NCBI RefSeq assembly: GCF_016597785.1
Contig: NZ_JAENJG010000001.1
Coordinates: forward strand, 868,001-932,000
DNA: 64,000 nt
Origin: Leucobacter sp. L43
GTDB lineage: Bacteria; Actinomycetota; Actinomycetes; Actinomycetales; Microbacteriaceae
Reading direction: 5' to 3'
A program made the position numbers and the translations under genes. Numbering within the stretch: the first letter of the stretch is position 1; each line of letters starts with the position of its first letter. Below the pieces are notes generated by a model. The model was not told the origin of the DNA and did not search any database. It saw only the letters and a program-made list of their open reading frames with translations. Positions 1 through 64,000 of the stretch are shown piece by piece.

Positions 1-1079
<1,079 letters not shown>

Positions 1080-2390
1080 TCAGTCGGCGAGCTGCCTGAA
1101 CTCCAGTTCGCCGAGATCCGACATCCCTGGCCGCACGTTGGCGACGCGGCTGAAGCCGTCTTCAGCGATCCGCGCGAGCAGCGTCTTCATGTTCTTCTGG
1201 CGCTTCTCGAGGCGCACCCGGTGCCCGCGCTCGACGAGCGCGCGCTTCAACGCCAGGAGATCCGCCGGGACCACGTCGACATCGGCGATGAGCGCCACGG
1301 CGTCGGGTCCGGTCGGCTCCGGCAGTGCGAGCAGGTCGACGACGCGTTCGAACCCGATGGAGAATCCGACGGCCGGCACGTCCTGCCCCAGGAAACGGCC
1401 GACCATGCCGTCGTACCGTCCCCCGCCGCCGACCGAGCTGCCCGACCCGGGGTGCGCCACCTCGAAGATGGTCCCCGTGTAGTACCCCATGCCTCGCACG
1501 AGCGTCGGGTCGAAGCGCACGGCGACGCCCTCCGGCAGCCCGCCCTCGAGCGCCTCCCCCAGCGCGGCGAGGCTCGCGACACCGTCCTCAGCAGCCCCAT
1601 CGGGCAGCACGCCTGCGATGGCTTCACGCGTGAGCGGGATGCCGAAGCCCGCTCCATCCGCGTTCAGTGCCGGCTCGACGCCCGCGAGCACCGCACCGAT
1701 GCGGTCGGCCGCATCCGGATCGATCTCGCGCAGTTCCTCGACGACGCCACTCGCACCGATCTTGTCGAGCTTGTCGATGGTGATCAGCGCCCGGTCGTGC
1801 GTCTCGGCAGCGAAGCCGCAGTGCGCGAGCAGACCGAAGAGGATCCGCCGGTCGTTCACGCGGATGACGCAGTCGGCGAGGCCGAGTGCTGCGAGCGCCT
1901 GCGAGGTCGCCGTGATGAGCTCGATCTCCGCGAGCAGCCCGGATTCGCCGATGATGTCGATATCGGCCTGCACGAACTGACGGTAGCGCCCTTTCTGCGG
2001 GCGTTCGGCCCGCCAGACCGGAGCGATCTGGATGGAGCGGAACACGGGCGGCAGCTCGGCGCGGTGCGTTGCGAAGAACCGGGTGAGCGGCACCGTGAGA
2101 TCGAAACGCAGGCCGAGATCGGCGAGCTGCTCCGCGTCGCCGGCCTCAGCGGCTGCGGCGAGCGCCTCAGGGCGGATGCCGCGCTTCAGGATCGAGAAGC
2201 TCAACTTCTCGTTGTCGCCTCCGAGCCCGGCGTGCAGCCGCGCGTAGTCCTCGACCACGGGCGTCTCGATCTCGTCGAAGCCGTGGGAGCGGTAGACGCC
2301 CCTGATGATCCCGAGCGCGTGCTCGCGACGCGCCTTGTCGGCGGGAAGGAAATCGCGCATGCCGCGCGGCGGGTTCACGGGTTGGGCCAT
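1080..2390 (-). CDS. hisS: Histidine--tRNA ligase
   Basis: This class II synthetase of 436 residues charges tRNA-His. The N-terminus PRGMRDFLP and the motif 2 region (WRAERPQKGRYRQFVQAD) are typical of HisRS. So are the histidine-specific block LVRGMGYYTGTIFEV near residue 275 and the GGGGRYDGM glycine patch, and the C-terminal anticodon-binding domain is complete. Length fits the family (about 420-440). The ATG start lies 54 bases after the actP stop on the same strand, so it may be partly read through from the acetate permease genes, though a functional link is not obvious. In relatives hisS often lies near mazG, eno and mfd, as here. Confidence 0.97.
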   Translation of the reverse strand: MAQPVNPPRGMRDFLPADKARREHALGIIRGVYRSHGFDEIETPVVEDYARLHAGLGGDNEKLSFSILKRGIRPEALAAAAEAGDAEQLADLGLRFDLTVPLTRFFATHRAELPPVFRSIQIAPVWRAERPQKGRYRQFVQADIDIIGESGLLAEIELITATSQALAALGLADCVIRVNDRRILFGLLAHCGFAAETHDRALITIDKLDKIGASGVVEELREIDPDAADRIGAVLAGVEPALNADGAGFGIPLTREAIAGVLPDGAAEDGVASLAALGEALEGGLPEGVAVRFDPTLVRGMGYYTGTIFEVAHPGSGSSVGGGGRYDGMVGRFLGQDVPAVGFSIGFERVVDLLALPEPTGPDAVALIADVDVVPADLLALKRALVERGHRVRLEKRQKNMKTLLARIAEDGFSRVANVRPGMSDLGELEFRQLAD

Positions 2391-2444
2391 GGTTCACCAT
2401 TCTTCCACGGCTCGCACCCGCTCGCCCGCCGCCTGGCGAGGCGC

Positions 2445-4064
2445 TCAGTGCTGCACGGGCGGCTCGGCGCCGTATCCGGTCAGCGCGCGCACCTCCATCT
2501 CGGCAGCCAGCTTCTTCGACTCCTTCCGCGAACTCGTCACAGAGCCGAGCCAGCCGAGCACGAAGCCGAGAGGAATCGACACGATGCCGGGGTTCTGCAG
2601 CGGGAAGATCGCGAAGTTCACGTCGGCCCCGAGCATGGCGGTCTCCGACCCCGAGACGACCGGAGAGAACGCGATGAGCACGACCGCCGAGAGCAGGCCG
2701 CCGACCATCGACCAGACGGCGCCGCGGGTGGTGAACTTCGACCAGAAGAGCGAGTACAGAATGGTCGGCAGGTTCGCGGAAGCTGCGACCGCGAACGCGA
2801 GCGCGACGAGGAAGGCGACGTTCTGCCCCTGCACCCCGATCCCGCCGAGGATCGCCGCAGCGCCGATCACGAGCGTCGTGATGCGGGCGACCTTCACCTC
2901 CTGCTTCGCCGACGCGCGACCCTTCTTCAGCACGCTGTTGTAGATGTCGTGCGCAAATGAAGCCGATGCGGTGATCGTGAGGCCGGCGACCACGGCGAGG
3001 ATCGTCGCGAAGGCCACCGCCGAGATGAACCCGAGCAGCAGGGGCCCGCCGAGTTCTGCTGCGAGCAGCGGTGCGGCGGAGTTCTGGCCTCCGGGCGCAT
3101 TGGCGATGGTCTCGGGGCCGACCAGCGCGGCCGCACCGTAGCCGAGCACCAGCGTGAACAGGTAGAAGATGCCGATCAGCCAGATCGCCCAGACGACTGA
3201 TTTCCGCGCATCCTTGGCCGTCGGCACCGTGTAGAAGCGCATGAGGACGTGCGGGAGGCCAGCAGTGCCGAGCACCAGGGCGAGCGCGAGCGAGACGAAG
3301 TCGATCGGGTTGGCGCCGTACTGCAGCCCGGGCGCGAGAATCGCGGCACCGTTCGCGTTCTCGGGGTGCTGCACGGCCGCATCGAGCACGGCGGCGAAGT
3401 TGAAGCCCTTGAGCGCGAGGACCCAGATCGTCATAGCGGCCGCTCCGGCGATGAGCAGCACTGCCTTGATGATCTGCACCCAGGTCGTCCCCTTCATCCC
3501 CCCGATGAGCACGTAGCAGATCATGACGACGCCGACGACGGCGATCACCAGTGATTGGCCCAGTGCGTCGCTGACTCCGAGGAGCAGCGAGACGAGGCCG
3601 CCGGCTCCCGCCATCTGGGCGAGGAGGTAGAAGAACGACACGGCCAGCGTGGTCAGCGCCGCCGCCATGCGCACGGGGCGTTGCTGCAGCCTGAACGAGA
3701 GCACGTCGGCCATCGTGAACTTCGCGGTGTTGCGCATGAGCTCCGCGACGAGCAGCAACGCGACCAACCAGGCGACCAGGAACCCGATCGAGTAGAGAAA
3801 TCCGTCGTACCCGTTGATCGCGATCGCTCCGACGATGCCGAGGAACGACGCCGCGGAGAGGTAGTCGCCGGCGATGGCCACACCGTTCTGGCGACCCGAG
3901 AACGAGCGCCCTCCCGCGTAGAAGTCGGCGGCGCTCTTGTTGTCGCGGCTCGCGCGGATGACGATCACCATCGTCACCGCGACGAAGGCGAGGAAGATGG
4001 CGATGTTGAGCACCGGGTTCTCCTCGGCGCCGGTCGCCTGAGCGGGGAGGATCGTCGCGATCAT
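2445..4064 (-). CDS. actP: Cation/acetate symporter, ActP-like sodium:solute symporter
   Basis: This 539-residue polytopic membrane protein of the SSS family probably imports acetate or another short monocarboxylate with Na+ or H+. About 13 hydrophobic helices are visible. The N-terminal part contains SAADFYAGGRSFSGRQNG and AIAGDYLSAASFLG (about residues 40-75), hallmarks of the ActP/MctC branch. The start chosen is the ATG at 4064, which overlaps the TGA of the upstream DUF485 gene (ATGA), implying translational coupling. A longer frame reaches 4391 but runs through that gene in another frame. The DUF485 + symporter pair is the same arrangement as yjcH-actP and the corynebacterial mctBC operon. 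Substrate is inferred, not shown. Confidence 0.88.
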   Translation of the reverse strand: MIATILPAQATGAEENPVLNIAIFLAFVAVTMVIVIRASRDNKSAADFYAGGRSFSGRQNGVAIAGDYLSAASFLGIVGAIAINGYDGFLYSIGFLVAWLVALLLVAELMRNTAKFTMADVLSFRLQQRPVRMAAALTTLAVSFFYLLAQMAGAGGLVSLLLGVSDALGQSLVIAVVGVVMICYVLIGGMKGTTWVQIIKAVLLIAGAAAMTIWVLALKGFNFAAVLDAAVQHPENANGAAILAPGLQYGANPIDFVSLALALVLGTAGLPHVLMRFYTVPTAKDARKSVVWAIWLIGIFYLFTLVLGYGAAALVGPETIANAPGGQNSAAPLLAAELGGPLLLGFISAVAFATILAVVAGLTITASASFAHDIYNSVLKKGRASAKQEVKVARITTLVIGAAAILGGIGVQGQNVAFLVALAFAVAASANLPTILYSLFWSKFTTRGAVWSMVGGLLSAVVLIAFSPVVSGSETAMLGADVNFAIFPLQNPGIVSIPLGFVLGWLGSVTSSRKESKKLAAEMEVRALTGYGAEPPVQH

Positions 4065-4423
4065 CGGGCGTCCCCCTCGAGCCTCTCGAGCGCCTCGAGT
4101 TCGGACCGGAGCGCCGTGGTGCGCGGGTCGAGCCTGCGGTTCGCGAACCGCACGTACGCCATCGTGATCGCGAACGTCGTGACGAATTGTGCGAGCCCGA
4201 ACCAGAGCCCCACGTTCATCCCGAGCAGGGGTGCCGCCATGAAATCGTGCGCGAATGCGGCGAGCACCACGTACAGCAGGAACCAGAGCATGAAGGCGAC
4301 CGCGAGCGGGAAGACGAAGCTGCGGAACCGATGCTTCAGCTCGCGGAAGTCGGGTCTGGCCTGAAATGCGACGTAATCGACGGGCTCCCACTGATTTTCA
4401 TGCGTAGATGCTGATTCGGTCAC
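4061..4423 (-). CDS. DUF485 small membrane protein (YjcH/MctB-like)
   Basis: This protein of about 120 residues has two predicted membrane helices (about 40-62 and 75-98) flanked by charged ends. The DUF485 signature is recognisable in DFRELKHRFRSFVFPL followed by FMLWFLLYVVL. Members nearly always sit directly upstream of an ActP-type symporter and are thought to assist it; the exact role is unknown. The GTG at 4423 is preferred over the TTG at 4444 because an AGGGAG ribosome site (4430-4435) lies 6 bases before it. Its stop overlaps the actP ATG by 4 bases. The promoter must lie in the 78-bp divergent gap that holds the 20-bp palindrome at 4451-4470. Confidence 0.88.
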   Translation of the reverse strand: MTESASTHENQWEPVDYVAFQARPDFRELKHRFRSFVFPLAVAFMLWFLLYVVLAAFAHDFMAAPLLGMNVGLWFGLAQFVTTFAITMAYVRFANRRLDPRTTALRSELEALERLEGDAR

Positions 4424-4450
4424 TCGTTTCTCCCTTGAACTCAAGTTTCC

Positions 4451-4470
4451 TCGTCGCAGCGCTGCGACGA
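4451..4470. promoter_or_regulatory. 20-bp perfect palindrome, candidate operator between LuxR regulator and DUF485-actP
   Basis: TCGTCGCAGC is immediately followed by its exact reverse complement. It sits in the 78-bp gap between two divergent genes, 28 bases before the DUF485 start and 31 before the LuxR-type start. LuxR-family dimers commonly bind 18-20-bp palindromes, so the adjacent regulator is the natural candidate ligand. Confidence 0.6.
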
Positions 4471-4501
4471 CTCATGCTGATCCTAGAAAACGAGTGTTAG
4501 C

Positions 4502-5455
4502 GTGAGCTACCTCCGAAAGTGGGTAGAACTCGTGCAACGAATGGATGAGGATCACGTGCAGCGCATCTTGCGCGAAGCAGTGGACGTGTTCGCTCGAGAG
4601 ACCCGGTTCGACGTCGCCTTCGGCGGGTTGGAGCGAGCCGGAGTGACGATGCTCACCGCGATCTCCGGTGCCGCGAACGACGCGAATGAGGGCGTGCTCG
4701 TGCGCACGGACCAGGGCCTCGGCGGGCGGGCGCTGCGCGAGCGTCGACCGCGGATCGCCGCGGACTACGTGGCGAGCCGGCAGATCACGCACGAGTACGA
4801 TGCGCACATCCGCGGCGAGCGCATCGTCGGACTGTTCGCGATGCCCGTGCTGGTCGACGGCGAGGCGCGTGCCGTGCTGTACGGGGGAACGCGCGGGTCG
4901 ATGATGCCGGGAACGAACTTCGCGCGCATCGCCGCCGGTGTTGCGCGGGATCTCTCGCGCGAGTTGAGCATCGAGGATGAGGTCGCTCGACGCATCAAGG
5001 CGCGAGGCGGCGCCCGTGCGAGTGACTGGACCTCCGACCGATCTCAGCTCCTCCCGCTCCCCCCGCACCTGCCGCACTTCCCGCACCTCCCGCCCGCGAC
5101 GGTCGAGACGCTGCGCACCGTCCACGCCGGACTTCGCGGAGCGATCGCTGAGGCTCCCACCCCGAGGCTGCGCGAACGACTCCTCGACGTCGAGCGGCAG
5201 CTCACGGGGCTTTCGGCGGCTCCCCTGGCTCCAGGGCATCACGCCCGAGTCCGGGTGCCGGTCCAGCTCTCTCCGCGGGAGATCGATACGCTCACGCAGG
5301 TCGCGCTCGGCGCGACGAACGCGGAGATCGGCGAGATGCTGGGTCTCACCGAGAACACCATCAAGAGCTATCTCAATGCGGCCATGACGAAGCTCGATGC
5401 GTCGACCCGGCACGCTGCCGTGTCGCGTGCACGGTCGCTGGGCTTCCTCGTCTGA
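4502..5455 (+). CDS. GAF-LuxR transcriptional regulator, RamA-like
   Basis: This 317-residue one-component regulator has an N-terminal GAF-like sensor region (about 15-165: FDVAFGG, RTDQGLGGRAL, MPVLVDGEARAVLYGG). A Pro-rich linker follows (PLPPHLPHFPHLPP near 180-195), then a C-terminal LuxR helix-turn-helix (LSPREIDTLTQVALGATNAE then LGLTENTIKSYL). The layout matches RamA of Corynebacterium, a GAF-LuxR activator of acetate genes, and the gene is divergent from a DUF485/ActP pair, so control of acetate uptake is a reasonable inference. Start is uncertain: the GTG at 4502 has no good ribosome site, and the in-frame ATG near 4541 is an alternative. Confidence 0.85.
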   Translation: MSYLRKWVELVQRMDEDHVQRILREAVDVFARETRFDVAFGGLERAGVTMLTAISGAANDANEGVLVRTDQGLGGRALRERRPRIAADYVASRQITHEYDAHIRGERIVGLFAMPVLVDGEARAVLYGGTRGSMMPGTNFARIAAGVARDLSRELSIEDEVARRIKARGGARASDWTSDRSQLLPLPPHLPHFPHLPPATVETLRTVHAGLRGAIAEAPTPRLRERLLDVERQLTGLSAAPLAPGHHARVRVPVQLSPREIDTLTQVALGATNAEIGEMLGLTENTIKSYLNAAMTKLDASTRHAAVSRARSLGFLV

Positions 5456-5465
5456 AGGCGGCGCG

Positions 5466-6173
5466 TCACCGGTCGTCGTGCAGCACGCGCGCCGTGAGAC
5501 GATCGATCGCGAGTCTGAGCGCGCGGTCGGGATCCACTCCAGCGCGATTCGCCCGCATCAGCATCGCGAGCATCGCATCACCGATGCCGAATTCGGCCAG
5601 TCGCTGCTCATCTGGACCGATCAGCGCGGCGAGCGGATCCTCGGGGTACGCGTCCCCCGCACCCGGATCGATCAGACCGGCCCGCTTCAGGCGCTCGATG
5701 ACCTTGGCGGCGCGGGCAAGAGTCGGCATGCCAGCGGGGATGCCCTCGAGCGGGCCGCGCGACCCCCGCTCCTCGCCAGCAGCATCCTCTTTGAGTCGCT
5801 CCCACTCGGCGTGCAGTTCTTCCACCGTCATGTAGCCGCGATCTCCGAAGACATGGGGATGCCGGCGCACGAGTTTCTCGTTCAGCGCCGCAGCGATGCT
5901 GTCGAAGTCGTATCCCTCAGAATCGCGCTCCGCGATCGCGGCGTGAAACAGGACCTGGTACAGCACGTCGCCGAGCTCCGACTGCACCTCTGCAGGCGGC
6001 AGCTCGCGCTCGACCGCATCGATGAACTCCGCCGTCTCCTCGACGAGGAACTGGGTGAGCGACTCGTGCGTCTGCACCTCGTGCCACGCGCAGCCGCCCG
6101 GCGCGACGAGGCGGCGCACCGTGGCGATCAGAGCTTCGAACGGACGTGGATCACCGGCTGCGTCGGTACTCAT
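5466..6173 (-). CDS. mazG: MazG-type nucleotide pyrophosphohydrolase
   Basis: This 235-residue all-alpha NTP pyrophosphatase probably removes non-canonical or excess nucleoside triphosphates. The Mg-binding pattern is visible as EETAE (residues 45-49) and ELGDVLYQ (66-73). The family block RRHPHVFGDRGYMTVEELHA follows near 105-125. The start chosen is the ATG at 6173 (MSTDAAGD) with GGTGAG just upstream; the open frame continues to 6386, but that stretch lies in the promoter and start region of the divergent lipoprotein gene. It ends 10 bp from the end of the convergent LuxR gene. In actinobacteria mazG usually lies close to eno and mfd, as it does here. Confidence 0.92.
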   Translation of the reverse strand: MSTDAAGDPRPFEALIATVRRLVAPGGCAWHEVQTHESLTQFLVEETAEFIDAVERELPPAEVQSELGDVLYQVLFHAAIAERDSEGYDFDSIAAALNEKLVRRHPHVFGDRGYMTVEELHAEWERLKEDAAGEERGSRGPLEGIPAGMPTLARAAKVIERLKRAGLIDPGAGDAYPEDPLAALIGPDEQRLAEFGIGDAMLAMLMRANRAGVDPDRALRLAIDRLTARVLHDDR

Positions 6174-6276
6174 ACTCACCCACCCTATCGGGCACCGCGA
6201 CCCTGAAAAGCGCCTGATAGCCTGGTGCGGCCCCGGGGACATCGGCGGGGCAACCACGCTTACGAGGGGGAATCTC

Positions 6277-6819
6277 ATGACGGATACGAAGTCGCTGTTC
6301 AAGATCGCCGGCATTTTCGGCGCGGCCGCGCTGACACTCAGCCTTGCTTCCTGCTCGGGCGGACAGAGCGTTGCAGACGCCTGCAAGATCGCTCAGGATT
6401 CGATGACGGATGTCGTCGCGCAGTCCCAGACCGACGCGCAGTCGGCGCTGCAGAGTGCGATGTCGGGTGAAGAGACAGATTTCGCCGCGATCTTCACCCC
6501 GGTGGTCGATGCGCTTGAGGACACTCAGGGCAAGGTCACCAACGAGGACGTCAAGGGGCCGCTCGACAACTTCGTGACGGAGTACAAGTCGTTCGTCGAG
6601 ACGTTCGATGGCATCGACCTCTCCGCGATGCAGGAGATTCAGGAGATGTCGCAGCTCGACATGACCGACCCCGCCAACCAGGCGAAGCTCGAAGAGCTGC
6701 AGACGAAGTCCGAAGAGCTGCAGCAGCAGTCGCAGGAGCTGCAGACGAAGCTGCAGGACAGCCAGTCGACGCTCATGGACGCGAGCTCCGAGCTCAACGA
6801 CGTCTGCTCCGCGGGCTGA
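6277..6819 (+). CDS. Secreted lipoprotein with Gln/Glu-rich coiled coil, function unknown
   Basis: This 180-residue protein has a lipoprotein signal peptide: Lys5/Lys9, a hydrophobic run, and the lipobox LASC with Cys26. It should be lipid-anchored on the outer face of the membrane. The C-terminal third (about 120-170) is a low-complexity amphipathic helix rich in EELQ/QSQEL repeats, probably a coiled coil. The middle part is acidic and helical, and the protein ends NDVCSAG with a second Cys. I do not recognise a functional family. The ATG at 6277 has a GAGGGGG ribosome site 6 bases upstream; a longer frame from 6022 overlaps mazG and is rejected. A strong hairpin follows the gene. Confidence 0.82.
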   Translation: MTDTKSLFKIAGIFGAAALTLSLASCSGGQSVADACKIAQDSMTDVVAQSQTDAQSALQSAMSGEETDFAAIFTPVVDALEDTQGKVTNEDVKGPLDNFVTEYKSFVETFDGIDLSAMQEIQEMSQLDMTDPANQAKLEELQTKSEELQQQSQELQTKLQDSQSTLMDASSELNDVCSAG

Positions 6820-6856
6820 CCCACCGCGCGATCAACGCAAGACCACGGTCTTGTCC

Positions 6857-6907
6857 ACTCGCTGCGCGTGTGCGGCCGGCACCCGGCCAGCACCACGCGC
6901 AGCGAGT
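6857..6907. terminator. Bidirectional terminator between lipoprotein gene and mfd
   Basis: Outer arms 6857-6870 and 6894-6907 (ACTCGCTGCGCGTG and its reverse complement) pair perfectly over 14 bp. An inner stem GGCCGG/CCGGCC (6874-6879, 6883-6888) fills the loop. On the plus strand it is followed by TCTT. It lies 37 bases after the lipoprotein stop and 5 bases beyond the mfd stop, so it can serve both convergent genes. Confidence 0.75.
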
Positions 6908-6912
6908 TCTTC

Positions 6913-9900
6913 TCAGCCAGCCGCGGGCGATTCCTCCTCGAGGAGGGTCGCCAGCACGCGCCCCGTCCAGGCCACGATGTCGTCTTCGTCGCCCACGTGC
7001 TTCTGCCCCACTCCGGAGAGCGGACTGCGCGATGACGCGGTGCCGCCCGGAAGCGGGATCTGCAGGCTCTTCGACGCCTCGACGTAGCGAGAGCCCGGGT
7101 ACATCCGGTTCATGCGCATGCGCCGGGAATCGAGCAGCTCGACCGGTTCGATGCGCAGCGCTGGGCCCGCGGCGACGACCTTCGCGAGACCGAGGCGCGA
7201 CGCCCGACGGCGCAGCGCCGATACTGCGGCGAGGCGTTCGACCTCGACCGGCGGCGCTCCGTAGCGGTCGGTGAGCTCCTCGAGCACGAGTGATACGTGC
7301 TCGGCCGGCGCCTGCGGGTGAGCAGCGGCGGAGAACTTCTGATACGCCTCGAGTCGGAGCCGCTCGCTCTCCACGTACTCCTCGGGGATGTGCGCGTCCA
7401 CGGGCAATTCGAGCACCAGTTCGGTGGTCCCCGAGATCTCCTCGCCCTTGAACGAGCTCACGGCCTCGCCGATCATGCGCAGGTACAGGTCGAACCCGAC
7501 GCCCGCGATGTGACCCGATTGCTCTCCGCCGAGCAGGTTTCCGGCTCCGCGCAGCTCGAGGTCTTTCAGAGCCACTTGCATGCCCGAGCCGAGCTCGTTG
7601 TTCGTCGCCAGGGTGTCGAGGCGCTCGTGCGCGTGCTCGGTGAGCGGCTTGTCCGGGTCGTAGAGGAAGTACGCGTATGCGCGCTCACGACTGCGCCCGA
7701 CGCGCCCGCGCAGCTGGTGCAACTGGCTCAAGCCGTACTTGTCGGCGTTGTCGATGATGATCGTGTTCGCGTTCGCGATGTCGAGGCCGGTCTCGATGAT
7801 CGTCGTCGACACGAGCACGTCGAACTTGCGCTCCCAGAAGTCTTGCACCACTTGCTCGAGCTGATGCTCGCCCAGCTTGCCGTGCGCCACCGCGACGCGC
7901 GCCTCCGGCACGAGCTCCGCGATCTGATTCGCGACCCTCGTGATCGATTGCACGCGGTTGTGCACGAAGAAGACCTGCCCCTCGCGCAGCAGTTCGCGCC
8001 GGATCGCGGCGGTGATCTGCTTATCGCTCCGCGGTCCGACGAACGTGAGAATCGGATGGCGGTCTTCAGGGGCGGTCGCCAGCGTCGACATCTCGCGGAT
8101 GCCGGTCACCGCCATCTCGAGCGTGCGCGGGATCGGGGTGGCGCTCATCGCGAGAATGTCGACGTTCGTCTTGAGCTTCTTCAGGGAGTCCTTGTGCTCG
8201 ACGCCGAACCGCTGCTCCTCGTCGATCACGACGAGCCCGAGGTCTTTGTAGTGCACGTTCTCAGAGAGGAGCCGGTGCGTGCCGATGACCACATCCACCG
8301 TTCCGGCCGCGAGACCCTCGATCGTGTCTCGCGATTCCTTGTCGGACTGGAATCGGCTGAGCGGACGCAGGCGCACGGGGAAGCCGGCGAAGCGATTCTG
8401 AAAGGTCTCCAGGTGCTGCGTCACGAGCAACGTGGTCGGCACGAGGATCGCGACCTGCTTGCCGTCCTGCACAGCCTTGAAGGCTGCCCGCACGGCCACC
8501 TCGGTCTTGCCGAAGCCGACATCGCCCGCGATGAGGCGATCCATCGGGATCGTGCGCTCCATGTCCCGTTTGACCTCGTCGATCGTGGTCAGCTGATCGA
8601 GGGTCTCGGCGTAGGGGAAGGCTTCTTCGAGCTCGTGCTGCCACGGCGTATCGGAGGAGAACGCGAAGCCCTTCGATGCGACGCGCGCCGAATAGAGCTT
8701 CACCAGCTCCACCGCGATGTCGCGCACCGCCTTGCGCGCCTTCTTCTTGGCGGTCGCCCAGTCGCTGCCGCCCATCTTCGAGAGGGTCGGCGCCTCGCCC
8801 CCGACGTATCGAGAGAGCTGGTCCAGCTGGTCGGTGGGCACGTAGAGCTTGTCGCGGGGCATTCCCCGCTTCGTCGATGAGTACTCGAGCACGAGATACT
8901 CGCGCAGCGCCTTCGTCGCGTCGCGCCCGATGCCAGTGGGAACCATGCGCTGCGTCAGCTCGACGAACTGCCCGATGCCGTGCGTCTCGTGCACGACGTA
9001 GTCGCCGGCGACGAGCTTCAGCGGATCCACGACGTTCTTGCCGCGGCGCTTCGCGAGCTTCTGCGAGGAACCGGCCTGCGATCCTGCCGATCGCCCGAAG
9101 AACTCGGCCTCGGTCGCCAGCAGCAGGCGGGCTTCGGCGCTTTCGAAGCCCGACCAGGCGGTGCCTGTGACGAGGTAGACGATGCCGTCCTCCCAAGCCT
9201 CCGGCAGTTCGTCGACGATGCGCGCGGCAGCTCCGGCGTCGGCGAGGACGTCGCGCGCGCGCTCCACGAGGCCGACACCCTGAGCGGAGACGACCGCGTG
9301 CCATCCGTCTCGCAGCCGCTCGCCGATCAGTCGTATCGCCGCGCCCGTCGCGTCGCCCGCCTGCGATGGCTTGGGGAAAGCACCGCCCTGCACGGCGATC
9401 ACCGCTGGGTCGCCGGGCACGGCGGCATCGACGCCGCCAGCGCCCGCTTCGTCACGCACGAAGTTGGAGACCGACCACCACGGCCTCCCCTGCGAGGCTG
9501 CGCGCAGCTCTCCGAGGGCCAGCATGCCGCTGTCTTCGACGGGCACCGGCGCATCGGCTCCAGCGGTCGCCGCCTGCCATGCGGCTTCGAGGAACTCTCG
9601 ATTCGTATCGGCGAGGCTGACGGAGCGGCTGGCAACGCGCTCCGGTGAGACGACGAGGACGGCACCGCCCTCCGGAAGCAGGGAGGTGATGGGCGCAAGG
9701 CCTGGAACGAGTTGTGGCAGAAGGCTCTCCATGCCCTCGACGGCGATGCCCTCGCTCATCTTCTCGAGCAGCGATCCGAGTGCCGGGAAGCGTGGCAGCA
9801 GCGCCGCAGCGCGCTCGCGCACGTCGTCGGTGAGCAGCAGCTCGCGCGCCGGCCAGAGCTCGATCGCATCGAGCGGATCGCCTGCGCTGCGCTGATCGGA

Positions 9901-10545
9901 GACCGCGAAGCGCTTGATCTGATCGATCTCGTCGCCGAAGAAATCGACGCGCACCGCCTGATCCGCGGTCGGCGGGAAGACGTCGAGAATCCCACCGCGG
10001 ACCGCGAATTCGCCGCGTCGCGTCACCATGTCGACACGCGTGTAGGCGTACTCGACGAGGCCCCGCGCGATGGGATCGAGACCCTTCGTGGTGCGCCCCG
10101 AGGTCAGCTCGATGGGCTCGGCGGTGGCGGCGTGCGGCGACACCGGCTGCAGCGCGGCGCGGACCGATGCGACGATCACGAGCGGCACCTCGCCGTCGTA
10201 CTCGCGGAGCAGCCGCAGAGACTCAGCTCGGCGGCCGACCGTCTCCGCGCTCGGGCTGAGTCGCTCATGCGGGAGCGTCTCCCACGCGGGGAACTCGGTC
10301 GTGATCGCTTCGGGGAGGAGCGATGCCAGGGCCGAGCGGATCGCGTCGGCCTCGCGGCTGGTCGCTGCGATTACGAGCAGCGCGCCGCGGTCGCCGGCGG
10401 CGCGGCGTCTGCGGAGCAACCCGGCGATGAGCGGTGCGCGCAATCCTTCGGCGATCGAGAACTCCGCGTCGGTCGAGCTGGCTTCCAGTGCGGCCGCGAA
10501 CGACTCTGACGACTCGAGCAGACGGTCGAGCCCCCGCAGCGTCAC
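6913..10545 (-). CDS. mfd: Transcription-repair coupling factor Mfd
   Basis: This 1210-residue DNA translocase removes stalled RNA polymerase and recruits the UvrABC excision system. The domains are in the expected order. A UvrB-like N-terminal region contains EFPAWETLPHERLSP, and a CarD-like RNA-polymerase-interacting domain (DYVVHETHGIGQF) lies near residue 515. Superfamily 2 helicase motifs follow: Walker A AGDVGFGKTEV, DEEQ box VIDEEQRFGVEHK, SATPIPRTL, and QLRGRVGRS. A C-terminal TRCF domain closes the protein. Length is normal for actinobacteria. The GTG start at 10545 overlaps the pth TGA (GTGA), so translation is coupled to pth, a conserved arrangement. Confidence 0.98.
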   Translation of the reverse strand: MTLRGLDRLLESSESFAAALEASSTDAEFSIAEGLRAPLIAGLLRRRRAAGDRGALLVIAATSREADAIRSALASLLPEAITTEFPAWETLPHERLSPSAETVGRRAESLRLLREYDGEVPLVIVASVRAALQPVSPHAATAEPIELTSGRTTKGLDPIARGLVEYAYTRVDMVTRRGEFAVRGGILDVFPPTADQAVRVDFFGDEIDQIKRFAVSDQRSAGDPLDAIELWPARELLLTDDVRERAAALLPRFPALGSLLEKMSEGIAVEGMESLLPQLVPGLAPITSLLPEGGAVLVVSPERVASRSVSLADTNREFLEAAWQAATAGADAPVPVEDSGMLALGELRAASQGRPWWSVSNFVRDEAGAGGVDAAVPGDPAVIAVQGGAFPKPSQAGDATGAAIRLIGERLRDGWHAVVSAQGVGLVERARDVLADAGAAARIVDELPEAWEDGIVYLVTGTAWSGFESAEARLLLATEAEFFGRSAGSQAGSSQKLAKRRGKNVVDPLKLVAGDYVVHETHGIGQFVELTQRMVPTGIGRDATKALREYLVLEYSSTKRGMPRDKLYVPTDQLDQLSRYVGGEAPTLSKMGGSDWATAKKKARKAVRDIAVELVKLYSARVASKGFAFSSDTPWQHELEEAFPYAETLDQLTTIDEVKRDMERTIPMDRLIAGDVGFGKTEVAVRAAFKAVQDGKQVAILVPTTLLVTQHLETFQNRFAGFPVRLRPLSRFQSDKESRDTIEGLAAGTVDVVIGTHRLLSENVHYKDLGLVVIDEEQRFGVEHKDSLKKLKTNVDILAMSATPIPRTLEMAVTGIREMSTLATAPEDRHPILTFVGPRSDKQITAAIRRELLREGQVFFVHNRVQSITRVANQIAELVPEARVAVAHGKLGEHQLEQVVQDFWERKFDVLVSTTIIETGLDIANANTIIIDNADKYGLSQLHQLRGRVGRSRERAYAYFLYDPDKPLTEHAHERLDTLATNNELGSGMQVALKDLELRGAGNLLGGEQSGHIAGVGFDLYLRMIGEAVSSFKGEEISGTTELVLELPVDAHIPEEYVESERLRLEAYQKFSAAAHPQAPAEHVSLVLEELTDRYGAPPVEVERLAAVSALRRRASRLGLAKVVAAGPALRIEPVELLDSRRMRMNRMYPGSRYVEASKSLQIPLPGGTASSRSPLSGVGQKHVGDEDDIVAWTGRVLATLLEEESPAAG

Positions 10546-11165
10546 TGGGCGCTCCGACCGTGGAAGCGCTGCTGAGCGGCGAGCAGCCCCTCGTCGACGA
10601 GGGACTCGGCCGCGTCGGCGGCATCCTCGAGCAGGACGGGGAGCGCGCTGCGCTCCGACGTCGCGAACGGCTTCAGCACGAAATCGGCGGGGTCCTGCTG
10701 ACCCGGCGGACGTCCGATGCCGATGCGCACGCGCAGGAAGCCAGGGGTGTCGAGCGCCTTCGCGATGTCGCGCAGGCCGTTATGACCGCCGTGCCCGCCA
10801 CCCTGCTTGAGCTTGACGGTGTCGAACGGCACGTCGAGCTCGTCGTGGAGCACGATGACGCGCTCGGCCGGGATCGCGAAGTACTTCGCGAGTGCAGAGG
10901 TCGGCCCGCCCGAAGTGTTCATGAAACCGTTGGACTTGGCCAGGATGAGCTTCGGCCCCCCGGCGCGGAGTCGCCCCTCGGCGACGCGTGCGCCGGCTCG
11001 ATGCGACGAGAAGCGGCCTCCGATGCGAGCGGCGAGCACATCGAGCGCCAGCTGCCCCACGTTGTGCCGCGTCGCCTCGTATTTCGCCCCTGGGTTGCCC
11101 AGACCGACGATGAGCCAAGTGTCATCCGACACGGGATCCTCCGCTTTCTTTCGCTTCCACAACAT
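10542..11165 (-). CDS. pth: Peptidyl-tRNA hydrolase
   Basis: Pth recycles tRNA from peptidyl-tRNA dropped by ribosomes. Family motifs are LIVGLGNPGAKYEATRHNVG, which carries the catalytic His and the substrate Asn, then NGFMNTSGG, HDELDVPFD and the GGGHGGHNGLRDI patch. The ATG at 11165 gives 207 residues with an N-terminal basic extension. The GTG at 11132 (reading VSDDTWLIVGLG) has a better placed GGAGG site and gives the usual shorter start, so the first 11 residues are doubtful. The stop overlaps the mfd start by 4 bases. A hairpin before the gene separates it from rplY. Confidence 0.95.
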   Translation of the reverse strand: MLWKRKKAEDPVSDDTWLIVGLGNPGAKYEATRHNVGQLALDVLAARIGGRFSSHRAGARVAEGRLRAGGPKLILAKSNGFMNTSGGPTSALAKYFAIPAERVIVLHDELDVPFDTVKLKQGGGHGGHNGLRDIAKALDTPGFLRVRIGIGRPPGQQDPADFVLKPFATSERSALPVLLEDAADAAESLVDEGLLAAQQRFHGRSAQ

Positions 11166-11226
11166 CCGTTCCCCCTTCGGCGTCCATCATCGCAGCCGCC
11201 GCCGACACTCGCCCCGACAGACGAAC

Positions 11227-11265
11227 GGCCCGTCGGCCGGCGACGCATCGCCGAGCCGACGGGCC
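11227..11265 (-). terminator. Terminator hairpin after rplY
   Basis: Arms GGCCCGTCGGC (11227-11237) and its exact complement (11255-11265) enclose a second perfect stem CGGCGA/TCGCCG. The hairpin begins 16 bases beyond the rplY stop on the minus strand and lies upstream of pth, so it would end rplY transcription or reduce readthrough into pth-mfd. Confidence 0.6.
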
Positions 11266-11281
11266 CGTAATCGTGTGGAGC

Positions 11282-11863
11282 TTACTCGGCTGCTTCTGCT
11301 GCCTCGTCCTCGTCCTCGGCGGTGCCGCGCGGCACGACGATGTTGACGACGAGCTGCTCGGGATCGCCGAGGAGCGTCGCGCCCTCGGGGAGCTCGATGT
11401 CGCCTGCGTGGATCTGCGCGCCTTCCTCGAGACCCTCGACGCTGACCTCGACGCTGTCGGGGATCGATGCCGCGGGAGCGCTCAGGTGCAGGCTGTTGAG
11501 CTCCTGCAGGGCGTTCGTACCCGAGAACGACTCACCGGTGACGTGCACGCGCACCTCGACCTCGACGGTCTCGCCCTGCTTGATCACGATGAGGTCGACG
11601 TGCTCGATGATCTGGCGCACCGGATCCTTCTGCACGTCCTTGACGAGCACGAGCTGCTTCTCGCCGGCGACGTCGAGCTCGATCAGGGCGTTCGCCTGAC
11701 GGATGATCAGGCTGAGCGGGTGCGTGTCGACCGCGACGTGGATCGGGTCGGTGCCGTGACCGTACACGACGGCCGGGGTCTGACCGGCGGCGCGAAGCTT
11801 GCGCGCCGCTCCCTTGCCGAAGTTCTCGCGTGCGTGGCCGACGAGCTGGCTGGTCTCGCTCAT
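11282..11863 (-). CDS. rplY: 50S ribosomal protein L25/general stress protein Ctc
   Basis: This 193-residue protein is of the long CTC form of L25, binding 5S rRNA in the large ribosomal subunit. The N-terminal L25 domain (about 1-95) includes RENFGKGAARKLRAAGQTPAVVYGHG. The C-terminal TL5 beta-domain (about 100-180) is followed by an acidic tail EDEDEAAEAAE. The ATG at 11863 has AGGAGA 8 bases upstream; the frame extends to 11929 without support. It lies upstream of pth-mfd on the same strand, the usual rplY-pth order, but with a terminator-like hairpin in the 116-bp gap. Confidence 0.95.
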   Translation of the reverse strand: MSETSQLVGHARENFGKGAARKLRAAGQTPAVVYGHGTDPIHVAVDTHPLSLIIRQANALIELDVAGEKQLVLVKDVQKDPVRQIIEHVDLIVIKQGETVEVEVRVHVTGESFSGTNALQELNSLHLSAPAASIPDSVEVSVEGLEEGAQIHAGDIELPEGATLLGDPEQLVVNIVVPRGTAEDEDEAAEAAE

Positions 11864-12033
11864 AGTGGTTTCTCCTTGCGGGCTCTCGCCCAATGAGGGC
11901 GGTCTGGCCGCCGGATTGGTGTCTCGCACTTGCGTAAATCACGCAGCAAGATGGCCCGCTGAGGCAGTCCGTCCCGCGTCGATCACGGGCTCGCAGGCCC
12001 CTCGCCGAAGTACAGCCTCCGAGTTTACACCAT

Positions 12034-12816
12034 TCACGAGGAAGCCCGGCGCCCGTGGATCCTCGCCGACAGCGTCTCCGCCGCCGCGTGCACCTCTGAG
12101 GCGAGCGCCGCGGCGACCTCCGGCTCGACCGCGCCCTCCGGGTACGTCACCGCGATCGCCGCGACGGGCCACCCGCGGTGATCCAGCACCGGCACCCCGA
12201 TCGAGGAGAGCCCCGCCGTCACCGAGCCCTCCTCCAGCGCGTAGCCGCGCGTCCGCGTCGCATCCAGCACGCTCCGCAGCCTCGAGTACCGGTCGATCCC
12301 GCCCGGGTCGACGTGACGGTGGACGAAGGACTCGCGGTCGGGGAAGAGCGCCCGCACCTGCGCCTTCGGAAGCGCGGCGAGAATCGCCCGACCGCTCGCC
12401 GTGAGCTGCATGGGGAGCCGCACATCGACGTCGGTCACGAGCGGCGGGGAGCCGGGTGCGCGCTCCTCCACCACGTAGAGCACGTCGCGTCCATGGGGCA
12501 CCGCGAGGTGGCCGCTCAGGCGCACTCGATCGACGAGCGCGGCGAGCAGGGGCCGCCCGATCCTCGCGAGCGGCTCCTGGCGCGCGTAGGCCGAGCTGAG
12601 GTCGACTGCGGCGATACCGAGACCGAAACGGCGCTCCTCCGGCAGGTGCATCACGAACCCGTGCTCCTGCAACGCGTCCAGCAGATGGTAGACCGTGGAA
12701 CGAGGCAGATCGAGCTTGCTCGCGATCATGCTCGCCGCGAGCGGCCCGCGGGAGCCCGCGAGCAGGCTGAGGATCCGCAGCGTCTGATCCGCGGCCGGAA
12801 CCTTCGGGGTGCCCAC
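12034..12816 (-). CDS. IclR-family transcriptional regulator, probably of the hut genes
   Basis: This 260-residue protein has an N-terminal winged helix-turn-helix (about 5-65: TLRILSLLAGSRGPLAAS, then LDLPRSTVYHLLDAL). The C-terminal IclR effector domain (about 80-250) shows TASGRAILAALP and GLSSIGVPVLDHRGWPVAAI. IclR proteins bind short palindromes and respond to small metabolites. The gene follows hutH on the same strand with a 35-bp gap, so it is likely co-transcribed and would control histidine degradation, with urocanate or a related compound as plausible ligand (inferred). The GTG at 12816 is the only good start. Two tandem palindromes in the hutH-hutG gap are candidate sites. Confidence 0.88.
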   Translation of the reverse strand: MGTPKVPAADQTLRILSLLAGSRGPLAASMIASKLDLPRSTVYHLLDALQEHGFVMHLPEERRFGLGIAAVDLSSAYARQEPLARIGRPLLAALVDRVRLSGHLAVPHGRDVLYVVEERAPGSPPLVTDVDVRLPMQLTASGRAILAALPKAQVRALFPDRESFVHRHVDPGGIDRYSRLRSVLDATRTRGYALEEGSVTAGLSSIGVPVLDHRGWPVAAIAVTYPEGAVEPEVAAALASEVHAAAETLSARIHGRRASS

Positions 12817-12851
12817 GCTCCGCAGCCTATCCGGTCGGCGTCCGCTGCGAC

Positions 12852-14426
12852 TCAGTCGAGCGGCGCGCCGAGCGCCCCGGTGAGCGCCGAGTGCACCGCT
12901 CCGCTCACGATCAGCTCGTGAGCGGCCGTGATCGTCGGAGACAGGAAGATGTCGGTCTCCGGCGCGGGAATCCGGGTGCGGAAGAGCGCATGGATCGCCG
13001 CCGTCGCGGGCGCCGGTTCGCCGAGACCGGAGGCGGCACGGAAGTCGAGCGCGCGCGTCGACGCGAGCAGCTCGATGCCGAGCACCCGCGCGAGCCCGTC
13101 GATGGAGCGCCGGAGCTTGCGGCCCGCCGCCCAGCCCATGGAGACGTGGTCCTCCTGCATCGCTGATGACGGGATCGAGTCGACCGAGGCCGGCGCGGCG
13201 AGCCGCTTGAGCTCGGAGACGATCCCCGCCGCGGTGTACTGCGCGATCATGAGACCGGAGTCGAGGCCAGCGTCCGCCGCGAGGAACGGCGGGAGGCCGT
13301 GATTGCGCGTCACGTCGAGGAAGCGGTCGGTGCGGCGCTCCGAGATGCTCGCGACGTCGGCGACGGCGATCGCGAGGAAGTCAAGCACGTAGCCGATGGG
13401 TGCGCCGTGGAAGTTGCCGTTCGATTCGACGCGGCCGTCGGGCAGGACGACCGGGTTGTCGATCGCCGAGACGAGTTCGACGCTCGCGACCCTGGCGGCG
13501 TGCGCTGCGGTGTCTCGGGCGGCGCCGTGCACCTGCGGGGCGCATCGGAGCGAGTACGCGTCTTGCACGCGCGTGAACTCGCCCTCGCGCGGCCGCTGCA
13601 CCAGCTGGGAGTTCTCGAGCACGCGCAGCATGTTCGCGGCCGAGGTCGCCTGACCGGGGTGCGGACGGAGCGCGTGGAGATCCGCCGCGAAGACGGCGTC
13701 GGTCCCGGTGAGTCCCTCGATGGAGGCTGCGGCCGAGACATCCGCGATCGTCAGCAGGCTGGCGAGGTCGGTGAGGGCGAGGCAGAGCATGCCGAGCATG
13801 CCGTCGGTGCCGTTGATCAGCGCGAGCCCCTCCTTCTCGGCGAGCACCAGCGGCTCGATGCCCGCCGCTGCAAGCGCGGTCGCGGCCGGCACGGTGGGCC
13901 CGTCGGGCTCTGCCGCCGTGCGCACGTGGCCCTCCCCCATCAGCGTGAGCGCGCAGTGCGCGAGCGGGCTCAGATCTCCTGAGCACCCGAGCGAGCCGTA
14001 CTCGTGCACCACCGGGGTGATGCCGGCGTTGATGATCGCGGCGTACGTCTCGACGACTTCGAGGCGCACGCCGGTCCGACCGCTCGCGAGCGTGTTCAGA
14101 CGCAGGAGCATCAATGCTCGGACGACTTCGCGCTCGACCTCCGAGCCGGTTCCGGCGGCATGCGATCGGATCAGGCTCCGCTGCAGTTGCTGACGCTTCT
14201 CCACGGGAATCTGGACGTTCGCGAGAGCACCGAACCCCGTCGAGATCCCGTAGTGCGGTCGAGTGTCGTTCGCGAGATCCTCGATGACCCTGCGGCTCGC
14301 CGCGACGCGCTGGCGGCTGGAGTCGGAGATGGTGATCCGTGCATCGTGGCGGGCAACCGATACGACGTCGGCGACGGTGAGCGGAGCGTCGCCGAGCACG
14401 ACGGTCGCTGGGTGGAAAGCTGTCAT
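12852..14426 (-). CDS. hutH: Histidine ammonia-lyase (CSG-type MIO site)
   Basis: This 524-residue lyase converts histidine to urocanate and ammonia, the first step of histidine degradation. The MIO prosthetic group forms from three consecutive residues. Here they are Cys148-Ser149-Gly150 in GSLGCSGDLSPLAHCALTLM, instead of the textbook Ala-Ser-Gly. Other conserved parts are HYGISTGFGALAN (58-70), SSAMQEDHVSMGW and LINGTDGML. The ATG at 14426 begins MTAFHPATVVLGD; the frame extends much further but only antisense to hutG. It is divergent from hutG with a 207-bp control region and upstream of the IclR gene. Urocanase and imidazolonepropionase are not in the window. Confidence 0.93.
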   Translation of the reverse strand: MTAFHPATVVLGDAPLTVADVVSVARHDARITISDSSRQRVAASRRVIEDLANDTRPHYGISTGFGALANVQIPVEKRQQLQRSLIRSHAAGTGSEVEREVVRALMLLRLNTLASGRTGVRLEVVETYAAIINAGITPVVHEYGSLGCSGDLSPLAHCALTLMGEGHVRTAAEPDGPTVPAATALAAAGIEPLVLAEKEGLALINGTDGMLGMLCLALTDLASLLTIADVSAAASIEGLTGTDAVFAADLHALRPHPGQATSAANMLRVLENSQLVQRPREGEFTRVQDAYSLRCAPQVHGAARDTAAHAARVASVELVSAIDNPVVLPDGRVESNGNFHGAPIGYVLDFLAIAVADVASISERRTDRFLDVTRNHGLPPFLAADAGLDSGLMIAQYTAAGIVSELKRLAAPASVDSIPSSAMQEDHVSMGWAAGRKLRRSIDGLARVLGIELLASTRALDFRAASGLGEPAPATAAIHALFRTRIPAPETDIFLSPTITAAHELIVSGAVHSALTGALGAPLD

Positions 14427-14480
14427 GCATCGATCCCACCGCACGAGCGGCACCGCGGCCAGCTCGGGCAGTCCATCGGT

Positions 14481-14520
14481 GTCCGGGATTCCGGACGTCG
14501 TCTCGATCCGGGATCCCGGA
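14481..14520. promoter_or_regulatory. Two tandem GC-rich palindromes in the hutH-hutG divergent promoter
   Basis: TCCGGGATTCCGGA (within 14481-14496, only the central bases unpaired) and TCCGGGATCCCGGA (14507-14520, perfect) have near-identical sequence. Their centres are 25 bp apart. They lie about 55 bases before hutH and 114 before hutG. They are candidate operators for the IclR protein encoded after hutH. Confidence 0.6.
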
Positions 14521-14633
14521 CGCGCAGCTCGCTCCTCGTGCTGCGCGAGAGCCGGGAGACGCTCCACACTGGGAAGCAGCACCGCTGCTCGCGCGGTGCG
14601 TCGCAGCACCCCTACGATCACGAGGAGACGCCC

Positions 14634-15578
14634 ATGGCACCCGGTCTGCCGCACGATCCGTCCTGGCCGCGCACGGGAGGATGGCCGTCTCCCGACCCCG
14701 ATGGACCGGCGGATCTCGCACTCATCGGCGTACCGACCTCGCGCACCTCGCTCTCGCCGTCGAACGCGCACGAGACCCCCGCAGCGGTGCGCGAAGCGCT
14801 GCAGCGGTACTCGAGCCACATCGTCGGATCCGCACTGCCCGACGATCGCGGCGACGAGTCCGAGATCGTGCTCGACGAGGCCCTGCGCATCGTCGACGCG
14901 GGCGACTGCGTCGATCCCGACACCGAAGACGGAGAGCTCGCGGCGACGTCCGCGATCGCGGCTCTCGCCGCTCGCACCGAACTCGTCGTCGCACTCGGCG
15001 GCGACAACGCGCTGACCGTGCCCGCCGCACTCGGCATCGCGGGATCCGACCTCCCCCAGGCCGGCCTCATCACCTTCGACGCGCATCACGACCTCAGAGA
15101 CGGTCGCAGCAACGGGTCGCCGGTGCGTCGCCTCATCGAGGCGGGTCTCGACCCGCGGCGCATCGTCCAGGTGGGGATCGCCGACTTCGCGAACTCCCGT
15201 GCGTACCGACGACGCGCGAAGGAGCTCGGCGTGACGGTGATCCATCGCGATGAGCTCCACGACCGACCCATGCCCGACGTCATCGCAGAGGCGCTCGACA
15301 TCGCAGGCGCAGGAGGCGGGCCGGTGCACGTCGATCTCGACGTCGACGTGTGCGATCGCTCCGTCGCTCCCGGCTGCCCGGCCTCCATCCCCGGCGGCCT
15401 GCAGGCGCACGAGATCCGTCGTGCAGCCCGACTGCTCGCAGCCGATCCGCGCGTGCGCGGCATCGACATCGCGGAGGTCGACGCCGCCGCAGACGCACCC
15501 GACGGTCGCACCGTGCGACTCGCCGCCCTGCTCGTGCTCGAAGCCGCGGCCGGGCTCGCACGACGGCTCGGTCGGTAG
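14634..15578 (+). CDS. hutG: Ureohydrolase-family protein, probable formimidoylglutamase
   Basis: This 314-residue member of the arginase/agmatinase/HutG family probably hydrolyses N-formimino-glutamate at the end of histidine degradation. Metal-site blocks are DAHHD (149-153) and VDLDVDVCD (233-241), with GGDNAL at 122-127. In arginase the first block is GGDH, where His is a Mn ligand; here the residue is Asn125, so one metal site may be altered. The ATG at 14634 has GAGGAG 6 bases upstream. It is divergent from hutH and followed after 97 bp by an amino-acid permease in the same direction. HutG is preferred over agmatinase because of this context. Confidence 0.8.
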   Translation: MAPGLPHDPSWPRTGGWPSPDPDGPADLALIGVPTSRTSLSPSNAHETPAAVREALQRYSSHIVGSALPDDRGDESEIVLDEALRIVDAGDCVDPDTEDGELAATSAIAALAARTELVVALGGDNALTVPAALGIAGSDLPQAGLITFDAHHDLRDGRSNGSPVRRLIEAGLDPRRIVQVGIADFANSRAYRRRAKELGVTVIHRDELHDRPMPDVIAEALDIAGAGGGPVHVDLDVDVCDRSVAPGCPASIPGGLQAHEIRRAARLLAADPRVRGIDIAEVDAAADAPDGRTVRLAALLVLEAAAGLARRLGR

Positions 15579-15675
15579 CCCCCCGCCCTCCCGCACGGCA
15601 GCACTCCCCGCGACACGGGTCCGTCGAGTGCGCCCGATTCCACAGAATCCGTTCGACGACGAAAGGATGTTCTTC

Positions 15676-17097
15676 ATGACCACGACCGATTCCGGCCTCC
15701 GGCGCGGCCTCACCGCTCGGCACATCAGGTTCATGGCCCTCGGCTCAGCGATCGGCACGGGGCTCTTCATGGGCTCCTCCGGCGCGATCCAGACCGCGGG
15801 CCCGGCGGTGCTCATCGCCTACATCATCGGCGGCGCCGCCGTATTCATGGTGATGCGGGCGCTCGGCGAGATGGTCGTGCGGCACCCGGTGTCGGGATCG
15901 TTCGGCCAGTACGCGTCGCGCTACATCCACCCGTTCGCCGGCTTCCTCGTCGGTTGGACCTTCGCATTCGAGATGTTCCTCGTCGCGGTCTTCGACGCGA
16001 CCGCGATCGGCGTCTACATGCGGTTCTGGTTCCCCGACGTGTCGCAGTGGGTGTGGGTGCTGGCCGTCGTCTGCTTCATCGCGGCCATCAACCTGCTCGG
16101 CGTCCGCGTCTTCGGCGAACTCGAGTTCTGGTTCGCGCTCGTGAAGATCGTCGCGATCGTCGCGCTGATCGTCGCGGGCGTCGCCGTCATCCTGTTCGGC
16201 TTCGGCGTCGCCGGACACGATCAGATGGGACCGCAGAACCTGGTCGAGCACGGCGGGTTCATGCCGCACGGCTTCTGGGGTGTGATCGCTTCGTTCACGA
16301 TCGTGATGTTCGCCTTCGGCGGCATCGAGATCATCGGGGTCACCGCCGGCGAAGCCCAGAACCCGAAGCAGGTGCTCCCGAATGCGATCAACTCGGTGCC
16401 GATCCGGATCCTGCTCTTCTACGTGCTGACCCTCGGGGTCATCATGTGCATCCAGCCCTGGGTCGACATCACCGGCGAGACGAGCCCGTTCGTCTCGATC
16501 TTCGAGTCGATCGGGTTCCAGGCCGCGGCAGCCGTGTTCAACGTGATCCTCATCACCGCGGCGCTCTCAGCCATGAACGCCGACATCTTCGGTGCGGGTC
16601 GCATGCTGCACGGTCTCGCCGAACAGGGCCAGGCTCCCCGATCATTCACACGCACCACGCGCAACGGCGTACCCATCATGACGGTGCTCACGATGATCAT
16701 CGGCCTGCTCGTCGGTGTCGTGCTCAACTTCTTCTACCCCGACCAAGTGCTCTTCCTGCTCGGAGCGCTCGCCACGTTCGCGACGGTGCTGGTTTGGCTC
16801 GTGATTCTCGTCGCCCACATCCGCATGAAGGCGGAGATCGCGCGCGAGCACCGGCTCCCCAGCGAGTTCCCGGTGCCCCTGTGGCCGGTCGCATCGTGGC
16901 TCACGGTCGCGTTCATCGTGGGCGTCATCGTGCTCGTCGGAATCGTTCCCGACTCGCGCCCGGCGCTGTGGGTGGGACTCGTCTGGGTCGCCTGTGTGAC
17001 CGCGTGCTACTTCGCGTGGGTGCGCGGCGACGGGCGTCAGCCGTACCACCTCGTCGATCAGACCGAGCCCATCGGAGTGGTCCCCGCCGAGCGCTAG
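15676..17097 (+). CDS. APC-superfamily amino-acid permease, likely histidine uptake (HutT/ProY-like)
   Basis: This 473-residue inner-membrane transporter has about 12 helices. It belongs to the AAT branch of the APC superfamily: [20 protein letters not shown] with [12 protein letters not shown] in helix 1, [15 protein letters not shown] after helix 2, and [19 protein letters not shown] near residue 215. These proteins carry amino acids in symport with protons. The start is the ATG at 15676, since AAAGG lies 9 bases before it; the ATG at 15667 directly abuts that site. Position 97 bp after hutG suggests histidine as substrate. Its TAG shares the tetranucleotide CTAG (17094-17097) with the stop of ung on the other strand. 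Confidence 0.88.
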
Positions 17098-17789
17098 AAG
17101 AGCGCTGGCTCGACCGGGGGCACGGACCAGTCGACTGGTTCGGCGCCCTGCATCCGGAGCGCAGCGTTCGCACGGCTGAAGGGGCGGGAGCCGAAGAACC
17201 CGCGCGACGCCGAGAGGGGGGACGGATGCGCGCTCTCGATGCAGGGCACTCCGTCGAGCAGGGCCCCGAGCGTCTGGGCTGGCTTCCCCCACAGGATCGC
17301 GACGAGCGGCCCGCCCCGCTCGGCGAGCGCCGTGATCGCGTGAGCGGTGATCTGTTCCCAGCCCTTCCGCTGGTGGGAACCGGCGTCACCGGCGCGCACC
17401 GTGAGCACGCGGTTGAGCAGCAGCACGCCGCGATCGGCCCACGCGGTGAGATCCCCGTGCTCGGCCGGCGGAACGCCGAGGTCGTCTGCGAGCTCGCGGT
17501 AGATGTTCCTGAGGCTCCGCGGGATGGGGCGCACATCGGCGGACGTCGCGAACGACAGTCCGATCGGATGCCCCGGGGTGGGGTACGGATCCTGCCCGAC
17601 GATGAGCACCCGGACGTCCGCCATCGGCCGCTCGAACGCCGCGAGCACGCGATCGGGGCTCGGGAGCACCTCGACGCCGGCGGCGCGCTCCGACTGCACG
17701 AAGCGCTCGACGGCGGCCAACTGCTCCGCGACGGGGCCGAGGGCCGTTGCCCAGTCGGTCGCCATGCCGGCGGTCGAAAGCGGGCGCAC
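17094..17789 (-). CDS. ung: Uracil-DNA glycosylase, family 1
   Basis: Ung removes uracil from DNA to start base-excision repair. Motif [17 protein letters not shown] carries the catalytic Asp67 and motif B HPSPLSA carries His188. The uracil-pocket segment [11 protein letters not shown] is also clear. Length is 231 from the GTG at 17789; the ATG at 17765 (MATDWATAL) is an equally plausible start giving 223 residues. The GTG lies 3 bases after the stop of the upstream dehydrogenase gene, so the two are probably co-transcribed. Its TAG overlaps the TAG of the convergent permease in CTAG. Confidence 0.95.
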
Positions 17790-17792
17790 CGG

Positions 17793-18566
17793 TCAGTCGT
17801 CCCGCGCTGCGAGCTCGCCCCGGTGCGTGTGGAACACGCTCGTCTGCGCGACCGGCCTGAGCACGATGAGGTCTTGATTCACGTGCGGAGGCTGCTCGAA
17901 GGCGCCGACCAGCACCCGCGCCACGTCCTCCGCTTGCAACGGGATCACGTCCGCGTACGGTTTCTGCGCCGCCTCCGCGTCCCCTCGGAGCCGGTTCAGC
18001 GTGAACTCCTCGGTGTGCACGAGTCCCGGTGCCAGCTCCATGACCCGGATCGGCTCGCCTCCGAGCTCCAGGCGCAGCACCTGCGTCACGGCGTGCGCCG
18101 CGTATTTGGCGGCGTTGTACCCGCCCCCGCCGGGGTACGCGTCATGCCCGGCCGTCGACGTCAGGTTGAGGATCGACGCCCATCCCGACTGCCGCGCGCC
18201 CTCGCGCAGCACCGGCAGGAGTGCCGCCGTCACCGAGCGCAATCCGATCACGTTCACCTCGAACATACGGCGCCAGTCGGCGTTCGAGGCGTGTTCGACG
18301 GATTCGGTGCCCCAGGCGCCCCCGGCGTTGTTCACGAGCCCGGTCGCCCCTCCGCTGTCCGCCACCTCGGCCGCGAGGCCGGCGACCTGCGCTTCATCCG
18401 TCACGTCGCACGCGATCGCTCGCGCACCGGTTTCGGCGGCGAGCGCCTCGAGACGGTCGAGCCGCCGCGCAACGGCGACGGTCTCCCAGCCGAGCTCCGC
18501 GAACCTGCGCACCGTCGCCGCTCCGATTCCGGAACTCGCCCCTGTGACCACGACCCGACGTTGCAT
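17793..18566 (-). CDS. Short-chain dehydrogenase/reductase, YdfG-like
   Basis: This 257-residue classical SDR has a Rossmann cofactor loop TGASSGIG (8-15), NNAG (79-82), catalytic Ser137 and the Tyr150-x3-Lys154 pair in YNAAK. Arg34-Arg35 after beta-strand 2 suggests NADP(H). The segment PGLVHTEEF after the active site matches the YdfG/serine-3-dehydrogenase branch, which reduces varied hydroxy acids and aldehydes. No specific substrate can be named. It is upstream of ung with a 3-bp gap and divergent from metY. Confidence 0.85.
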   Translation of the reverse strand: MQRRVVVTGASSGIGAATVRRFAELGWETVAVARRLDRLEALAAETGARAIACDVTDEAQVAGLAAEVADSGGATGLVNNAGGAWGTESVEHASNADWRRMFEVNVIGLRSVTAALLPVLREGARQSGWASILNLTSTAGHDAYPGGGGYNAAKYAAHAVTQVLRLELGGEPIRVMELAPGLVHTEEFTLNRLRGDAEAAQKPYADVIPLQAEDVARVLVGAFEQPPHVNQDLIVLRPVAQTSVFHTHRGELAARDD

Positions 18567-18686
18567 GCGCTCCTCTTCCGCTCGGCAGTACGTGCTCCGA
18601 GCCTAGCGAGGCGTCGCGGCTCGCAACAGACGGGTCGACGCGCGCTGACGAGGCGCGAATCACGTTACGCAATACGACTCGCTCCG

Positions 18687-18715
18687 TTGCCGCCGCGGCA
18701 CGCGTCTCGTACGCT
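18687..18715 (+). promoter_or_regulatory. Candidate metY promoter
   Basis: TTGCCG (18687-18692) and TACGCT (18710-18715) are separated by 17 bases, a good match to the actinobacterial vegetative pattern. The predicted transcript would begin near 18722 and give a leader of about 67 bases carrying three imperfect repeats. Confidence 0.45.
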
Positions 18716-18720
18716 CGGAC

Positions 18721-18773
18721 CGCACCGCAACTTCATCTCGCACCGCAGCTTCACTCGCACATCGCAATCTACT
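18721..18773 (+). repeat. Three imperfect 17-18-bp tandem repeats in the metY leader
   Basis: Units start at 18721, 18739 and 18756. They read CGCACCGCAACTTCATCT, CGCACCGCAGCTTCACT and CGCACATCGCAATCTACT. They fill the stretch between the candidate -10 and the metY ribosome site. I see no SAM-riboswitch core here. Confidence 0.55.
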
Positions 18774-18788
18774 CACCGAGGAGTCATC

Positions 18789-20114
18789 ATGACCGACCAG
18801 AGCGCCTGGGGATTCGAAACCCGGCAGATCCACTCGGGCCAGCAGCCCGACGAGACCGGGGCTCGCGCCGTTCCGATCCACCAGACCACATCGTTCGTGT
18901 TCGACGACACGACCCAGGCTGCGAACCGATTCGCGCTCGCGGAGCTCGGCCCGATCTACACCCGCATCACGAACCCGACCCAGGCCGTCGTCGAAGAGCG
19001 CATCGCCGCGCTCGAGGGGGGAAGCGGCGCGCTGCTGCTCGCGAGCGGGCAGGCGGCGTCGACGTTCGCCGTGCTGAACATCGCGAACTCGGGTGATCAC
19101 ATCGTGTCGTCGGCGTCGATCTACGGCGGCACGTACAACCTATTCAAGTACTCGCTCGCGAAGCTCGGCATCGAAGTCACCTTCGTCGAGGATCAGGACG
19201 ACCCCGCAGCGTGGCAGCGCGCCGTCCGCCCCAACACCAAGCTCTTCTTCGCCGAGTCGATCGCGAACCCGCGCTCCAACGTGCTCGACATCCGTGCGGT
19301 CGCCGATGTCGCGCACGAGAACAGCCTGCCGCTCATCATCGACAACACCGTCGCGAGCCCGTACCTGGTGCGCCCGTTCGAGCACGGCGCGGACATCGTG
19401 CTGCACTCCGCCACGAAGTTCCTCGGCGGGCACGGCACGACCCTCGGCGGCGTGATCGTCGACGGAGGCGTCTTCGAGTGGTCGCAGCACGCCGACAAGT
19501 TCCCCGGGCTGACGGAGCCCGACCCCTCGTACAACGGCGTCAGCTACACGGGAGCCGTCGGCGACGCGATCGCGTACATCATCAAGGCGCGGGTGCAGCT
19601 GCTGCGCGACCTCGGGGCGTCGATCGCCCCGCTCAGCGCCTGGCTCCTGCTGCAGGGCATCGAGACGCTGTCGCTCCGCGTCGAGCGCCACGTGCAGAAC
19701 GCCCAGGAGGTGGCTGAGTGGCTCGATTCCCACGATGACGTCGCGACGGTCTACTACTCGGGCCTGCCGTCGAGCCCGTGGTACGCCGCAGCGAACCGCT
19801 ACGCACCGAAGGGCGTGGGAGCGGTGCTCGCGTTCGAGCTCAAGGGCGGGGTCGACGCAGGCCGCGCGGTCGTGGAGAACGTCGAGCTCTTCAGCCACGT
19901 CGCCAATATCGGCGACGTGCGCAGCCTGATCATCCACCCGGCCTCGACGACGCACTCGCAGCTGACACCCGAGCAGCAGCTGACGGCGGGCGTCACGCCC
20001 GGGCTCGTGCGTCTGTCGGTGGGCCTCGAGCACATCGACGACATCAAGGCCGATTTGGAGCAGGGATTCGCTGCGGCTCGCAAGGTCGTGGCCGAGTCGG
20101 CCGCGAACGCCTAG
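18789..20114 (+). CDS. metY: O-acetylhomoserine sulfhydrylase (aminocarboxypropyltransferase)
   Basis: This 441-residue PLP enzyme of the Cys/Met metabolism family makes homocysteine from O-acetylhomoserine and sulfide. The PLP lysine is Lys210 in HSATKFLGGHGTTLGG. N-terminal GFETRQIHSGQQPD and SFVFDDTTQAANRF are typical of MetY, and the length (about 430-445) separates it from MetB (about 380). The ATG at 18789 has a GAGGAG site at 18779-18784; the frame runs far upstream only as an open frame antisense to other genes. metX follows 69 bp downstream, giving the two-step route homoserine to O-acetylhomoserine to homocysteine. Confidence 0.95.
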   Translation: MTDQSAWGFETRQIHSGQQPDETGARAVPIHQTTSFVFDDTTQAANRFALAELGPIYTRITNPTQAVVEERIAALEGGSGALLLASGQAASTFAVLNIANSGDHIVSSASIYGGTYNLFKYSLAKLGIEVTFVEDQDDPAAWQRAVRPNTKLFFAESIANPRSNVLDIRAVADVAHENSLPLIIDNTVASPYLVRPFEHGADIVLHSATKFLGGHGTTLGGVIVDGGVFEWSQHADKFPGLTEPDPSYNGVSYTGAVGDAIAYIIKARVQLLRDLGASIAPLSAWLLLQGIETLSLRVERHVQNAQEVAEWLDSHDDVATVYYSGLPSSPWYAAANRYAPKGVGAVLAFELKGGVDAGRAVVENVELFSHVANIGDVRSLIIHPASTTHSQLTPEQQLTAGVTPGLVRLSVGLEHIDDIKADLEQGFAAARKVVAESAANA

Positions 20115-20183
20115 ACGGTGCGGTGCGGGGGCGGACGCAGCGCGTAATATTCGCCCTCGCACCGGCTGCGCACGACAGAATGG

Positions 20184-21395
20184 GTGCTCATGGACTGGCA
20201 GACTCCCGAGGACTCGTTCCCGACCGATTTCATCACCGATGCGCAACTGCGCGCGCTGATGGGGCGGCCGCCGATCTCGGGCGGATGGCGGGACGGCGAT
20301 GCCGTCGGCGAGCGCTCATTCGTGTCGGTCGGAGAACTCGAGACCGAGGCCGGCAGTGTCATTCCCCACGTGCGCATCGCATACGAGACGTTCGGCGCGC
20401 TCAATGAGCGGCGCGACAACGCGATCCTCGTCTTTCACGCCCTGACGGGCGACAGCCATCTCGTGGGCCCGGCCGCGGCCGGGCACCCGACCGACGGCTG
20501 GTGGTCTGAGATCGTCGGCCCGGGCAAACCCCTCGACACCGATCGCTTCTGCATCATCGCCCCCAACGTGCTCGGAGGGTGTCAGGGATCGACCGGGCCC
20601 GGCTCCCTCGACCCGTCGGGCCTGGAGTGGGGCGGGAGGTTCCCCTACCTCACCATCCGCGATCAGGTCACCGCTGCCGGCCGTTTCGCCGACGCCCTCG
20701 GCATCGAGCGGTTCGAGGCGGTCATCGGGGGCTCCATGGGCGGAATGCACGCCCTCGAGTGGGGCGTCTCGCACCCGGATCGCGCGGCGCGGATCGCGGT
20801 CATCGCCGCTCCCCCGGTGACCACCGCCGACCAGATCGGCCTCAATCTCGTGCAGCTCGAAGCCATCCGCTCGGACCCCTTCTACCGCGGCGGCAACTAC
20901 TACGACGCCCCCGACGGGGTCGGACCCCACCACGGCCTCGCCACCGCGCGCAGGCTCGCCCTGCTCAACTACCGGAGCAATACCGAGCTCGACGAACGGT
21001 TCGGTCGCGCGTGGCAATCCGCGGTGAGTCCGCTCGGCGGCGGCGGTCGCTTCGCCGTCGAGTCGTACCTCGACTTCCACGGCAACAAGTTCACCCGACG
21101 GTTCGACGCGAACAGCTACGTCACGCTCGTGCAGGCGATGAACTCGCACGACGTCGGCCGCGGCCGCGGCGGCGTGCGCGCCGCACTCTCCACGATCGAC
21201 GTGCCGACGCTCGTGCTCGGCATCCCGAGCGATCGGCTCTTCACGCTCGAAGGCCAGGATGAGATCGCGCGGCACACGCCAGGCAGTCTCGACGGGTCGC
21301 GCGCAACGCGCATCGATTCGCCGTTCGGCCACGACGCGTTTCTGATCGAGTTCGAGCGCGTCGGCGCTCAACTCCGACGACTGCTCGCTGCCTGA
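20184..21395 (+). CDS. metX: Homoserine O-acetyltransferase
   Basis: This alpha/beta-hydrolase-fold enzyme acetylates homoserine with acetyl-CoA, supplying MetY. The nucleophile Ser184 is in GGSMGGMHALEW. The other triad members lie in GIPSDRLF and the C-terminal GHDAFL. Further family blocks are HALTGDSH and NVLGGCQGSTGP. The GTG at 20184 gives 403 residues; the ATG at 20190 (MDWQTPEDS) is a plausible alternative two codons later, and neither has a strong ribosome site. A TAATAT at 20145-20150 could be the -10 of a separate promoter, though co-transcription with metY is likely. Confidence 0.94.
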   Translation: MLMDWQTPEDSFPTDFITDAQLRALMGRPPISGGWRDGDAVGERSFVSVGELETEAGSVIPHVRIAYETFGALNERRDNAILVFHALTGDSHLVGPAAAGHPTDGWWSEIVGPGKPLDTDRFCIIAPNVLGGCQGSTGPGSLDPSGLEWGGRFPYLTIRDQVTAAGRFADALGIERFEAVIGGSMGGMHALEWGVSHPDRAARIAVIAAPPVTTADQIGLNLVQLEAIRSDPFYRGGNYYDAPDGVGPHHGLATARRLALLNYRSNTELDERFGRAWQSAVSPLGGGGRFAVESYLDFHGNKFTRRFDANSYVTLVQAMNSHDVGRGRGGVRAALSTIDVPTLVLGIPSDRLFTLEGQDEIARHTPGSLDGSRATRIDSPFGHDAFLIEFERVGAQLRRLLAA

Positions 21396-21508
21396 ACGGC
21401 CTCGCAGCAGCCACTCGGGGGCCTCCCACCTTTGCGCCGTAGTCTCTCCCCATAACCTGACCGGCGCGTCCGCCCGAGTCTCTGCGTCACCGGAAGAGGA
21501 GCATCAGC

Positions 21509-22093
21509 TTGACTATCGTGCACGCGCGTTCTTCTTGGCGCGCTCTGGGTGTGGTCGCGTCCGTCACCGCCGTGATCCCGCTCTGCCTCGCGGGCTGCGC
21601 CCCGGCGGTGGAGAGCGACGCGAGCGCCGCCGAACTCCGCGCCGCCCCGGATTCGAACCTCATGACGGTTCCGGTGGATCGCACGTACGACGTCACCGAG
21701 ATCAACCTCATCGCGCCCCTCGGCGCCTCCTCGCTCCACGAAGCGCTCGGCGAGCGCATCTCGTCCACGGGCACCATGGTCGTGCGCGACGGCATGATCA
21801 TGTCGGCCGACCTCCAGGTGGTCATCGACGACATGCCTGAGGCCTCCTTCGTGCAGACCCGGCCGACGATGCTCGTACGCGACGACATCGAAGAGACCGT
21901 GACGTCCGTCGGCACTCTCTCGGTCGGGGGCCTCACGCAGCCCAACACGAGCGTCGAGCTCAAGCCGACCGAGCTCGGCGAGGATCAGGCGCAGTTCGAC
22001 GTGACCTTCGCCATCCCCGACAATCTGCTCGTCTCGACGGCCGGGCTCCCGTTCGACGAGATCTCGGCGCACCTCGTACTCACGGCGCAATAG
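21509..22093 (+). CDS. Small secreted lipoprotein, function unknown
   Basis: This 194-residue protein has a lipoprotein signal peptide ending LAGC (Cys30). The mature part is predicted to be beta-rich and has no motif I recognise; a repeated DDMPEAS/DDIEETV-type acidic pattern is visible around residues 110-135. The TTG at 21509 is chosen because GAGGAG lies 7 bases upstream, there is no ATG before the signal sequence, and the basic residues needed for a signal (His5, Arg7, Arg11) follow it. It ends 48 bases from the end of the convergent CNNM gene. Confidence 0.75.
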   Translation: MTIVHARSSWRALGVVASVTAVIPLCLAGCAPAVESDASAAELRAAPDSNLMTVPVDRTYDVTEINLIAPLGASSLHEALGERISSTGTMVVRDGMIMSADLQVVIDDMPEASFVQTRPTMLVRDDIEETVTSVGTLSVGGLTQPNTSVELKPTELGEDQAQFDVTFAIPDNLLVSTAGLPFDEISAHLVLTAQ

Positions 22094-22141
22094 CGCCGGG
22101 CCTCGCGTCGCTTCGGCCCGCGCCGTGGACGCCCGCCCGCC

Positions 22142-23188
22142 TTAGGCGAAACGCTGTCGGCGCGTCGCGTCGTGGATCTCGCCGACGAGCTCTTCGATGA
22201 CGTCTTCGAGGAAGACGACCCCGAGGACGGATCCCGCGTCGTCGTGAATGCGAGCGAGATGAATGCCCCTGCCCTGGAGCCGGGCGAGCACGTCCTCGAG
22301 TTCCGTCTTCGCATGCACCGATTCCATCTCGCGGATGCGCTTCGCCGGGATCGGCTGCGCAATGCGATCCTCTCCCAGTCGCACCAGGTCCTTGATGTGC
22401 ACGTAGCCGACGAGCTCGCCGCTCGCGTCGGCGATGGGATACCTGGAGAAGCCGTGCCGGGCGACCGCGGCCTCCACGTCCTCCGGCGTCGACCCCTCAG
22501 GGAGCACGACGAGGCGGTCGGATGCGACGAGCAGGTCCTCCGCTCGCTTCGTCGTGAACTCGAAGGCGGCGGTGAGCGCACCGCTGCGGTCTTCCAGCAC
22601 GCCCTCGCGCGTCGAGTGGCTCACGATGCTCGCCACTTCTTCCAGCGTGAACGTGCTGTTCGTCTCCGATTTGGGCTCCACGCCGAAGAGACGCAGCACG
22701 CCGTTCGCGACGGCGTTGAGCGCCGCGATGATGTGCCGGAGCAGGCGCGAGATCGCGACGAGCGGCGGCGCGAGGAGCAGCACGGCGCGATCCGGCATGG
22801 AGAACGCGGCGTTCTTCGGGACCATCTCGCCGAAGACCACGTGCAGATACGAGACGCCGACGAGCGTGAGCACGAACGCCGCGATGGTCACCGCCTGCTC
22901 GGGAATGCCCGTCCAATGCAGCGGCCCCTCGAGCAGGTGGTGGATCGCCGGCTCGGAGACGTTCAGGATCAGCAAGGAGCACACGGTGATGCCCAGCTGA
23001 CTCGTCGCGAGCATGAGCGTCGCATGCTCCATGGCGTAGAGCGCTGTCTGCGCGCGCTTCGACCCTGCCTCCGCGCGCGGCTCGATCTGCGACCGCCGAG
23101 CAGAGATCACGGCGAACTCGGCGCCGACGAAGAACGCGTTGGCGGCGAGCAGCACCACCAACCACAGGATTCCGACCCAGTCGCTCAT
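22142..23188 (-). CDS. CNNM/CorC-type membrane protein with CBS pair (short paralog)
   Basis: This 348-residue protein has an N-terminal CNNM (DUF21) domain of about four helices (1-185; FVGAEFAVISARRSQIE, SQLGITVCSLL, VVFGEMVPKN). Two CBS domains follow (about 200-335; RYPIADASGELVGYVHIKD, VLGVVFLEDVIEELVGEI). The family is linked to Mg2+/Co2+ efflux or Na+/Mg2+ exchange. It ends after the CBS pair and lacks the C-terminal CorC_HlyC domain carried by its upstream neighbour. The ATG overlaps the neighbour's TGA by 4 bases. The two paralogs may form a heteromer. Confidence 0.88.
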   Translation of the reverse strand: MSDWVGILWLVVLLAANAFFVGAEFAVISARRSQIEPRAEAGSKRAQTALYAMEHATLMLATSQLGITVCSLLILNVSEPAIHHLLEGPLHWTGIPEQAVTIAAFVLTLVGVSYLHVVFGEMVPKNAAFSMPDRAVLLLAPPLVAISRLLRHIIAALNAVANGVLRLFGVEPKSETNSTFTLEEVASIVSHSTREGVLEDRSGALTAAFEFTTKRAEDLLVASDRLVVLPEGSTPEDVEAAVARHGFSRYPIADASGELVGYVHIKDLVRLGEDRIAQPIPAKRIREMESVHAKTELEDVLARLQGRGIHLARIHDDAGSVLGVVFLEDVIEELVGEIHDATRRQRFA

Positions 23189-24513
23189 GCGCTCTCCCCC
23201 TCGGCCGCCGATGGCGCCGCTGGCGCGCTCGTGTACTGCAGACGGGCGATGCGCCGACCGTCCATGCGCATCACGCGCAGCGTACCGCCATCGGGCAGTT
23301 CGACGGCGTCGCCGGCCTCGGGAATGCGACCGAGCTCGTGCAGCACGTACCCGGCCGCGGTGTCGTAGGCGTCGTCTTCCGGGATCTCGACTCCCGTCTG
23401 CTCGCGCACCTCGTCCGGGCGCAGGTCGGCGGGGAAACTCATCTGCTCAGCAGTTCCCACCACGCCGGCGGCCGCCCGGTCGTGCTCGTCGGCGACCTCG
23501 CCGACGATCTCCTCGACCAGGTCTTCCAGGGTGACGATGCCCGCCGTCCCGCCGTACTCATCGGCGACGATCGCGAGCTGGAACCCGCTCGCCCGCAATT
23601 CCTCGAGCAACTGGTCGAGGTGCATCGTCTCGGGCACGCGCACCGCATCCTCCATGAGCGCCGCCACCGGGACGTCCTCGCGCTTCGCTCGGGGCACGGC
23701 GACCGCCTGCTTCACGTGCACGACACCGACGATGTCGTCGCGATCCTCATCGATCACCGGGAAGCGGGAGAAGCCGGTGCGACCCGACAACTCGAGCACG
23801 GCCTTCGCGGGTTCGAGTCGCTGCAGACTCTCGACTTTCAGGCGCGGTGTCATCACGTCGCCAGCGGAGAGCTCCGAGAAGCGCAGGGTGCGATCGAGCA
23901 GGGTCGCGGTATCGGCCTCCAGCAGTCCGGCGCTCGCCGAGTGACGGACGAGTGACGAGAGCTCCTGCGCGGACCGGGCGCCCGACAGCTCCTCCTGCGG
24001 TTCGATGCCGAGCGTGCGCAGAATACCGTTCGCGCTCCCGTTCAGCACCATCACCGCTGGCTTCAACGTGGTCGTGAACGCGGCCTGGGCCGGCATCACG
24101 AGCCGAGCGGTGGCCAGCGGGTTGGAGATCGCGAAGTTCTTCGGCACGAGCTCGCCCACGATCATCGAGAACACCGTGGCGATGGCCACCGCGATGGGAG
24201 CGCTGATGGCGCGTCGCAGATCCTCGGGCACCCCGACCGCAGCGAGCGGGCCGCCGAGGAAGGTGCTCAGCGCCGGTTCCAGCGTGTACCCCGCGAGCAG
24301 CGTCGTCAGCGTGATGCCCAGCTGGGCGCTCGAGAGATGCGTCGACGTGCGAGAGAGACCTCGGATCACGCGGTCGAGCCCGCGCTCCCCGGCGCCGCGA
24401 CGGCGCTCCAAGTCGTGCCGGTCGAGTGCCACGAGGGAGAACTCGGACGCCACGAAAACACCCGTCCCGAGCGTCAGCACGACGCCGATGAGCAGGAGGA
24501 GCCAGTCGTTCAT
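23185..24513 (-). CDS. CNNM/CBS membrane protein with C-terminal CorC_HlyC domain
   Basis: This 442-residue paralog of the next gene has a CNNM domain (1-190; GVFVASEFSLVALDRHDLER, SAQLGITLTTLLAGY, IVGELVPKNFAI). A CBS pair follows (about 205-340; GFSRFPVIDEDRDDIVGVVH, ADEYGGTAGIVTLEDLVEE). The C-terminal CorC_HlyC domain (about 350-425) contains AGYVLHELGRIPEAGD. Members are membrane divalent-cation transport proteins. It is translationally coupled to the shorter paralog (ATGA), a pairing common in actinobacteria. It is divergent from kgd. Confidence 0.88.
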   Translation of the reverse strand: MNDWLLLLIGVVLTLGTGVFVASEFSLVALDRHDLERRRGAGERGLDRVIRGLSRTSTHLSSAQLGITLTTLLAGYTLEPALSTFLGGPLAAVGVPEDLRRAISAPIAVAIATVFSMIVGELVPKNFAISNPLATARLVMPAQAAFTTTLKPAVMVLNGSANGILRTLGIEPQEELSGARSAQELSSLVRHSASAGLLEADTATLLDRTLRFSELSAGDVMTPRLKVESLQRLEPAKAVLELSGRTGFSRFPVIDEDRDDIVGVVHVKQAVAVPRAKREDVPVAALMEDAVRVPETMHLDQLLEELRASGFQLAIVADEYGGTAGIVTLEDLVEEIVGEVADEHDRAAAGVVGTAEQMSFPADLRPDEVREQTGVEIPEDDAYDTAAGYVLHELGRIPEAGDAVELPDGGTLRVMRMDGRRIARLQYTSAPAAPSAAEGESA

Positions 24514-24756
24514 CCACGACTCCGGGAGAAGACGATCTGCCGCGCCTCAGCGCGGCCGGTACTCGGAGGGTCGGAAGGTCTTCGAGAGTCAACGTCCATA
24601 GCCCTCCGAGATTACCACCAGAACCCGGAATCTGCGCTGAGAGTATTCGGGCACCGGCGCCGAGATGGGCGTAGGCTTGTTGCCGGTACGGCTCAGGAGC
24701 CATTACCTCCGACTACATCAATCTTGCAGGCATTGCACGAACGAGAGGAAGTCGCT

Positions 24757-27700
24757 TTGGCGGAGCGCACGGAGACCACCAATCAAGCTGGTCCCGCAGG
24801 AGATTTCGGCGCGAATGCGTGGCTGGTGGACGAACTCTGGAAGCAGTTCCAAGTCGACAAGAACTCGGTAGACCGGTCATGGTGGCCCGTTCTCGAGAAG
24901 TACGGCGCCGCTCAGGCGGGTGAGGCGACGACGCCGGCTCCCTCCGGCGGTGCGGCCCCCGCGACGAGCCCGATCACCACTCCGACGCAACCCGCGAGGA
25001 CGACGAAAGCAGCGCCGCGCGTCGCTCCGATCCCGGCCGACGCCCCGAGCACGGCGCGCAACACGAACGCCGAGCAGGAGGCGCCTGAAGCCGATCAGGT
25101 GACCCCGCTCAAGGGCATGGCGCGAACGCTCTCCAAGAACATGGACCAGAGCCTGGCGGTGCCGACGGCGACGAGCGTGCGCACGATCCCCGCGAAGCTG
25201 CTGATCGACAACCGCATCGTCATCAACAACCACCTGCGCCGCAGCCGCGGCGGCAAGGTGTCGTTCACCCACCTCATCGGCTGGGCCCTGATCCAGACGC
25301 TGAAGGAGTTCCCGAGCCAGAACGTCAGCTACGCGGAGGTGGACGGCAAGCCCTCGATCGTCACGCCAGCGCACATCGGGCTCGGCATCGCGATCGACGT
25401 GCCGAAGCCCGACGGCACCCGCTCGCTGCTGGTCCCGTCGGTGAAGCGAGCCGAATCGCTCAACTTCAACGAATTCCTCTCCGCCTACGAGGACCTCGTG
25501 AAGCGAGCCCGCGACAACAAGCTCGCGGCCGGGGACTTCCAGGGCACCACGATCTCGCTCACCAATCCCGGCGGCATCGGCACGGTGCACTCCGTCCCCC
25601 GCCTCATGCAGGGCCAGGGCAGCATCATCGGCGCCGGCGCCCTCGAGTACCCCGCTGAGTTCCAGGGCGCGTCGCAGGAGACGCTGAACCGGCTCGGCAT
25701 CTCCAAGACCATCACGCTCACGAGCACCTACGACCATCGGGTCATCCAGGGCGCCGGTTCCGGCCAGTTCCTGAAGCTCGTGCACGAGCGCCTGATCGGC
25801 AAGCACAACTTCTACGAAGAGATCTTCGCCGCGCTGCGCATCCCGTACAAGCCGGTGCAGTGGGCCTCCGACATCCATGTCGACATCGTCGGCGCGGTCG
25901 ACAAGTCGGCGCGCGTGCAGGAGCTCATCAACTCCTTCCGCGTGCGCGGCCACCTCATGGCCGATGTGGATCCGCTCGAGTACGTGCAGCGCACCCACCC
26001 CGACCTCGAGATCGAGTCCCACGGACTGACCTTCTGGGATCTCGACCGCGAGTTCGCCACCGGAGGCATCGGCGGCAAGCGCACCATGCCGCTGCGCGAC
26101 ATCCTCGGCGTGCTGCGCGACTCGTACTGCCGCAAGATCGGCATCGAGTACATGCACATTCAGGACCCCGCGCAGCGGCTGTGGTTGCGCGATCAGCTCG
26201 AAGTGCCCTACGCGAAGCCGAGCCACGACGAGCAGATGCGCATCCTCGAGAAGCTCAACGAGGCCGAGGCCTTCGAGACCTTCCTGCAGACGAAGTACGT
26301 CGGCCAGAAGCGCTTCAGCCTGGAGGGCGGCGAGACCGTCATTCCGCTGCTCGACGCGATGCTCATCGATGCGGCGGAGGACGGCGTCGACAGCGTCGAC
26401 GTCGGGATGGCCCACCGCGGCCGTCTGAACGTGCTCTCCAACATCGCGGGCAAGACGTACGGACAGATCTTCCGCGAGTTCGAGGGGGCGCAGGCGCAGA
26501 AGGCCGGTTCGGGCGATGTCAAGTACCACCTCGGCACTTCCGGCGTCTTCACCGCCCCCAACGGCACGCAGGTGCCGATCCATCTTGCGGCGAATCCGTC
26601 GCACCTCGAAACGGTCGACGGCGTACTCGAGGGCATCGTCCGCGCGAAGCAGGACTTGAAGCCGATCGGCTCCTTCACCACCCTGCCGATCCTGATCCAC
26701 GGCGACGCGGCGATGGCCGGCCAGGGAATCGTGTACGAGACGATGCAGATGTCGCAGCTGCGCGGCTACCGCACGGGCGGCACCATTCACATCATCATCA
26801 ACAATCAGGTCGGTTTCACGACGCTCCCACTCGATTCCCGTTCGACGGCCTACTCCTCGGATATCGGCAAGGTCGTGCAAGCGCCGATCTTCCACGTGAA
26901 CGGGGACGACCCGGAATCGGTCGTGCGCGTCGCGAAACTCGCCTACGAGTTCCGTCAGCGCTTCCACATCGACGTCGTCATCGACCTCGTGTGCTACCGC
27001 CGTCGCGGCCACAACGAGGGCGACGACCCCTCGATGACCCAGCCGCTCATGACCGACCTCATCGAGGCGAAGCGCTCGACGCGCCGCCTGTACACGAGCG
27101 CCCTCGTCGGACGCGGTGACATCACCGAGGAAGAGTACGACAAGGCGAAGCAGGATTTCCAGGATCGGCTCGAACGGGCGTTCCAGGAGACCCATGCCGC
27201 TCAGACCGGATCGATCCCGGTCATGGACACGAGCGGCATCGCGGAGGTCTCGGAATCCGGCGGCCGCTCCGAGCAGCAGCTCGAAACCGCGGTGGATCGC
27301 ACGGTCATCGAGCGGATCGGCGATGCGCACGCCAACAAGCCAGAAGGCTTCATCGTGCATCAGAAGCTCCAGCAGCTCCTCAACAAGCGTCTGGAGATGA
27401 GCCGGGAGGGCGGCATCGACTGGGGCTTCGGAGAGCTGCTGGCGCTCGGCTCGCTCCTCATGGAGGGCACTGCGGTGCGCTTCGCCGGTCAGGATGCGCG
27501 GCGCGGCACCTTCGCCCAGCGGCACGCGGTGTTCCACGATCGCGCGAACGGACAGGAGTGGATTCCGCTGCTCAACCTGTCCGAGGAGCAGGCGCGGTTC
27601 TGGATCTACGACTCGCTGCTCTCCGAGTACGCCGCGCTGGCCTACGAGTACGGGTACTCGCTGCAGCGAGAGGATGCGCTCGTACTCTGGGAAGCGCAGT

Positions 27701-28449
27701 TCGGAGACTTCGCGAACACCGCGCAGGCCGTGATCGACGAGTACATCGCCGCTGCCGAGCAGAAGTGGGGCCAGCAGTCCTCCGTCGTGATGCTGCTCCC
27801 CCACGGCTACGAGGGTCAGGGACCCGACCACTCCTCCGCGCGCATCGAGCGGTACCTGCAGCTGTGCGCTGAAGACAACATGATCGTCGCCCGCCCGTCG
27901 ACGCCGGCGAACTACTTCCATCTGCTCCGGCGACAGGCCTACGCCCGTCCGCGCAAACCGCTCATCGTGTTCACGCCGAAGTCGATGCTGCGCCTGCGCG
28001 GAGCGACGTCGAAGGTGGAGGACTTCACCGAGGGCTCGTTCCAGCCAGTGATCGACGACCCGGCGATCACCGAGCCCACGAGCGTGGAGCGCGTGCTCCT
28101 CGTGTCCGGCAAGGTCTACTACGACCTGCGATCCGCTCTCGAAAAGCGCCCCGACCCGCGCGTCGCGGTGGTTCGCGTCGAGCAGTTCTACCCGATTCCG
28201 GCGACGCAGCTGGGTCGCGTGCTCGCGCAGTACCAGGGCGCCGAGATCGTCTGGGTGCAGGACGAGCCCGAGAACCAGGGCGCGTGGCCGTTCATCTCGC
28301 TCGAGCTCTCCAAGAAGCTCGCGAACGACCGCATCCGCGTGGTTTCGCGTGCGGCGTCGGCGGCGCCCTCGACGGGCTCGGCCAAGGTGCACGCGGTGGA
28401 GCAGGAGGAGCTCATCTCCCGCGCGCTGCGCTTCGACGGCGACGCCTAG
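24757..28449 (+). CDS. kgd: Multifunctional 2-oxoglutarate dehydrogenase E1/E2 component (Kgd/OdhA)
   Basis: This 1230-residue actinobacterial fusion enzyme combines an E2-type acyltransferase core with a thiamine-diphosphate E1 in the TCA cycle. An N-terminal segment (FGANAWLVDELWKQFQ) is followed by a Pro/Ala linker (about 45-105). The acyltransferase domain carries DHRVIQGAGSGQFL near 326. The E1 starts near 370, with DVGMAHRGRLNVLSN, the ThDP site GDAAMAGQGIVYETMQMSQ near 648, and a C-terminal pyrimidine-binding domain. No lipoyl domain is present, as usual for this family. The TTG at 24757 has AGAGGAAG upstream and gives the family length (M. tuberculosis Kgd, about 1231). Confidence 0.95.
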   Translation: MAERTETTNQAGPAGDFGANAWLVDELWKQFQVDKNSVDRSWWPVLEKYGAAQAGEATTPAPSGGAAPATSPITTPTQPARTTKAAPRVAPIPADAPSTARNTNAEQEAPEADQVTPLKGMARTLSKNMDQSLAVPTATSVRTIPAKLLIDNRIVINNHLRRSRGGKVSFTHLIGWALIQTLKEFPSQNVSYAEVDGKPSIVTPAHIGLGIAIDVPKPDGTRSLLVPSVKRAESLNFNEFLSAYEDLVKRARDNKLAAGDFQGTTISLTNPGGIGTVHSVPRLMQGQGSIIGAGALEYPAEFQGASQETLNRLGISKTITLTSTYDHRVIQGAGSGQFLKLVHERLIGKHNFYEEIFAALRIPYKPVQWASDIHVDIVGAVDKSARVQELINSFRVRGHLMADVDPLEYVQRTHPDLEIESHGLTFWDLDREFATGGIGGKRTMPLRDILGVLRDSYCRKIGIEYMHIQDPAQRLWLRDQLEVPYAKPSHDEQMRILEKLNEAEAFETFLQTKYVGQKRFSLEGGETVIPLLDAMLIDAAEDGVDSVDVGMAHRGRLNVLSNIAGKTYGQIFREFEGAQAQKAGSGDVKYHLGTSGVFTAPNGTQVPIHLAANPSHLETVDGVLEGIVRAKQDLKPIGSFTTLPILIHGDAAMAGQGIVYETMQMSQLRGYRTGGTIHIIINNQVGFTTLPLDSRSTAYSSDIGKVVQAPIFHVNGDDPESVVRVAKLAYEFRQRFHIDVVIDLVCYRRRGHNEGDDPSMTQPLMTDLIEAKRSTRRLYTSALVGRGDITEEEYDKAKQDFQDRLERAFQETHAAQTGSIPVMDTSGIAEVSESGGRSEQQLETAVDRTVIERIGDAHANKPEGFIVHQKLQQLLNKRLEMSREGGIDWGFGELLALGSLLMEGTAVRFAGQDARRGTFAQRHAVFHDRANGQEWIPLLNLSEEQARFWIYDSLLSEYAALAYEYGYSLQREDALVLWEAQFGDFANTAQAVIDEYIAAAEQKWGQQSSVVMLLPHGYEGQGPDHSSARIERYLQLCAEDNMIVARPSTPANYFHLLRRQAYARPRKPLIVFTPKSMLRLRGATSKVEDFTEGSFQPVIDDPAITEPTSVERVLLVSGKVYYDLRSALEKRPDPRVAVVRVEQFYPIPATQLGRVLAQYQGAEIVWVQDEPENQGAWPFISLELSKKLANDRIRVVSRAASAAPSTGSAKVHAVEQEELISRALRFDGDA

Positions 28450-28457
28450 GAGTTCCA

Positions 28458-29246
28458 GTGCACCAATCGCTGATCGGGGACTCACCGAGTGCGGGCGGCG
28501 CCTCGGTGAGCCCCCAGATCAGCGGTATCGCGCAGAAGATCGCGTCCGCGATCTCTGTCGGCATGCTCAGCGTCGGAGAGCGGCTGCCCCCCGAGGCCGA
28601 TCTCGCCGGGCAGTTCGGCATCGCCGTCGCGACGCTCCGGAAGGCGCTCGCCGAGCTGCGCGCCGAGGGCATCGTCGAGACGCGGCGCGGGCGGAATGGC
28701 GGCACGTTCGTCGTGCAATCCCCGTTTCCCTCGCCTGAAACACTGACCGCGTCGCTCATCCGTACGAGCACGACGGCGCTTCGCGACTTCTTCGACGAGC
28801 ACGCCGCAGTCTCGGGCATGGCCGCGTATCTTGCTGCTGAGCGCACGTCGCCGGATGCGCGGACGCGCCTCGCCGAATTCGCGTTTCTGGCGCGGGAGGC
28901 GCGGACCGTGCGCGACCGGTCGCTCGCTGACAGTCGGTTCCATTTCGAGGTCGCCGTGCTCAGCCAGTCGCAGCGCCTGCTCACCTCTGAGCAGAGACTC
29001 CAGTCGGAGCTCTCCCCGTTCCTCTGGTGCGGGCAGATCTGTCGAGCGTCCGCGCAGGGCGCGTTCACCGAGCACCTCGACATCGTGATGGCGATCGAAC
29101 AGCGCGCACCGGACCGAGCGCGAGAACTCGCCGTGGCTCATGTGCGCGGCAACATGAAGCTGATCATCGACGGAAAGATCGCGCTCAATCGCCTTGCAGC
29201 GGCGAACGATCCGAGCGGGGCGAATCAGGAGGCGAGCCCGCGGTGA
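28458..29246 (+). CDS. GntR/FadR-family transcriptional regulator
   Basis: This 262-residue protein has an N-terminal winged HTH (about 20-90: GERLPPEADLAGQFGIAVAT, GIVETRRGRNGGTFV). The all-helical FCD effector domain shows the ligand/metal residues in DSRFHFEVAVLSQSQRL, EHLDIVMAIEQRAPDRAREL and the final HVRGNM. FCD domains bind organic acids or amino acids. The GTG at 28458 is set by AGGAG overlapping the kgd stop 8 bases upstream. The following Cache-fold gene overlaps its stop, so the two form a unit. The target is not certain; I infer the adjacent amine genes rather than kgd. Confidence 0.85.
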   Translation: MHQSLIGDSPSAGGASVSPQISGIAQKIASAISVGMLSVGERLPPEADLAGQFGIAVATLRKALAELRAEGIVETRRGRNGGTFVVQSPFPSPETLTASLIRTSTTALRDFFDEHAAVSGMAAYLAAERTSPDARTRLAEFAFLAREARTVRDRSLADSRFHFEVAVLSQSQRLLTSEQRLQSELSPFLWCGQICRASAQGAFTEHLDIVMAIEQRAPDRARELAVAHVRGNMKLIIDGKIALNRLAAANDPSGANQEASPR

Positions 29247-29956
29247 TGCCCGAGACAGAAATCGTCGACGAGGTGATTCAGCGGGTCGATGCCTGGTTCT
29301 CACGACGCTTCGATCGGCTGGCCCGACTCGCGACGCAGTTGATCGACGTGACGGCACTCGATGCTGACGGCCACATCGAGATCACCGAGGCGGCCCGGAA
29401 ACGACTCAAATCGGTCGCCGTCCGATACCTCGCCGAAGACGAAACGGTCGACGGGTGCGGACTCATCATCGCGCAGTCCGCATTGGGCACAGAGATCGGG
29501 GATCTGGAGTGGTGGGTGCGCGAGGAGGAATCGCGCTTCGCCCGGTACTCGTTCGGCGTCGTCCCCGGTGCCGATCGGTATTACGACTACTCGCACCACG
29601 AGTGGTTCACTCGCGCATTCGTCGACGGCGAGACGGCGATCGTCGGGCCGTACATCGACTACCTCGGCATCGAGGCGTACGTGGTGACGATCACCGTTCC
29701 CGCAGAGATCGACGGCACTCGCATCGGAGCCGTCGGCAACGACCTCCAGGTCGCAGATCTCGAAGCCGCGCTGCTCCCCGAGCTGCTTCGCGCGCCTGCG
29801 GAGATCGCCCTCATCGGCGCGCGCGGCACCGTGCTCTTCGGCACGTCTTCCCGGTTCGTGTCAGGCGACTACGTAGCGCCCGAGCTCGATGGGTTCCGCA
29901 GCGTCGCCGTCGGTCCATCGGGCGCGGGCCTACGCATCGTCGTTCCGTCCGCCTGA
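29243..29956 (+). CDS. Soluble Cache-fold sensor-like protein, no signal or membrane segment
   Basis: This 237-residue protein shows a Cache (PDC-type) ligand-binding pattern: DRYYDYSHHEWFTRAF (about 112-127), GPYIDYLGIEAYVVTITVPA and GAVGNDLQVADLE. Such domains are normally the extracellular part of chemoreceptors or kinases. Here there is no signal peptide, no transmembrane helix and no output domain, so it should be cytoplasmic. The GTG at 29243 overlaps the regulator's stop (GTGA) with AGGAGG 10 bases upstream; the ATG at 29246 is an alternative. Coupling to the FadR-type gene suggests it senses an amine or amino acid for that regulator. That role is inferred. Confidence 0.7.
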   Translation: MMPETEIVDEVIQRVDAWFSRRFDRLARLATQLIDVTALDADGHIEITEAARKRLKSVAVRYLAEDETVDGCGLIIAQSALGTEIGDLEWWVREEESRFARYSFGVVPGADRYYDYSHHEWFTRAFVDGETAIVGPYIDYLGIEAYVVTITVPAEIDGTRIGAVGNDLQVADLEAALLPELLRAPAEIALIGARGTVLFGTSSRFVSGDYVAPELDGFRSVAVGPSGAGLRIVVPSA

Positions 29957-29976
29957 CGCGATCGCAGCACCGCACC

Positions 29977-30786
29977 TCATCCGGTCCGCTGTGCGCGCAC
30001 CCGGGCGTCCACGATCCCGGCGAATCGCCCCGCGACTCCGCCCCACACGCGCAGCAGCTCTGGCTCGGCGGCGGTGACCCTCGACACGATCGATGCGGCA
30101 TCGAGCGCGAGCTGTTCGAGGTTCTCGGCGTCTTCGATGACCCAGTCGGCGGCCGACACCGACGAGGCCTCGGGGTGGAACTGCACGCCCCAGGCAGCTC
30201 CGCCGAGAGCGAAGACCTGATTCGGGCAGCGATCACTCGAGGCCAAGCGTCTCGCGGCGCTCGGGAGTGCCGCGACCGCGAGGTAATGCCACTGCACGAC
30301 CGGCACGGAAGCACCGGCGAAGGGTCCGAACAGCGGGTCCTCCTCGCCGGGCGTCGCGCCGCGTCCCGCGAACGTGACCGTGTCGAGGCCGATCTCCGGC
30401 CCGTGCGCCATCGGGGTGACTCGACCGCCGTGCGCGACGGCCAGCAGCTGCGCTCCGAGGCAGATGCCGAGGGTGGGCACGCCAGAGGCGACGCCCTCGC
30501 GCAGCAACTCGCGCACGCGGGAGAGCCACGGGGCCACGGCGTCGTCCTCCGGCCCCATCGAGCCTCCGAGCACCACCAGGCCGTCGAATCCGGTGAGGGT
30601 CTCCGGTATCGCGCCCGGATTCTCGGCGCTCCGGACGTCGACTCGCGCTGCTGCCGACTCGAATGAGCTCGCGATCGCTCCCAACCCCGCGTTCGACTGA
30701 TGCTGAATGACGAGGATGCGCCCCTGGCTCGTGCTCTCGGCCGACGACACTGGGGCGGACTGGCTCATCGCCGTCCTCGGCGTCAT
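29977..30786 (-). CDS. Class I glutamine amidotransferase-like protein (GuaA-N-like)
   Basis: This 269-residue stand-alone class I amidotransferase domain has nucleophile Cys109 in GICLGAQLLA and the His204/Glu206 pair in VQFHPEAS. LGGSMGPEDD near 73-82 matches the GMP-synthase-glutaminase-like group often found in amine and amino-acid catabolic operons. There is no synthetase domain, so it probably hydrolyses a gamma-glutamyl amide rather than feeding ammonia to a partner. The ATG at 30786 overlaps the stop of the PuuD-like gene (ATGA); MSQSAPVSS at residue 7 is an alternative start. It is the last gene of the leftward P450 operon, ending 20 bp from the convergent Cache gene. Confidence 0.8.
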   Translation of the reverse strand: MTPRTAMSQSAPVSSAESTSQGRILVIQHQSNAGLGAIASSFESAAARVDVRSAENPGAIPETLTGFDGLVVLGGSMGPEDDAVAPWLSRVRELLREGVASGVPTLGICLGAQLLAVAHGGRVTPMAHGPEIGLDTVTFAGRGATPGEEDPLFGPFAGASVPVVQWHYLAVAALPSAARRLASSDRCPNQVFALGGAAWGVQFHPEASSVSAADWVIEDAENLEQLALDAASIVSRVTAAEPELLRVWGGVAGRFAGIVDARVRAQRTG

Positions 30787-31520
30787 GCCGCTCTCCCGCT
30801 CGACGCGGTGGAACCCTCATGAGGAATCGCGTGCAATGCGGCTCGACGGATCAGCCAATCGAAGAGCGCCTGCTGCTGCGCGTCGCCCGCAGCGGTGTCT
30901 TCGGGGTGCCACTGCACCGCGATGAGGTCAGCACCCGGCACTTCGACCGCTTCGACGATGCCGTCCTCGGCGCTCCCCACCGCACGAAGGCCCCTGCCCA
31001 GCCGATCGATCGCTTGATGGTGGTAGGACGACACTGAGATGGTCGTCATTCCGAGCACCTCCGCGAGCGATGATTCCGGCGCGATCGCGACGGGATGCGC
31101 GGCGTTGCGGTGCCGGCTCTCGATGGGGAGATCCTGCACCAGCGATCCGCCGTACTCGACGTTCAGCAGCTGGAATCCCCGGCAGATCGCGAGCACCGGC
31201 ACCCCGCTTCGCATCGCCGCAGCCATCATGTCAGCTTCGAACTGATCCTGCGCGGCGAAATCGGCGGGCACCGTCGCGGGGTCAGATACGCAGCCGTACC
31301 GGGCAGGATCGACGTCGGCGCCGCCCGGAACGAGCAGGCCGCCCAACCCCTCGAGTCGTTCCTCCGCCGACAGCGCACTCTCGGCGAACAGCATCATCGG
31401 CTCCCCTCCGGCCCGCACCACCGAGCGAAGCACGGCGGTGGACACGGCGCTGCCATCGAACCTCAGGCCGTGAATGCGGTTCGACCACATTCCGGTGATG
31501 CCGATGCGCGGCGGCCTCAC
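30783..31520 (-). CDS. PuuD-like gamma-glutamyl amide hydrolase (peptidase C26), copy 1
   Basis: This 245-residue protein has nucleophile Cys113 in AICRGFQLLNVEYGG, His205/Glu207 in AVQWHPED, and SSYHHQAID at 164-172. All are typical of the gamma-glutamyl-gamma-aminobutyrate hydrolase family, which releases glutamate from gamma-glutamyl amines. The GTG at 31520 is chosen because it overlaps the TGA of the preceding solute-binding-fold gene (GTGA) and begins VRPPRIGITGMW; the frame is open to 31565 inside that gene. It is coupled on both sides. With the GlnT-like ligase two genes upstream it could close a glutamylation cycle. Confidence 0.85.
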   Translation of the reverse strand: MRPPRIGITGMWSNRIHGLRFDGSAVSTAVLRSVVRAGGEPMMLFAESALSAEERLEGLGGLLVPGGADVDPARYGCVSDPATVPADFAAQDQFEADMMAAAMRSGVPVLAICRGFQLLNVEYGGSLVQDLPIESRHRNAAHPVAIAPESSLAEVLGMTTISVSSYHHQAIDRLGRGLRAVGSAEDGIVEAVEVPGADLIAVQWHPEDTAAGDAQQQALFDWLIRRAALHAIPHEGSTASSGRAA

Positions 31521-32233
31521 CGTCCCGCCCCACTGCTGAGCGGGAACGGCAGCAACGGCATCCACCGCTGCCAGATGCGCTCCAACTGCCCGTCGGCGAT
31601 CGCCGACTCGAGGGCCGCATCGAGCTCCGAGCGCAGCGCGTCGTTTCCGGGTGCGACGCCGACCCCCCAGCGATTGCCGGTGCGCACGGTGAACGCCTCG
31701 ACGAAGTCGGGATCCTCTTCCGCGAGGGGCACCATCACCACGTCGTCATCGACGAATCCGTCGATGCGCCCGCTCCGCGTCGCCTCGATCATGTCGCCGA
31801 ACACGTCATCGCTCGCGCCGAAGCTCACGAGTTCGACGCCAGCAAAGGTCTCAGCCAAGCGCATGTTCGTCGAGTGAGCGATTGCGCCGATGCGGTACCC
31901 GTCGAGATCATCGGCCGAACGAGCGGGATCATCGGCGCGCACCAGGAGCGTCTCGTTGAACACGGCGTACGGCCGCGTGAAGTCCACGAGAGCCGCTCGT
32001 TCGGCCGTCTCCCCTTGCCCGCACCACACGGCGTCGGCGTCTCCGCGACGCACCGCCGGAATCATCTCCTCCCAGGGCAGCATCACCCACTCGACGCTTG
32101 CGCCGATCCGCTCGGCGATCGCCGACGCGACGTCGGGTTCGTAGCCCGAACGCTCGACCCCGTCCGGGCTCTTGGCGAAGAGCGGCAGCGCTTCCGAGTC
32201 GATGCAGGCGAGCCGAAGCACTCGCGCGCTCAC
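31517..32233 (-). CDS. Solute-binding-protein fold (SBP_bac_3) lacking a signal peptide
   Basis: This 238-residue protein has the two-lobed amino-acid-binding fold of ABC importers: RSGYEPDVASAIAERIGASV, AVRRGDADAVWCGQGETAER, DFTRPYAVFNETLLVR, and DLDGYRIGAIAHSTNMRLAE. Unlike normal binding proteins, it starts directly at the first beta-strand (VSARVLRLACIDSE) with no signal peptide or lipobox. The GTG at 32233 overlaps the stop of the glutamine-synthetase-like gene (GTGA), so an upstream signal is not possible without another start inside that gene. No ABC permease or ATPase lies nearby. It may be a cytoplasmic ligand-binding or accessory protein; its function is unknown. Confidence 0.78.
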   Translation of the reverse strand: MSARVLRLACIDSEALPLFAKSPDGVERSGYEPDVASAIAERIGASVEWVMLPWEEMIPAVRRGDADAVWCGQGETAERAALVDFTRPYAVFNETLLVRADDPARSADDLDGYRIGAIAHSTNMRLAETFAGVELVSFGASDDVFGDMIEATRSGRIDGFVDDDVVMVPLAEEDPDFVEAFTVRTGNRWGVGVAPGNDALRSELDAALESAIADGQLERIWQRWMPLLPFPLSSGAGR

Positions 32234-33738
32234 GGGATCGCCTCCCAGTACTGATCGAACTCCCACTGGGTGATCTGGCCGCAGTACCGCGCCCACTCAT
32301 CCCGCTTCAGCTGCAGGAAGATGCGCGTGAGTTCTTCCGGCATCGCGCCCATGAGATAGGAGTCGGCTTCGAAGGCATCGATCGCGCTTCCCAGGGTGTT
32401 CGGAACCACCACGTCCTGCAGCAGGGCGCTCGGCGCTCCGGGCTCGCCCGGTTCGAGCCCGGCTTCGATGCCGTGCTCGATCGCTGCGAGAAGATACAGG
32501 TGCGAGAGGTACGGGTTCACGCTCGCGTCCGGGAGGCGGTACTCCATGCGACCGTTCGCGGAGATTCGGATGGCGACGCCACGGGTGTCGAGGCCCCAGT
32601 CGGCGCCCGACGGCGCGAACTGCCCGGCGTCCCAGTAGCGCTTGTAGGAGTTCACGGTCGACCCCATGACGAGCATCGAACCCGGCGTGTGCAGCAGCAT
32701 GCCCGCGATCGAGCGCCGCGCCGTCTCAGTCGCGTGCAATTCGACGCGGCCGTCCTCCACCACGTTCTCCTCGCCGTCGGCGCCGGCTCGCCACAAGCTC
32801 AGGTTGTGGTGGCACCCGTTGCCCATCTTGCCGTTGTACGGCTTCGCCATGAAGCTCGCCTGCAGGCCGAGTTCCCGTGCGACCTGCTTGCAGATCTGCC
32901 GGTACGTCGTCATTCGTTCTGCGGTGAGCTCGGCGCGGTCGTACTCCCAGTTGAGCTCGATCTGGCCGGCGTCTTCGTAGTCGCCCTGAATCATCGTGAA
33001 TCCGAGCGCCTGCGCGTAGGAGATGATCTTCTTGTAGACGGGCCGCATCTTCTCGAGGTTCTCCACCTGGTACGCCGGGCTCTGATCCTCCTTCGACACC
33101 ACTTCGAGGCCAGGCCCGGTCCAGGTCATCTCGGGTTCGAGTCCGCTCCTGAGTTCGAGACCGGTGCGTTCCGTGAAGCCGCGGTGCGCCGCGGCGAAGA
33201 GCGCGCGCGTGTCGAGCGGGATGAGCCGCCCGCCCGATGGTCCCAGGTGCGGTGGATCGTAGGCGGTGCAGAAGATGCGTCCCACCTCGCCGTCCCACGG
33301 AAGCGCCTGGAAGGTCTCCGGTTCGGGGAGCGCCCAGAACTCGTGCGCTGAGACTCCCCCGCCGATGAGCTCGCCCTCGCGACTCGTCTGCAGATCGGTG
33401 AGCGCCGTGCGGTGGAACGCGATGCCCTTGCGCAGCATGCGCTCGTAGTGCTCCGCGGGTACGACCTTCGCGACCGTGCGGCTGCCGAGCGTCGGAATCA
33501 TGTAGTAGATGTACTTGACGCCCGTCGCCCGAATGCGCTCGGCGAGCGCTTCCACGACCTCCGGGCGCAGGTTCGCCTGCTGATGGCGTTCGAACGCGCT
33601 GGTGTCGTCGAGCAGTTCGCGCAGCGCGGCGCCGAACCGACCGCCGGTCTCCCATGAGGTCGCGGAGGTCTGGCGACTCGCGCTCACTGGCTCGTCGAGT
33701 TCGGAGGGATGCAGCCGGTCGGCTGTCAGGTGGGTCAT
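32230..33738 (-). CDS. Glutamine-synthetase-family amine ligase (GlnT/GMAS-like)
   Basis: This 502-residue ATP-dependent ligase probably joins glutamate to an amine through the gamma-carboxyl. Family blocks are LEPEMTWTGPG (metal/Glu site), GDYEDAGQIELNWEYD, MAKPYNGKMGNGCHHNLSLW (ATP/Glu loop) and RMEYRLPDASVNPYL (phosphate-binding Arg). The spacing resembles type III GlnT/gamma-glutamylmethylamide synthetases rather than housekeeping GlnA; the C-terminal adenylylation site of GlnA is not evident. The ATG at 33738 has AAAGGA 6 bases upstream; an ATG at 33789 overlapping the P450 stop (ATGA) would add 17 residues. It lies between the P450 and the solute-binding-fold gene. Confidence 0.85.
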   Translation of the reverse strand: MTHLTADRLHPSELDEPVSASRQTSATSWETGGRFGAALRELLDDTSAFERHQQANLRPEVVEALAERIRATGVKYIYYMIPTLGSRTVAKVVPAEHYERMLRKGIAFHRTALTDLQTSREGELIGGGVSAHEFWALPEPETFQALPWDGEVGRIFCTAYDPPHLGPSGGRLIPLDTRALFAAAHRGFTERTGLELRSGLEPEMTWTGPGLEVVSKEDQSPAYQVENLEKMRPVYKKIISYAQALGFTMIQGDYEDAGQIELNWEYDRAELTAERMTTYRQICKQVARELGLQASFMAKPYNGKMGNGCHHNLSLWRAGADGEENVVEDGRVELHATETARRSIAGMLLHTPGSMLVMGSTVNSYKRYWDAGQFAPSGADWGLDTRGVAIRISANGRMEYRLPDASVNPYLSHLYLLAAIEHGIEAGLEPGEPGAPSALLQDVVVPNTLGSAIDAFEADSYLMGAMPEELTRIFLQLKRDEWARYCGQITQWEFDQYWEAIP

Positions 33739-33785
33739 GGTGGTCCTTTCGACATTGGAAGGGTGAAGCGCGACCGCGGATGGTG

Positions 33786-35009
33786 TCATCGCACGGTGAA
33801 GGTGATCGGCAGAGCGATCGGGCCGTGATTTCCGGAATCCGGCAGCCACGAGTCTCCGCCGGGGCAGGAGACGTCGGTGAACGCCTCTGCGAGCATCGGG
33901 AGCGCGACGCTCATGTCGGCGCGGGCGATGAAGTGACCGATGCACTTGTGCACGCCGCCGCCGAAGGTGTGATGCTGCTTCCGCCCGCTCACCTCGATAT
34001 CGATCTCCGGATCGGGGAACGCCTCTGGGTCGGTGCCGCTCGCCATCGTGAAGAGGTGCACCGTCGTGCCCTCGGCGATGCTCAGGCCCTTGAATTCGAA
34101 GTCCTCGTTGGCCTCCCGCGTCACCCAGCGAGTCGTCGGATTGACGCGCAGGGCCTCCTCGAGCGCGGGGCGCGTCAGCTCCTTGGGCCGTGCGGCGAGC
34201 TTCTCCCATTGACCGGGGTTTCGCATGAACGTCTGCAAGATGAGCCCGAGCTGGTTGCGCGTCGTGTCCATGCCGCCGAACAGCATCAGGACCAGCGCAT
34301 TTCGCAGTTCTGCGTCACTGAGGCTGTCGCCGTCGCCCTGGCTCACCTGCAGCAGTTTCGACACCATGTCGTCGCTGGGATCGCGACGACGCTCTTCGAT
34401 GAGTTGCTCGACGAAGTCGTAGAGCTCCCGCACCGCGACATCGACGCGCTCGATGTCCTCCTTGATGGTGACGCTGAGCGCGTAGCCCACGGTGTTCGCA
34501 CGGGATGCGATGAAGGGCCAGTGCTCGTGCGGCAGCCCCATCATCGCGCAGAGGGCCCGTGTGGCGAACGGCTCGGCGAAGTGGGCGACGAAATCGACCT
34601 GCTCTCCGCGCTCGTCTCGCGCGATCATCTCGGAGATGAGTTCTTCGGCGATCGCGGCGAACGCCGGTTCGAGTCGTCGCGCCACCCCTGGCGAGAACGC
34701 AGGGTTGAGCAATCGGCGTATCCGGTCGTGCTCGGTGCCCTCGAGTACGAGGAGGTTCTTCTCCCACCACTCGTAGAACACCCCGGAGTGGACGCCGTGG
34801 TGATCGGGCCACTGGGCGCTGCCCTGATTCAGGCTCGGGTGCTTCAGCAGCTCGGTGACCTCCTGATACCGCAGCACTCCGAAACCGTAGTTCGTCCGGG
34901 CGTACCAGCTGCGCTCTCGAGCCGCGCGAACCGCTTCCGAGTTCATCGCGAAATCGGGAGCGGCGATGTCGAGGTAGGGCGCCTGCTCGGTTTCCAGCTG
35001 TGCGGTCAT
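33786..35009 (-). CDS. Cytochrome P450 (soluble bacterial class)
   Basis: This 407-residue soluble monooxygenase carries heme-ligand Cys356 in HTFGGGVHKCIGH, the I-helix oxygen-activation motif GGMDTT (245-250) and the ExxR pair Glu285/Arg288. EGTEHDRIRRLLNPAFSP near residue 90 is the usual C-helix region. There is no membrane anchor and no fused reductase, so it needs electron partners; an FprA-like reductase and a flavodoxin are encoded divergently 222 bp away. The next gene is a glutamine-synthetase-like ligase, the same partner found beside the morpholine/piperidine P450s of mycobacteria. A cyclic or secondary amine substrate is inferred from context only. Confidence 0.92.
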   Translation of the reverse strand: MTAQLETEQAPYLDIAAPDFAMNSEAVRAARERSWYARTNYGFGVLRYQEVTELLKHPSLNQGSAQWPDHHGVHSGVFYEWWEKNLLVLEGTEHDRIRRLLNPAFSPGVARRLEPAFAAIAEELISEMIARDERGEQVDFVAHFAEPFATRALCAMMGLPHEHWPFIASRANTVGYALSVTIKEDIERVDVAVRELYDFVEQLIEERRRDPSDDMVSKLLQVSQGDGDSLSDAELRNALVLMLFGGMDTTRNQLGLILQTFMRNPGQWEKLAARPKELTRPALEEALRVNPTTRWVTREANEDFEFKGLSIAEGTTVHLFTMASGTDPEAFPDPEIDIEVSGRKQHHTFGGGVHKCIGHFIARADMSVALPMLAEAFTDVSCPGGDSWLPDSGNHGPIALPITFTVR

Positions 35010-35061
35010 TCGTACTCCTTCGTCGAATTCGCTTCGCTGACGTGCGACGCAGCGAGTGCTA

Positions 35062-35074
35062 ATAAGTTACTTAT
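35062..35074. promoter_or_regulatory. AT-rich 13-bp palindrome in the P450/reductase divergent promoter
   Basis: ATAAGT-T-ACTTAT is a perfect inverted repeat 53 bases upstream of the P450 start. It lies in a markedly AT-rich stretch (about 35055-35165) within a GC-rich genome. It could be an operator or part of the P450-operon promoter. The following ATGTTTTA (35077-35084) recurs at 39568-39575 upstream of the APC permease. Confidence 0.4.
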
Positions 35075-35231
35075 AAATGTTTTAATGCGCAAGCGACCGC
35101 GTGAAACTCTTGGCCCATACTGCATCCTTCGACGTAAAACATTCTCTCGTCATCTTTTTTCAGATACACTTGCCGAACAGTTCTGACGAGCACCGCAGCT
35201 CGCCATCCCGAAAGCGTGGAAAGGAGCCGCA

Positions 35232-36566
35232 ATGACGCCGCAGCCGAACCCCCAGGTCGCGATCATCGGCAGTGGGCCAGCCGGGTGCTACCTGGCGCAG
35301 GCGCTGCACCGCGCCCTTCCCACCGCCGAGTTGACCATCTTCGACCGCACCGCAGCGCCGTACGGGCTCATCCGCTACGGCGTAGCCCCCGATCATCAGC
35401 ACACGAAGGCGATCACGCGACAGTTCGATCGCCTGTTCCAGTCACCCGAAGTGCACTTCGTCGGCGGCGTCGACGTCGACGTCGACGTCACGCTCGCCGA
35501 ACTGCGCGAGCTGTACGACGTCGTGGTGCTCGCGACCGGCCTTCAGCGAGACCGTGCGCTCGATGCACCCGGGGCACAGCTCCAAGGCGTCGTCGCGGCC
35601 GGAGAGATCATCCGGTCGCTGAATGCGCACCCGAAGGTCGATCCCGAGGGCTTTCCCCGCCTCGGCAGCGATGTCGTCGTGATCGGGGCGGGCAACGTCG
35701 CACTCGACGTGGTGCGCTTCCTGGTCAAAGATCGCTCCGGATTCGTCGGCAGCGATGTGGACGACGCAGCGCTCGAGCAGTACCTCGCCGCGCCCGCGCA
35801 ACGGATCACGGTGCTGAGCCGCGCCGCGGCAGCCGATTCCAAGGGCGACCCGCAGATGCTGCGCGAACTCGCGGCACTCCCGCGCGCCACGTACACCGTG
35901 ACCGATTCGGCGACGACGACGAGTGCCGCGCCGCAGTCGCCGGATGATCGGACGCGCGCGGCGCGCCTCGCCTCCGTCGCTTCCCTCGACGAGCGCCAAC
36001 GGGGCGCATTCCCCGGCCCCGCGGTCTCGTTCTGCTTCGGAGCTCGGCCGTCCCGCATCCTGGGCGACGAGCACGTGAGCGCGGTCGAGTACACGCTCGC
36101 GGGGCAGAACGTGACGGTGCCAGCCAGTGCGGTCATCACGGCCATCGGATTCGATCCTCACGCGGCACCCGGCGCAGCGAGCGAAACGACCGCGGCCGGA
36201 ATCATCGCTTCGCTGCCACCGGACCTCGACTCCGGTCGGATCGCTCCAGCGCTCTACCGCACCGGCTGGGCGCAGCGCGGATCACGCGGTGCCATTCCGG
36301 AGAATCGTTCTTCGGCGAAGCTCGTCGCCGAGGAGATCGTGGCCGATCTCGCGGACGGCGCACGGATCACTCGCAATCGCGCAAGCGGCGGATACCAGGC
36401 ACTCGATGCCGGGCTTCGCGAGCGGGCCGTCGATTTCTCCCAGTGGCTCGCACTCGATGCCCACGAACGCCGAACCGCGCCCGAGGGCCGCGTGCGACGC
36501 AAAGTCGTATCGCACGAACAGATGATCGACATCGCGCGGCGCACCGCCCCCGCGAACCAACCCTGA
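35232..36566 (+). CDS. FprA-like NADPH:ferredoxin/flavodoxin reductase (adrenodoxin-reductase type)
   Basis: This 444-residue flavoprotein has an N-terminal FAD loop (VAIIGSGPAGCYLAQALHRA), the conserved APYGLIRYGVAPDHQHTK block, and an NADP site VVVIGAGNVALDVVRFL near 155. The FAD-contacting GWAQRGSRGAIPENR lies near 348. It transfers electrons from NADPH to a small redox carrier. The carrier is most likely the flavodoxin encoded 14 bp downstream, which in turn would reduce the divergent P450. The ATG at 35232 has AAAGGAG 6 bases upstream. Typical FprA homologues are about 455 residues, so it is full length. Confidence 0.88.
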   Translation: MTPQPNPQVAIIGSGPAGCYLAQALHRALPTAELTIFDRTAAPYGLIRYGVAPDHQHTKAITRQFDRLFQSPEVHFVGGVDVDVDVTLAELRELYDVVVLATGLQRDRALDAPGAQLQGVVAAGEIIRSLNAHPKVDPEGFPRLGSDVVVIGAGNVALDVVRFLVKDRSGFVGSDVDDAALEQYLAAPAQRITVLSRAAAADSKGDPQMLRELAALPRATYTVTDSATTTSAAPQSPDDRTRAARLASVASLDERQRGAFPGPAVSFCFGARPSRILGDEHVSAVEYTLAGQNVTVPASAVITAIGFDPHAAPGAASETTAAGIIASLPPDLDSGRIAPALYRTGWAQRGSRGAIPENRSSAKLVAEEIVADLADGARITRNRASGGYQALDAGLRERAVDFSQWLALDAHERRTAPEGRVRRKVVSHEQMIDIARRTAPANQP

Positions 36567-36580
36567 TTGAAAGGCACCCC

Positions 36581-37039
36581 GTGAAGTTCTCCATCCTCTA
36601 CGGCACCGAATCCGGAAACTCCGAACTCATCGCGGAAGACCTCGGCGACCATCTGCGCACCGACCACGACGATGTCGTCGTGCAGGACCTGCAGCACACC
36701 GACCCGGCGGAGATCACGCCTGATCGCTTCTACCTGGTCGTGTGCTCGACGCACGGCTCCGGCGATCTGCCGAACTCGGCGGTTCCGTTCGCCCAGGCGT
36801 TCGACGAGAATCCGCCGGCACTCGCGGGCGTGCGATACGCGATGTTCGGCCTCGGCGATCTCTTCTACGAGGAGACGTACTCGCAGGGCAGCGAGCACCT
36901 GGATCGGCGCTTCACGGCTCAGGGCGCTGAACGCGTCGGACCGTACGGTCGCCATGACGCTTCTTCATGGGAGGTTCCGAGCGAAGCGGCACTCGAGTGG
37001 CTGCCGCAGGTGCTCGAGGCCGCTTCGGTGTCAGCCTAG
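36581..37039 (+). CDS. Flavodoxin (MioC-like), probable P450 redox partner
   Basis: This 152-residue single-domain flavodoxin has the FMN phosphate loop YGTESGNSE (7-15) and FMN-ring contacts around STHGSGDLPNSA (57-68) and FGLGDLFYEETYS. The GTG at 36581 has AAAGG 7 bases upstream. It lies 14 bp after the reductase stop, so the two form an electron-transfer operon. A flavodoxin instead of a ferredoxin as P450 partner is uncommon; P450cin/cindoxin is the known precedent. Its TAG shares CTAG (37036-37039) with the stop of the convergent PuuD-like gene. Confidence 0.87.
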   Translation: MKFSILYGTESGNSELIAEDLGDHLRTDHDDVVVQDLQHTDPAEITPDRFYLVVCSTHGSGDLPNSAVPFAQAFDENPPALAGVRYAMFGLGDLFYEETYSQGSEHLDRRFTAQGAERVGPYGRHDASSWEVPSEAALEWLPQVLEAASVSA

Positions 37040-37899
37040 ATCCTCGCCCCGTCCGGGGCCGCGGCTCCGCTCGAGTCGCGGCCCCGGGGATCACCGTTCG
37101 CGCGGCCGCGCGCGCGAGCAACCAGCTCGCCGAAGATCGCGGCGCGGTCTTCCACATCCGCCTGCGGTTCCTCCGGGTGCCACTGCACCCCGATCGCCCA
37201 AGACGCCGTGCGGTGCTCCGTGCCCTCGACCAGGCCGTCCACGGCGCGCGCGCTCACCCGCAGCTGCGATGCGACACGGTCGACGGCCTGATGATGCCCA
37301 TTGCGCACCGATATCTCCGTGCGCCCGAGAATCCCGGCGATCCTCGAATCAGGATCGAGGCGCACGGGCTCATCGACGAACAGCGGCGAGCCCTCAGCCC
37401 CGTGATGCGGCGAGTAGTCCAGGATGTCGGGGATGAGCGTTCCACCGAACGCGACGTTGAATAGCTGAGAGCCGCGACAGATCGCGAGCACCGGGAGATC
37501 CTGACGCACCGACTCCTGAATCAGATTCACGCAGTACTGATCGGCGCGCCTGTCGACTCCGTACTCGTTCGCGGGCGGCGGGCCAGGATAGTCGTAGCAG
37601 CGAACGTCCACGTCGCCGCCGCCGAGGAACACGACCCCGTCCGCACCGTCGAGCGCAGCGCCGACATCGATCAGCTCTTCCGCGGCCGAGTCCACCAGCG
37701 CTGGAACGCCGCCTGCCGCGCGCACGGCATCGAACGCGATTCTGGTGAACGACTCCTGCAGGTCATGAGCTGCGCAGTCCATGCCGGGGAACGTGAGCGA
37801 CACCACCATTCTGATGTCGGGACGCGGAGCAGCGCTGTCGGGGCCGGGATCCGGGTGGAGCTCGGAGAACGATCCCGGATCGACTCGCAAGTCGCGCAT
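37036..37899 (-). CDS. PuuD-like gamma-glutamyl amide hydrolase (peptidase C26), copy 2
   Basis: This 287-residue protein has Cys141 in LAICRGSQLFNVAFGG, His241/Glu243 in GVQWHPEEP, and VRNGHHQAVDRV near 198-209. It is clearly related to copy 1 at 30783-31520, but has longer N- and C-terminal ends and an insertion around 104-120 (YPGPPPANEYGVDRR). It should hydrolyse a gamma-glutamyl amide to glutamate plus an amine or amino acid. The ATG at 37899 has GAAGGA 6 bases upstream. It follows the APC permease on the same strand, separated by a hairpin. Confidence 0.85.
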   Translation of the reverse strand: MRDLRVDPGSFSELHPDPGPDSAAPRPDIRMVVSLTFPGMDCAAHDLQESFTRIAFDAVRAAGGVPALVDSAAEELIDVGAALDGADGVVFLGGGDVDVRCYDYPGPPPANEYGVDRRADQYCVNLIQESVRQDLPVLAICRGSQLFNVAFGGTLIPDILDYSPHHGAEGSPLFVDEPVRLDPDSRIAGILGRTEISVRNGHHQAVDRVASQLRVSARAVDGLVEGTEHRTASWAIGVQWHPEEPQADVEDRAAIFGELVARARGRANGDPRGRDSSGAAAPDGARI

Positions 37900-37920
37900 T
37901 CGGATTCCTTCGTTTCGCCG

Positions 37921-37958
37921 CGGATCCGGGCGACCGCTCTCGCGGGCGCCCGGATCCG
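37921..37958 (-). terminator. Hairpin with 12-bp perfect arms between permease and PuuD-like gene
   Basis: CGGATCCGGGCG (37921-37932) and its reverse complement (37947-37958) flank a 14-base loop. On the minus strand it lies 30 bases after the permease stop and 21 before the hydrolase start. It may terminate or attenuate permease transcription. Confidence 0.5.
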
Positions 37959-37987
37959 TGTGTGCCGATGATGGTATTCGCGCGGAC

Positions 37988-39490
37988 TCAGACGGCGGTG
38001 CTGATGCGAATGGGTCCGCTCGCGTCGCCCGCGGGCGCGTCGCCGCGCAGGTACGCGCGCGAGGCCAGCATGTAGATCCAGCCGACCCCGATGACGCCGA
38101 CCGTGGTCAGGATGAGGAGGTAGTCCTCGGCCCAGCCGCCGCCCGTCGGTCGCGGCCACAGGATGTTCACGACGGCGGCGACGCCCCAGACGAGCGCGAT
38201 GAGGTTGACCGGGTACGCCCAAGCGCCGAGTCGGAATCTTCCGGCCGGCTTCCACCCGAGCACTCGAGCTCGCAGCGCCGCGAACACCACCATCTGGAAG
38301 CCGATGTAGATGCCGACGGTGCCGAATCCGACCATTGCGGTCAGCGCATCTTCGAGGAGGAGGGAGAGCACGATCACGATGGCCGGGAAGAGCGCCGCGG
38401 CGATCAGGGCATTGCTCGGCACGTGGCGGCGTTCGTTGAACGTCGCCAGGAAGCGAGAGGCGGGAAGGAATCGGTCGCGTGCCATCGAGTAGATCAGGCG
38501 GCTGGCGGCCGCCTGCAGGCTCGTGATGCACGAGATGAAAGCGATCGCGATGACGAGCATGACGAGCGGGAAGATCGGGCCGAAGGCCTCGGTCAGCAGC
38601 GCGCCGATGGGATCAGCGACGGCACCCGATGCCACGGCGGCGAAGTCCGGCACCGCGAGCACGAGCGAGAAGGCGAGCAGGTTCGCCGCGAATCCCCCGA
38701 TGTAGAGGGTGAGGCGCATCGCCTTCGGCACGCGGACGCCCGGGTTCTTCACCTCTTCGGCGACGTCGCCATTGGCTTCGAAGCCGTAGTAGGCGAACAT
38801 GCCGATGAGTGCGGCCGCCGCGAATGCACCGAAGTACCCGCCCGGGGCTGTGTCGCCGATGCCCTGGTTGTCGAAGAGCACGCTCCAGTCGTGCTGACGC
38901 CCGAACAGCAGCAGGTACCCGCCGATGACCACGGCGCCGAGCATCTCGGCGACGAGGCCGACGGTCGCCGCCAGACTGAGCACTTTCGTGCCTGAGAAGT
39001 TCAGGAACGTCGCCACGACGAGGGTACCGAGGGCGACCAGCACGGTGCCGCCGGCATCGAGCGTGGCGCCGAATACCGAGGCGACGAACGGAGCCGCGCC
39101 GTAAGCGACCGCGGCGATGGTGCCGATCAAGGCGACGACGTAGATCCAGCCGTTCATCCACGCCCACTTCCGCCCCCAGAGTCGCCGGGACCAGGGGTAG
39201 ACGCCTCCGGCCACCGGATAGTTGGAGACGACTTCGCCGAAGATGAGGGCGACGAAGAACTGTCCGACGAGAGCGATGACGAGCGCCCAGACCATCGGCG
39301 GCCCGGCTTGGCTCAACGAGATCGCGAACATCGAGTAGACGCCGGCGATCGGCGACAGGTAGGTGAACCCGAGGGAGACGTTTCCCCAGAAACTCATCTC
39401 CCGTTTGAAGGTGGTGTCGTAGGTGTAGCCGAGCGACGCGAGGTGCGCGGCGTCCGCATCTTCTTCGACAACGGAATGGTGCTTTGACAT
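37988..39490 (-). CDS. APC-superfamily amine/amino-acid permease (GABA-permease-like)
   Basis: This 500-residue transporter has about 12 helices. The N-terminus TFKREMSFWGNVSLGFTYLS and YPVAGGVYPWSRRLWGRKWA place it in the ACT/GABA-choline branch of APC carriers. FEANGDVAEEVKNPGVRVPK after helix 6 is also typical. These carry amines, polyamines, GABA or choline. The ATG at 39490 (MSKHHSVVEED) has AAGGAG upstream, although 11 bases away; the frame continues to a TTG at 39523. It probably imports the substrate of the P450/GlnT/PuuD genes. It is transcribed away from the GntR gene across a 308-bp gap. Confidence 0.88.
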   Translation of the reverse strand: MSKHHSVVEEDADAAHLASLGYTYDTTFKREMSFWGNVSLGFTYLSPIAGVYSMFAISLSQAGPPMVWALVIALVGQFFVALIFGEVVSNYPVAGGVYPWSRRLWGRKWAWMNGWIYVVALIGTIAAVAYGAAPFVASVFGATLDAGGTVLVALGTLVVATFLNFSGTKVLSLAATVGLVAEMLGAVVIGGYLLLFGRQHDWSVLFDNQGIGDTAPGGYFGAFAAAALIGMFAYYGFEANGDVAEEVKNPGVRVPKAMRLTLYIGGFAANLLAFSLVLAVPDFAAVASGAVADPIGALLTEAFGPIFPLVMLVIAIAFISCITSLQAAASRLIYSMARDRFLPASRFLATFNERRHVPSNALIAAALFPAIVIVLSLLLEDALTAMVGFGTVGIYIGFQMVVFAALRARVLGWKPAGRFRLGAWAYPVNLIALVWGVAAVVNILWPRPTGGGWAEDYLLILTTVGVIGVGWIYMLASRAYLRGDAPAGDASGPIRISTAV

Positions 39491-39588
39491 GGTCGCTGGT
39501 ACTCCTTCGTACGTCGACAGCAATCGCGCATCTCATCCCGAGACGCGTGACAAGAACCTACTCCTACATGTTTTATTCATCAAGTATG

Positions 39589-39600
39589 AACTTGCAAGTT
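39589..39600. promoter_or_regulatory. 12-bp palindrome AACTTGCAAGTT upstream of APC permease
   Basis: This is a perfect inverted repeat 98 bases before the permease start, in the AT-rich divergent region. It is a candidate regulator site. Confidence 0.4.
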
Positions 39601-39631
39601 TCTCGAGCAATCGCGAATATTCCACGTATTC

Positions 39632-39649
39632 ATTCATTCATGAATGAAT
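39632..39649. promoter_or_regulatory. 18-bp palindrome ATTCATTCATGAATGAAT, candidate GntR operator
   Basis: ATTCATTCA is followed by its exact complement. It lies between the permease and the GntR gene, 149 bases before the GntR start and 141 before the permease start. The adjacent GntR protein is the obvious candidate binder. Confidence 0.5.
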
Positions 39650-39798
39650 TATTCGGGCGCGCTCGACGCGTGCGCGCGCCCCAGCAGCGGCGGCGGCGTA
39701 GCGGCTCACCGGTACTTCCGGAGCCCTCGTGGGAAGATGAGGGTCCGACCGTATGAACGGCGTGCGCACTGCGCCGCTCTGGACTCCGAGGAGCCCGC

Positions 39799-40494
39799 AT
39801 GCCCACCCCTGACGCCGAGCACGAGCGCGATTCGTCGCTCGTCCCCCTCAAACGACCCCTGAGCCTTCGGGAGACGGTGCTGGAGCAGTTGCGCACCGCG
39901 ATCATCACCGGCCGCCTCGCAGAGGGCGAAGTGGTTTCGGCCCCGGCGCTCGGCGTCACCCTCGGCGTCTCGGCGACGCCGGTCCGCGAGGCGATGATGG
40001 ACCTGGCCCGCGAGGGGCTGGTCGAAACCCTGAAGAACAAGGGATTCCGCGTCACCACGATGAGTGAGAGCGACCTCGACGACCTCGCGCAGATCCGACT
40101 CCTGCTCGAGCCGCCCGCCATGCGACTCATCGCCGGCCGCGTTCCCGAGGCGGATCTCCCCAAGCTCCGGAGTCTCGCCGACGCCTGCTTGGAGGCGACG
40201 GATCGCGGCGACCTCGAAGAATACCTTCGCTTCGACCGGGAGTTCCACGCGCTCGTGCTGAGCTATACCGGCAATGCCCAACTCGTGGAACTCGCCACTT
40301 CCCTGCGGCGCAGAACCCGCCTGTACGGCATCGGCACGCTCTCGCGCGAGGGGCGGCTGGCCGACTCCGCCAGAGAGCATCACGAACTCATCGACCTCCT
40401 CGCCACCGGCGATGGCGCCGGCGCCGAGCGCGTGCTCGCCCGGCACGTCTCTCACGCACGCACGCTGTGGGCGACGGGACGCGATCAGCCCTGA
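39799..40494 (+). CDS. GntR-family (FCD) transcriptional regulator, copy 1
   Basis: This 231-residue protein has a winged HTH (about 22-85: RETVLEQLRTAIITGRLAEG, SATPVREAMMDLAREGLVET) and an FCD effector domain (about 95-220: DLDDLAQIRLLLEPPAMRLI, FDREFHALVLSYTGN, AREHHELIDLL). It is very similar to the regulator starting at 63551, with only a few differences through the DNA-binding core. It is divergent from the APC permease and 65 bp upstream of agmatine deiminase, so it likely controls one or both. The ATG at 39799 is a plain choice, though no strong ribosome site is visible. Confidence 0.88.
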   Translation: MPTPDAEHERDSSLVPLKRPLSLRETVLEQLRTAIITGRLAEGEVVSAPALGVTLGVSATPVREAMMDLAREGLVETLKNKGFRVTTMSESDLDDLAQIRLLLEPPAMRLIAGRVPEADLPKLRSLADACLEATDRGDLEEYLRFDREFHALVLSYTGNAQLVELATSLRRRTRLYGIGTLSREGRLADSAREHHELIDLLATGDGAGAERVLARHVSHARTLWATGRDQP

Positions 40495-40559
40495 TCCCGT
40501 TATTGGTCAGGTGCCCATTAGACTGGGGCGACGTCATTTTTTCACACGAGGGAGTATCG

Positions 40560-41585
40560 ATGACCACCTGGCGCATGCCGATCGAGGGACACGAGCAGGA
40601 GCGACTCTGGTTGGCCTGGCCGACCAGCGGGTACACCCTCGGAGACACCGAGGCCGAAGCCGAAGAGGCTCGCACGACCTGGGCGGCCGTCGCGAACGCC
40701 GCGAGCGAGCATGAGGCGGTGACGGTCGTCGTGAACCCGGGCGATGAGGCCGTTGCGGCCCGCTACCTCTCCTCCCAGGTCGAGCGCATCGTCGCACCCC
40801 TGAACGACGCTTGGATGCGCGACATCGGGCCGAGCTTCGTCATCGGAGACGATGGTCGGCTCGGCGCCGTGAACTTCGTCTTCAACGGCTGGGGCGGCCA
40901 GGAGTGGGCGCAGTGGGATCACGACCAGCACATCGGCCGCATCGTCGCGGAAGCAGCCGGCGCGGAACTCATCGACTCCGAGATGACGAACGAGGGCGGC
41001 GGCATTCAGGTCGACGGAACCGGCCGCGTGGTCATCACGAAAACCGTGCAGCTCGATCCCGGTCGCAACCCGGGTTGGACGCAGGAGCAGGTCGAAGCCG
41101 AACTGGAGCGCACGATCGGCGCGACCAGCGCGCTGTGGCTCCCCCGAGGTCTGACCCGGGATCACGACACCTTCGGCACGCGCGGCCACTCGGACATTCT
41201 CGCCGCATTCACGAGCCCCGATCTCCTGCTCATGCACCGACAGGATGCCGAGTCGCACCCCGACCACATCATCGCGCGCACGAACCGCGACGTGGCCGAT
41301 CGCTATCGCGACGACACGTCGGCGGGCTTCGACATCATCGATCTCCCCGCACCGGAGATGCTGCAAGACGACGAAGGCTACGTCGACTACAGCTACATCA
41401 ACCACGTCGTCATCAACGGCGCGGTGCTCGCCTGCGCATTCGATGATCCGGCCGATGATCGCGCCCTGGCGATTCTGCGCGAAGCCTACCCGGGACGCGA
41501 GGTGATCGGTCTCGACGCGCGCCCGCTCTTCGCTCGCGGCGGCGGCATCCACTGCATCACGCAGCAGCAGCCGAAGACGAACTAG
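40560..41585 (+). CDS. aguA: Agmatine deiminase
   Basis: This 341-residue enzyme of the guanidine-modifying superfamily hydrolyses agmatine to N-carbamoylputrescine and ammonia. Active-site segments are NDAWMRDIGPSFV, MTNEGGGIQVDG, RGHSDILAAF (catalytic His) and the C-terminal nucleophile Cys332 in RGGGIHCITQQ. The ATG at 40560 has GAGGGAG 6 bases upstream. No N-carbamoylputrescine amidohydrolase is adjacent, so the next step to putrescine is missing here. The nearby GlnT/PuuD-like genes could act further on putrescine. It may be co-transcribed with the upstream GntR gene. Confidence 0.92.
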   Translation: MTTWRMPIEGHEQERLWLAWPTSGYTLGDTEAEAEEARTTWAAVANAASEHEAVTVVVNPGDEAVAARYLSSQVERIVAPLNDAWMRDIGPSFVIGDDGRLGAVNFVFNGWGGQEWAQWDHDQHIGRIVAEAAGAELIDSEMTNEGGGIQVDGTGRVVITKTVQLDPGRNPGWTQEQVEAELERTIGATSALWLPRGLTRDHDTFGTRGHSDILAAFTSPDLLLMHRQDAESHPDHIIARTNRDVADRYRDDTSAGFDIIDLPAPEMLQDDEGYVDYSYINHVVINGAVLACAFDDPADDRALAILREAYPGREVIGLDARPLFARGGGIHCITQQQPKTN

Positions 41586-41592
41586 TTCCGAA

Positions 41593-41637
41593 GGCGGTGC
41601 GGGATGGGGCGTCCGACGCATGCCCCTCCCGCACGCC
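41593..41637. terminator. Bidirectional hairpin between agmatine deiminase and LysR gene
   Basis: GTGCGGGA (41597-41604) pairs with 41627-41634, GGGGC (41606-41610) with 41622-41626, and an outer GGC/GCC closes it with one bulge. It fills the gap between the two convergent stops. Confidence 0.6.
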
Positions 41638-42579
41638 TCACGGCGCAGCCGTGCGCGAGTGCCCTCCCCCCGATTCGAGCAGCACCGCCTCCTCGCGAAG
41701 CGCATCGCGCACGGCGGTGAGCGCAGGGTGCCCGTGCGCCGAGGCGCGGGCCGCCGTGAACACCGTTCGTTCGGGGTCGTCGGCCAGGTCGACCAGACGC
41801 ATGGCTCGTGAGGCCCCGGCATGCAGCAGGCCGGGAAGCAGCGCCACCGCGTTTCCGGTCTCGATGAGACGCACGTGGGCCTGCATATCCGCCGTCTCGT
41901 ATCGCACGTCGGGCTCGAAGCCGGCGCTGCGACAGGCCTGCAGCGCCCAGTGCCGCGATGCGGCTCCCTCGGGCTCGAGCACCCACGGCAGTGCGGCGGC
42001 ATCGGCCAACCGCTCGACGTCGTCGAACGCGGCGACGCCGGCGCCCGGCAGCGGCAGCCCCAGGCGAATGCGGTCCGTCACCAGCGGTTGCCGGTCGAGC
42101 CCGGGGAAACGCGGAGCGGCGTGCCCCGGGTACTGCTCGGCGATCACGAGGTCGAAGCCGCGGGTCCAGGTCTCCTCGAGACCGGCCTCGGGTTCGTGCT
42201 GCACCATCTCGATCCGCAAACTGGGGTGCGTGTCGCGCAGCCGCCTGAGCACCTGGGGCATGAGCGCGAGCAGTGCGGTCTGGAACACCGCGACGCGCAC
42301 GGTGCCGCCGACCTCCGCGTGCGCGCGGTGCAGCGCGGCCTCCGCGCGCTCGAGCCCGGCGAGCAGTTCGTGCGTCTCGCCGACCAGCGCTTGAGCGGCC
42401 GGCGTGAGCTCGAGCGTCCGACCCGTCCTGCGCAGCAGCGGCACGCCGGCTTCACGCTCGAGCAGCGCCAGCTGCTGCGATATCGCAGAGGGGCTGTAGT
42501 TCAACGCCTCGGCCACCGCGGCGACGGTGCCCCGGGAGTCGAGCTCCCACAGCAGGCGCAGCCGTTTCATCTCGAGCAC
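41638..42579 (-). CDS. LysR-family transcriptional regulator, probable putA regulator
   Basis: This 313-residue protein has an N-terminal HTH (about 4-65: LRLLWELDSRGTVAAVAEAL, YSPSAISQQLALLEREAG) and a C-terminal LysR substrate domain with two lobes. The GTG at 42579, reading VLEMKRLRLLWEL, has AGGAG 6 bases upstream and matches the usual start of this subgroup. The ATG at 42570 is the alternative. It is divergent from putA across a 154-bp gap that contains a TGTG-CTT-CACA inverted repeat, the classic LysR layout, so proline-responsive control of putA is inferred. Confidence 0.87.
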   Translation of the reverse strand: MLEMKRLRLLWELDSRGTVAAVAEALNYSPSAISQQLALLEREAGVPLLRRTGRTLELTPAAQALVGETHELLAGLERAEAALHRAHAEVGGTVRVAVFQTALLALMPQVLRRLRDTHPSLRIEMVQHEPEAGLEETWTRGFDLVIAEQYPGHAAPRFPGLDRQPLVTDRIRLGLPLPGAGVAAFDDVERLADAAALPWVLEPEGAASRHWALQACRSAGFEPDVRYETADMQAHVRLIETGNAVALLPGLLHAGASRAMRLVDLADDPERTVFTAARASAHGHPALTAVRDALREEAVLLESGGGHSRTAAP

Positions 42580-42602
42580 GGGCACTCCTCGGAATCGGAA
42601 GT

Positions 42603-42613
42603 TGTGCTTCACA
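42603..42613. promoter_or_regulatory. Inverted repeat TGTG-CTT-CACA between LysR gene and putA
   Basis: This short dyad lies 24 bases upstream of the LysR start and 121 before putA. LysR regulators bind T-N11-A dyads in such gaps; this is the best one I see, but it is short. Confidence 0.35.
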
Positions 42614-42733
42614 CTATTCCACAGAAACCGTTGCTGTACTGCACGCTTTTTGCGCGGGAGACTGGACGGGACGAGTCCAGAGCGCCGCATCGACGCGACG
42701 CCGCGTCCCATTCCCCGTCCAGAGAGGCCGACC

Positions 42734-45700
42734 ATGAGCACCGCCGACGACATTCGCCCCCAGGAACTCGCGGATGAGGCGATCTCGCTCGTGCGACGCT
42801 GGCTGGCGGAGGCCGCGGAGATCCCGACCGACGCAGCGGCAGCGCGCCTCGCAGGCGTGCTCCGCGACCCGAACGGGCTCGACTTCACGGTCGGGTTCGT
42901 CGACGGCGTCGTGCGCCCGGAAGATCTCGCCGTCGCCGCGAAGAAACTGCGCGAGCTCGTGCCCATGACCCCCTCCTTCCTGCCCGCGCCGATGCGAGGA
43001 GCGATCGGCGCCGGCGGCGCTCTCGCCGTCCCGCTCCCTGGCGTCGTGGTGCCGATCGCGCGGCGCGTGCTGCGACAACTCGTGAGCCACCTGATCATCG
43101 ATGCCAGCGACGCGAAGCTGGGGCCCGCGATCAGCAAGATCACCCGCGACGGCGTGCGACTGAACATGAATCTGCTCGGCGAGGCCATTCTCGGCCAGGG
43201 CGAGGCCGAACGTCGCCTGGCCGGCACGCATCGACTGCTCGCCCGCGACGACATCGACTACGTCTCGATCAAGGTCTCCGCGACCGTCTCGCCGCACAAC
43301 CACTGGGCGTTCGACGAAGCGGTCGATCACATCGAGCAGCAGCTGCTCCCGCTCTTCGAACGCGCGGTTCAGGCTTCCCCGCAGAAGTTCATCAATCTCG
43401 ACATGGAGGAGTACAAGGACCTCGATCTCACCCTCGCGGTCTTCACCCGCTTGCTCGACCGGCCCGAATTCGCGCACCTGGAGGCCGGCATCGTGCTGCA
43501 GGCGTACCTGCCCGATGCGCTGGGCGCGATGATGCGGCTGCAGCACTGGTCCGCCCAGCGCGTAGCGCGCGGCGGTGCTCCGATCAAGGTGCGCGTGGTC
43601 AAGGGTGCGAACCTCCCGATGGAACTCGTCGACGCCGCGATCCACGGCTGGCCGTCGGCGACCTGGCCGACGAAGCAGGCCTCGGATACGGGATACAAGG
43701 CGGTGCTCGACTACGCGCTCCACCCGGACCGCGTGCGCAACGTGCGCATCGGCTTCGCCGGCCACAACCTCTTCGACGTCGCACTCGCCTGGCTTCTCGC
43801 GCAACGTCGTGGCGCGACGGAGGGCATCGAGTTCGAGATGCTGCTGGGCATGGCCACGGGACAAGCCGAAGCCGTGCGACGCGAAGTGGGGCATCTGCTG
43901 CTCTACGTGCCGGTCGTGCACCCCGAGGAGTTCGACGTTGCCATCGCCTATCTCATCCGTCGTCTCGAGGAGGGAGCGAGCACCGAGAACTTCATGTCCG
44001 CCGTCTTCGAGCTGCACGACCGTGCGGAGCTGTTCGAGCGCGAACGAGAGCGCTTCTCGGCCTCACTCGCAGATCTCGAGGCGATCACCGCGGACGGAGA
44101 TCCGGAGCATTACCGGGTGCCGTCGCCGAATCGCACTCAGGATCGCGGCGCCGAGTCGGACGCACCCGTGCCTGAGCGTCTCGCCGATCCAGCGACCACC
44201 GCACGCATCGAGCAGCGAGTGGCTGCGGGCGCCGAGGGATTCCGCAATACACCAGACACCGACCCAGATCTCCCCGGCAACCGCGCGTGGGGTCGGTCGA
44301 TCGCCGAACGCATGATCGACTCCGACCTGGGCTCGGCGACGGTCGCGGCTGCGCGCATCACCGACGCCGGTGCGCTCGACGCCGCGGTCGAACGCGGGCG
44401 CGCGGCGTCATCCGGGTGGCAAGCGCTCGGCGCCGACGAGCGGGCGCGGATCCTGCACCGCGCCGGCGAGGCGCTCGAGGCGCGACGCGGCGAACTGCTC
44501 GAAGTCATGGGCGCCGAGTGCGGCAAGACGCTCGACCAGGGCGATCCCGAGGTGTCGGAGGCCATCGACTTCGCGCACTACTACGCGGCGCTCGGTCAAG
44601 ACCTCGAACACGTCGACGGCGCCCGATTCGTGCCGCAACGACTCGTCGCGGTGATTCCGCCGTGGAATTTTCCGGTGGCCATTCCCGCAGGAGGAGTGCT
44701 CGCCGCGCTCGCGTCGGGTGCGAGCGTCATCATCAAGCCTGCGGCGCAGTCCGCGCGCTCGGGCGCGGTGATGGTCGAAGCGCTCTGGGAGGCCGGAGTA
44801 CCGCGCGATGTGCTGCAACTCCTGCAGTTCGGCGACCGCGAACTCGCATCCAGCTTCGTCTCCGACCCGCGCGTCGATCGGCTGATCCTGACCGGCGCGT
44901 ACGAGACCGCCGAAACCTTCCGCGCCCTCCGCGAGGACCTCCCGATCCTGGCCGAGACGAGCGGCAAGAACGCCATCATCGTCACGCCGAACGCGGACCT
45001 CGATCTCGCCGCCCGCGACGTCGCCCAGTCGGCGTTCGGGCACGCCGGCCAGAAATGCTCGGCCGCCTCACTCGTCGTACTGGTCGGCTCCGTCGCGCGA
45101 TCCCAGCGATTCCGCGGGCAGCTGCTCGATGCGGTGCGATCGCTGAAGGTCGGCACCCCCGATGCGCTCACCAGCCAGATGGGGCCGCTGATCGGCGCGC
45201 CGACGGGCAAACTGCTGCGCGGACTCACGGAACTCGAACCCGGCCAGCGCTGGGCCATCGAACCGAAGCCGATCCTCTCGGATCACCCGCTCGCCGTGGA
45301 TCGACACGGCGACGCCAAGCTCTGGTCGCCCGGAGTGCGCGACGGGGTGCAGCGCGGCAGCGAATACCACCTCACCGAGTACTTCGGCCCGATCCTCGGC
45401 ATCATGACCGCTGAGACGCTGGAGGAAGCGATCGACATCGTCAACGACATCGAGTACGGGCTGACGAGTGGACTCCACTCGCTCGACCGCGACGAGCTCG
45501 AACACTGGCTCGCCCGCATCGAGGCGGGCAACCTGTATGTCAATCGCGGCATCACCGGGGCCATCGTGCGGCGGCAGCCCTTCGGGGGCTGGAAGAAGTC
45601 GGCGATCGGTGCTGGCACGAAGGCCGGCGGCCCGAGCTACCTCTACGGCCTCGGCGACTGGGTCGATGCTGTGAGCACGGCACCGCTTCGCGCTCCGCTC

Positions 45701-46252
45701 CCGGCCGCGGCTCGCCTGGTCACCGCTGCCGAGCAGGCGGGAATCTGCGGCGCTGACCTCGCCTGGCTGCGAGCCGCACTCGGTTCGGACGCCGTGGCGT
45801 GGGAGCAGGAATTCGGCGCTCGCCGCGACGCGTCCGGCATCGGCGTCGAGCGCAATGTGCTGAGATATCTGCCGACCTCCGTCGTGATCCGCGCGGCCGC
45901 CGATGCGCAGCCCGCGCGGGTGCTGCGCGCGGTCGCCGCGGGAATCGGAGCCGGGGCGAAGCCGCAGCTCAGCACACCGGTCGCCCTCCCCGCCCCGATC
46001 GTCGCTGCGCTCGAAGCAGTGGGAGTGCGCATCGCCTTCGAGGACACCGCCGCGTGGAAGGCCCGCGTGGCCGCGCTCGCGGCGCGCCGGGGCCCGCATT
46101 CCGGCGCGCGGGTGCGCATCGTCGCCGAGGAGTCGCGAGCGGACGTCGTCCGCGAGGTCGCAGCCGCGGCTCAGGGCAAGCCCGACATCGCGGTCTACGG
46201 GGGGCCCGTCGTGGGCGCCGGGCGAGTCGAGATGCTGCCGCACCTGCGCTAA
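42734..46252 (+). CDS. putA: Bifunctional proline dehydrogenase/glutamate-semialdehyde dehydrogenase
   Basis: This 1172-residue enzyme converts proline to glutamate in two steps. The FAD-dependent proline dehydrogenase barrel spans about 80-430 (YVSIKVSAT, VRVVKGANLPMELVDA, FAGHNLFDVALA). The NAD-dependent aldehyde dehydrogenase spans about 520-1000, with VIPPWNFPVAIPAGG, Glu741 in LAETSGKN and nucleophile Cys775 in GHAGQKCSAAS. A C-terminal region follows. No N-terminal ribbon-helix-helix is seen, so it is not self-regulating like the E. coli protein; the divergent LysR gene likely regulates it. The ATG at 42734 has GAGAGG 7 bases upstream. Confidence 0.95.
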   Translation: MSTADDIRPQELADEAISLVRRWLAEAAEIPTDAAAARLAGVLRDPNGLDFTVGFVDGVVRPEDLAVAAKKLRELVPMTPSFLPAPMRGAIGAGGALAVPLPGVVVPIARRVLRQLVSHLIIDASDAKLGPAISKITRDGVRLNMNLLGEAILGQGEAERRLAGTHRLLARDDIDYVSIKVSATVSPHNHWAFDEAVDHIEQQLLPLFERAVQASPQKFINLDMEEYKDLDLTLAVFTRLLDRPEFAHLEAGIVLQAYLPDALGAMMRLQHWSAQRVARGGAPIKVRVVKGANLPMELVDAAIHGWPSATWPTKQASDTGYKAVLDYALHPDRVRNVRIGFAGHNLFDVALAWLLAQRRGATEGIEFEMLLGMATGQAEAVRREVGHLLLYVPVVHPEEFDVAIAYLIRRLEEGASTENFMSAVFELHDRAELFERERERFSASLADLEAITADGDPEHYRVPSPNRTQDRGAESDAPVPERLADPATTARIEQRVAAGAEGFRNTPDTDPDLPGNRAWGRSIAERMIDSDLGSATVAAARITDAGALDAAVERGRAASSGWQALGADERARILHRAGEALEARRGELLEVMGAECGKTLDQGDPEVSEAIDFAHYYAALGQDLEHVDGARFVPQRLVAVIPPWNFPVAIPAGGVLAALASGASVIIKPAAQSARSGAVMVEALWEAGVPRDVLQLLQFGDRELASSFVSDPRVDRLILTGAYETAETFRALREDLPILAETSGKNAIIVTPNADLDLAARDVAQSAFGHAGQKCSAASLVVLVGSVARSQRFRGQLLDAVRSLKVGTPDALTSQMGPLIGAPTGKLLRGLTELEPGQRWAIEPKPILSDHPLAVDRHGDAKLWSPGVRDGVQRGSEYHLTEYFGPILGIMTAETLEEAIDIVNDIEYGLTSGLHSLDRDELEHWLARIEAGNLYVNRGITGAIVRRQPFGGWKKSAIGAGTKAGGPSYLYGLGDWVDAVSTAPLRAPLPAAARLVTAAEQAGICGADLAWLRAALGSDAVAWEQEFGARRDASGIGVERNVLRYLPTSVVIRAAADAQPARVLRAVAAGIGAGAKPQLSTPVALPAPIVAALEAVGVRIAFEDTAAWKARVAALAARRGPHSGARVRIVAEESRADVVREVAAAAQGKPDIAVYGGPVVGAGRVEMLPHLR

Positions 46253-46317
46253 CAGGCCGTGTCGATTACCGCGCACCGTTTCGGTACGCCCAGCCGGTTG
46301 AGCGAGGGGGTCATCTG

Positions 46318-47337
46318 ATGCCGAACGGAATCGCGACGACCGACTATCACACGGCCGGAGAACCGTTTCGCATCGTTCACGCCGATGCACCGGTGCCGGA
46401 CGGAGTGACGGTCGCCGACCGTCGCATCGCCGCGATGGCAGACGATGCGGGGGCCGACAGCGTGCGCGGGCTCCTCTGCCGGGAGCCCCGCGGCCATGCC
46501 GACATGTACGGAGGATTCGTCGTCCCGCCAGACCCGGCCGATCAGGATGCAGCGCACTTCGGTGTTCTCTTCTGGCATCAGGACGGCTTCTCGACCGCGT
46601 GCGGTCATGGATCCATCGCGCTGGGGGTCTGGGCGACCGATACCGGACTCGTGGAGAGCGATCCGGATGGTGTGACCGACGTGCGGATCGACGTTCCGTC
46701 GGGGCGTGTCGTGACCTCGGTCGAGCGTTCGGAGGGGCGTCTCGTCCGTGCGACATTCCGCAACGTCGTGTCGCACGTCATCGCACGCGACGTCGAGATC
46801 TCGACCTCGCGAGGGCGCGTTCGAGTCGACCTCAGCTTCAGCGGGGCGATCTACGCGTCCGTGCGTGCGCACGACGTCGGCCTGTCGGTCTCACCCGAGC
46901 ACTACTCCTCCCTGATCGATTTCGGTCGAGAGGTCAAATGGGTGCTGAACGATGCCCCGGAGGCCCAGCACGCAGCCGATCATCGGCTGTCGGGCGTCTA
47001 CGGAACGATCCTGTGGGACGATCTCGGCGACGGCGATGCCGGGCCGCGACAGCGAAACGTCACGGTGTTCGCCGACGGCGAGGTGGATCGTTCGCCGTGC
47101 GGTTCCGGGACGGGCGCGCGAGTCGCCTTACTCGCGGCGTCAGGCGAACTCGCCGCGGACGAAGTACTCGAGCACCGCTCCATCATCGACACCGCGTTCG
47201 AGGCGCGATGGGAACCGGCGATGGATCACCCCGAGGCCGTCATCCCGCTCGTATCGGGCACGGCGCACCGCACCGGTGAGCACCGTTTCTTCCTCGACTT
47301 CGACGACGACCTCGGCCGAGGCTTCGTGCTGCGCTGA
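46318..47337 (+). CDS. Proline racemase/4-hydroxyproline epimerase family protein, copy 1
   Basis: This 339-residue enzyme has both catalytic cysteines: Cys95 in STACGHGSIALG and Cys261 in DRSPCGSGTGARV. Cys/Cys pairs are found in proline racemases and hydroxyproline 2-epimerases, while the 3-hydroxyproline dehydratases carry Thr at the second site. The N-terminus TDYHTAGEPFRIV is typical. The ATG at 46318 lies 65 bp after putA on the same strand, so it probably supplies the L-isomer to PutA or handles hydroxyproline. It ends 6 bases from the convergent amidohydrolase. Substrate cannot be decided from sequence alone. Confidence 0.85.
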   Translation: MPNGIATTDYHTAGEPFRIVHADAPVPDGVTVADRRIAAMADDAGADSVRGLLCREPRGHADMYGGFVVPPDPADQDAAHFGVLFWHQDGFSTACGHGSIALGVWATDTGLVESDPDGVTDVRIDVPSGRVVTSVERSEGRLVRATFRNVVSHVIARDVEISTSRGRVRVDLSFSGAIYASVRAHDVGLSVSPEHYSSLIDFGREVKWVLNDAPEAQHAADHRLSGVYGTILWDDLGDGDAGPRQRNVTVFADGEVDRSPCGSGTGARVALLAASGELAADEVLEHRSIIDTAFEARWEPAMDHPEAVIPLVSGTAHRTGEHRFFLDFDDDLGRGFVLR

Positions 47338-47343
47338 TCGCAG

Positions 47344-48534
47344 CTACGCGACTCTGCGACCCGCCTGCACCACCGCCGCCCGGGCGTCCGCCTCCCACAA
47401 TGCCGCCGGTTCATGCAACGGATCGGCGGCGAGAAGGACCGCGTCGCCGTACGCTCCCGCCCGGAGGTGCCCGAGTGCCGGGTCCCCGATCAGCTCTGCG
47501 TTCACCTGAGTCATCGACCGAAGTGCGGCGGCAGCACCGCTTGCCGATACTTGGAGCCGCACGCCCTGCAGCTGGTCGTCCTCGAGGTCACCCATCAGAT
47601 CGCTCCCGAACCCGACTCGAACTCCTGCGGCGAGCGCAAGTCGCACGGCTTCCTGCCCCTTCGAGAGTACCTCGGAGTTCTTTTCGAGCGAGGTCGCGTT
47701 GAGGCCGATCTCTGCACCGCGGCGGTCCATAGCATCATAGGCGGCGAGCGTCGGCACGAGGAACGCGCCGCACGTGGCCATGAGCTCCGCAGTCTGAAGG
47801 TCGATGAGATTTCCATGCTCGATCGATCGCACGCCGTTCTCGATCGAGTGCCGCACCGCCTCTGGAGAGTAAGCGTGAGCCGCGACATAGCTCCCGCGGC
47901 GGGTTGCCTCTTCGACGACCGCGCGGATCTCCTCCGCGGAGTACTGCGGCACGCGGATCGGATCCGACAGCGAGAACACGCCGCCCGAAGTCATGATCTT
48001 GATCGCGTGCGCACCCGTTCGGAGGCGCTCGCGGACTGCAACCCGGAGTGCGTCGACCCCGTCGACCACCTCGCACATGTGCCCGTGGGAAAAACAGACG
48101 TCGATGTGCGCAGCTCGGGGGTCGCCGTGGCCACCTGTCTGACTGAGCGCGGCACCCGTGAAGTGATACCGGGGAGACGGGATGAGCCCGCGATCGATCG
48201 CTCTGGCGAGTCCGATGTCGCCCCCGGCGACGTCGCGGACGGTTGTGAACCCGCGTCGCAGAGCGCTCTCCAGCCGACGGGCGCCGTTGATCGCTGCGAA
48301 ACTCAACGGTCCCCGCTCGTTCTCAAATCCGTCCATGCTCGTGGCGTACGCGTGGAAGTGCGCATCGATGAGCCCCGGCACAGCCCAGGTGCCCGAGCCG
48401 TCGAGCGTTTCGCGCGGCCCACCGGCTGCGCGTTCTTCGCTCACGAACCCGTCGACGATATCGATGTCCCGTTCATCGAAGCCGCGACCATTCCACACGC
48501 GTGCACCGATGATTGTCAGATTTCCCTGGCGCAT
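47344..48534 (-). CDS. Metal-dependent amidohydrolase (imidazolonepropionase/prolidase-like group)
   Basis: This 396-residue barrel hydrolase has metal ligands in DAHFHAY (HxH), a candidate carbamylated Lys in HAIKIMTSGGV, His in YVAAHAYS and SIEHGNLID, and the catalytic Asp in GFGSDLMGD. The C-terminal part returns to the small beta-domain. The group includes Xaa-Pro dipeptidases and cyclic-amide hydrolases. The ATG at 48534 has AAGGGG 5 bases upstream; a GTG at 48549 is possible. It is last in the leftward hydantoinase operon, behind a very strong hairpin, so its expression may be partly separated. The precise substrate is unknown. Confidence 0.82.
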   Translation of the reverse strand: MRQGNLTIIGARVWNGRGFDERDIDIVDGFVSEERAAGGPRETLDGSGTWAVPGLIDAHFHAYATSMDGFENERGPLSFAAINGARRLESALRRGFTTVRDVAGGDIGLARAIDRGLIPSPRYHFTGAALSQTGGHGDPRAAHIDVCFSHGHMCEVVDGVDALRVAVRERLRTGAHAIKIMTSGGVFSLSDPIRVPQYSAEEIRAVVEEATRRGSYVAAHAYSPEAVRHSIENGVRSIEHGNLIDLQTAELMATCGAFLVPTLAAYDAMDRRGAEIGLNATSLEKNSEVLSKGQEAVRLALAAGVRVGFGSDLMGDLEDDQLQGVRLQVSASGAAAALRSMTQVNAELIGDPALGHLRAGAYGDAVLLAADPLHEPAALWEADARAAVVQAGRRVA

Positions 48535-48582
48535 GCGCGCCCCTTCCACTCGCTTGTTCGACTGCCTGGTGCTCGCTATCGG

Positions 48583-48625
48583 AGCAGTATCCGGGCCGCC
48601 GAGGCTCGGCGGCCCGGATACTGCT
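48583..48625 (-). terminator. Hairpin with 20-bp perfect arms at the hyuB stop codon
   Basis: AGCAGTATCCGGGCCGCCGA (48583-48602) is exactly complementary to 48606-48625 around a GGC loop. On the minus strand the 5' arm begins inside the hyuB TAG stop. There is no U-run. It can act as a terminator, attenuator or mRNA 3'-end stabiliser between hyuB and the amidohydrolase. Confidence 0.75.
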
Positions 48626-50339
48626 ACGCGGAAACGGCCGCCCGGAGCGACGCCGTTTCAACGGCGTCGACCCTGAACTGCTCGGTGACCGCTACCCCGT
48701 AATCGCGCGTTGCGGATTCGTGGGACACGAATCCATTGCGTACGTCGTGAGCGACGGCCTCCGGGTCGCGTTCGAATGGGTTGCCGTACCCTCCTCCCCC
48801 GCCGGTCTCGTTGACGAGCACGTCATCGGCATCGAGGTGGTTGTAACTGCCGCCCTGCACGACTTCGCGATCGGTGCCCGGGTTCAGCACGACCTGGTTC
48901 GGTTTGCCGGTGGCTCCCCCATCGATCGACCAGGGCTCGGTCTTGGTCTTGTACACCAGGCAGATACCGGTGGCGGGCGCCGTAAACCGATACGAGCGAC
49001 TCACGCCCACACCTCCGCGGAAGCGGCCGGCACCCCCGGTATCGGCGCGGTAGCCGTAGTGCTCGATGATCATCGAGGACTTCGCCTCGAGCACTTCCAC
49101 AGGGTTGTTTCGGCAACCCGGCTCCGACAGGTGCATGATGCCGTCCTCCCCGTCGTGCGTCGCCGTTCCGCCGAAACCGACCGCCTCGTTCGTCGCCTCC
49201 TGCCATGGTTCGCCGGTTCGCGGATTCACACCGAGCCCCATCATCGAGCAGACGTCGCCGCCCGAGCACGCCGGCACCAGTTCCGGCATGCCCTGCGCGA
49301 GCGCCTTGAGAATCACTTCGCCGGCGAGCAGGCCCGTCCACAGGGTGAACGTCGGCATCGGCGGCACCGCGTGCATCACCGAGCCGGGCACCGTCACGAC
49401 GCGCAACGGGGCGAAGTTGCCCGCGACGACGGGAGACTCGGGCGTAGTGAGCGACTTGAAGATCAAGCTCGACAGCGCCTCCGTCTGTCCTGGTGGGAGG
49501 TTGATCGGGCCCCGCACGTTCTCAGCGCTCCCCGTCCAATCGACGACCATCTCATCGTCCGTCACGGTAACGGTGCACTGCAGCTTGACGAGTTCGTCTT
49601 TCGTGATCCCGTCGTCGTCGACGTAGTCGACCGCGCTCCACGTTCCCTTCGGCAGCTTCGCGAGGGCGAGGCGCGCCAGACGCTCCCCGTGCGCGTTGAT
49701 GGTCTCCATGGCCTGAGTCAGCACCGCCACCCCGTACTTGCTCGCGAGCTCTTGCGTGCGCCGCACTCCAGTGACCACTGCGGAGACCTGCGCCTGGATA
49801 TCGCCGATCGTGTGCTTGGGCATCCGGCTGTTGAACCGAATCACGTTGAACACGTCGTCATTGCGCACCCCTCGGCGGTACAACTTCGAGGACGGGAGCA
49901 CCAGGCCCTCCTGCGAGCGGTCCGTGGAGTCGAGCACGTACCCCGGATCCTTCTGGTTGAGATCGGTCACATGGACCCGGCACGAGGCGTACCCGATGAG
50001 CTTCCCCTCAGCGTGTATCGGCGCGAAGACGAGCGGATCGAGCGTGTGCGCGCTCGACCAGTACGGGTAGTTGATGATGAAGACGTCGCCCGGCTCCATC
50101 GCATCTTCCCCGAGGAACTCGATCGAATGCTTGATGCCCGCGTCGTTGCCGCGCGTGAACACAGCGATTCCCGGCGCATCGGCAACGACGTCGCCGCGCA
50201 CGTCGTGCAGCCCGATGCCGTAGTCGTGAATCTCGTACACAACGGTGTTGTACGCCGTGCGGCAGAGATTGCGGGCGATCTCCTCCGCAGCCGCGAGCAG
50301 TCCGTGCCTGATGATCTCGGTCGTGATCGCATCGGCCAT
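48624..50339 (-). CDS. Hydantoinase/oxoprolinase subunit B
   Basis: This 571-residue HyuB-family subunit matches the group through EEIARNLCRTAYNTVVYEIHD, GDVFIINYPYWSSAHT, and the Gly-rich C-terminus GGAGRFRGGVGVSRSYRF and ETGGGGGYGNP. HyuA and HyuB together perform ATP-dependent ring opening of hydantoins, 5-oxoproline or related ketones/amides. The ATG at 50339 starts one base after the hyuA stop, so the two subunits should be made in equal amounts. The stop codon is part of a 20-bp-arm hairpin. The ring substrate cannot be read from the sequence. Confidence 0.9.
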   Translation of the reverse strand: MADAITTEIIRHGLLAAAEEIARNLCRTAYNTVVYEIHDYGIGLHDVRGDVVADAPGIAVFTRGNDAGIKHSIEFLGEDAMEPGDVFIINYPYWSSAHTLDPLVFAPIHAEGKLIGYASCRVHVTDLNQKDPGYVLDSTDRSQEGLVLPSSKLYRRGVRNDDVFNVIRFNSRMPKHTIGDIQAQVSAVVTGVRRTQELASKYGVAVLTQAMETINAHGERLARLALAKLPKGTWSAVDYVDDDGITKDELVKLQCTVTVTDDEMVVDWTGSAENVRGPINLPPGQTEALSSLIFKSLTTPESPVVAGNFAPLRVVTVPGSVMHAVPPMPTFTLWTGLLAGEVILKALAQGMPELVPACSGGDVCSMMGLGVNPRTGEPWQEATNEAVGFGGTATHDGEDGIMHLSEPGCRNNPVEVLEAKSSMIIEHYGYRADTGGAGRFRGGVGVSRSYRFTAPATGICLVYKTKTEPWSIDGGATGKPNQVVLNPGTDREVVQGGSYNHLDADDVLVNETGGGGGYGNPFERDPEAVAHDVRNGFVSHESATRDYGVAVTEQFRVDAVETASLRAAVSA

Positions 50340-50340
50340 G

Positions 50341-52386
50341 TCAGACCTCCTTCAGTTCGTTCTGGATCGAGATGACGAGTTCGCCGTACGCGCCGACCTC
50401 GAGTCGGTCTCCGGCATGGAGCACGGTCGTCGCGGTGTGCTCGGTGATGACCGCCGGGCCGTCGATGACGTCGCCCGCGAAGAGCTCCTCGCGAGCCACG
50501 AGCGCGTAGTCGCGGGTGCGGTCCCCCTCGAGCACGACCTCACGTACCCGCGTTCGCGGCCCGTCGCCGCTGCGCCGATCAATCTTCGGGATCTCAGGCT
50601 TGTCGACGACGCCGACGGCACCGAGACGCAGGGTCGTGGTCTCCACCGGGTCGTCCATCGTGTGCCCGTACTGCCGCAGATGCAGCCGATCGAACTCACC
50701 GCGAATCTCGACTCGAGGATCGGCGCTCTCGACGGGATAGTCGACGGTCACCGCGTGCTCCTGCCCGGAGTAGCGGACGGCGACGACGCGGTTGAAACGC
50801 ATGCGATCCTCGGCGAATCCTTCTGCGGCGAGGGTGGCGCGCGCCTCCGCCTCCATTCCGGCGAACAGCGCATCGGCTGCTTCGGCGTCGAGCTCGTCGA
50901 GCGCCTGAATGCTCGTCCTCGAATAGTCATGCTGCACGTCGGCCATGAGCATACCGAGGGCCGAGAACGCCCCCTGACCGGGAGGCACGATCACCTCCGG
51001 TATTCCGAGCTCACGCGCCACGTCGACCGCGACGAGACCGCCCCCGCCGCCGAACGACAGCAACGCGAAATCCTGCGGGTCGTGACCGAGTTCGATGGTG
51101 ATCGCTCGCACGGCGCCCATGATCTTCGTGTTCGAGATCTGCACCATGCCGCGCGCGAGCTGGGTCGGAGTCAGTTCGAGTTCCGCCGCGATCGGTGCCA
51201 GGGCCTCCAGCGCCCGCTCGCGATCGAGCGCGAGCTCGCCCCCGAGCGGGGTGTCGACGCCCAGGTAGCCGATCGCCAGGGCAGCATCGGTGAAGGTCGG
51301 TTCGGTACCTCCCCGACCGTACGCCGCAGGCCCCGGCATCGCACCGGCGCTCTTCGGCCCGACCTGCAGTGCGCCCGCCTCGTCGAGGTATCCGAGCGAC
51401 CCCCCGCCCGCGCCGATGGTATGGATGTACAGGGACGGCGTGTTGATCGGCAGCCCCTCGAACTCGGCACCGTGGTAGAGCACGGGAGCGCCGTTCTGCA
51501 CGAGCGAAGCATCGAGACTGGTCCCACCCATATCGATCGTGATGAGATTGGGCCGCCCGATGAGCTTCGAGAAGGCGGCCGCGCCGACGACGCCGCCGGC
51601 AGGACCCGAGAGAATGAGGTTGACCGGCTGCTCTCGCGCTGCCGACGCCGTCATAGCGCCTCCTCCGGAACGAGACATCAGGAACCGGCCGTCGAAACCC
51701 CGTTCATCGAGCTCTGATTCGAGAGCCCGGAGGTAACTGCGCATGATCGGCTTGATGTACGCATCGAGCACCGCGGTGCTCGTGCGCTCGTACTCGCGGT
51801 ACTCCCGAGAGAGATCGTGCGACAGGGTGACCTCGACATCGGGGGCCTCCTCGGCCAGAATCTCGCGCATGCGAAGCTCGTGGTCCGGGTTGGCGTACGC
51901 ATGCAGGAACGCGACGGCCACAGCTTCGTATCCGCGCGCACCGATTTCACGCGCAACTCGCCTGGCGTCCTCTTCGTCAAGCGGTATCGCGACGGACCCG
52001 TCGAACATGCTGCGCTCCACCACCTCGAACGTGTCGTACCGCTCCAGCAATGGAGCCGGCTTTCGGTAGGCGATGTCGTACATGACTCGCCGGTCGGTGC
52101 GCCCGAGCAGATAGACGTCCCGGAACCCAGCGGTGGCGACCGTGGCGATGCGGGCTCCCGTCCGGGTGAGCAGCGAGTTCAGTCCCAGCGTGCTGCCGTG
52201 GTTGAACGTCGACACCTCGCGGGTATCGGCGCCGGCCTTGTCGAATGCGGAGAGCACTCCGGAGGTGGGTTCGCTCGGAGTCGTGGGAACCTTCTCGAAC
52301 CTCAGCTCTCCGGTGCCGGGGTCGAGTTTCACGACATCGGTGAAGGTGCCGCCGACATCGACTGCGATGCGGATATGTGCTGTCAT
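50341..52386 (-). CDS. Hydantoinase/oxoprolinase subunit A
   Basis: This 681-residue HyuA-family ATPase subunit has an N-terminal nucleotide loop IAVDVGGTFTDVV (7-19). Central blocks are NLILSGPAGGVVGAAAFS and ITIDMGGTSLDASL, followed by GAGGGSLGYLDEAGALQVGP and FGGGGGLVAVDVARELG. It is the partner of the adjacent HyuB. Genes for a ribose-type ABC importer lie upstream, so a ring compound is probably imported and opened. The ATG at 52386 is preceded by GGAAGGA. Between it and the permease stop lies a 14-base G run. Confidence 0.9.
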   Translation of the reverse strand: MTAHIRIAVDVGGTFTDVVKLDPGTGELRFEKVPTTPSEPTSGVLSAFDKAGADTREVSTFNHGSTLGLNSLLTRTGARIATVATAGFRDVYLLGRTDRRVMYDIAYRKPAPLLERYDTFEVVERSMFDGSVAIPLDEEDARRVAREIGARGYEAVAVAFLHAYANPDHELRMREILAEEAPDVEVTLSHDLSREYREYERTSTAVLDAYIKPIMRSYLRALESELDERGFDGRFLMSRSGGGAMTASAAREQPVNLILSGPAGGVVGAAAFSKLIGRPNLITIDMGGTSLDASLVQNGAPVLYHGAEFEGLPINTPSLYIHTIGAGGGSLGYLDEAGALQVGPKSAGAMPGPAAYGRGGTEPTFTDAALAIGYLGVDTPLGGELALDRERALEALAPIAAELELTPTQLARGMVQISNTKIMGAVRAITIELGHDPQDFALLSFGGGGGLVAVDVARELGIPEVIVPPGQGAFSALGMLMADVQHDYSRTSIQALDELDAEAADALFAGMEAEARATLAAEGFAEDRMRFNRVVAVRYSGQEHAVTVDYPVESADPRVEIRGEFDRLHLRQYGHTMDDPVETTTLRLGAVGVVDKPEIPKIDRRSGDGPRTRVREVVLEGDRTRDYALVAREELFAGDVIDGPAVITEHTATTVLHAGDRLEVGAYGELVISIQNELKEV

Positions 52387-52497
52387 CTTGAGTCCTTCCA
52401 GGGTGGTGTGCGGGGTGACCCGGTGGCATTCGGGCGCAACGATGCGTCCTGATGCTGCGAGATCCGGAAATCAGGAGGCGCGCTGCACGCCGAATGC

Positions 52498-52511
52498 GGG
52501 GGGGGGGGGGG
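52498..52511. repeat. Homopolymer G14 tract between ABC permease and hyuA
   Basis: There are 14 consecutive G on the plus strand (C on the transcribed minus-strand mRNA), in the 135-bp spacer, 10 bases beyond the permease stop. It may be a slippage-prone tract or a sequencing/assembly artefact. Confidence 0.85.
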
Positions 52512-52521
52512 ATCGGTTCGG

Positions 52522-53505
52522 CTAGCGTTTTCCTCTGCCTGATGCGGCGAGGCCGACTGCCGCGAGGATGATGAATCCGGTGACCATGTCCTTGAGCTGC
52601 GGGTTCAAGTTGAGCAGGTCGAACCCGTTGCCGATCATCGCGATGAGGAACACGCCTGCGACCGACCTCCAGACCGCGCCGACGCCGCCGTAAATGCTCG
52701 TACCGCCGAGAATCACGGCAGCGATGGCGCTCAATTCAAGACCGGCGCCCGCGAGGGGTTGACCCGAGGCGATGCGGGAGACCCCGATCGCGGCCGCGGT
52801 TCCCGCCGCGAGGCCGCTGATCACGAAGACGATGATGCGGGTGCGGTCGACGTGGATGCCGGAGAGTTCCGCGGCCTCAGCATTCCCGCCGACCGCGTAG
52901 ACCCGCCGACCGAAGACCGTGCGCGACAGGAGGAACCACAGCGCCGCAACGACCGCGATCATCACGAACACGGCGACGAAAATACCGCCGACACGGTCGC
53001 GACCGAGTGCCGTGAAGCCCGGGGTCGTCACCGTGATGAGGCTTCCACCGGTGATCAGCACCGCAAGCGTCGTGAAGATCATCGATGACGCAAGCGTCGC
53101 CAAGAACGAGTGCACCCGGAGCCGGGTGATGACCACCCCGTTGAATGCTCCGAGCACCAACCCGACGAGCGGCGCCGCGAGCAACGCGATCCACACGTTC
53201 CCGATCGAGACCGCGAGCCAGGCGGCGACCACCCCCGCGACGCTGTAGATCGCGCCGGTCGAGAGGTCGAAATTCCCTGAGATGATGACGAACGTGCCGG
53301 CGGCTGCGATGATGACGAGCGGCGCATTCTGGTTCAAGATGTTGACGATGTTGCCGAACGTGAAGAACGACGGCGAGAGGATCGCGAGCGCGATCAGCAC
53401 TGCGGCCAGCAGCAGCAGCACCGCGTATTCGATCGCGAGTTCCTTCAGCGAGAACTGCTTTCGGGCGCGGGTGCGCGTCGCTGTGGTGTTGGCGGCTTCG
53501 CTCAC
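52522..53505 (-). CDS. Ribose-type ABC transporter permease (RbsC family)
   Basis: This 327-residue membrane protein has about 10 helices. Family blocks are IISGNFDLSTGAIYSVAGVV, GVVITRLRVHSFLATLASSM, FGRRVYAVGGNAEAAELSGI and AIAAVILGGTSIYGGVGAV. It forms the channel of the importer with the neighbouring ATPase and binding protein. The GTG at 53505 overlaps the ATPase stop (GTGA). A single permease gene is present, so it probably acts as a homodimer. This transporter family carries sugars, nucleosides and other small polar compounds; context suggests a hydantoin-like substrate. Confidence 0.9.
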   Translation of the reverse strand: MSEAANTTATRTRARKQFSLKELAIEYAVLLLLAAVLIALAILSPSFFTFGNIVNILNQNAPLVIIAAAGTFVIISGNFDLSTGAIYSVAGVVAAWLAVSIGNVWIALLAAPLVGLVLGAFNGVVITRLRVHSFLATLASSMIFTTLAVLITGGSLITVTTPGFTALGRDRVGGIFVAVFVMIAVVAALWFLLSRTVFGRRVYAVGGNAEAAELSGIHVDRTRIIVFVISGLAAGTAAAIGVSRIASGQPLAGAGLELSAIAAVILGGTSIYGGVGAVWRSVAGVFLIAMIGNGFDLLNLNPQLKDMVTGFIILAAVGLAASGRGKR

Positions 53506-55040
53506 GCTGCCGTCTCCTCTCGGGGGGTCACATTGAACAGTCGGTAGAGCACATCCTCGACAGTCGTGTGCTCCGGGATGATCTCGTCGAACGTGCGCCC
53601 TCCCGACACCAGGTAGGCGCGATGGGCGAGTTCCATGATCTCCTCGTGCTCGGAGGAGATCAGCAGCACCGCGATGCCCTCGGCGGCGAGTCGGGCTACG
53701 AGATCGTAAATGGTGCGTTTCGCACCGACGTCGACGCCTCGCGTTGGCTCATCCAGGATGACGACGCGGGGCTGCGCCGCGAGCGCCTTGCCGAGCAGGG
53801 CCTTCTGCTGGTTGCCGCCCGAGAACCACGAAACGGGGAGCTCGATGTCGGGTGGCCGCATCTGCAATGATTCGGCGAGGTCCTTCGCGACGCGCTTCTC
53901 GGCGCCCCGCGTGACGATCCCGTACCGCGTGCGCGCGCTCAGGCTCGACAGCGCGATGTTCTCGCGCACGGAGCGCTGCAGCACCAGGCCGTCTTTGTGT
54001 CGGTCCTCCGAGACGAGCACGAGCCCCGCTTCGATCGATTCCCGGGGTGACCGCCCCGTCCAATCCCGGCCGCCGAGCTCCACGCTGCCGCCCGCCGTCT
54101 TGTCGACGCCGAACACGGCGCGCAGGCATTCGGTGCGACCGCTGCCGACCAGGCCGAGAAGGCCGACGATCTCGCCGGGGCGCACATCGAAGCTCATTGC
54201 CGCGCCTCCCGTCTCGGTGCGCAGGTCCCGAACGCGCAGTACTGGAGGGATCGACGCGGGAGGCGCTGCACCGCGCTCGGGGAACGCCTGCTCGAGCTCC
54301 CTTCCGAGCATCGAGGTGACGATGTCGTGCTTGACCACGGTACTGGCTTGCACGCTCTCGATGCGACGGCCATCGCGCATGACCGTGATGCGGTCGGCGA
54401 CTCCCAGCACGGAATCGAGGAAGTGGGAGACGTAGATCACGCCGCACCCGCGGTCGCGGAGCGCGCGCATCAGATTCTCCAACTGGGACATCTCATGCGC
54501 GGTGAGCGAGGAGGTCGGCTCGTCCATGACGATGATCCGCGCGTTGCGCGCGAGAGCGCGGAGAATCTCGACCTTCTGCTGATCTGCGATCCGCAGATCC
54601 CGCACTCGCATCCGCGGATCGAGCCCGAAGCCGGTCTCGGCGTCGAGCGAGGCGAATCGCTCGTTCAGGTTGCGACGCTCGATTCCGAAGCGATGCTGCT
54701 CCGCTCCGAGAAAGACGTTCTGAGCGACCGTGAGGTCGGGCACGAGGGCGAGCTCCTGCGCGATCATGGCGACGCCTTGCTTCTGCGCAATGGCTGGGTT
54801 CCACTTGTCGATGACTGAGCCGTTCACGACGACGGCGCCCGCGTCAGCGGCGTACACGCCGGCGATGATCTTGCCGAGCGTCGACTTCCCTGCGCCGTTC
54901 TCCCCGACGAACGCGTGGATCTCTCCGCCTCGGATCTCGAGCGAAACGTCGTCGAGCGCCTGGGTCGCGCCGAACCGCTTATCGACGCCCCGCAGCTCGA
55001 GGAGCACCTCCTGCGCGCGGTCGCGAGTCGCTTCAGCCAT
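53502..55040 (-). CDS. Ribose-type ABC transporter ATP-binding protein (RbsA family, two domains)
   Basis: This 512-residue duplicated ATPase has domain 1 with Walker A GENGAGKST (about 46-54) and Walker B IIVMDEPTSSLTAHE. Domain 2 has the altered Walker A VGSGRTE, signature SGGNQQK and Walker B VILDEPTRGVDVG. A degenerate second Walker A is normal for RbsA-type proteins. It powers import with the adjacent permease and binding protein. The ATG at 55040 overlaps the end of the binding-protein gene by 8 bases (ATGGCTGA). The GTGA overlap with the permease shows coupling on both sides. Confidence 0.93.
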   Translation of the reverse strand: MAEATRDRAQEVLLELRGVDKRFGATQALDDVSLEIRGGEIHAFVGENGAGKSTLGKIIAGVYAADAGAVVVNGSVIDKWNPAIAQKQGVAMIAQELALVPDLTVAQNVFLGAEQHRFGIERRNLNERFASLDAETGFGLDPRMRVRDLRIADQQKVEILRALARNARIIVMDEPTSSLTAHEMSQLENLMRALRDRGCGVIYVSHFLDSVLGVADRITVMRDGRRIESVQASTVVKHDIVTSMLGRELEQAFPERGAAPPASIPPVLRVRDLRTETGGAAMSFDVRPGEIVGLLGLVGSGRTECLRAVFGVDKTAGGSVELGGRDWTGRSPRESIEAGLVLVSEDRHKDGLVLQRSVRENIALSSLSARTRYGIVTRGAEKRVAKDLAESLQMRPPDIELPVSWFSGGNQQKALLGKALAAQPRVVILDEPTRGVDVGAKRTIYDLVARLAAEGIAVLLISSEHEEIMELAHRAYLVSGGRTFDEIIPEHTTVEDVLYRLFNVTPREETAA

Positions 55041-56058
55041 TCCACTCGCCCGTGTAATCGGGGGCTGCCTCGAGATCCTCGCGGGTCACGATCGGGCCCA
55101 TGTCGATGATCGAATCCGCGTCGATGACGCTCTCGACCGTCTCGCCGCGCAGGGCGTTGACGGCCTGCTCGAGGGCCGCCGACCCCATTGACACCGGAAA
55201 ATTGAGGAAGTCGTTCGTCCAGATACCATCGCGCACCGCTTGCACCGCTTCGACGGTGCCACCGCCTCCCGTCAGGAACACGGATGCCGGATCGATGCCC
55301 GCGTTCTCCAGCGCGATCTGCGCGCCCAGCGTCTGCTGATCGGCGTTGCTCAGAATTCCATTGATGTCCGAATTCGCCTGCAGCAGATTGCTGACGGCGG
55401 TGAGCGACTGGTCGCGATCGTACGCGCCCTCAACGGTGCCGACGATCTCGATGTTGTCGTGCTGCTCGAGTACGCCTTTCCACGCGTCGACGCGCTCGAT
55501 GTCGAGCGGCGAGTTCAAGAGGCCGGCGAGCAGGCCGATCTTGCACGGATCGATGTCGGCGCAGTAGTCGACGACGGTCTCAGCCTGCAGTTCAGCGCCG
55601 TTCGCCGGTGGGGAGGCGACGGTCGACACGACGCCTTCGACTTGGGGCTCCATCTCGTTGATGTCGGGACCGATGGGATTGAGCACGCTCACGACCGGAA
55701 GATCACTGCCGAGGGGAAATGCCGCATTGAGGGCGGGCCCGTCGTGCGGCACAACGACCACCGCATCGGCCTGACCGGTCGTCCCTGCATTCTGAAGCTG
55801 CGAGAGCTGCGTATTCGCGTCGAACTGACCGTCTTGTATCTTCGTGTCGATGGTGATGCCGAGTTCGTCGGACAGCTCGGCCGCGCGTTGCTCGATGCCC
55901 TCGTACACCGCCTGGTTGTAGCCGTTCTGCGAGGACGAGGCGAGGAACACGATCGAGTAGCTGTCGCTGCTCGCACCGGAGTCGGCGCTGCAGGCGACGA
56001 GGGACGCGCCGAGGGCGAGCACTCCGGCGCCGGCCACGATTCGGGAGAGGTGCATCAT
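55033..56058 (-). CDS. Sugar-type ABC transporter substrate-binding lipoprotein
   Basis: This 341-residue protein has a lipoprotein signal ending LVAC (Cys23), followed by a two-lobed periplasmic-binding fold of the ribose/LacI type: FLASSSQNGYNQAVYEGIEQ, ADAVVVVPHDGPALNAAF, NGILSNADQQTLGAQIALEN, FLTGGGGTVEAVQAV. It should capture the solute outside the membrane for the RbsA/RbsC-like proteins. The ATG pair at 56058/56055 precedes the signal. The gene follows a small ABM-domain gene by 49 bp. The ligand is unknown, but the operon encodes a hydantoinase. Confidence 0.9.
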   Translation of the reverse strand: MMHLSRIVAGAGVLALGASLVACSADSGASSDSYSIVFLASSSQNGYNQAVYEGIEQRAAELSDELGITIDTKIQDGQFDANTQLSQLQNAGTTGQADAVVVVPHDGPALNAAFPLGSDLPVVSVLNPIGPDINEMEPQVEGVVSTVASPPANGAELQAETVVDYCADIDPCKIGLLAGLLNSPLDIERVDAWKGVLEQHDNIEIVGTVEGAYDRDQSLTAVSNLLQANSDINGILSNADQQTLGAQIALENAGIDPASVFLTGGGGTVEAVQAVRDGIWTNDFLNFPVSMGSAALEQAVNALRGETVESVIDADSIIDMGPIVTREDLEAAPDYTGEWNG

Positions 56059-56107
56059 TGCAATCTGCTTTCTTCAGTGGGTCGGGTGGTAGGGGGCGGA
56101 AGAGGAA

Positions 56108-56470
56108 CTACTCGTCCGTGAACGACTCGCTCCCGACGCCGTGATCGACGCGGTAGAGCTTCGCGACACCGACCTCGGCACCTTCCAGGAGTTCCGGGAG
56201 CTGCGGGACGCGCTTGCCGCGCTCGGGGTGATCGATCCACTCCTGATAGGCCGCTGCATCTGGCCAGAGGGCGCTGACGATGATCTCGCCACTGCCGTCG
56301 ATCGCGACGGAGATCTCCGAGCAGATCGCTCGTGTGAGGTCCAGCGACTGCTGCAGAATCTCCTGCGCTCGGTAGAGGCGCACGATCTCTTCCGAGCGGC
56401 CGGTGCGGGGTTGCAGAGTGAGGATGCTTCGAATCATGTGGTGAACTCGTACTCCGTCGTCGTCGTTCAT
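56108..56470 (-). CDS. Small ABM-like (antibiotic biosynthesis monooxygenase fold) protein
   Basis: This 120-residue protein fits the dimeric ferredoxin-like ABM/stress-response barrel fold: MIRSILTLQPRTGRSEEIVR, then SALWPDAAAYQEWIDHPERG near 65-85. Such proteins include quinol or heme monooxygenases and many with no known reaction. It is the first gene of the leftward ABC/hydantoinase operon. The start at the ATG at 56470 is weakly supported: the nearest AGGAG lies 14 bases away and can pair with CTCCT between it and the ATG. The internal ATG near 56437 (MIRSIL) is an alternative matching the domain start. Confidence 0.68.
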   Translation of the reverse strand: MNDDDGVRVHHMIRSILTLQPRTGRSEEIVRLYRAQEILQQSLDLTRAICSEISVAIDGSGEIIVSALWPDAAAYQEWIDHPERGKRVPQLPELLEGAEVGVAKLYRVDHGVGSESFTDE

Positions 56471-56524
56471 GGAGGAGGGGGCTCCTGATTTCCAGCGATA
56501 ACCTACTCCGGCGGCGCGCGCAGA

Positions 56525-56545
56525 GATTGTGCATCATGCACAATC
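56525..56545. promoter_or_regulatory. 21-bp perfect palindrome, candidate PucR operator
   Basis: GATTGTGCAT-C-ATGCACAATC is perfectly symmetric. It lies in the 98-bp gap between the ABM-ABC-hydantoinase operon (leftward) and the HyuA-like/DUF917/PucR operon (rightward), 24 bases before the latter's first codon. The PucR protein encoded three genes downstream is the most likely binder. Confidence 0.7.
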
Positions 56546-56568
56546 CAGACGGCGCGTAGAATGCAGAA

Positions 56569-57882
56569 ATGCGAATTGGCATGGCGGCCACCGCCAGTGG
56601 CACGACTGGAATCCTGATCGACGACCGGGGAAAGATCCACGAGGAGCGCGTCGAGCAGCGGGGAGCGGAACTTTCCGAGATGGTGTCCGACATTCTCCGG
56701 CGGTTGAAACGCCGGGCGGCGAGTCCCGGCACGAATCCGATTCCACAGGCGATCACCATCGATGTGAGCGACGCGCTCACACCGAACCGCTCTGCGTCAT
56801 TCATCGTCGTCCGCATCGCCCCTCGGCCTCCGGTCGATGCGGGCCATGAACTCTCGGACTCCGCCGAGAACAGGTATCGCACGCGGATCGTCCATGTCTC
56901 AGGAGGACATACGATCCTCGGAGACGAACTCGTCCCGCTCGATACCGCCGCTCTGATACGGATCGCTCGTTCAGCCGGGCGGGCGCCCAACTACGTCATC
57001 TCGGGCGTCGGGTCGCTCGTGAACCCGTCCCACGAACAGACCGCCGGACGCATCCTCCTCGAGCACTCCGAGCCGGCGAGCATTGAGTTCTCTCATCGCT
57101 TCTCGAGCAGCGCCATCGCCGTACGCGAACGAACCGCCGTGCTCAACAGTGCACTCACTCCCGGAGCGGCAGCTCTCGGCACCTCACTGGTGCTCGCGGT
57201 TGAAGCTGCGGCGCCGTTGTCACGCCTCTACGTCACCACGAACGACGGCGGATCGACGACGATCGCGCAACTCTCAGAGGCGCCCATCCATGCACTGCAC
57301 GCCGGGCGCTCAACGGAGCTCATCGGGGCCGCCGCACTGTGCGGCATCGACGATGGTGCTCTGATCGTCGATGACGGAACTGCGCCATTCTTCGGCGAGA
57401 TCATCGATGGAGTTCCGACCGTCGTCCCCACGCACCGCGCCTCCGGTCCTGCGGTCTCCACCCAGGCCGCCAATGTGAGAGGTGTCACTGATATCGAGTT
57501 GCACGGTGGCGCCGACCGACCACTCCTCGTGACCCACGGCGCCGGCGGACCGAGCCCACTCGGCCTCTCCGCCCACTCCCACGCGGACCACAGTCTTCGT
57601 GCACTCGGAGCAGCGTGCGCCCCGCTCTCCGAGTGGGCCAACCGCGTGGTCGATGTCAGCAACGCGACCGAGATGGAGCAGGCGCTCGCGAACGCCCGCG
57701 CCCGTGTGGAAGCGCGGCTCGTATCCCTCGGTGCAGTTCCCGCGAGCATCCGCATTCCCGAATCCAGAGTGATCGCGACGGCCTACCAGCATCCGCGCGT
57801 GGTGACCGTGCGGGTGCGCGGCATCGCCGGCGAGAGCACGGGCTCCATTCTGACGGGAGGTGCAGCGCGTGCGCCTCGATGA
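56569..57882 (+). CDS. Divergent HyuA-like hydantoinase/oxoprolinase-family protein
   Basis: This 437-residue protein resembles the HyuA N-terminal fold but is shorter and degenerate. The first nucleotide loop reads MAATASGTTGILIDD instead of the usual DVGGTFTD. Later blocks SGVGSLVNPSHEQTAGRILL, SRLYVTTNDGGSTTIAQL and GAAALCGIDDGALIVDDGT resemble the sugar-kinase-like core. It may be inactive as an ATPase or have another substrate. The ATG at 56569 lies 24 bases after the operator palindrome. The next gene overlaps its end by 14 bases. Such proteins commonly accompany DUF917 genes. Confidence 0.7.
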   Translation: MRIGMAATASGTTGILIDDRGKIHEERVEQRGAELSEMVSDILRRLKRRAASPGTNPIPQAITIDVSDALTPNRSASFIVVRIAPRPPVDAGHELSDSAENRYRTRIVHVSGGHTILGDELVPLDTAALIRIARSAGRAPNYVISGVGSLVNPSHEQTAGRILLEHSEPASIEFSHRFSSSAIAVRERTAVLNSALTPGAAALGTSLVLAVEAAAPLSRLYVTTNDGGSTTIAQLSEAPIHALHAGRSTELIGAAALCGIDDGALIVDDGTAPFFGEIIDGVPTVVPTHRASGPAVSTQAANVRGVTDIELHGGADRPLLVTHGAGGPSPLGLSAHSHADHSLRALGAACAPLSEWANRVVDVSNATEMEQALANARARVEARLVSLGAVPASIRIPESRVIATAYQHPRVVTVRVRGIAGESTGSILTGGAARAPR

Positions 57883-58945
57883 GCAGGATGTCTCCCACCT
57901 GCGTGCCGGCGCCCTCTTCCTCGGCTGCGCTGCCGACCACGACTGGTGCACCGAGCAGATGGATCGCACGATCGCGCACATGCGCTCGCACGAGACCGAG
58001 GCGGAACTCAGATCGGTGGAGACATTCGAGAACGACGATCTGATCATCGCACTCGGCTTCGTCAACAGCGGGCTCCCGCTCTCTGATCTCAGACCGGTCG
58101 GGGACGAATTCCTGACGAGCCTCGCACTCGTCGAGCGTGCGTTCGGACGAGAGGCCGCCGGCTTCATCCCGCTCGCGGCCGCGAACATCAACTCACTCGT
58201 TCCCGTCCTGACGTCGCTGCAGACCGGGCGACCCGTAGTGGACGCGGATCCGATGGGTCGCGTGTTCCCGTTGCTCTACCAATCGGTGTTCACATTGGAA
58301 GGCCTGTCTGCTGGACCGATCGGTGCAACGGGTCCGGCCGGGGATTCGGCATTGCTCGAGGTGTCGGACACTCGTCGGGCCGAGCGACTCGTGCGTGCAC
58401 TGGCCGGAGAGTTCGGCGGATGGGCGGCGACCGCGCTGTACCCGATGACGGCAGGAACACTCGCCAGGGCCGGCATTCTGGGAAGCGTGTCACGGATGAT
58501 ACGCATCGGAGCGGTACTGCAAGCTGCACAGCCGACGGCGGCGAAGCACGCTGCGCTGAGACGAAGCGAGGGGGTGAGGCGCATCATCCGGGCACGGGTC
58601 GCAGATGTCGCTGGCCTGTCGCGTCCGGCTCCGCCCGGCCAGCCCGACATGCCGTCGAGCGTCGTCTTCATCGAGGAGACGAGCGGGCGCATCGTGCAGA
58701 TGGAGATTCAGAACGAGTTGCTCATGGTCATGGTCGACGGCGCCGTCGTCGCGGTGATGCCCGACATCATCACGATGCTCAGGCCCGAGGATGCGAGTGT
58801 CGCGGGATTGGACGACCTCTGGGTCGGCAACACGCTCGACATCGTCGTTCTCCCCGGCGCACCGCAGTGGTACACGCCCGCCGGGATCGACCTCGTCGGA
58901 CCGGACGCGCTGCACCTGTGGCTGCGGGCGCGAGGAGGAAGATGA
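57869..58945 (+). CDS. DUF917 / S-methyl-thiohydantoin desulfurase family protein
   Basis: This 358-residue protein has the DUF917 pattern: LDEQDVSHLRAGALFLGCAA near the start, then RPVGDEFLTSLALVERAFGR, AANINSLVPVLTSLQTGRPV and VDADPMGRVFPLLYQ. The C-terminal domain carries MPDIITMLRPEDA. The family has been associated with removal of sulfur from S-methyl-thiohydantoins during breakdown of ergothioneine-type compounds, giving a hydantoin. This fits the HyuA/B genes in the divergent operon. The GTG at 57869 has GGGAGG 8 bases upstream; a GTG at 57860 is less likely. Specific chemistry here is inferred. Confidence 0.78.
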   Translation: MRLDEQDVSHLRAGALFLGCAADHDWCTEQMDRTIAHMRSHETEAELRSVETFENDDLIIALGFVNSGLPLSDLRPVGDEFLTSLALVERAFGREAAGFIPLAAANINSLVPVLTSLQTGRPVVDADPMGRVFPLLYQSVFTLEGLSAGPIGATGPAGDSALLEVSDTRRAERLVRALAGEFGGWAATALYPMTAGTLARAGILGSVSRMIRIGAVLQAAQPTAAKHAALRRSEGVRRIIRARVADVAGLSRPAPPGQPDMPSSVVFIEETSGRIVQMEIQNELLMVMVDGAVVAVMPDIITMLRPEDASVAGLDDLWVGNTLDIVVLPGAPQWYTPAGIDLVGPDALHLWLRARGGR

Positions 58946-60423
58946 TGCGACCGAACTCGCACGGGCTCGTCGAGCTCCGCGACCTCGCAGAGTCTTCGGA
59001 CTTCGAAGATCTCGTCACCCTGCACCTCGCCGACCCGCGCAGCCCGGTGCGCGAGCTCGCACTGGTCACCGACATCGAGGAGATGACGTCGGTGGGACCG
59101 GACACGCTGATCATGCTGACTCAGGAGGTGGCGCGCGGCGGATGGATGATCTCGGCGGCACTCCGCTACGCCTGGGAACGCCGAGCCTGCGCCCTCATCG
59201 TGCCGCACCAGGCGTTCACCGGGAGTGTCATCGATCTGGCGGAGCGTCTGGGTGTCTCACTGTTCACCACCGACATCGACATCCGCACCCTGGCCATCAG
59301 AACGGCGATCCACGTCGGGGTCGCGCGAGCCGATTCTCTGGCTCGATTGCACCGCTTCGCGACGAGAGTCTCCCTCTCAGCTGACATTCCTGCAGCCCTG
59401 GCGACGATCTCTGCGGAGCTGGAGGGCGCTCGCGTCGCTGTCCGTCTGGACGGGGGCGCAGTCCGATTCAGCACACCGGCCGAGCCGCACCCTCATCCCG
59501 GGAGTACCCGGGTGTGCGTTCCGCTCTCATCTCGGCCCCGCCCCGACCACCTCGTCGCGGAGACGCAGGACCCCGAGCGGATGCGAGCCGAGCAGGTGCT
59601 CGCGGCGGCCTCGCCGACGATTCGCGCGCTTCTGGCTGAAGAGCGCTTGAGTGAAACCGAGGCCTCGCTGCCGACGCTCTCGGTCGCGGCCCTGACCGGT
59701 CTCATCACCCCCGGCGGCGCGATCGACTCCGTCGGGAGTGACGTCGCGGCCGAGTTGGGATGGTCGATCGACGGCGATTATTTCGTGGTGTTCTTCGCCT
59801 CATCGTCTCAGGGCCGGATGGGCGCTGCAGTGCGTCAATTGTGGAACGACGTGTTCGGGCAACTCCCGCTCGCACGGATCGAGGACGGTTGGTTCGGCTT
59901 CGTTCCGAGCTCGGATGAGCATTCGCGCAGTGGCTTCGTCGCTGAGCTCCGATCGCACAGGCTGCGCCTGCAGGCGTTCGACCTCGCCGCAGGCGTGTCG
60001 GACGTGCTGACGGACATCGAGCATGCGGCACGTGGGCTTCGCGAGGCGTCGCTTGCGGCACGTCTGGCCACGAACGAGGCGCTCTCGGTTCCTGCGATCG
60101 TGGAGTTCTCAGAGATCACGGCGGAAATTCTCCCGCGGGTGCTGCCGGGTCCTCTCGCGGCGCAACTCGCCAGCACGTTGCTCCCCGACCTTCTCGCCGA
60201 TCCCGCGACGAATGAGCTCGTCGATGCTGTGCTGGCGTACTTGGATCACCGCGGCTCGGTCTCGTCTGCGGCCGAACGCCTCGGAGTCCATCGCAACACA
60301 CTGCAGGCACGGTTGGCGCGCGCCCAGCAGACGGGCGTGTCGCTTTCGGATCCGCAGTCGGTACTGCCGATGCACCTGCTCCTCGCGGCCCTGAAGCGCA
60401 CCCGGGGCCGCCCAGCGGACTGA
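58945..60423 (+). CDS. PucR-family transcriptional regulator
   Basis: This 492-residue regulator has an N-terminal PucR sensor domain (about 15-125: LHLADPRSPVRELALVTDIE, TLIMLTQEVARGGWMISAAL). A GGDEF-like middle region follows (about 265-380), then a C-terminal PucR helix-turn-helix (AYLDHRGSVSSAAERLGVHR then NTLQARLARAQQ). PucR proteins control purine, allantoin and related nitrogen-ring catabolism. The start at the ATG at 58945 overlaps the DUF917 stop by one base, with AGGAGG 6 bases upstream; the ATG at 58942 adds one Met. It probably controls both divergent operons through the 21-bp palindrome. Confidence 0.88.
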   Translation: MRPNSHGLVELRDLAESSDFEDLVTLHLADPRSPVRELALVTDIEEMTSVGPDTLIMLTQEVARGGWMISAALRYAWERRACALIVPHQAFTGSVIDLAERLGVSLFTTDIDIRTLAIRTAIHVGVARADSLARLHRFATRVSLSADIPAALATISAELEGARVAVRLDGGAVRFSTPAEPHPHPGSTRVCVPLSSRPRPDHLVAETQDPERMRAEQVLAAASPTIRALLAEERLSETEASLPTLSVAALTGLITPGGAIDSVGSDVAAELGWSIDGDYFVVFFASSSQGRMGAAVRQLWNDVFGQLPLARIEDGWFGFVPSSDEHSRSGFVAELRSHRLRLQAFDLAAGVSDVLTDIEHAARGLREASLAARLATNEALSVPAIVEFSEITAEILPRVLPGPLAAQLASTLLPDLLADPATNELVDAVLAYLDHRGSVSSAAERLGVHRNTLQARLARAQQTGVSLSDPQSVLPMHLLLAALKRTRGRPAD

Positions 60424-60484
60424 GCCGCTTCCGCATGCAGGCCGATGATCCGCCCACCGGCTCCACCCCCGGCGGAAATCGCAG

Positions 60485-60538
60485 TTGACGGACCCGCCCC
60501 CGAGCGTGGTACCGTGTGCAATGTCACACTGCAGTGAC
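60485..60538 (+). promoter_or_regulatory. Promoter with overlapping inverted repeats before the hydroxyproline-type operon
   Basis: TTGACG (60485-60490) and TACCGT (60510-60515) are 19 bases apart. Overlapping the -10 is GTGTG-N6-CACAC (60514-60529), followed by the palindrome CACTGCAGTG (60527-60536). Binding there would block transcription. The GntR regulator at the end of the operon is the likely binder. Confidence 0.5.
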
Positions 60539-60563
60539 TCGATCGCAGCCCGAAAGGACCCCC

Positions 60564-61469
60564 ATGACCGAGCAGAAGCCCTGGCACGGCGTCATCGTCG
60601 CCACCGCACTCCCCTTCACGGACGACCTCTCGGTCGACTACGACGCCTATGCCGAGCACGTCGCCTGGCTCGCCGAGAACGGCTGCGACGGCGTCGCCCC
60701 GAACGGCTCCCTCGGGGAATATCAGAACCTCACCGAAGCCGAACGCGCGCAAGTCGTCAAGACCGCCGTCGAAGCAGCACCCGAGGGCTTCACCGTCATG
60801 GCCGGCGTCGGCGCCTACGGCGCCCTGCAATCGGCCCACTGGGCCGAGCAGGCCGCCGAGGCGGGCGCTCAGTGCGTGATGCTGCTCCCGCCGAACACCT
60901 ACCGAGCCAACCACGAACAGGTGAAGCACCACTACGCCACGGTCGGCAAGGTCGGCCTGCCGATCGTCGGGTACAACAATCCGATCGACACCAAAGTCGA
61001 CCTCGTGCCCGAACTCATCGCCGATATCCATGCCGCCGGCAACATGGTGGGCGTCAAGGAGTTCTCCGGCGACCCCCGCCGCATCTACGAGATCAAGGAG
61101 CTGGCCCCCGAGATCGACATCATCATCGGCACCGACGACACCGTGCTCGAAGTGGGGCTCGCCGGCGCAGTCGGCTGGGTGTCGGGGTACCCGAACGCGA
61201 TTCCGCAGTCGTGCGTCGAGCTCTACCGACTCTGCACGTCGGGCGACTACGCAGACCTCGAGCGCGGCCAGCAGATCTACCGCGACCTGCACTCGCTGCT
61301 GCGCTGGGATTCGAAGACGCAGTTCGTTGAGGCGATTAAGCTGTCGATGGACATCGTGGGTCGCAAGGGCGGCGCGAGTCGCCCCCCGCGCCTCGCGCTT
61401 CCACAGGATGTCGCGGACCGGATCGTCGCCGATACCCGGGCCGCCATCGCCAAGGGCTACGACAGGTAG
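60564..61469 (+). CDS. DapA-family lyase/deaminase, likely in hydroxyproline breakdown
   Basis: This 301-residue (beta/alpha)8 Schiff-base enzyme of the dihydrodipicolinate synthase/N-acetylneuraminate lyase family has Schiff-base Lys165 in VGVKEFSGD, Tyr137 in VGYNNP and the carboxylate loop PNGSLGEYQNLT (47-58). It has Ser in place of the first Thr of the GTTGE motif. In the D-hydroxyproline pathway a family member deaminates pyrroline-4-hydroxy-2-carboxylate to 2-oxoglutarate semialdehyde. The neighbours (proline-racemase family, ornithine-cyclodeaminase family) support that role over lysine synthesis. The ATG at 60564 has AAAGGA 6 bases upstream. Confidence 0.85.
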   Translation: MTEQKPWHGVIVATALPFTDDLSVDYDAYAEHVAWLAENGCDGVAPNGSLGEYQNLTEAERAQVVKTAVEAAPEGFTVMAGVGAYGALQSAHWAEQAAEAGAQCVMLLPPNTYRANHEQVKHHYATVGKVGLPIVGYNNPIDTKVDLVPELIADIHAAGNMVGVKEFSGDPRRIYEIKELAPEIDIIIGTDDTVLEVGLAGAVGWVSGYPNAIPQSCVELYRLCTSGDYADLERGQQIYRDLHSLLRWDSKTQFVEAIKLSMDIVGRKGGASRPPRLALPQDVADRIVADTRAAIAKGYDR

Positions 61470-61527
61470 CGCGAGGCGGGCACGCAGTTCCAGGGGCAAC
61501 GCGGCCTCGTTCACTGAAAGGGCGCAC

Positions 61528-62535
61528 ATGCGTACGAGTCACGTCTATCACGCCGTCGATTCGCATACCGAGGGCATGCCGACACGGGTCATCACCGGGG
61601 GCGTCGGCGTGCTGCCCGGTGACACGATGGCCGAGCGGCGCCTCTGGTTCATGGAGCATCGAGACGACGTGCGTCAGCTGCTCATGTTCGAGCCGCGCGG
61701 GCACGCGTCCATGAGCGGCGCGATTCTGCAGCCGCCGACGCGCCCCGACGCCGATTGGGGAGTGCTCTACATCGAGGTCTCCGGGTGTCTGCCGATGTGC
61801 GGGCACGGCACCATCGGTGTCGCGACCGTGCTCGTCGAGACGGGAATGGTCGACGTCACGGAGCCCACGACGACGATCCGGCTGGATACCCCGGCTGGTC
61901 TCGTCGTCGCTGAAGTAGCCGTCACCGACGGGCACGCCGACCACGTCACGATCACGAACGTGCCGTCGTTCGCCGAGCGCCTCGGCGCGATCGTGGCGGT
62001 GCCCGGCCTGGGCGCGGTCGGCTACGACCTCGCCTTCGGCGGCAACTTCTACGCCATCGTCGAGCTCGAACGGCTCGGCATCGAGTGGCATGAGGATCGC
62101 CGCAACCAGAGCGAGCTGCTCGCCGCAGGCCTGTCGATCATGGATGCCATCAACGCGACGGCCGAGCCCGTGCACCCCGAGCGCCCCGACATCCGCGGGG
62201 TGCACCACGTCTATCTGCAGGCACCCGGTTCGACGGCGCAGCACTCCCGCCACGCGATGGCGATCCACCCGGGCTGGTTCGACCGCTCCCCCTGCGGCAC
62301 GGGAACGAGCGCCCGCATGGCGCAGCTGCACGCCCGCGGCGAGCTGCCGCTCGACACGGAGTTCATCAACGACTCCTACATCGGTTCCCGTTTCCACGGC
62401 ACGCTCATCGCCGAGACCGAGGTCGGCGGTCGCCCCGCGGTCATCCCGACGATTCGAGGTCGCGCCTGGGTGACCGGCACCGCCCAGTACTTCCTCGACC
62501 CCAGCGACCCGTTCCCGAACGGCTTCCTCCTGTGA
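61528..62535 (+). CDS. 4-hydroxyproline 2-epimerase/proline racemase family, copy 2
   Basis: This 335-residue enzyme has catalytic Cys91 in LPMCGHGTIGVA and Cys256 in DRSPCGTGTSAR, the canonical pair for hydroxyproline epimerase or proline racemase. N-terminal DSHTEGMPTRVITGG and RGHASMSGAIL are typical. It shares clear homology with copy 1 at 46318-47337 but is not a recent duplicate. The ATG at 61528 has AAAGGG 7 bases upstream. It lies 58 bp after the DapA-family gene, and its TGA overlaps the next gene's GTG. 4-Hydroxyproline epimerase is preferred from context. Confidence 0.87.
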   Translation: MRTSHVYHAVDSHTEGMPTRVITGGVGVLPGDTMAERRLWFMEHRDDVRQLLMFEPRGHASMSGAILQPPTRPDADWGVLYIEVSGCLPMCGHGTIGVATVLVETGMVDVTEPTTTIRLDTPAGLVVAEVAVTDGHADHVTITNVPSFAERLGAIVAVPGLGAVGYDLAFGGNFYAIVELERLGIEWHEDRRNQSELLAAGLSIMDAINATAEPVHPERPDIRGVHHVYLQAPGSTAQHSRHAMAIHPGWFDRSPCGTGTSARMAQLHARGELPLDTEFINDSYIGSRFHGTLIAETEVGGRPAVIPTIRGRAWVTGTAQYFLDPSDPFPNGFLL

Positions 62536-63551
62536 GCGGCGCATCGGCAGCGCTGCCCTACTTCACGGCTGCGGACATCACGCGGCTCCTGCCGATCCCC
62601 GACGCCATCGCGGCACTGCGCGCTGCGCTGCGCGACGACGTCGATCCCGAGCGCGACGCGCCGCGCCTGTTCAGCGACTTTCCCGGAGGCGAATTCTTGC
62701 TGATGCCCGCCCAGGGAACCCGATTCAGCGGGTTGAAAGCCCTGACCGTGGCGCCTGAGAACCCCGCTCGCGGTCTCGCGAAGATTCAGGGGGTGTACAT
62801 CGTGTACTCGTCAGACACCGCTGAGCCCCTCGCGATCCTCGAGGGAGCCTCCCTCACGGCGATCCGCACCCCCGCGGTCGCGCTGCTCGCGGTGCAGCAT
62901 CTCGTGGCGATCGCGCCGCCCGGAGGTGAGCCCGCGCCTCATCCGCGCATCCTCGTGTTCGGCGCCGGGGTGCAGGCGGCAGCGCACATTCGGGCCGCCG
63001 CCACCGCGTTTCCCGACGCGACGTTCGACGTGGTCGGGCGCCGACCGGCGCGAGTGGATGCGATGATCGAAGCACTCTCGGGTGCCGGCGAGACCCGCGG
63101 AGTCTCCATTCGCAATCGCACCGGCAGCGCGGAGGCCGCGGTACCCGAGGCCGACATCATTCTGTGCACCACATCGACGAGCACGCCCCTGTTCGACGGC
63201 GCTCTGGTCGCCGAGCACGCCGTCGTCGCCGCGAACGGGACCCACGGCACGGACAAGCGCGAACTCGATGACGCGCTGATCGAACGCTCCGATCTGGTCG
63301 TCGAAGGCCGCGCGTCCGCGCAGCGGGAGAACGGAAATCTCACCGCCCTCGACGCAGAGGTGTGGGGCAGCGCCAGTGCGCCCGCCAACCTGCGGGATCT
63401 CGTCACCGGCGACATGCGGCGCACCCCCGGCCGCCCCGCGGTGTTCACCGGCGTCGGCATGGCTTGGGAGGACTTGATCTGCGCGTCTGCGGTGCTCGAA
63501 TCCGCCGCCCGGAGGGACGCGGCGCCTCCACGGGCCGAGGGAGCGTCGTGA
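62532..63551 (+). CDS. Ornithine cyclodeaminase/mu-crystallin family protein, likely pyrroline-2-carboxylate reductase
   Basis: This 339-residue NAD(P)-binding protein has a substrate-domain segment GGEFLLMPAQGTRFSGLKAL with the conserved Lys, then EGASLTAIRTPAVALLAVQH. The Rossmann loop is RILVFGAGVQAAAHIRA near 138-154, with ADIILCTTSTSTPLF after it. In hydroxyproline/proline racemase operons such members usually reduce pyrroline-2-carboxylate to proline. True ornithine cyclodeaminase is less likely. The GTG at 62532 overlaps the upstream TGA (GTGA), and its stop overlaps the following GntR start. Confidence 0.85.
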   Translation: MSGASAALPYFTAADITRLLPIPDAIAALRAALRDDVDPERDAPRLFSDFPGGEFLLMPAQGTRFSGLKALTVAPENPARGLAKIQGVYIVYSSDTAEPLAILEGASLTAIRTPAVALLAVQHLVAIAPPGGEPAPHPRILVFGAGVQAAAHIRAAATAFPDATFDVVGRRPARVDAMIEALSGAGETRGVSIRNRTGSAEAAVPEADIILCTTSTSTPLFDGALVAEHAVVAANGTHGTDKRELDDALIERSDLVVEGRASAQRENGNLTALDAEVWGSASAPANLRDLVTGDMRRTPGRPAVFTGVGMAWEDLICASAVLESAARRDAAPPRAEGAS

Positions 63552-64000
63552 TGCCGACGTCCGATCCCGCCGTCGCCGTTCGCTCGACGCCCGCCGTCGA
63601 GCGCGTCGCGCGACCCCGGTACCTCCGCGAGACGGTCCTCGAACGGCTGCGCACGGCGATCATCACCGGAGAGCTCGCCGAAGGCGCGCTCTTCTCAGCG
63701 CCGATGCTCGGGCAGGCACTCGGCGTGTCCGCCACTCCCGTGCGCGAGGCGATGATGGATCTCGCCCGTGAAGGCCTCGTGGAGACCGTGAAGAACAAGG
63801 GCTTTCGCATCACGCGCATGTCGGAAGACGACCTGGACGACCTGGCCCAGGTCAGACTGCTGCTGGAGCCCCCCGCGATGCACCTCATCGCCGGTCGCGT
63901 CACCGACGTGGAGCGCACGGCACTCCGCGAGGTCGCCGAAGCGTGCGCAGCGGCGGCAGAACGCGAAGATCTGCAGCAGTACCTGCAGCTCGATCGCGCA
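63551..64000 (+). CDS. GntR-family (FCD) regulator, copy 2, cut off by window edge
   Basis: The first 150 codons are present. The winged HTH (about 25-90: RETVLERLRTAIITGELAEG, SATPVREAMMDLAREGLVET) is followed by the start of an FCD domain (DLDDLAQVRLLLEPPAMHLI). It is strongly similar to the regulator at 39799-40494; the stretch around residues 67-120 differs at only a few positions. The ATG at 63551 shares one base with the upstream TGA; a GTG at 63548 is possible. As last gene of the hydroxyproline-type operon it probably controls it by feedback. Confidence 0.9.
   Translation, partial: MPTSDPAVAVRSTPAVERVARPRYLRETVLERLRTAIITGELAEGALFSAPMLGQALGVSATPVREAMMDLAREGLVETVKNKGFRITRMSEDDLDDLAQVRLLLEPPAMHLIAGRVTDVERTALREVAEACAAAAEREDLQQYLQLDRA

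Follow-up and report, generated by a model that had tools for sequence, protein, structure and literature searches.

The region between two divergently oriented operons of Leucobacter sp. L43 contains the 21-bp palindrome GATTGTGCATCATGCACAATC, which raises the question of whether this sequence is an operator and, if so, which protein binds it and which genes it controls. It is located in the 64,000-nt stretch of DNA analyzed here (the window) between a leftward gene with a conserved ATG at 56437 and a rightward gene starting with an ATG at 56569. The exact symmetry noted in the initial annotation was confirmed, as the two 10-nt arms are fully complementary around C56535. By itself, such a palindrome is weak evidence. 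Four palindromes having arms of 10 nt or more and a spacer of 0–1 nt were present in the window, compared to an expected mean of 0.63 in 30 order-1 simulations; palindromes of this size are thus not rare by chance, and the case for an operator must therefore rest on comparison, that is, on conservation. No second copy with up to three mismatches was present in the window or in the 3.15-Mb genome. With the same tolerance, the 17-bp core gave five genome matches per strand including its own site, compared to 12 for a backwards control pattern, and because they were fewer than with the control, the weaker matches look like chance. We rejected an RNA hairpin or terminator at the palindrome because a loop of 1 nt is too short for a hairpin and because nothing resembling a terminator was found at 56400–56700. 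A recognizable sigma-70 -35/-10 pair was likewise absent from this interval.

The features of the region are listed in Table 1. The genes for p120, the ABC importer, HyuA, HyuB, and the amidohydrolase likely form a single left operon. Further out, hydroxyproline-type genes and two FCD-GntR genes are located on either side of both operons. The two FCD-GntR genes (39799–40494 and from 63549) are similar to each other, and one of them adjoins hydroxyproline-type genes in several relatives. Upstream of the gene at 39799, the palindrome ATTCATTCAT-TC-ATGAATGAAT (39628–39649) is a candidate GntR operator. A 43-bp perfect palindrome at 48583–48625 (21-nt arms, 1-nt center) spans the HyuB stop codon and precedes the amidohydrolase gene; within the left operon, it might form a hairpin for processing or termination.

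Table 1. Features of the two divergent operons and of the region between them (positions refer to the window).
Feature	Position	Strand	Remarks
Amidohydrolase	47344..48549	-	closest model in NCBIfam: Xaa-Pro dipeptidase (score under cut-off)
HyuB-type subunit	48624..50339	-	
HyuA-type hydantoinase/oxoprolinase subunit	50341..52386	-	
ABC permease	52522..53505	-	BPD_transp_2
ABC transporter ATPase	53502..55040	-	
Sugar-type ABC substrate-binding protein (SBP)	55033..56058	-	Peripla_BP_4
p120, small conserved protein	56108..56437	-	109 aa from conserved start; opens the left operon; M-[IFY]-R-S start in relatives; no Pfam or NCBIfam match
Leftward -10 box TAGGTT	56500..56505	-	first base 30 nt from operator center; TANNNT at +30 in 15/15
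Proximal operator, 21-bp palindrome	56525..56545	.	core TGTGCA-N3-TGCACA; center C56535
Rightward -10 box TAGAAT	56557..56562	+	6 nt before ATG 56569
Distal half-site TGCA	56562..56565	.	site center about 56567, 32 bp from proximal center
HydA-like protein	56569..57882	+	437 aa; opens the right operon; weak Hydant_A_N match slightly below cut-off
DUF917 / S-Me-THD-like protein	57860..58945	+	
PucR-type regulator	about 58945..60423	+	proposed binder; GGDEF-like + HTH_30

Related loci were searched with the HydA-like protein. At an E-value of 1e-3, matches were obtained in 54 of the 299 family genomes, six of which, including L43 itself, were below 1e-100. Alignments at 1e-20 were found in 12/54 genomes of the genus, in 2/5 genomes of the genus of G244, and in 3/396 genomes of the order, the genome of L43 being counted in the genus and order figures. 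Four further loci at this threshold came from GTDB contigs, two of which (L056 and L057) coincide in place with G085 and G230. Overall, 21 loci including the window and two named plasmids, i.e., 23 clusters, were examined.

A TGTGCA-N3-TGCACA-like site centered exactly 30 nt before a TANNNT box, and thus on the side of the -35 region, was found at 15/15 p120 promoters including that of the window, a count that is inflated by kinship (G326 and G311 are nearly identical) and that leaves out L088, L089, and G336. The contigs of G230, G332, and G339 end short of the p120 promoter, and G003, G368, and L059 gave no p120 match. Nine genomes share the divergent arrangement of the window, and TANNNT was present at +30 to the left of the center in 9/9, these sites having been anchored by eye with the -10 box in view. 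In G300, G324, G333, G439, and L058, p120 follows PucR instead; here the sites were chosen by the GTGCA-N3-TGC core, and TANNNT was again present at +30 in all five. In G129, the site was the top match within 40 kb of a position weight matrix (PWM) built from the nine divergent regions; it is located 78 bp before the p120 match and has TAGCTT at +30. The operators of G085, G301, and G313 are degenerate, with PWM scores of 12.6–15.2 compared to 27.1 for the window, and the proximal p120 site of G439 was not the best match of its own 200-bp zone (see below). In L43, the leftward transcription start is predicted near 56493, which would place the operator center at about -42. These comparisons indicate that the palindrome is a real control site conserved in many relatives.

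The PWM was also scanned over 11 other loci of 19–40 kb, in which the 200 bp upstream of the p120 and HyuA starts were defined as zones. Scores of at least 12 were reached at 13 of 4,221 zone positions compared to 9 of 256,625 background positions. When the best site in each of the 21 zones was considered, TANNNT was located at +30 in seven, at +62 in six, and at +61 in one; six of the seven remaining zones belonged to second HyuA genes or to HyuA within an operon, with scores of at most 1.5, and one was that of L059. As 62 is the sum of 30 and 32, the best site in the +62 zones is the distal member of two sites spaced by 32 bp; the proximal member scores lower and occupies the usual position. 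At nine of the 11 HyuA promoters in the split arrangement (G300, G324, G332, G333, G439, G003, G368, L088, and L089), the -10 box is located exactly 30 nt from the proximal center (TAACGT in G368), and at the other two (L058 and L059) it is one base off. The proximal HyuA site amounts to hardly more than a half-site in G300, G324, and G332 (scores -1.5, -1.4, and 4.8), and the one-base-off site of L059 is only the second-best match. Alignment A3 leaves out G368 and the HyuA promoters of L058, L059, L088, and L089. Two Micrococcaceae plasmids outside the PWM training set followed the same rule. On p232 of Arthrobacter sp. Rue61a, the top-scoring position among about 29,000 was located 84 bp upstream of HyuA and had TAGCGT at +30. 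On pYJN5-3 of Paenarthrobacter sp. YJN-5, the two highest scores belonged to sites upstream of HyuA that are spaced by 31 bp, and the nearer of them, which ranked second, had TAGCGT at +30. The Arthrobacter-type plasmids encode a GAF-domain protein after HyuB (L088 22152–22607, L089 23088–23540), and no p120 counterpart is annotated there. In L078, L079, L081, L084, and L058, the HydA-like gene is preceded upstream by an additional HyuA/HyuB set in divergent orientation; such sets mostly come with SBP and ABC genes and have their own operator upstream of HyuA.

A second element was found on the other side of the palindrome. The sequence TGCA occurs at center +27 in 9/9 divergent regions, forming a half-site 32 bp, or three helical turns, from the proximal operator, and together with the +62 mode (6/21 zones) this reveals a second upstream site in phase with the first one. 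With the exception of G439, non-divergent p120 promoters have at most a weak distal half-site. In L43, it overlaps the rightward -10 region and start, and the transcript of the right operon is likely leaderless with a predicted start at 56569. A rightward TANNNT box six nt before the ATG is present in 4/9 divergent regions; in G301 and G313, TANNNT is located six or seven nt before an ATG further to the right, and in 3/9 no rightward TANNNT was found.

With respect to the protein that binds these sites, the initial annotation had suggested the PucR gene of the right operon, and its product emerges as the best candidate. It matched the C-terminal HTH of PucR proteins (PF13556/HTH_30; E 2.7e-14, 53.2 bits, cut-off 27) and the GGDEF-like domain (PF17853; E 5.6e-10, 39.9 bits, cut-off 24.5); the N-terminal PucR domain PF07905 was not found at E 0.001. 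The protein is termed PucR-type rather than PucR because the family call rests on HTH_30 and the GGDEF-like domain. Orthologues were present in 23/23 clusters, the copy of G230 being cut by the contig end, and all 22 with a readable HTH have H-R-N-T in the recognition helix. The gene of G325 was missed by tblastn, yet G325 contains a 487-aa ORF that includes the HTH. This linkage is partly built in, since the seed gene belongs to the operon of the PucR-type gene. A counter-search with HyuB gave matches of at least 76% identity in 13/54 genus genomes; 12 of them carry the HydA-like gene, and in the thirteenth, the fragmented assembly G336, a PucR orthologue is located on another contig. In G301 and G313, which have the two lowest-scoring of the nine operators, the helix reads IHRNTVK[QL]RL compared to VHRNTLQ-RL in most others. 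This covariation of operator and recognition helix is suggestive, but phylogeny could explain the pattern and it was not counted. In the genome of L43, a promoter profile composed of 21 sequences, the window's own among them, had a single match, which was this promoter, with 150 of the 525 first-look candidates scored. The proposed genome-wide search for the site thus recovered its own promoter and no further regulon site within this set. Of the anticipated PucR regulon with a defined operator, the operator stands, whereas the single match, as expected for a local regulator, points to a local circuit instead of a genome-wide regulon.

Two other kinds of protein were considered as binders. If the operator belonged to one of the flanking GntR/FCD regulators, it would couple the hydantoinase operons with hydroxyproline catabolism. 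Both flanking genes encode local FCD-GntR proteins, FCD-GntR repressors bind short palindromes, and a relative of the two is located near the cluster in G014, G326, G332, G301, G313, and G339. However, tblastn with both GntRs (E 1e-8) gave no match in the 20–40 kb around G244, G085, G129, G003, G439, G368, L058, and L059, although these eight clusters all have the operator (L058 also at p120; L059 with the -10 box one base off), and the feature tables of L088 and L089 show PucR-type genes and no GntR. A relative of the two GntR genes thus did not turn up near the site in eight clusters, and none is annotated in two plasmid stretches. In addition, the position at -42 suits an activator, and the DapA promoter region (60410–60540) contains no inverted repeat of at least 7. 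We therefore regard a GntR operator as unlikely. Global regulators, for example CRP/GlxR-type proteins with the consensus TGTGA-N6-TCACA, might be attracted by the superficial TGTG...CACA likeness of the palindrome. Yet the spacing here is TGTG-N7-CACA, one less than in that consensus, the relatives keep TGCA and not TGTG/CACA, and a single genomic site is ill-suited to a global regulator. Thus, even though a GlxR site has been reported at gabT in C. glutamicum (PMC7652997), binding by such a protein is highly improbable.

Two further readings concern the function of the site. The palindrome could be an operator of the PucR-type protein that serves chiefly for autorepression of the right operon, the spacing to the left being incidental. 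It does overlap the rightward -35 region, and the start coincides in part with the half-site, but the spacing that is constant in 15/15 is the one to the left -10 box, even where the right operon sits elsewhere, which makes this reading very unlikely. The number of comparable palindromes expected per window and the fact that the window's site scores highest among the nine divergent-region copies could be taken as signs of a chance sequence without function. This is already contradicted by a place and core kept over 15 p120 promoters and the HyuA promoters of other families, so that the probability of mere chance is close to nil.

In the best reading, which we consider probable, the PucR-type regulator uses the palindrome as its proximal operator; it would exert class II activation of the left operon and probably limit the right operon. 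Class II activators sit near -42. The proposed mechanism builds on the site, the fixed spacing, the second half-site, the conservation, and the gene linkage visible in the sequences, and it makes proposals on the binder, the direction of control, the oligomer, and the ligand. A PucR dimer would bind TGTGCA-N3-TGCACA centered at about -42 of the leftward promoter and recruit RNA polymerase as a class II activator of p120-SBP-ABC-HyuAB-amidohydrolase. A second pair of PucR subunits at the half-site 32 bp upstream would stabilize binding, and a small-molecule substrate of the pathway would probably convert the bound PucR into its activating form. As the half-site is located over the rightward -10 region and start, the same complex would limit transcription of the HydA-like, DUF917, and PucR genes, resulting in negative autoregulation. 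The initial annotation had assigned control of both operons to the site. It is indeed conserved and placed for both, with a fixed spacing on the left (15/15), which points to activation from about -42, and a half-site over the start on the right (9/9); activation of the left operon is the better supported part compared to autorepression of the right operon, which we infer from the position of the half-site.

Several related systems are described in PMC7652997 and PMC11617747. GabR of C. glutamicum, a local activator of the PucR type, binds upstream of the -35 region of gabT to a pair of 21-bp inverted repeats located between -87 and -23, and strong binding requires both (PMC7652997). Like the present system, it combines an actinobacterial PucR-type local regulator with 21-bp palindromic site(s) in a divergent region. 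It differs in governing GABA genes and, as described there, in being without the GGDEF-like domain, which occurs in about half of the PucR family (PMC7652997); the comparison concerns the layout. AdeR and PutR of Bacillus subtilis are also PucR-type activators with palindromic sites, of 24 and 17 bp (PMC7652997), but they serve other substrates in another phylum and are compared here by type of site. PucR of B. subtilis shares the family name and has activator and repressor roles, whereas its own site was reported to be non-palindromic (PMC7652997). As the initial annotation had stated, few PucR-type sites are known, those of GabR, AdeR, PutR, and PucR being described in this source. MabR (Rv2242, PDB 9f80) has GGDEF-like and HTH_30 domains like the present regulator and forms dimers and tetramers, with recognition helices one turn apart that fit adjacent major grooves and a palindrome (PMC11617747). 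It differs by a Globin N-terminus and by its role in mycolate gene regulation (PMC11617747), and its sequence match to the present protein is weak (E 0.004). No paper on the present operator was found among the open-access papers searched. There are good grounds to regard it as a new instance of an established type of switch, the PucR-type activator site.

The nature of the ligand was approached via the encoded enzymes. HyuA and HyuB had their best scores against caprolactamase CapA/CapB models, the amidohydrolase against Xaa-Pro dipeptidase, and the DUF917 protein against S-methyl thiohydantoin desulfurase; each of these scores fell far short of the curated cut-off. The ligand was initially expected to be of the hydantoin type, an expectation that is not borne out by these scores: hydantoin is a family label here, and the ligand may be a different compound. 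DUF917 genes are reported to be enriched near hydantoin-type genes and are called uncharacterized (PMC11055893). The genes of the two operons are predicted to serve the breakdown of ring-shaped amides. The model scores and the adjoining hydroxyproline-type genes suggest a cyclic prolyl amide as one possible substrate, and a cyclic-dipeptide or lactam route is possible for the genes at 47344–52386. A more far-reaching model, which we offer as speculative and rather doubtful, is that a PucR tetramer bridges the -42 operator and the -74 half-site on its own leaderless -10 region and start codon, being an activator and at the same time a lid on its own gene. Instead of a hydantoin, the signal would then be a cyclic prolyl or hydroxyprolyl amide (e.g., a diketopiperazine); HyuAB would open its ring, the Xaa-Pro-dipeptidase-like amidohydrolase would cleave the product, and the neighboring hydroxyproline-type genes would take over from there.

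In summary, a defined operator, a spacing rule, and a phased second site are readable across at least three families (f1, f6, and f7). The binding, the activation mechanism, and the ligand of a GGDEF-like PucR-type protein thereby become directly testable, and the operator can be used to flag members of an uncharacterized HyuAB pathway.
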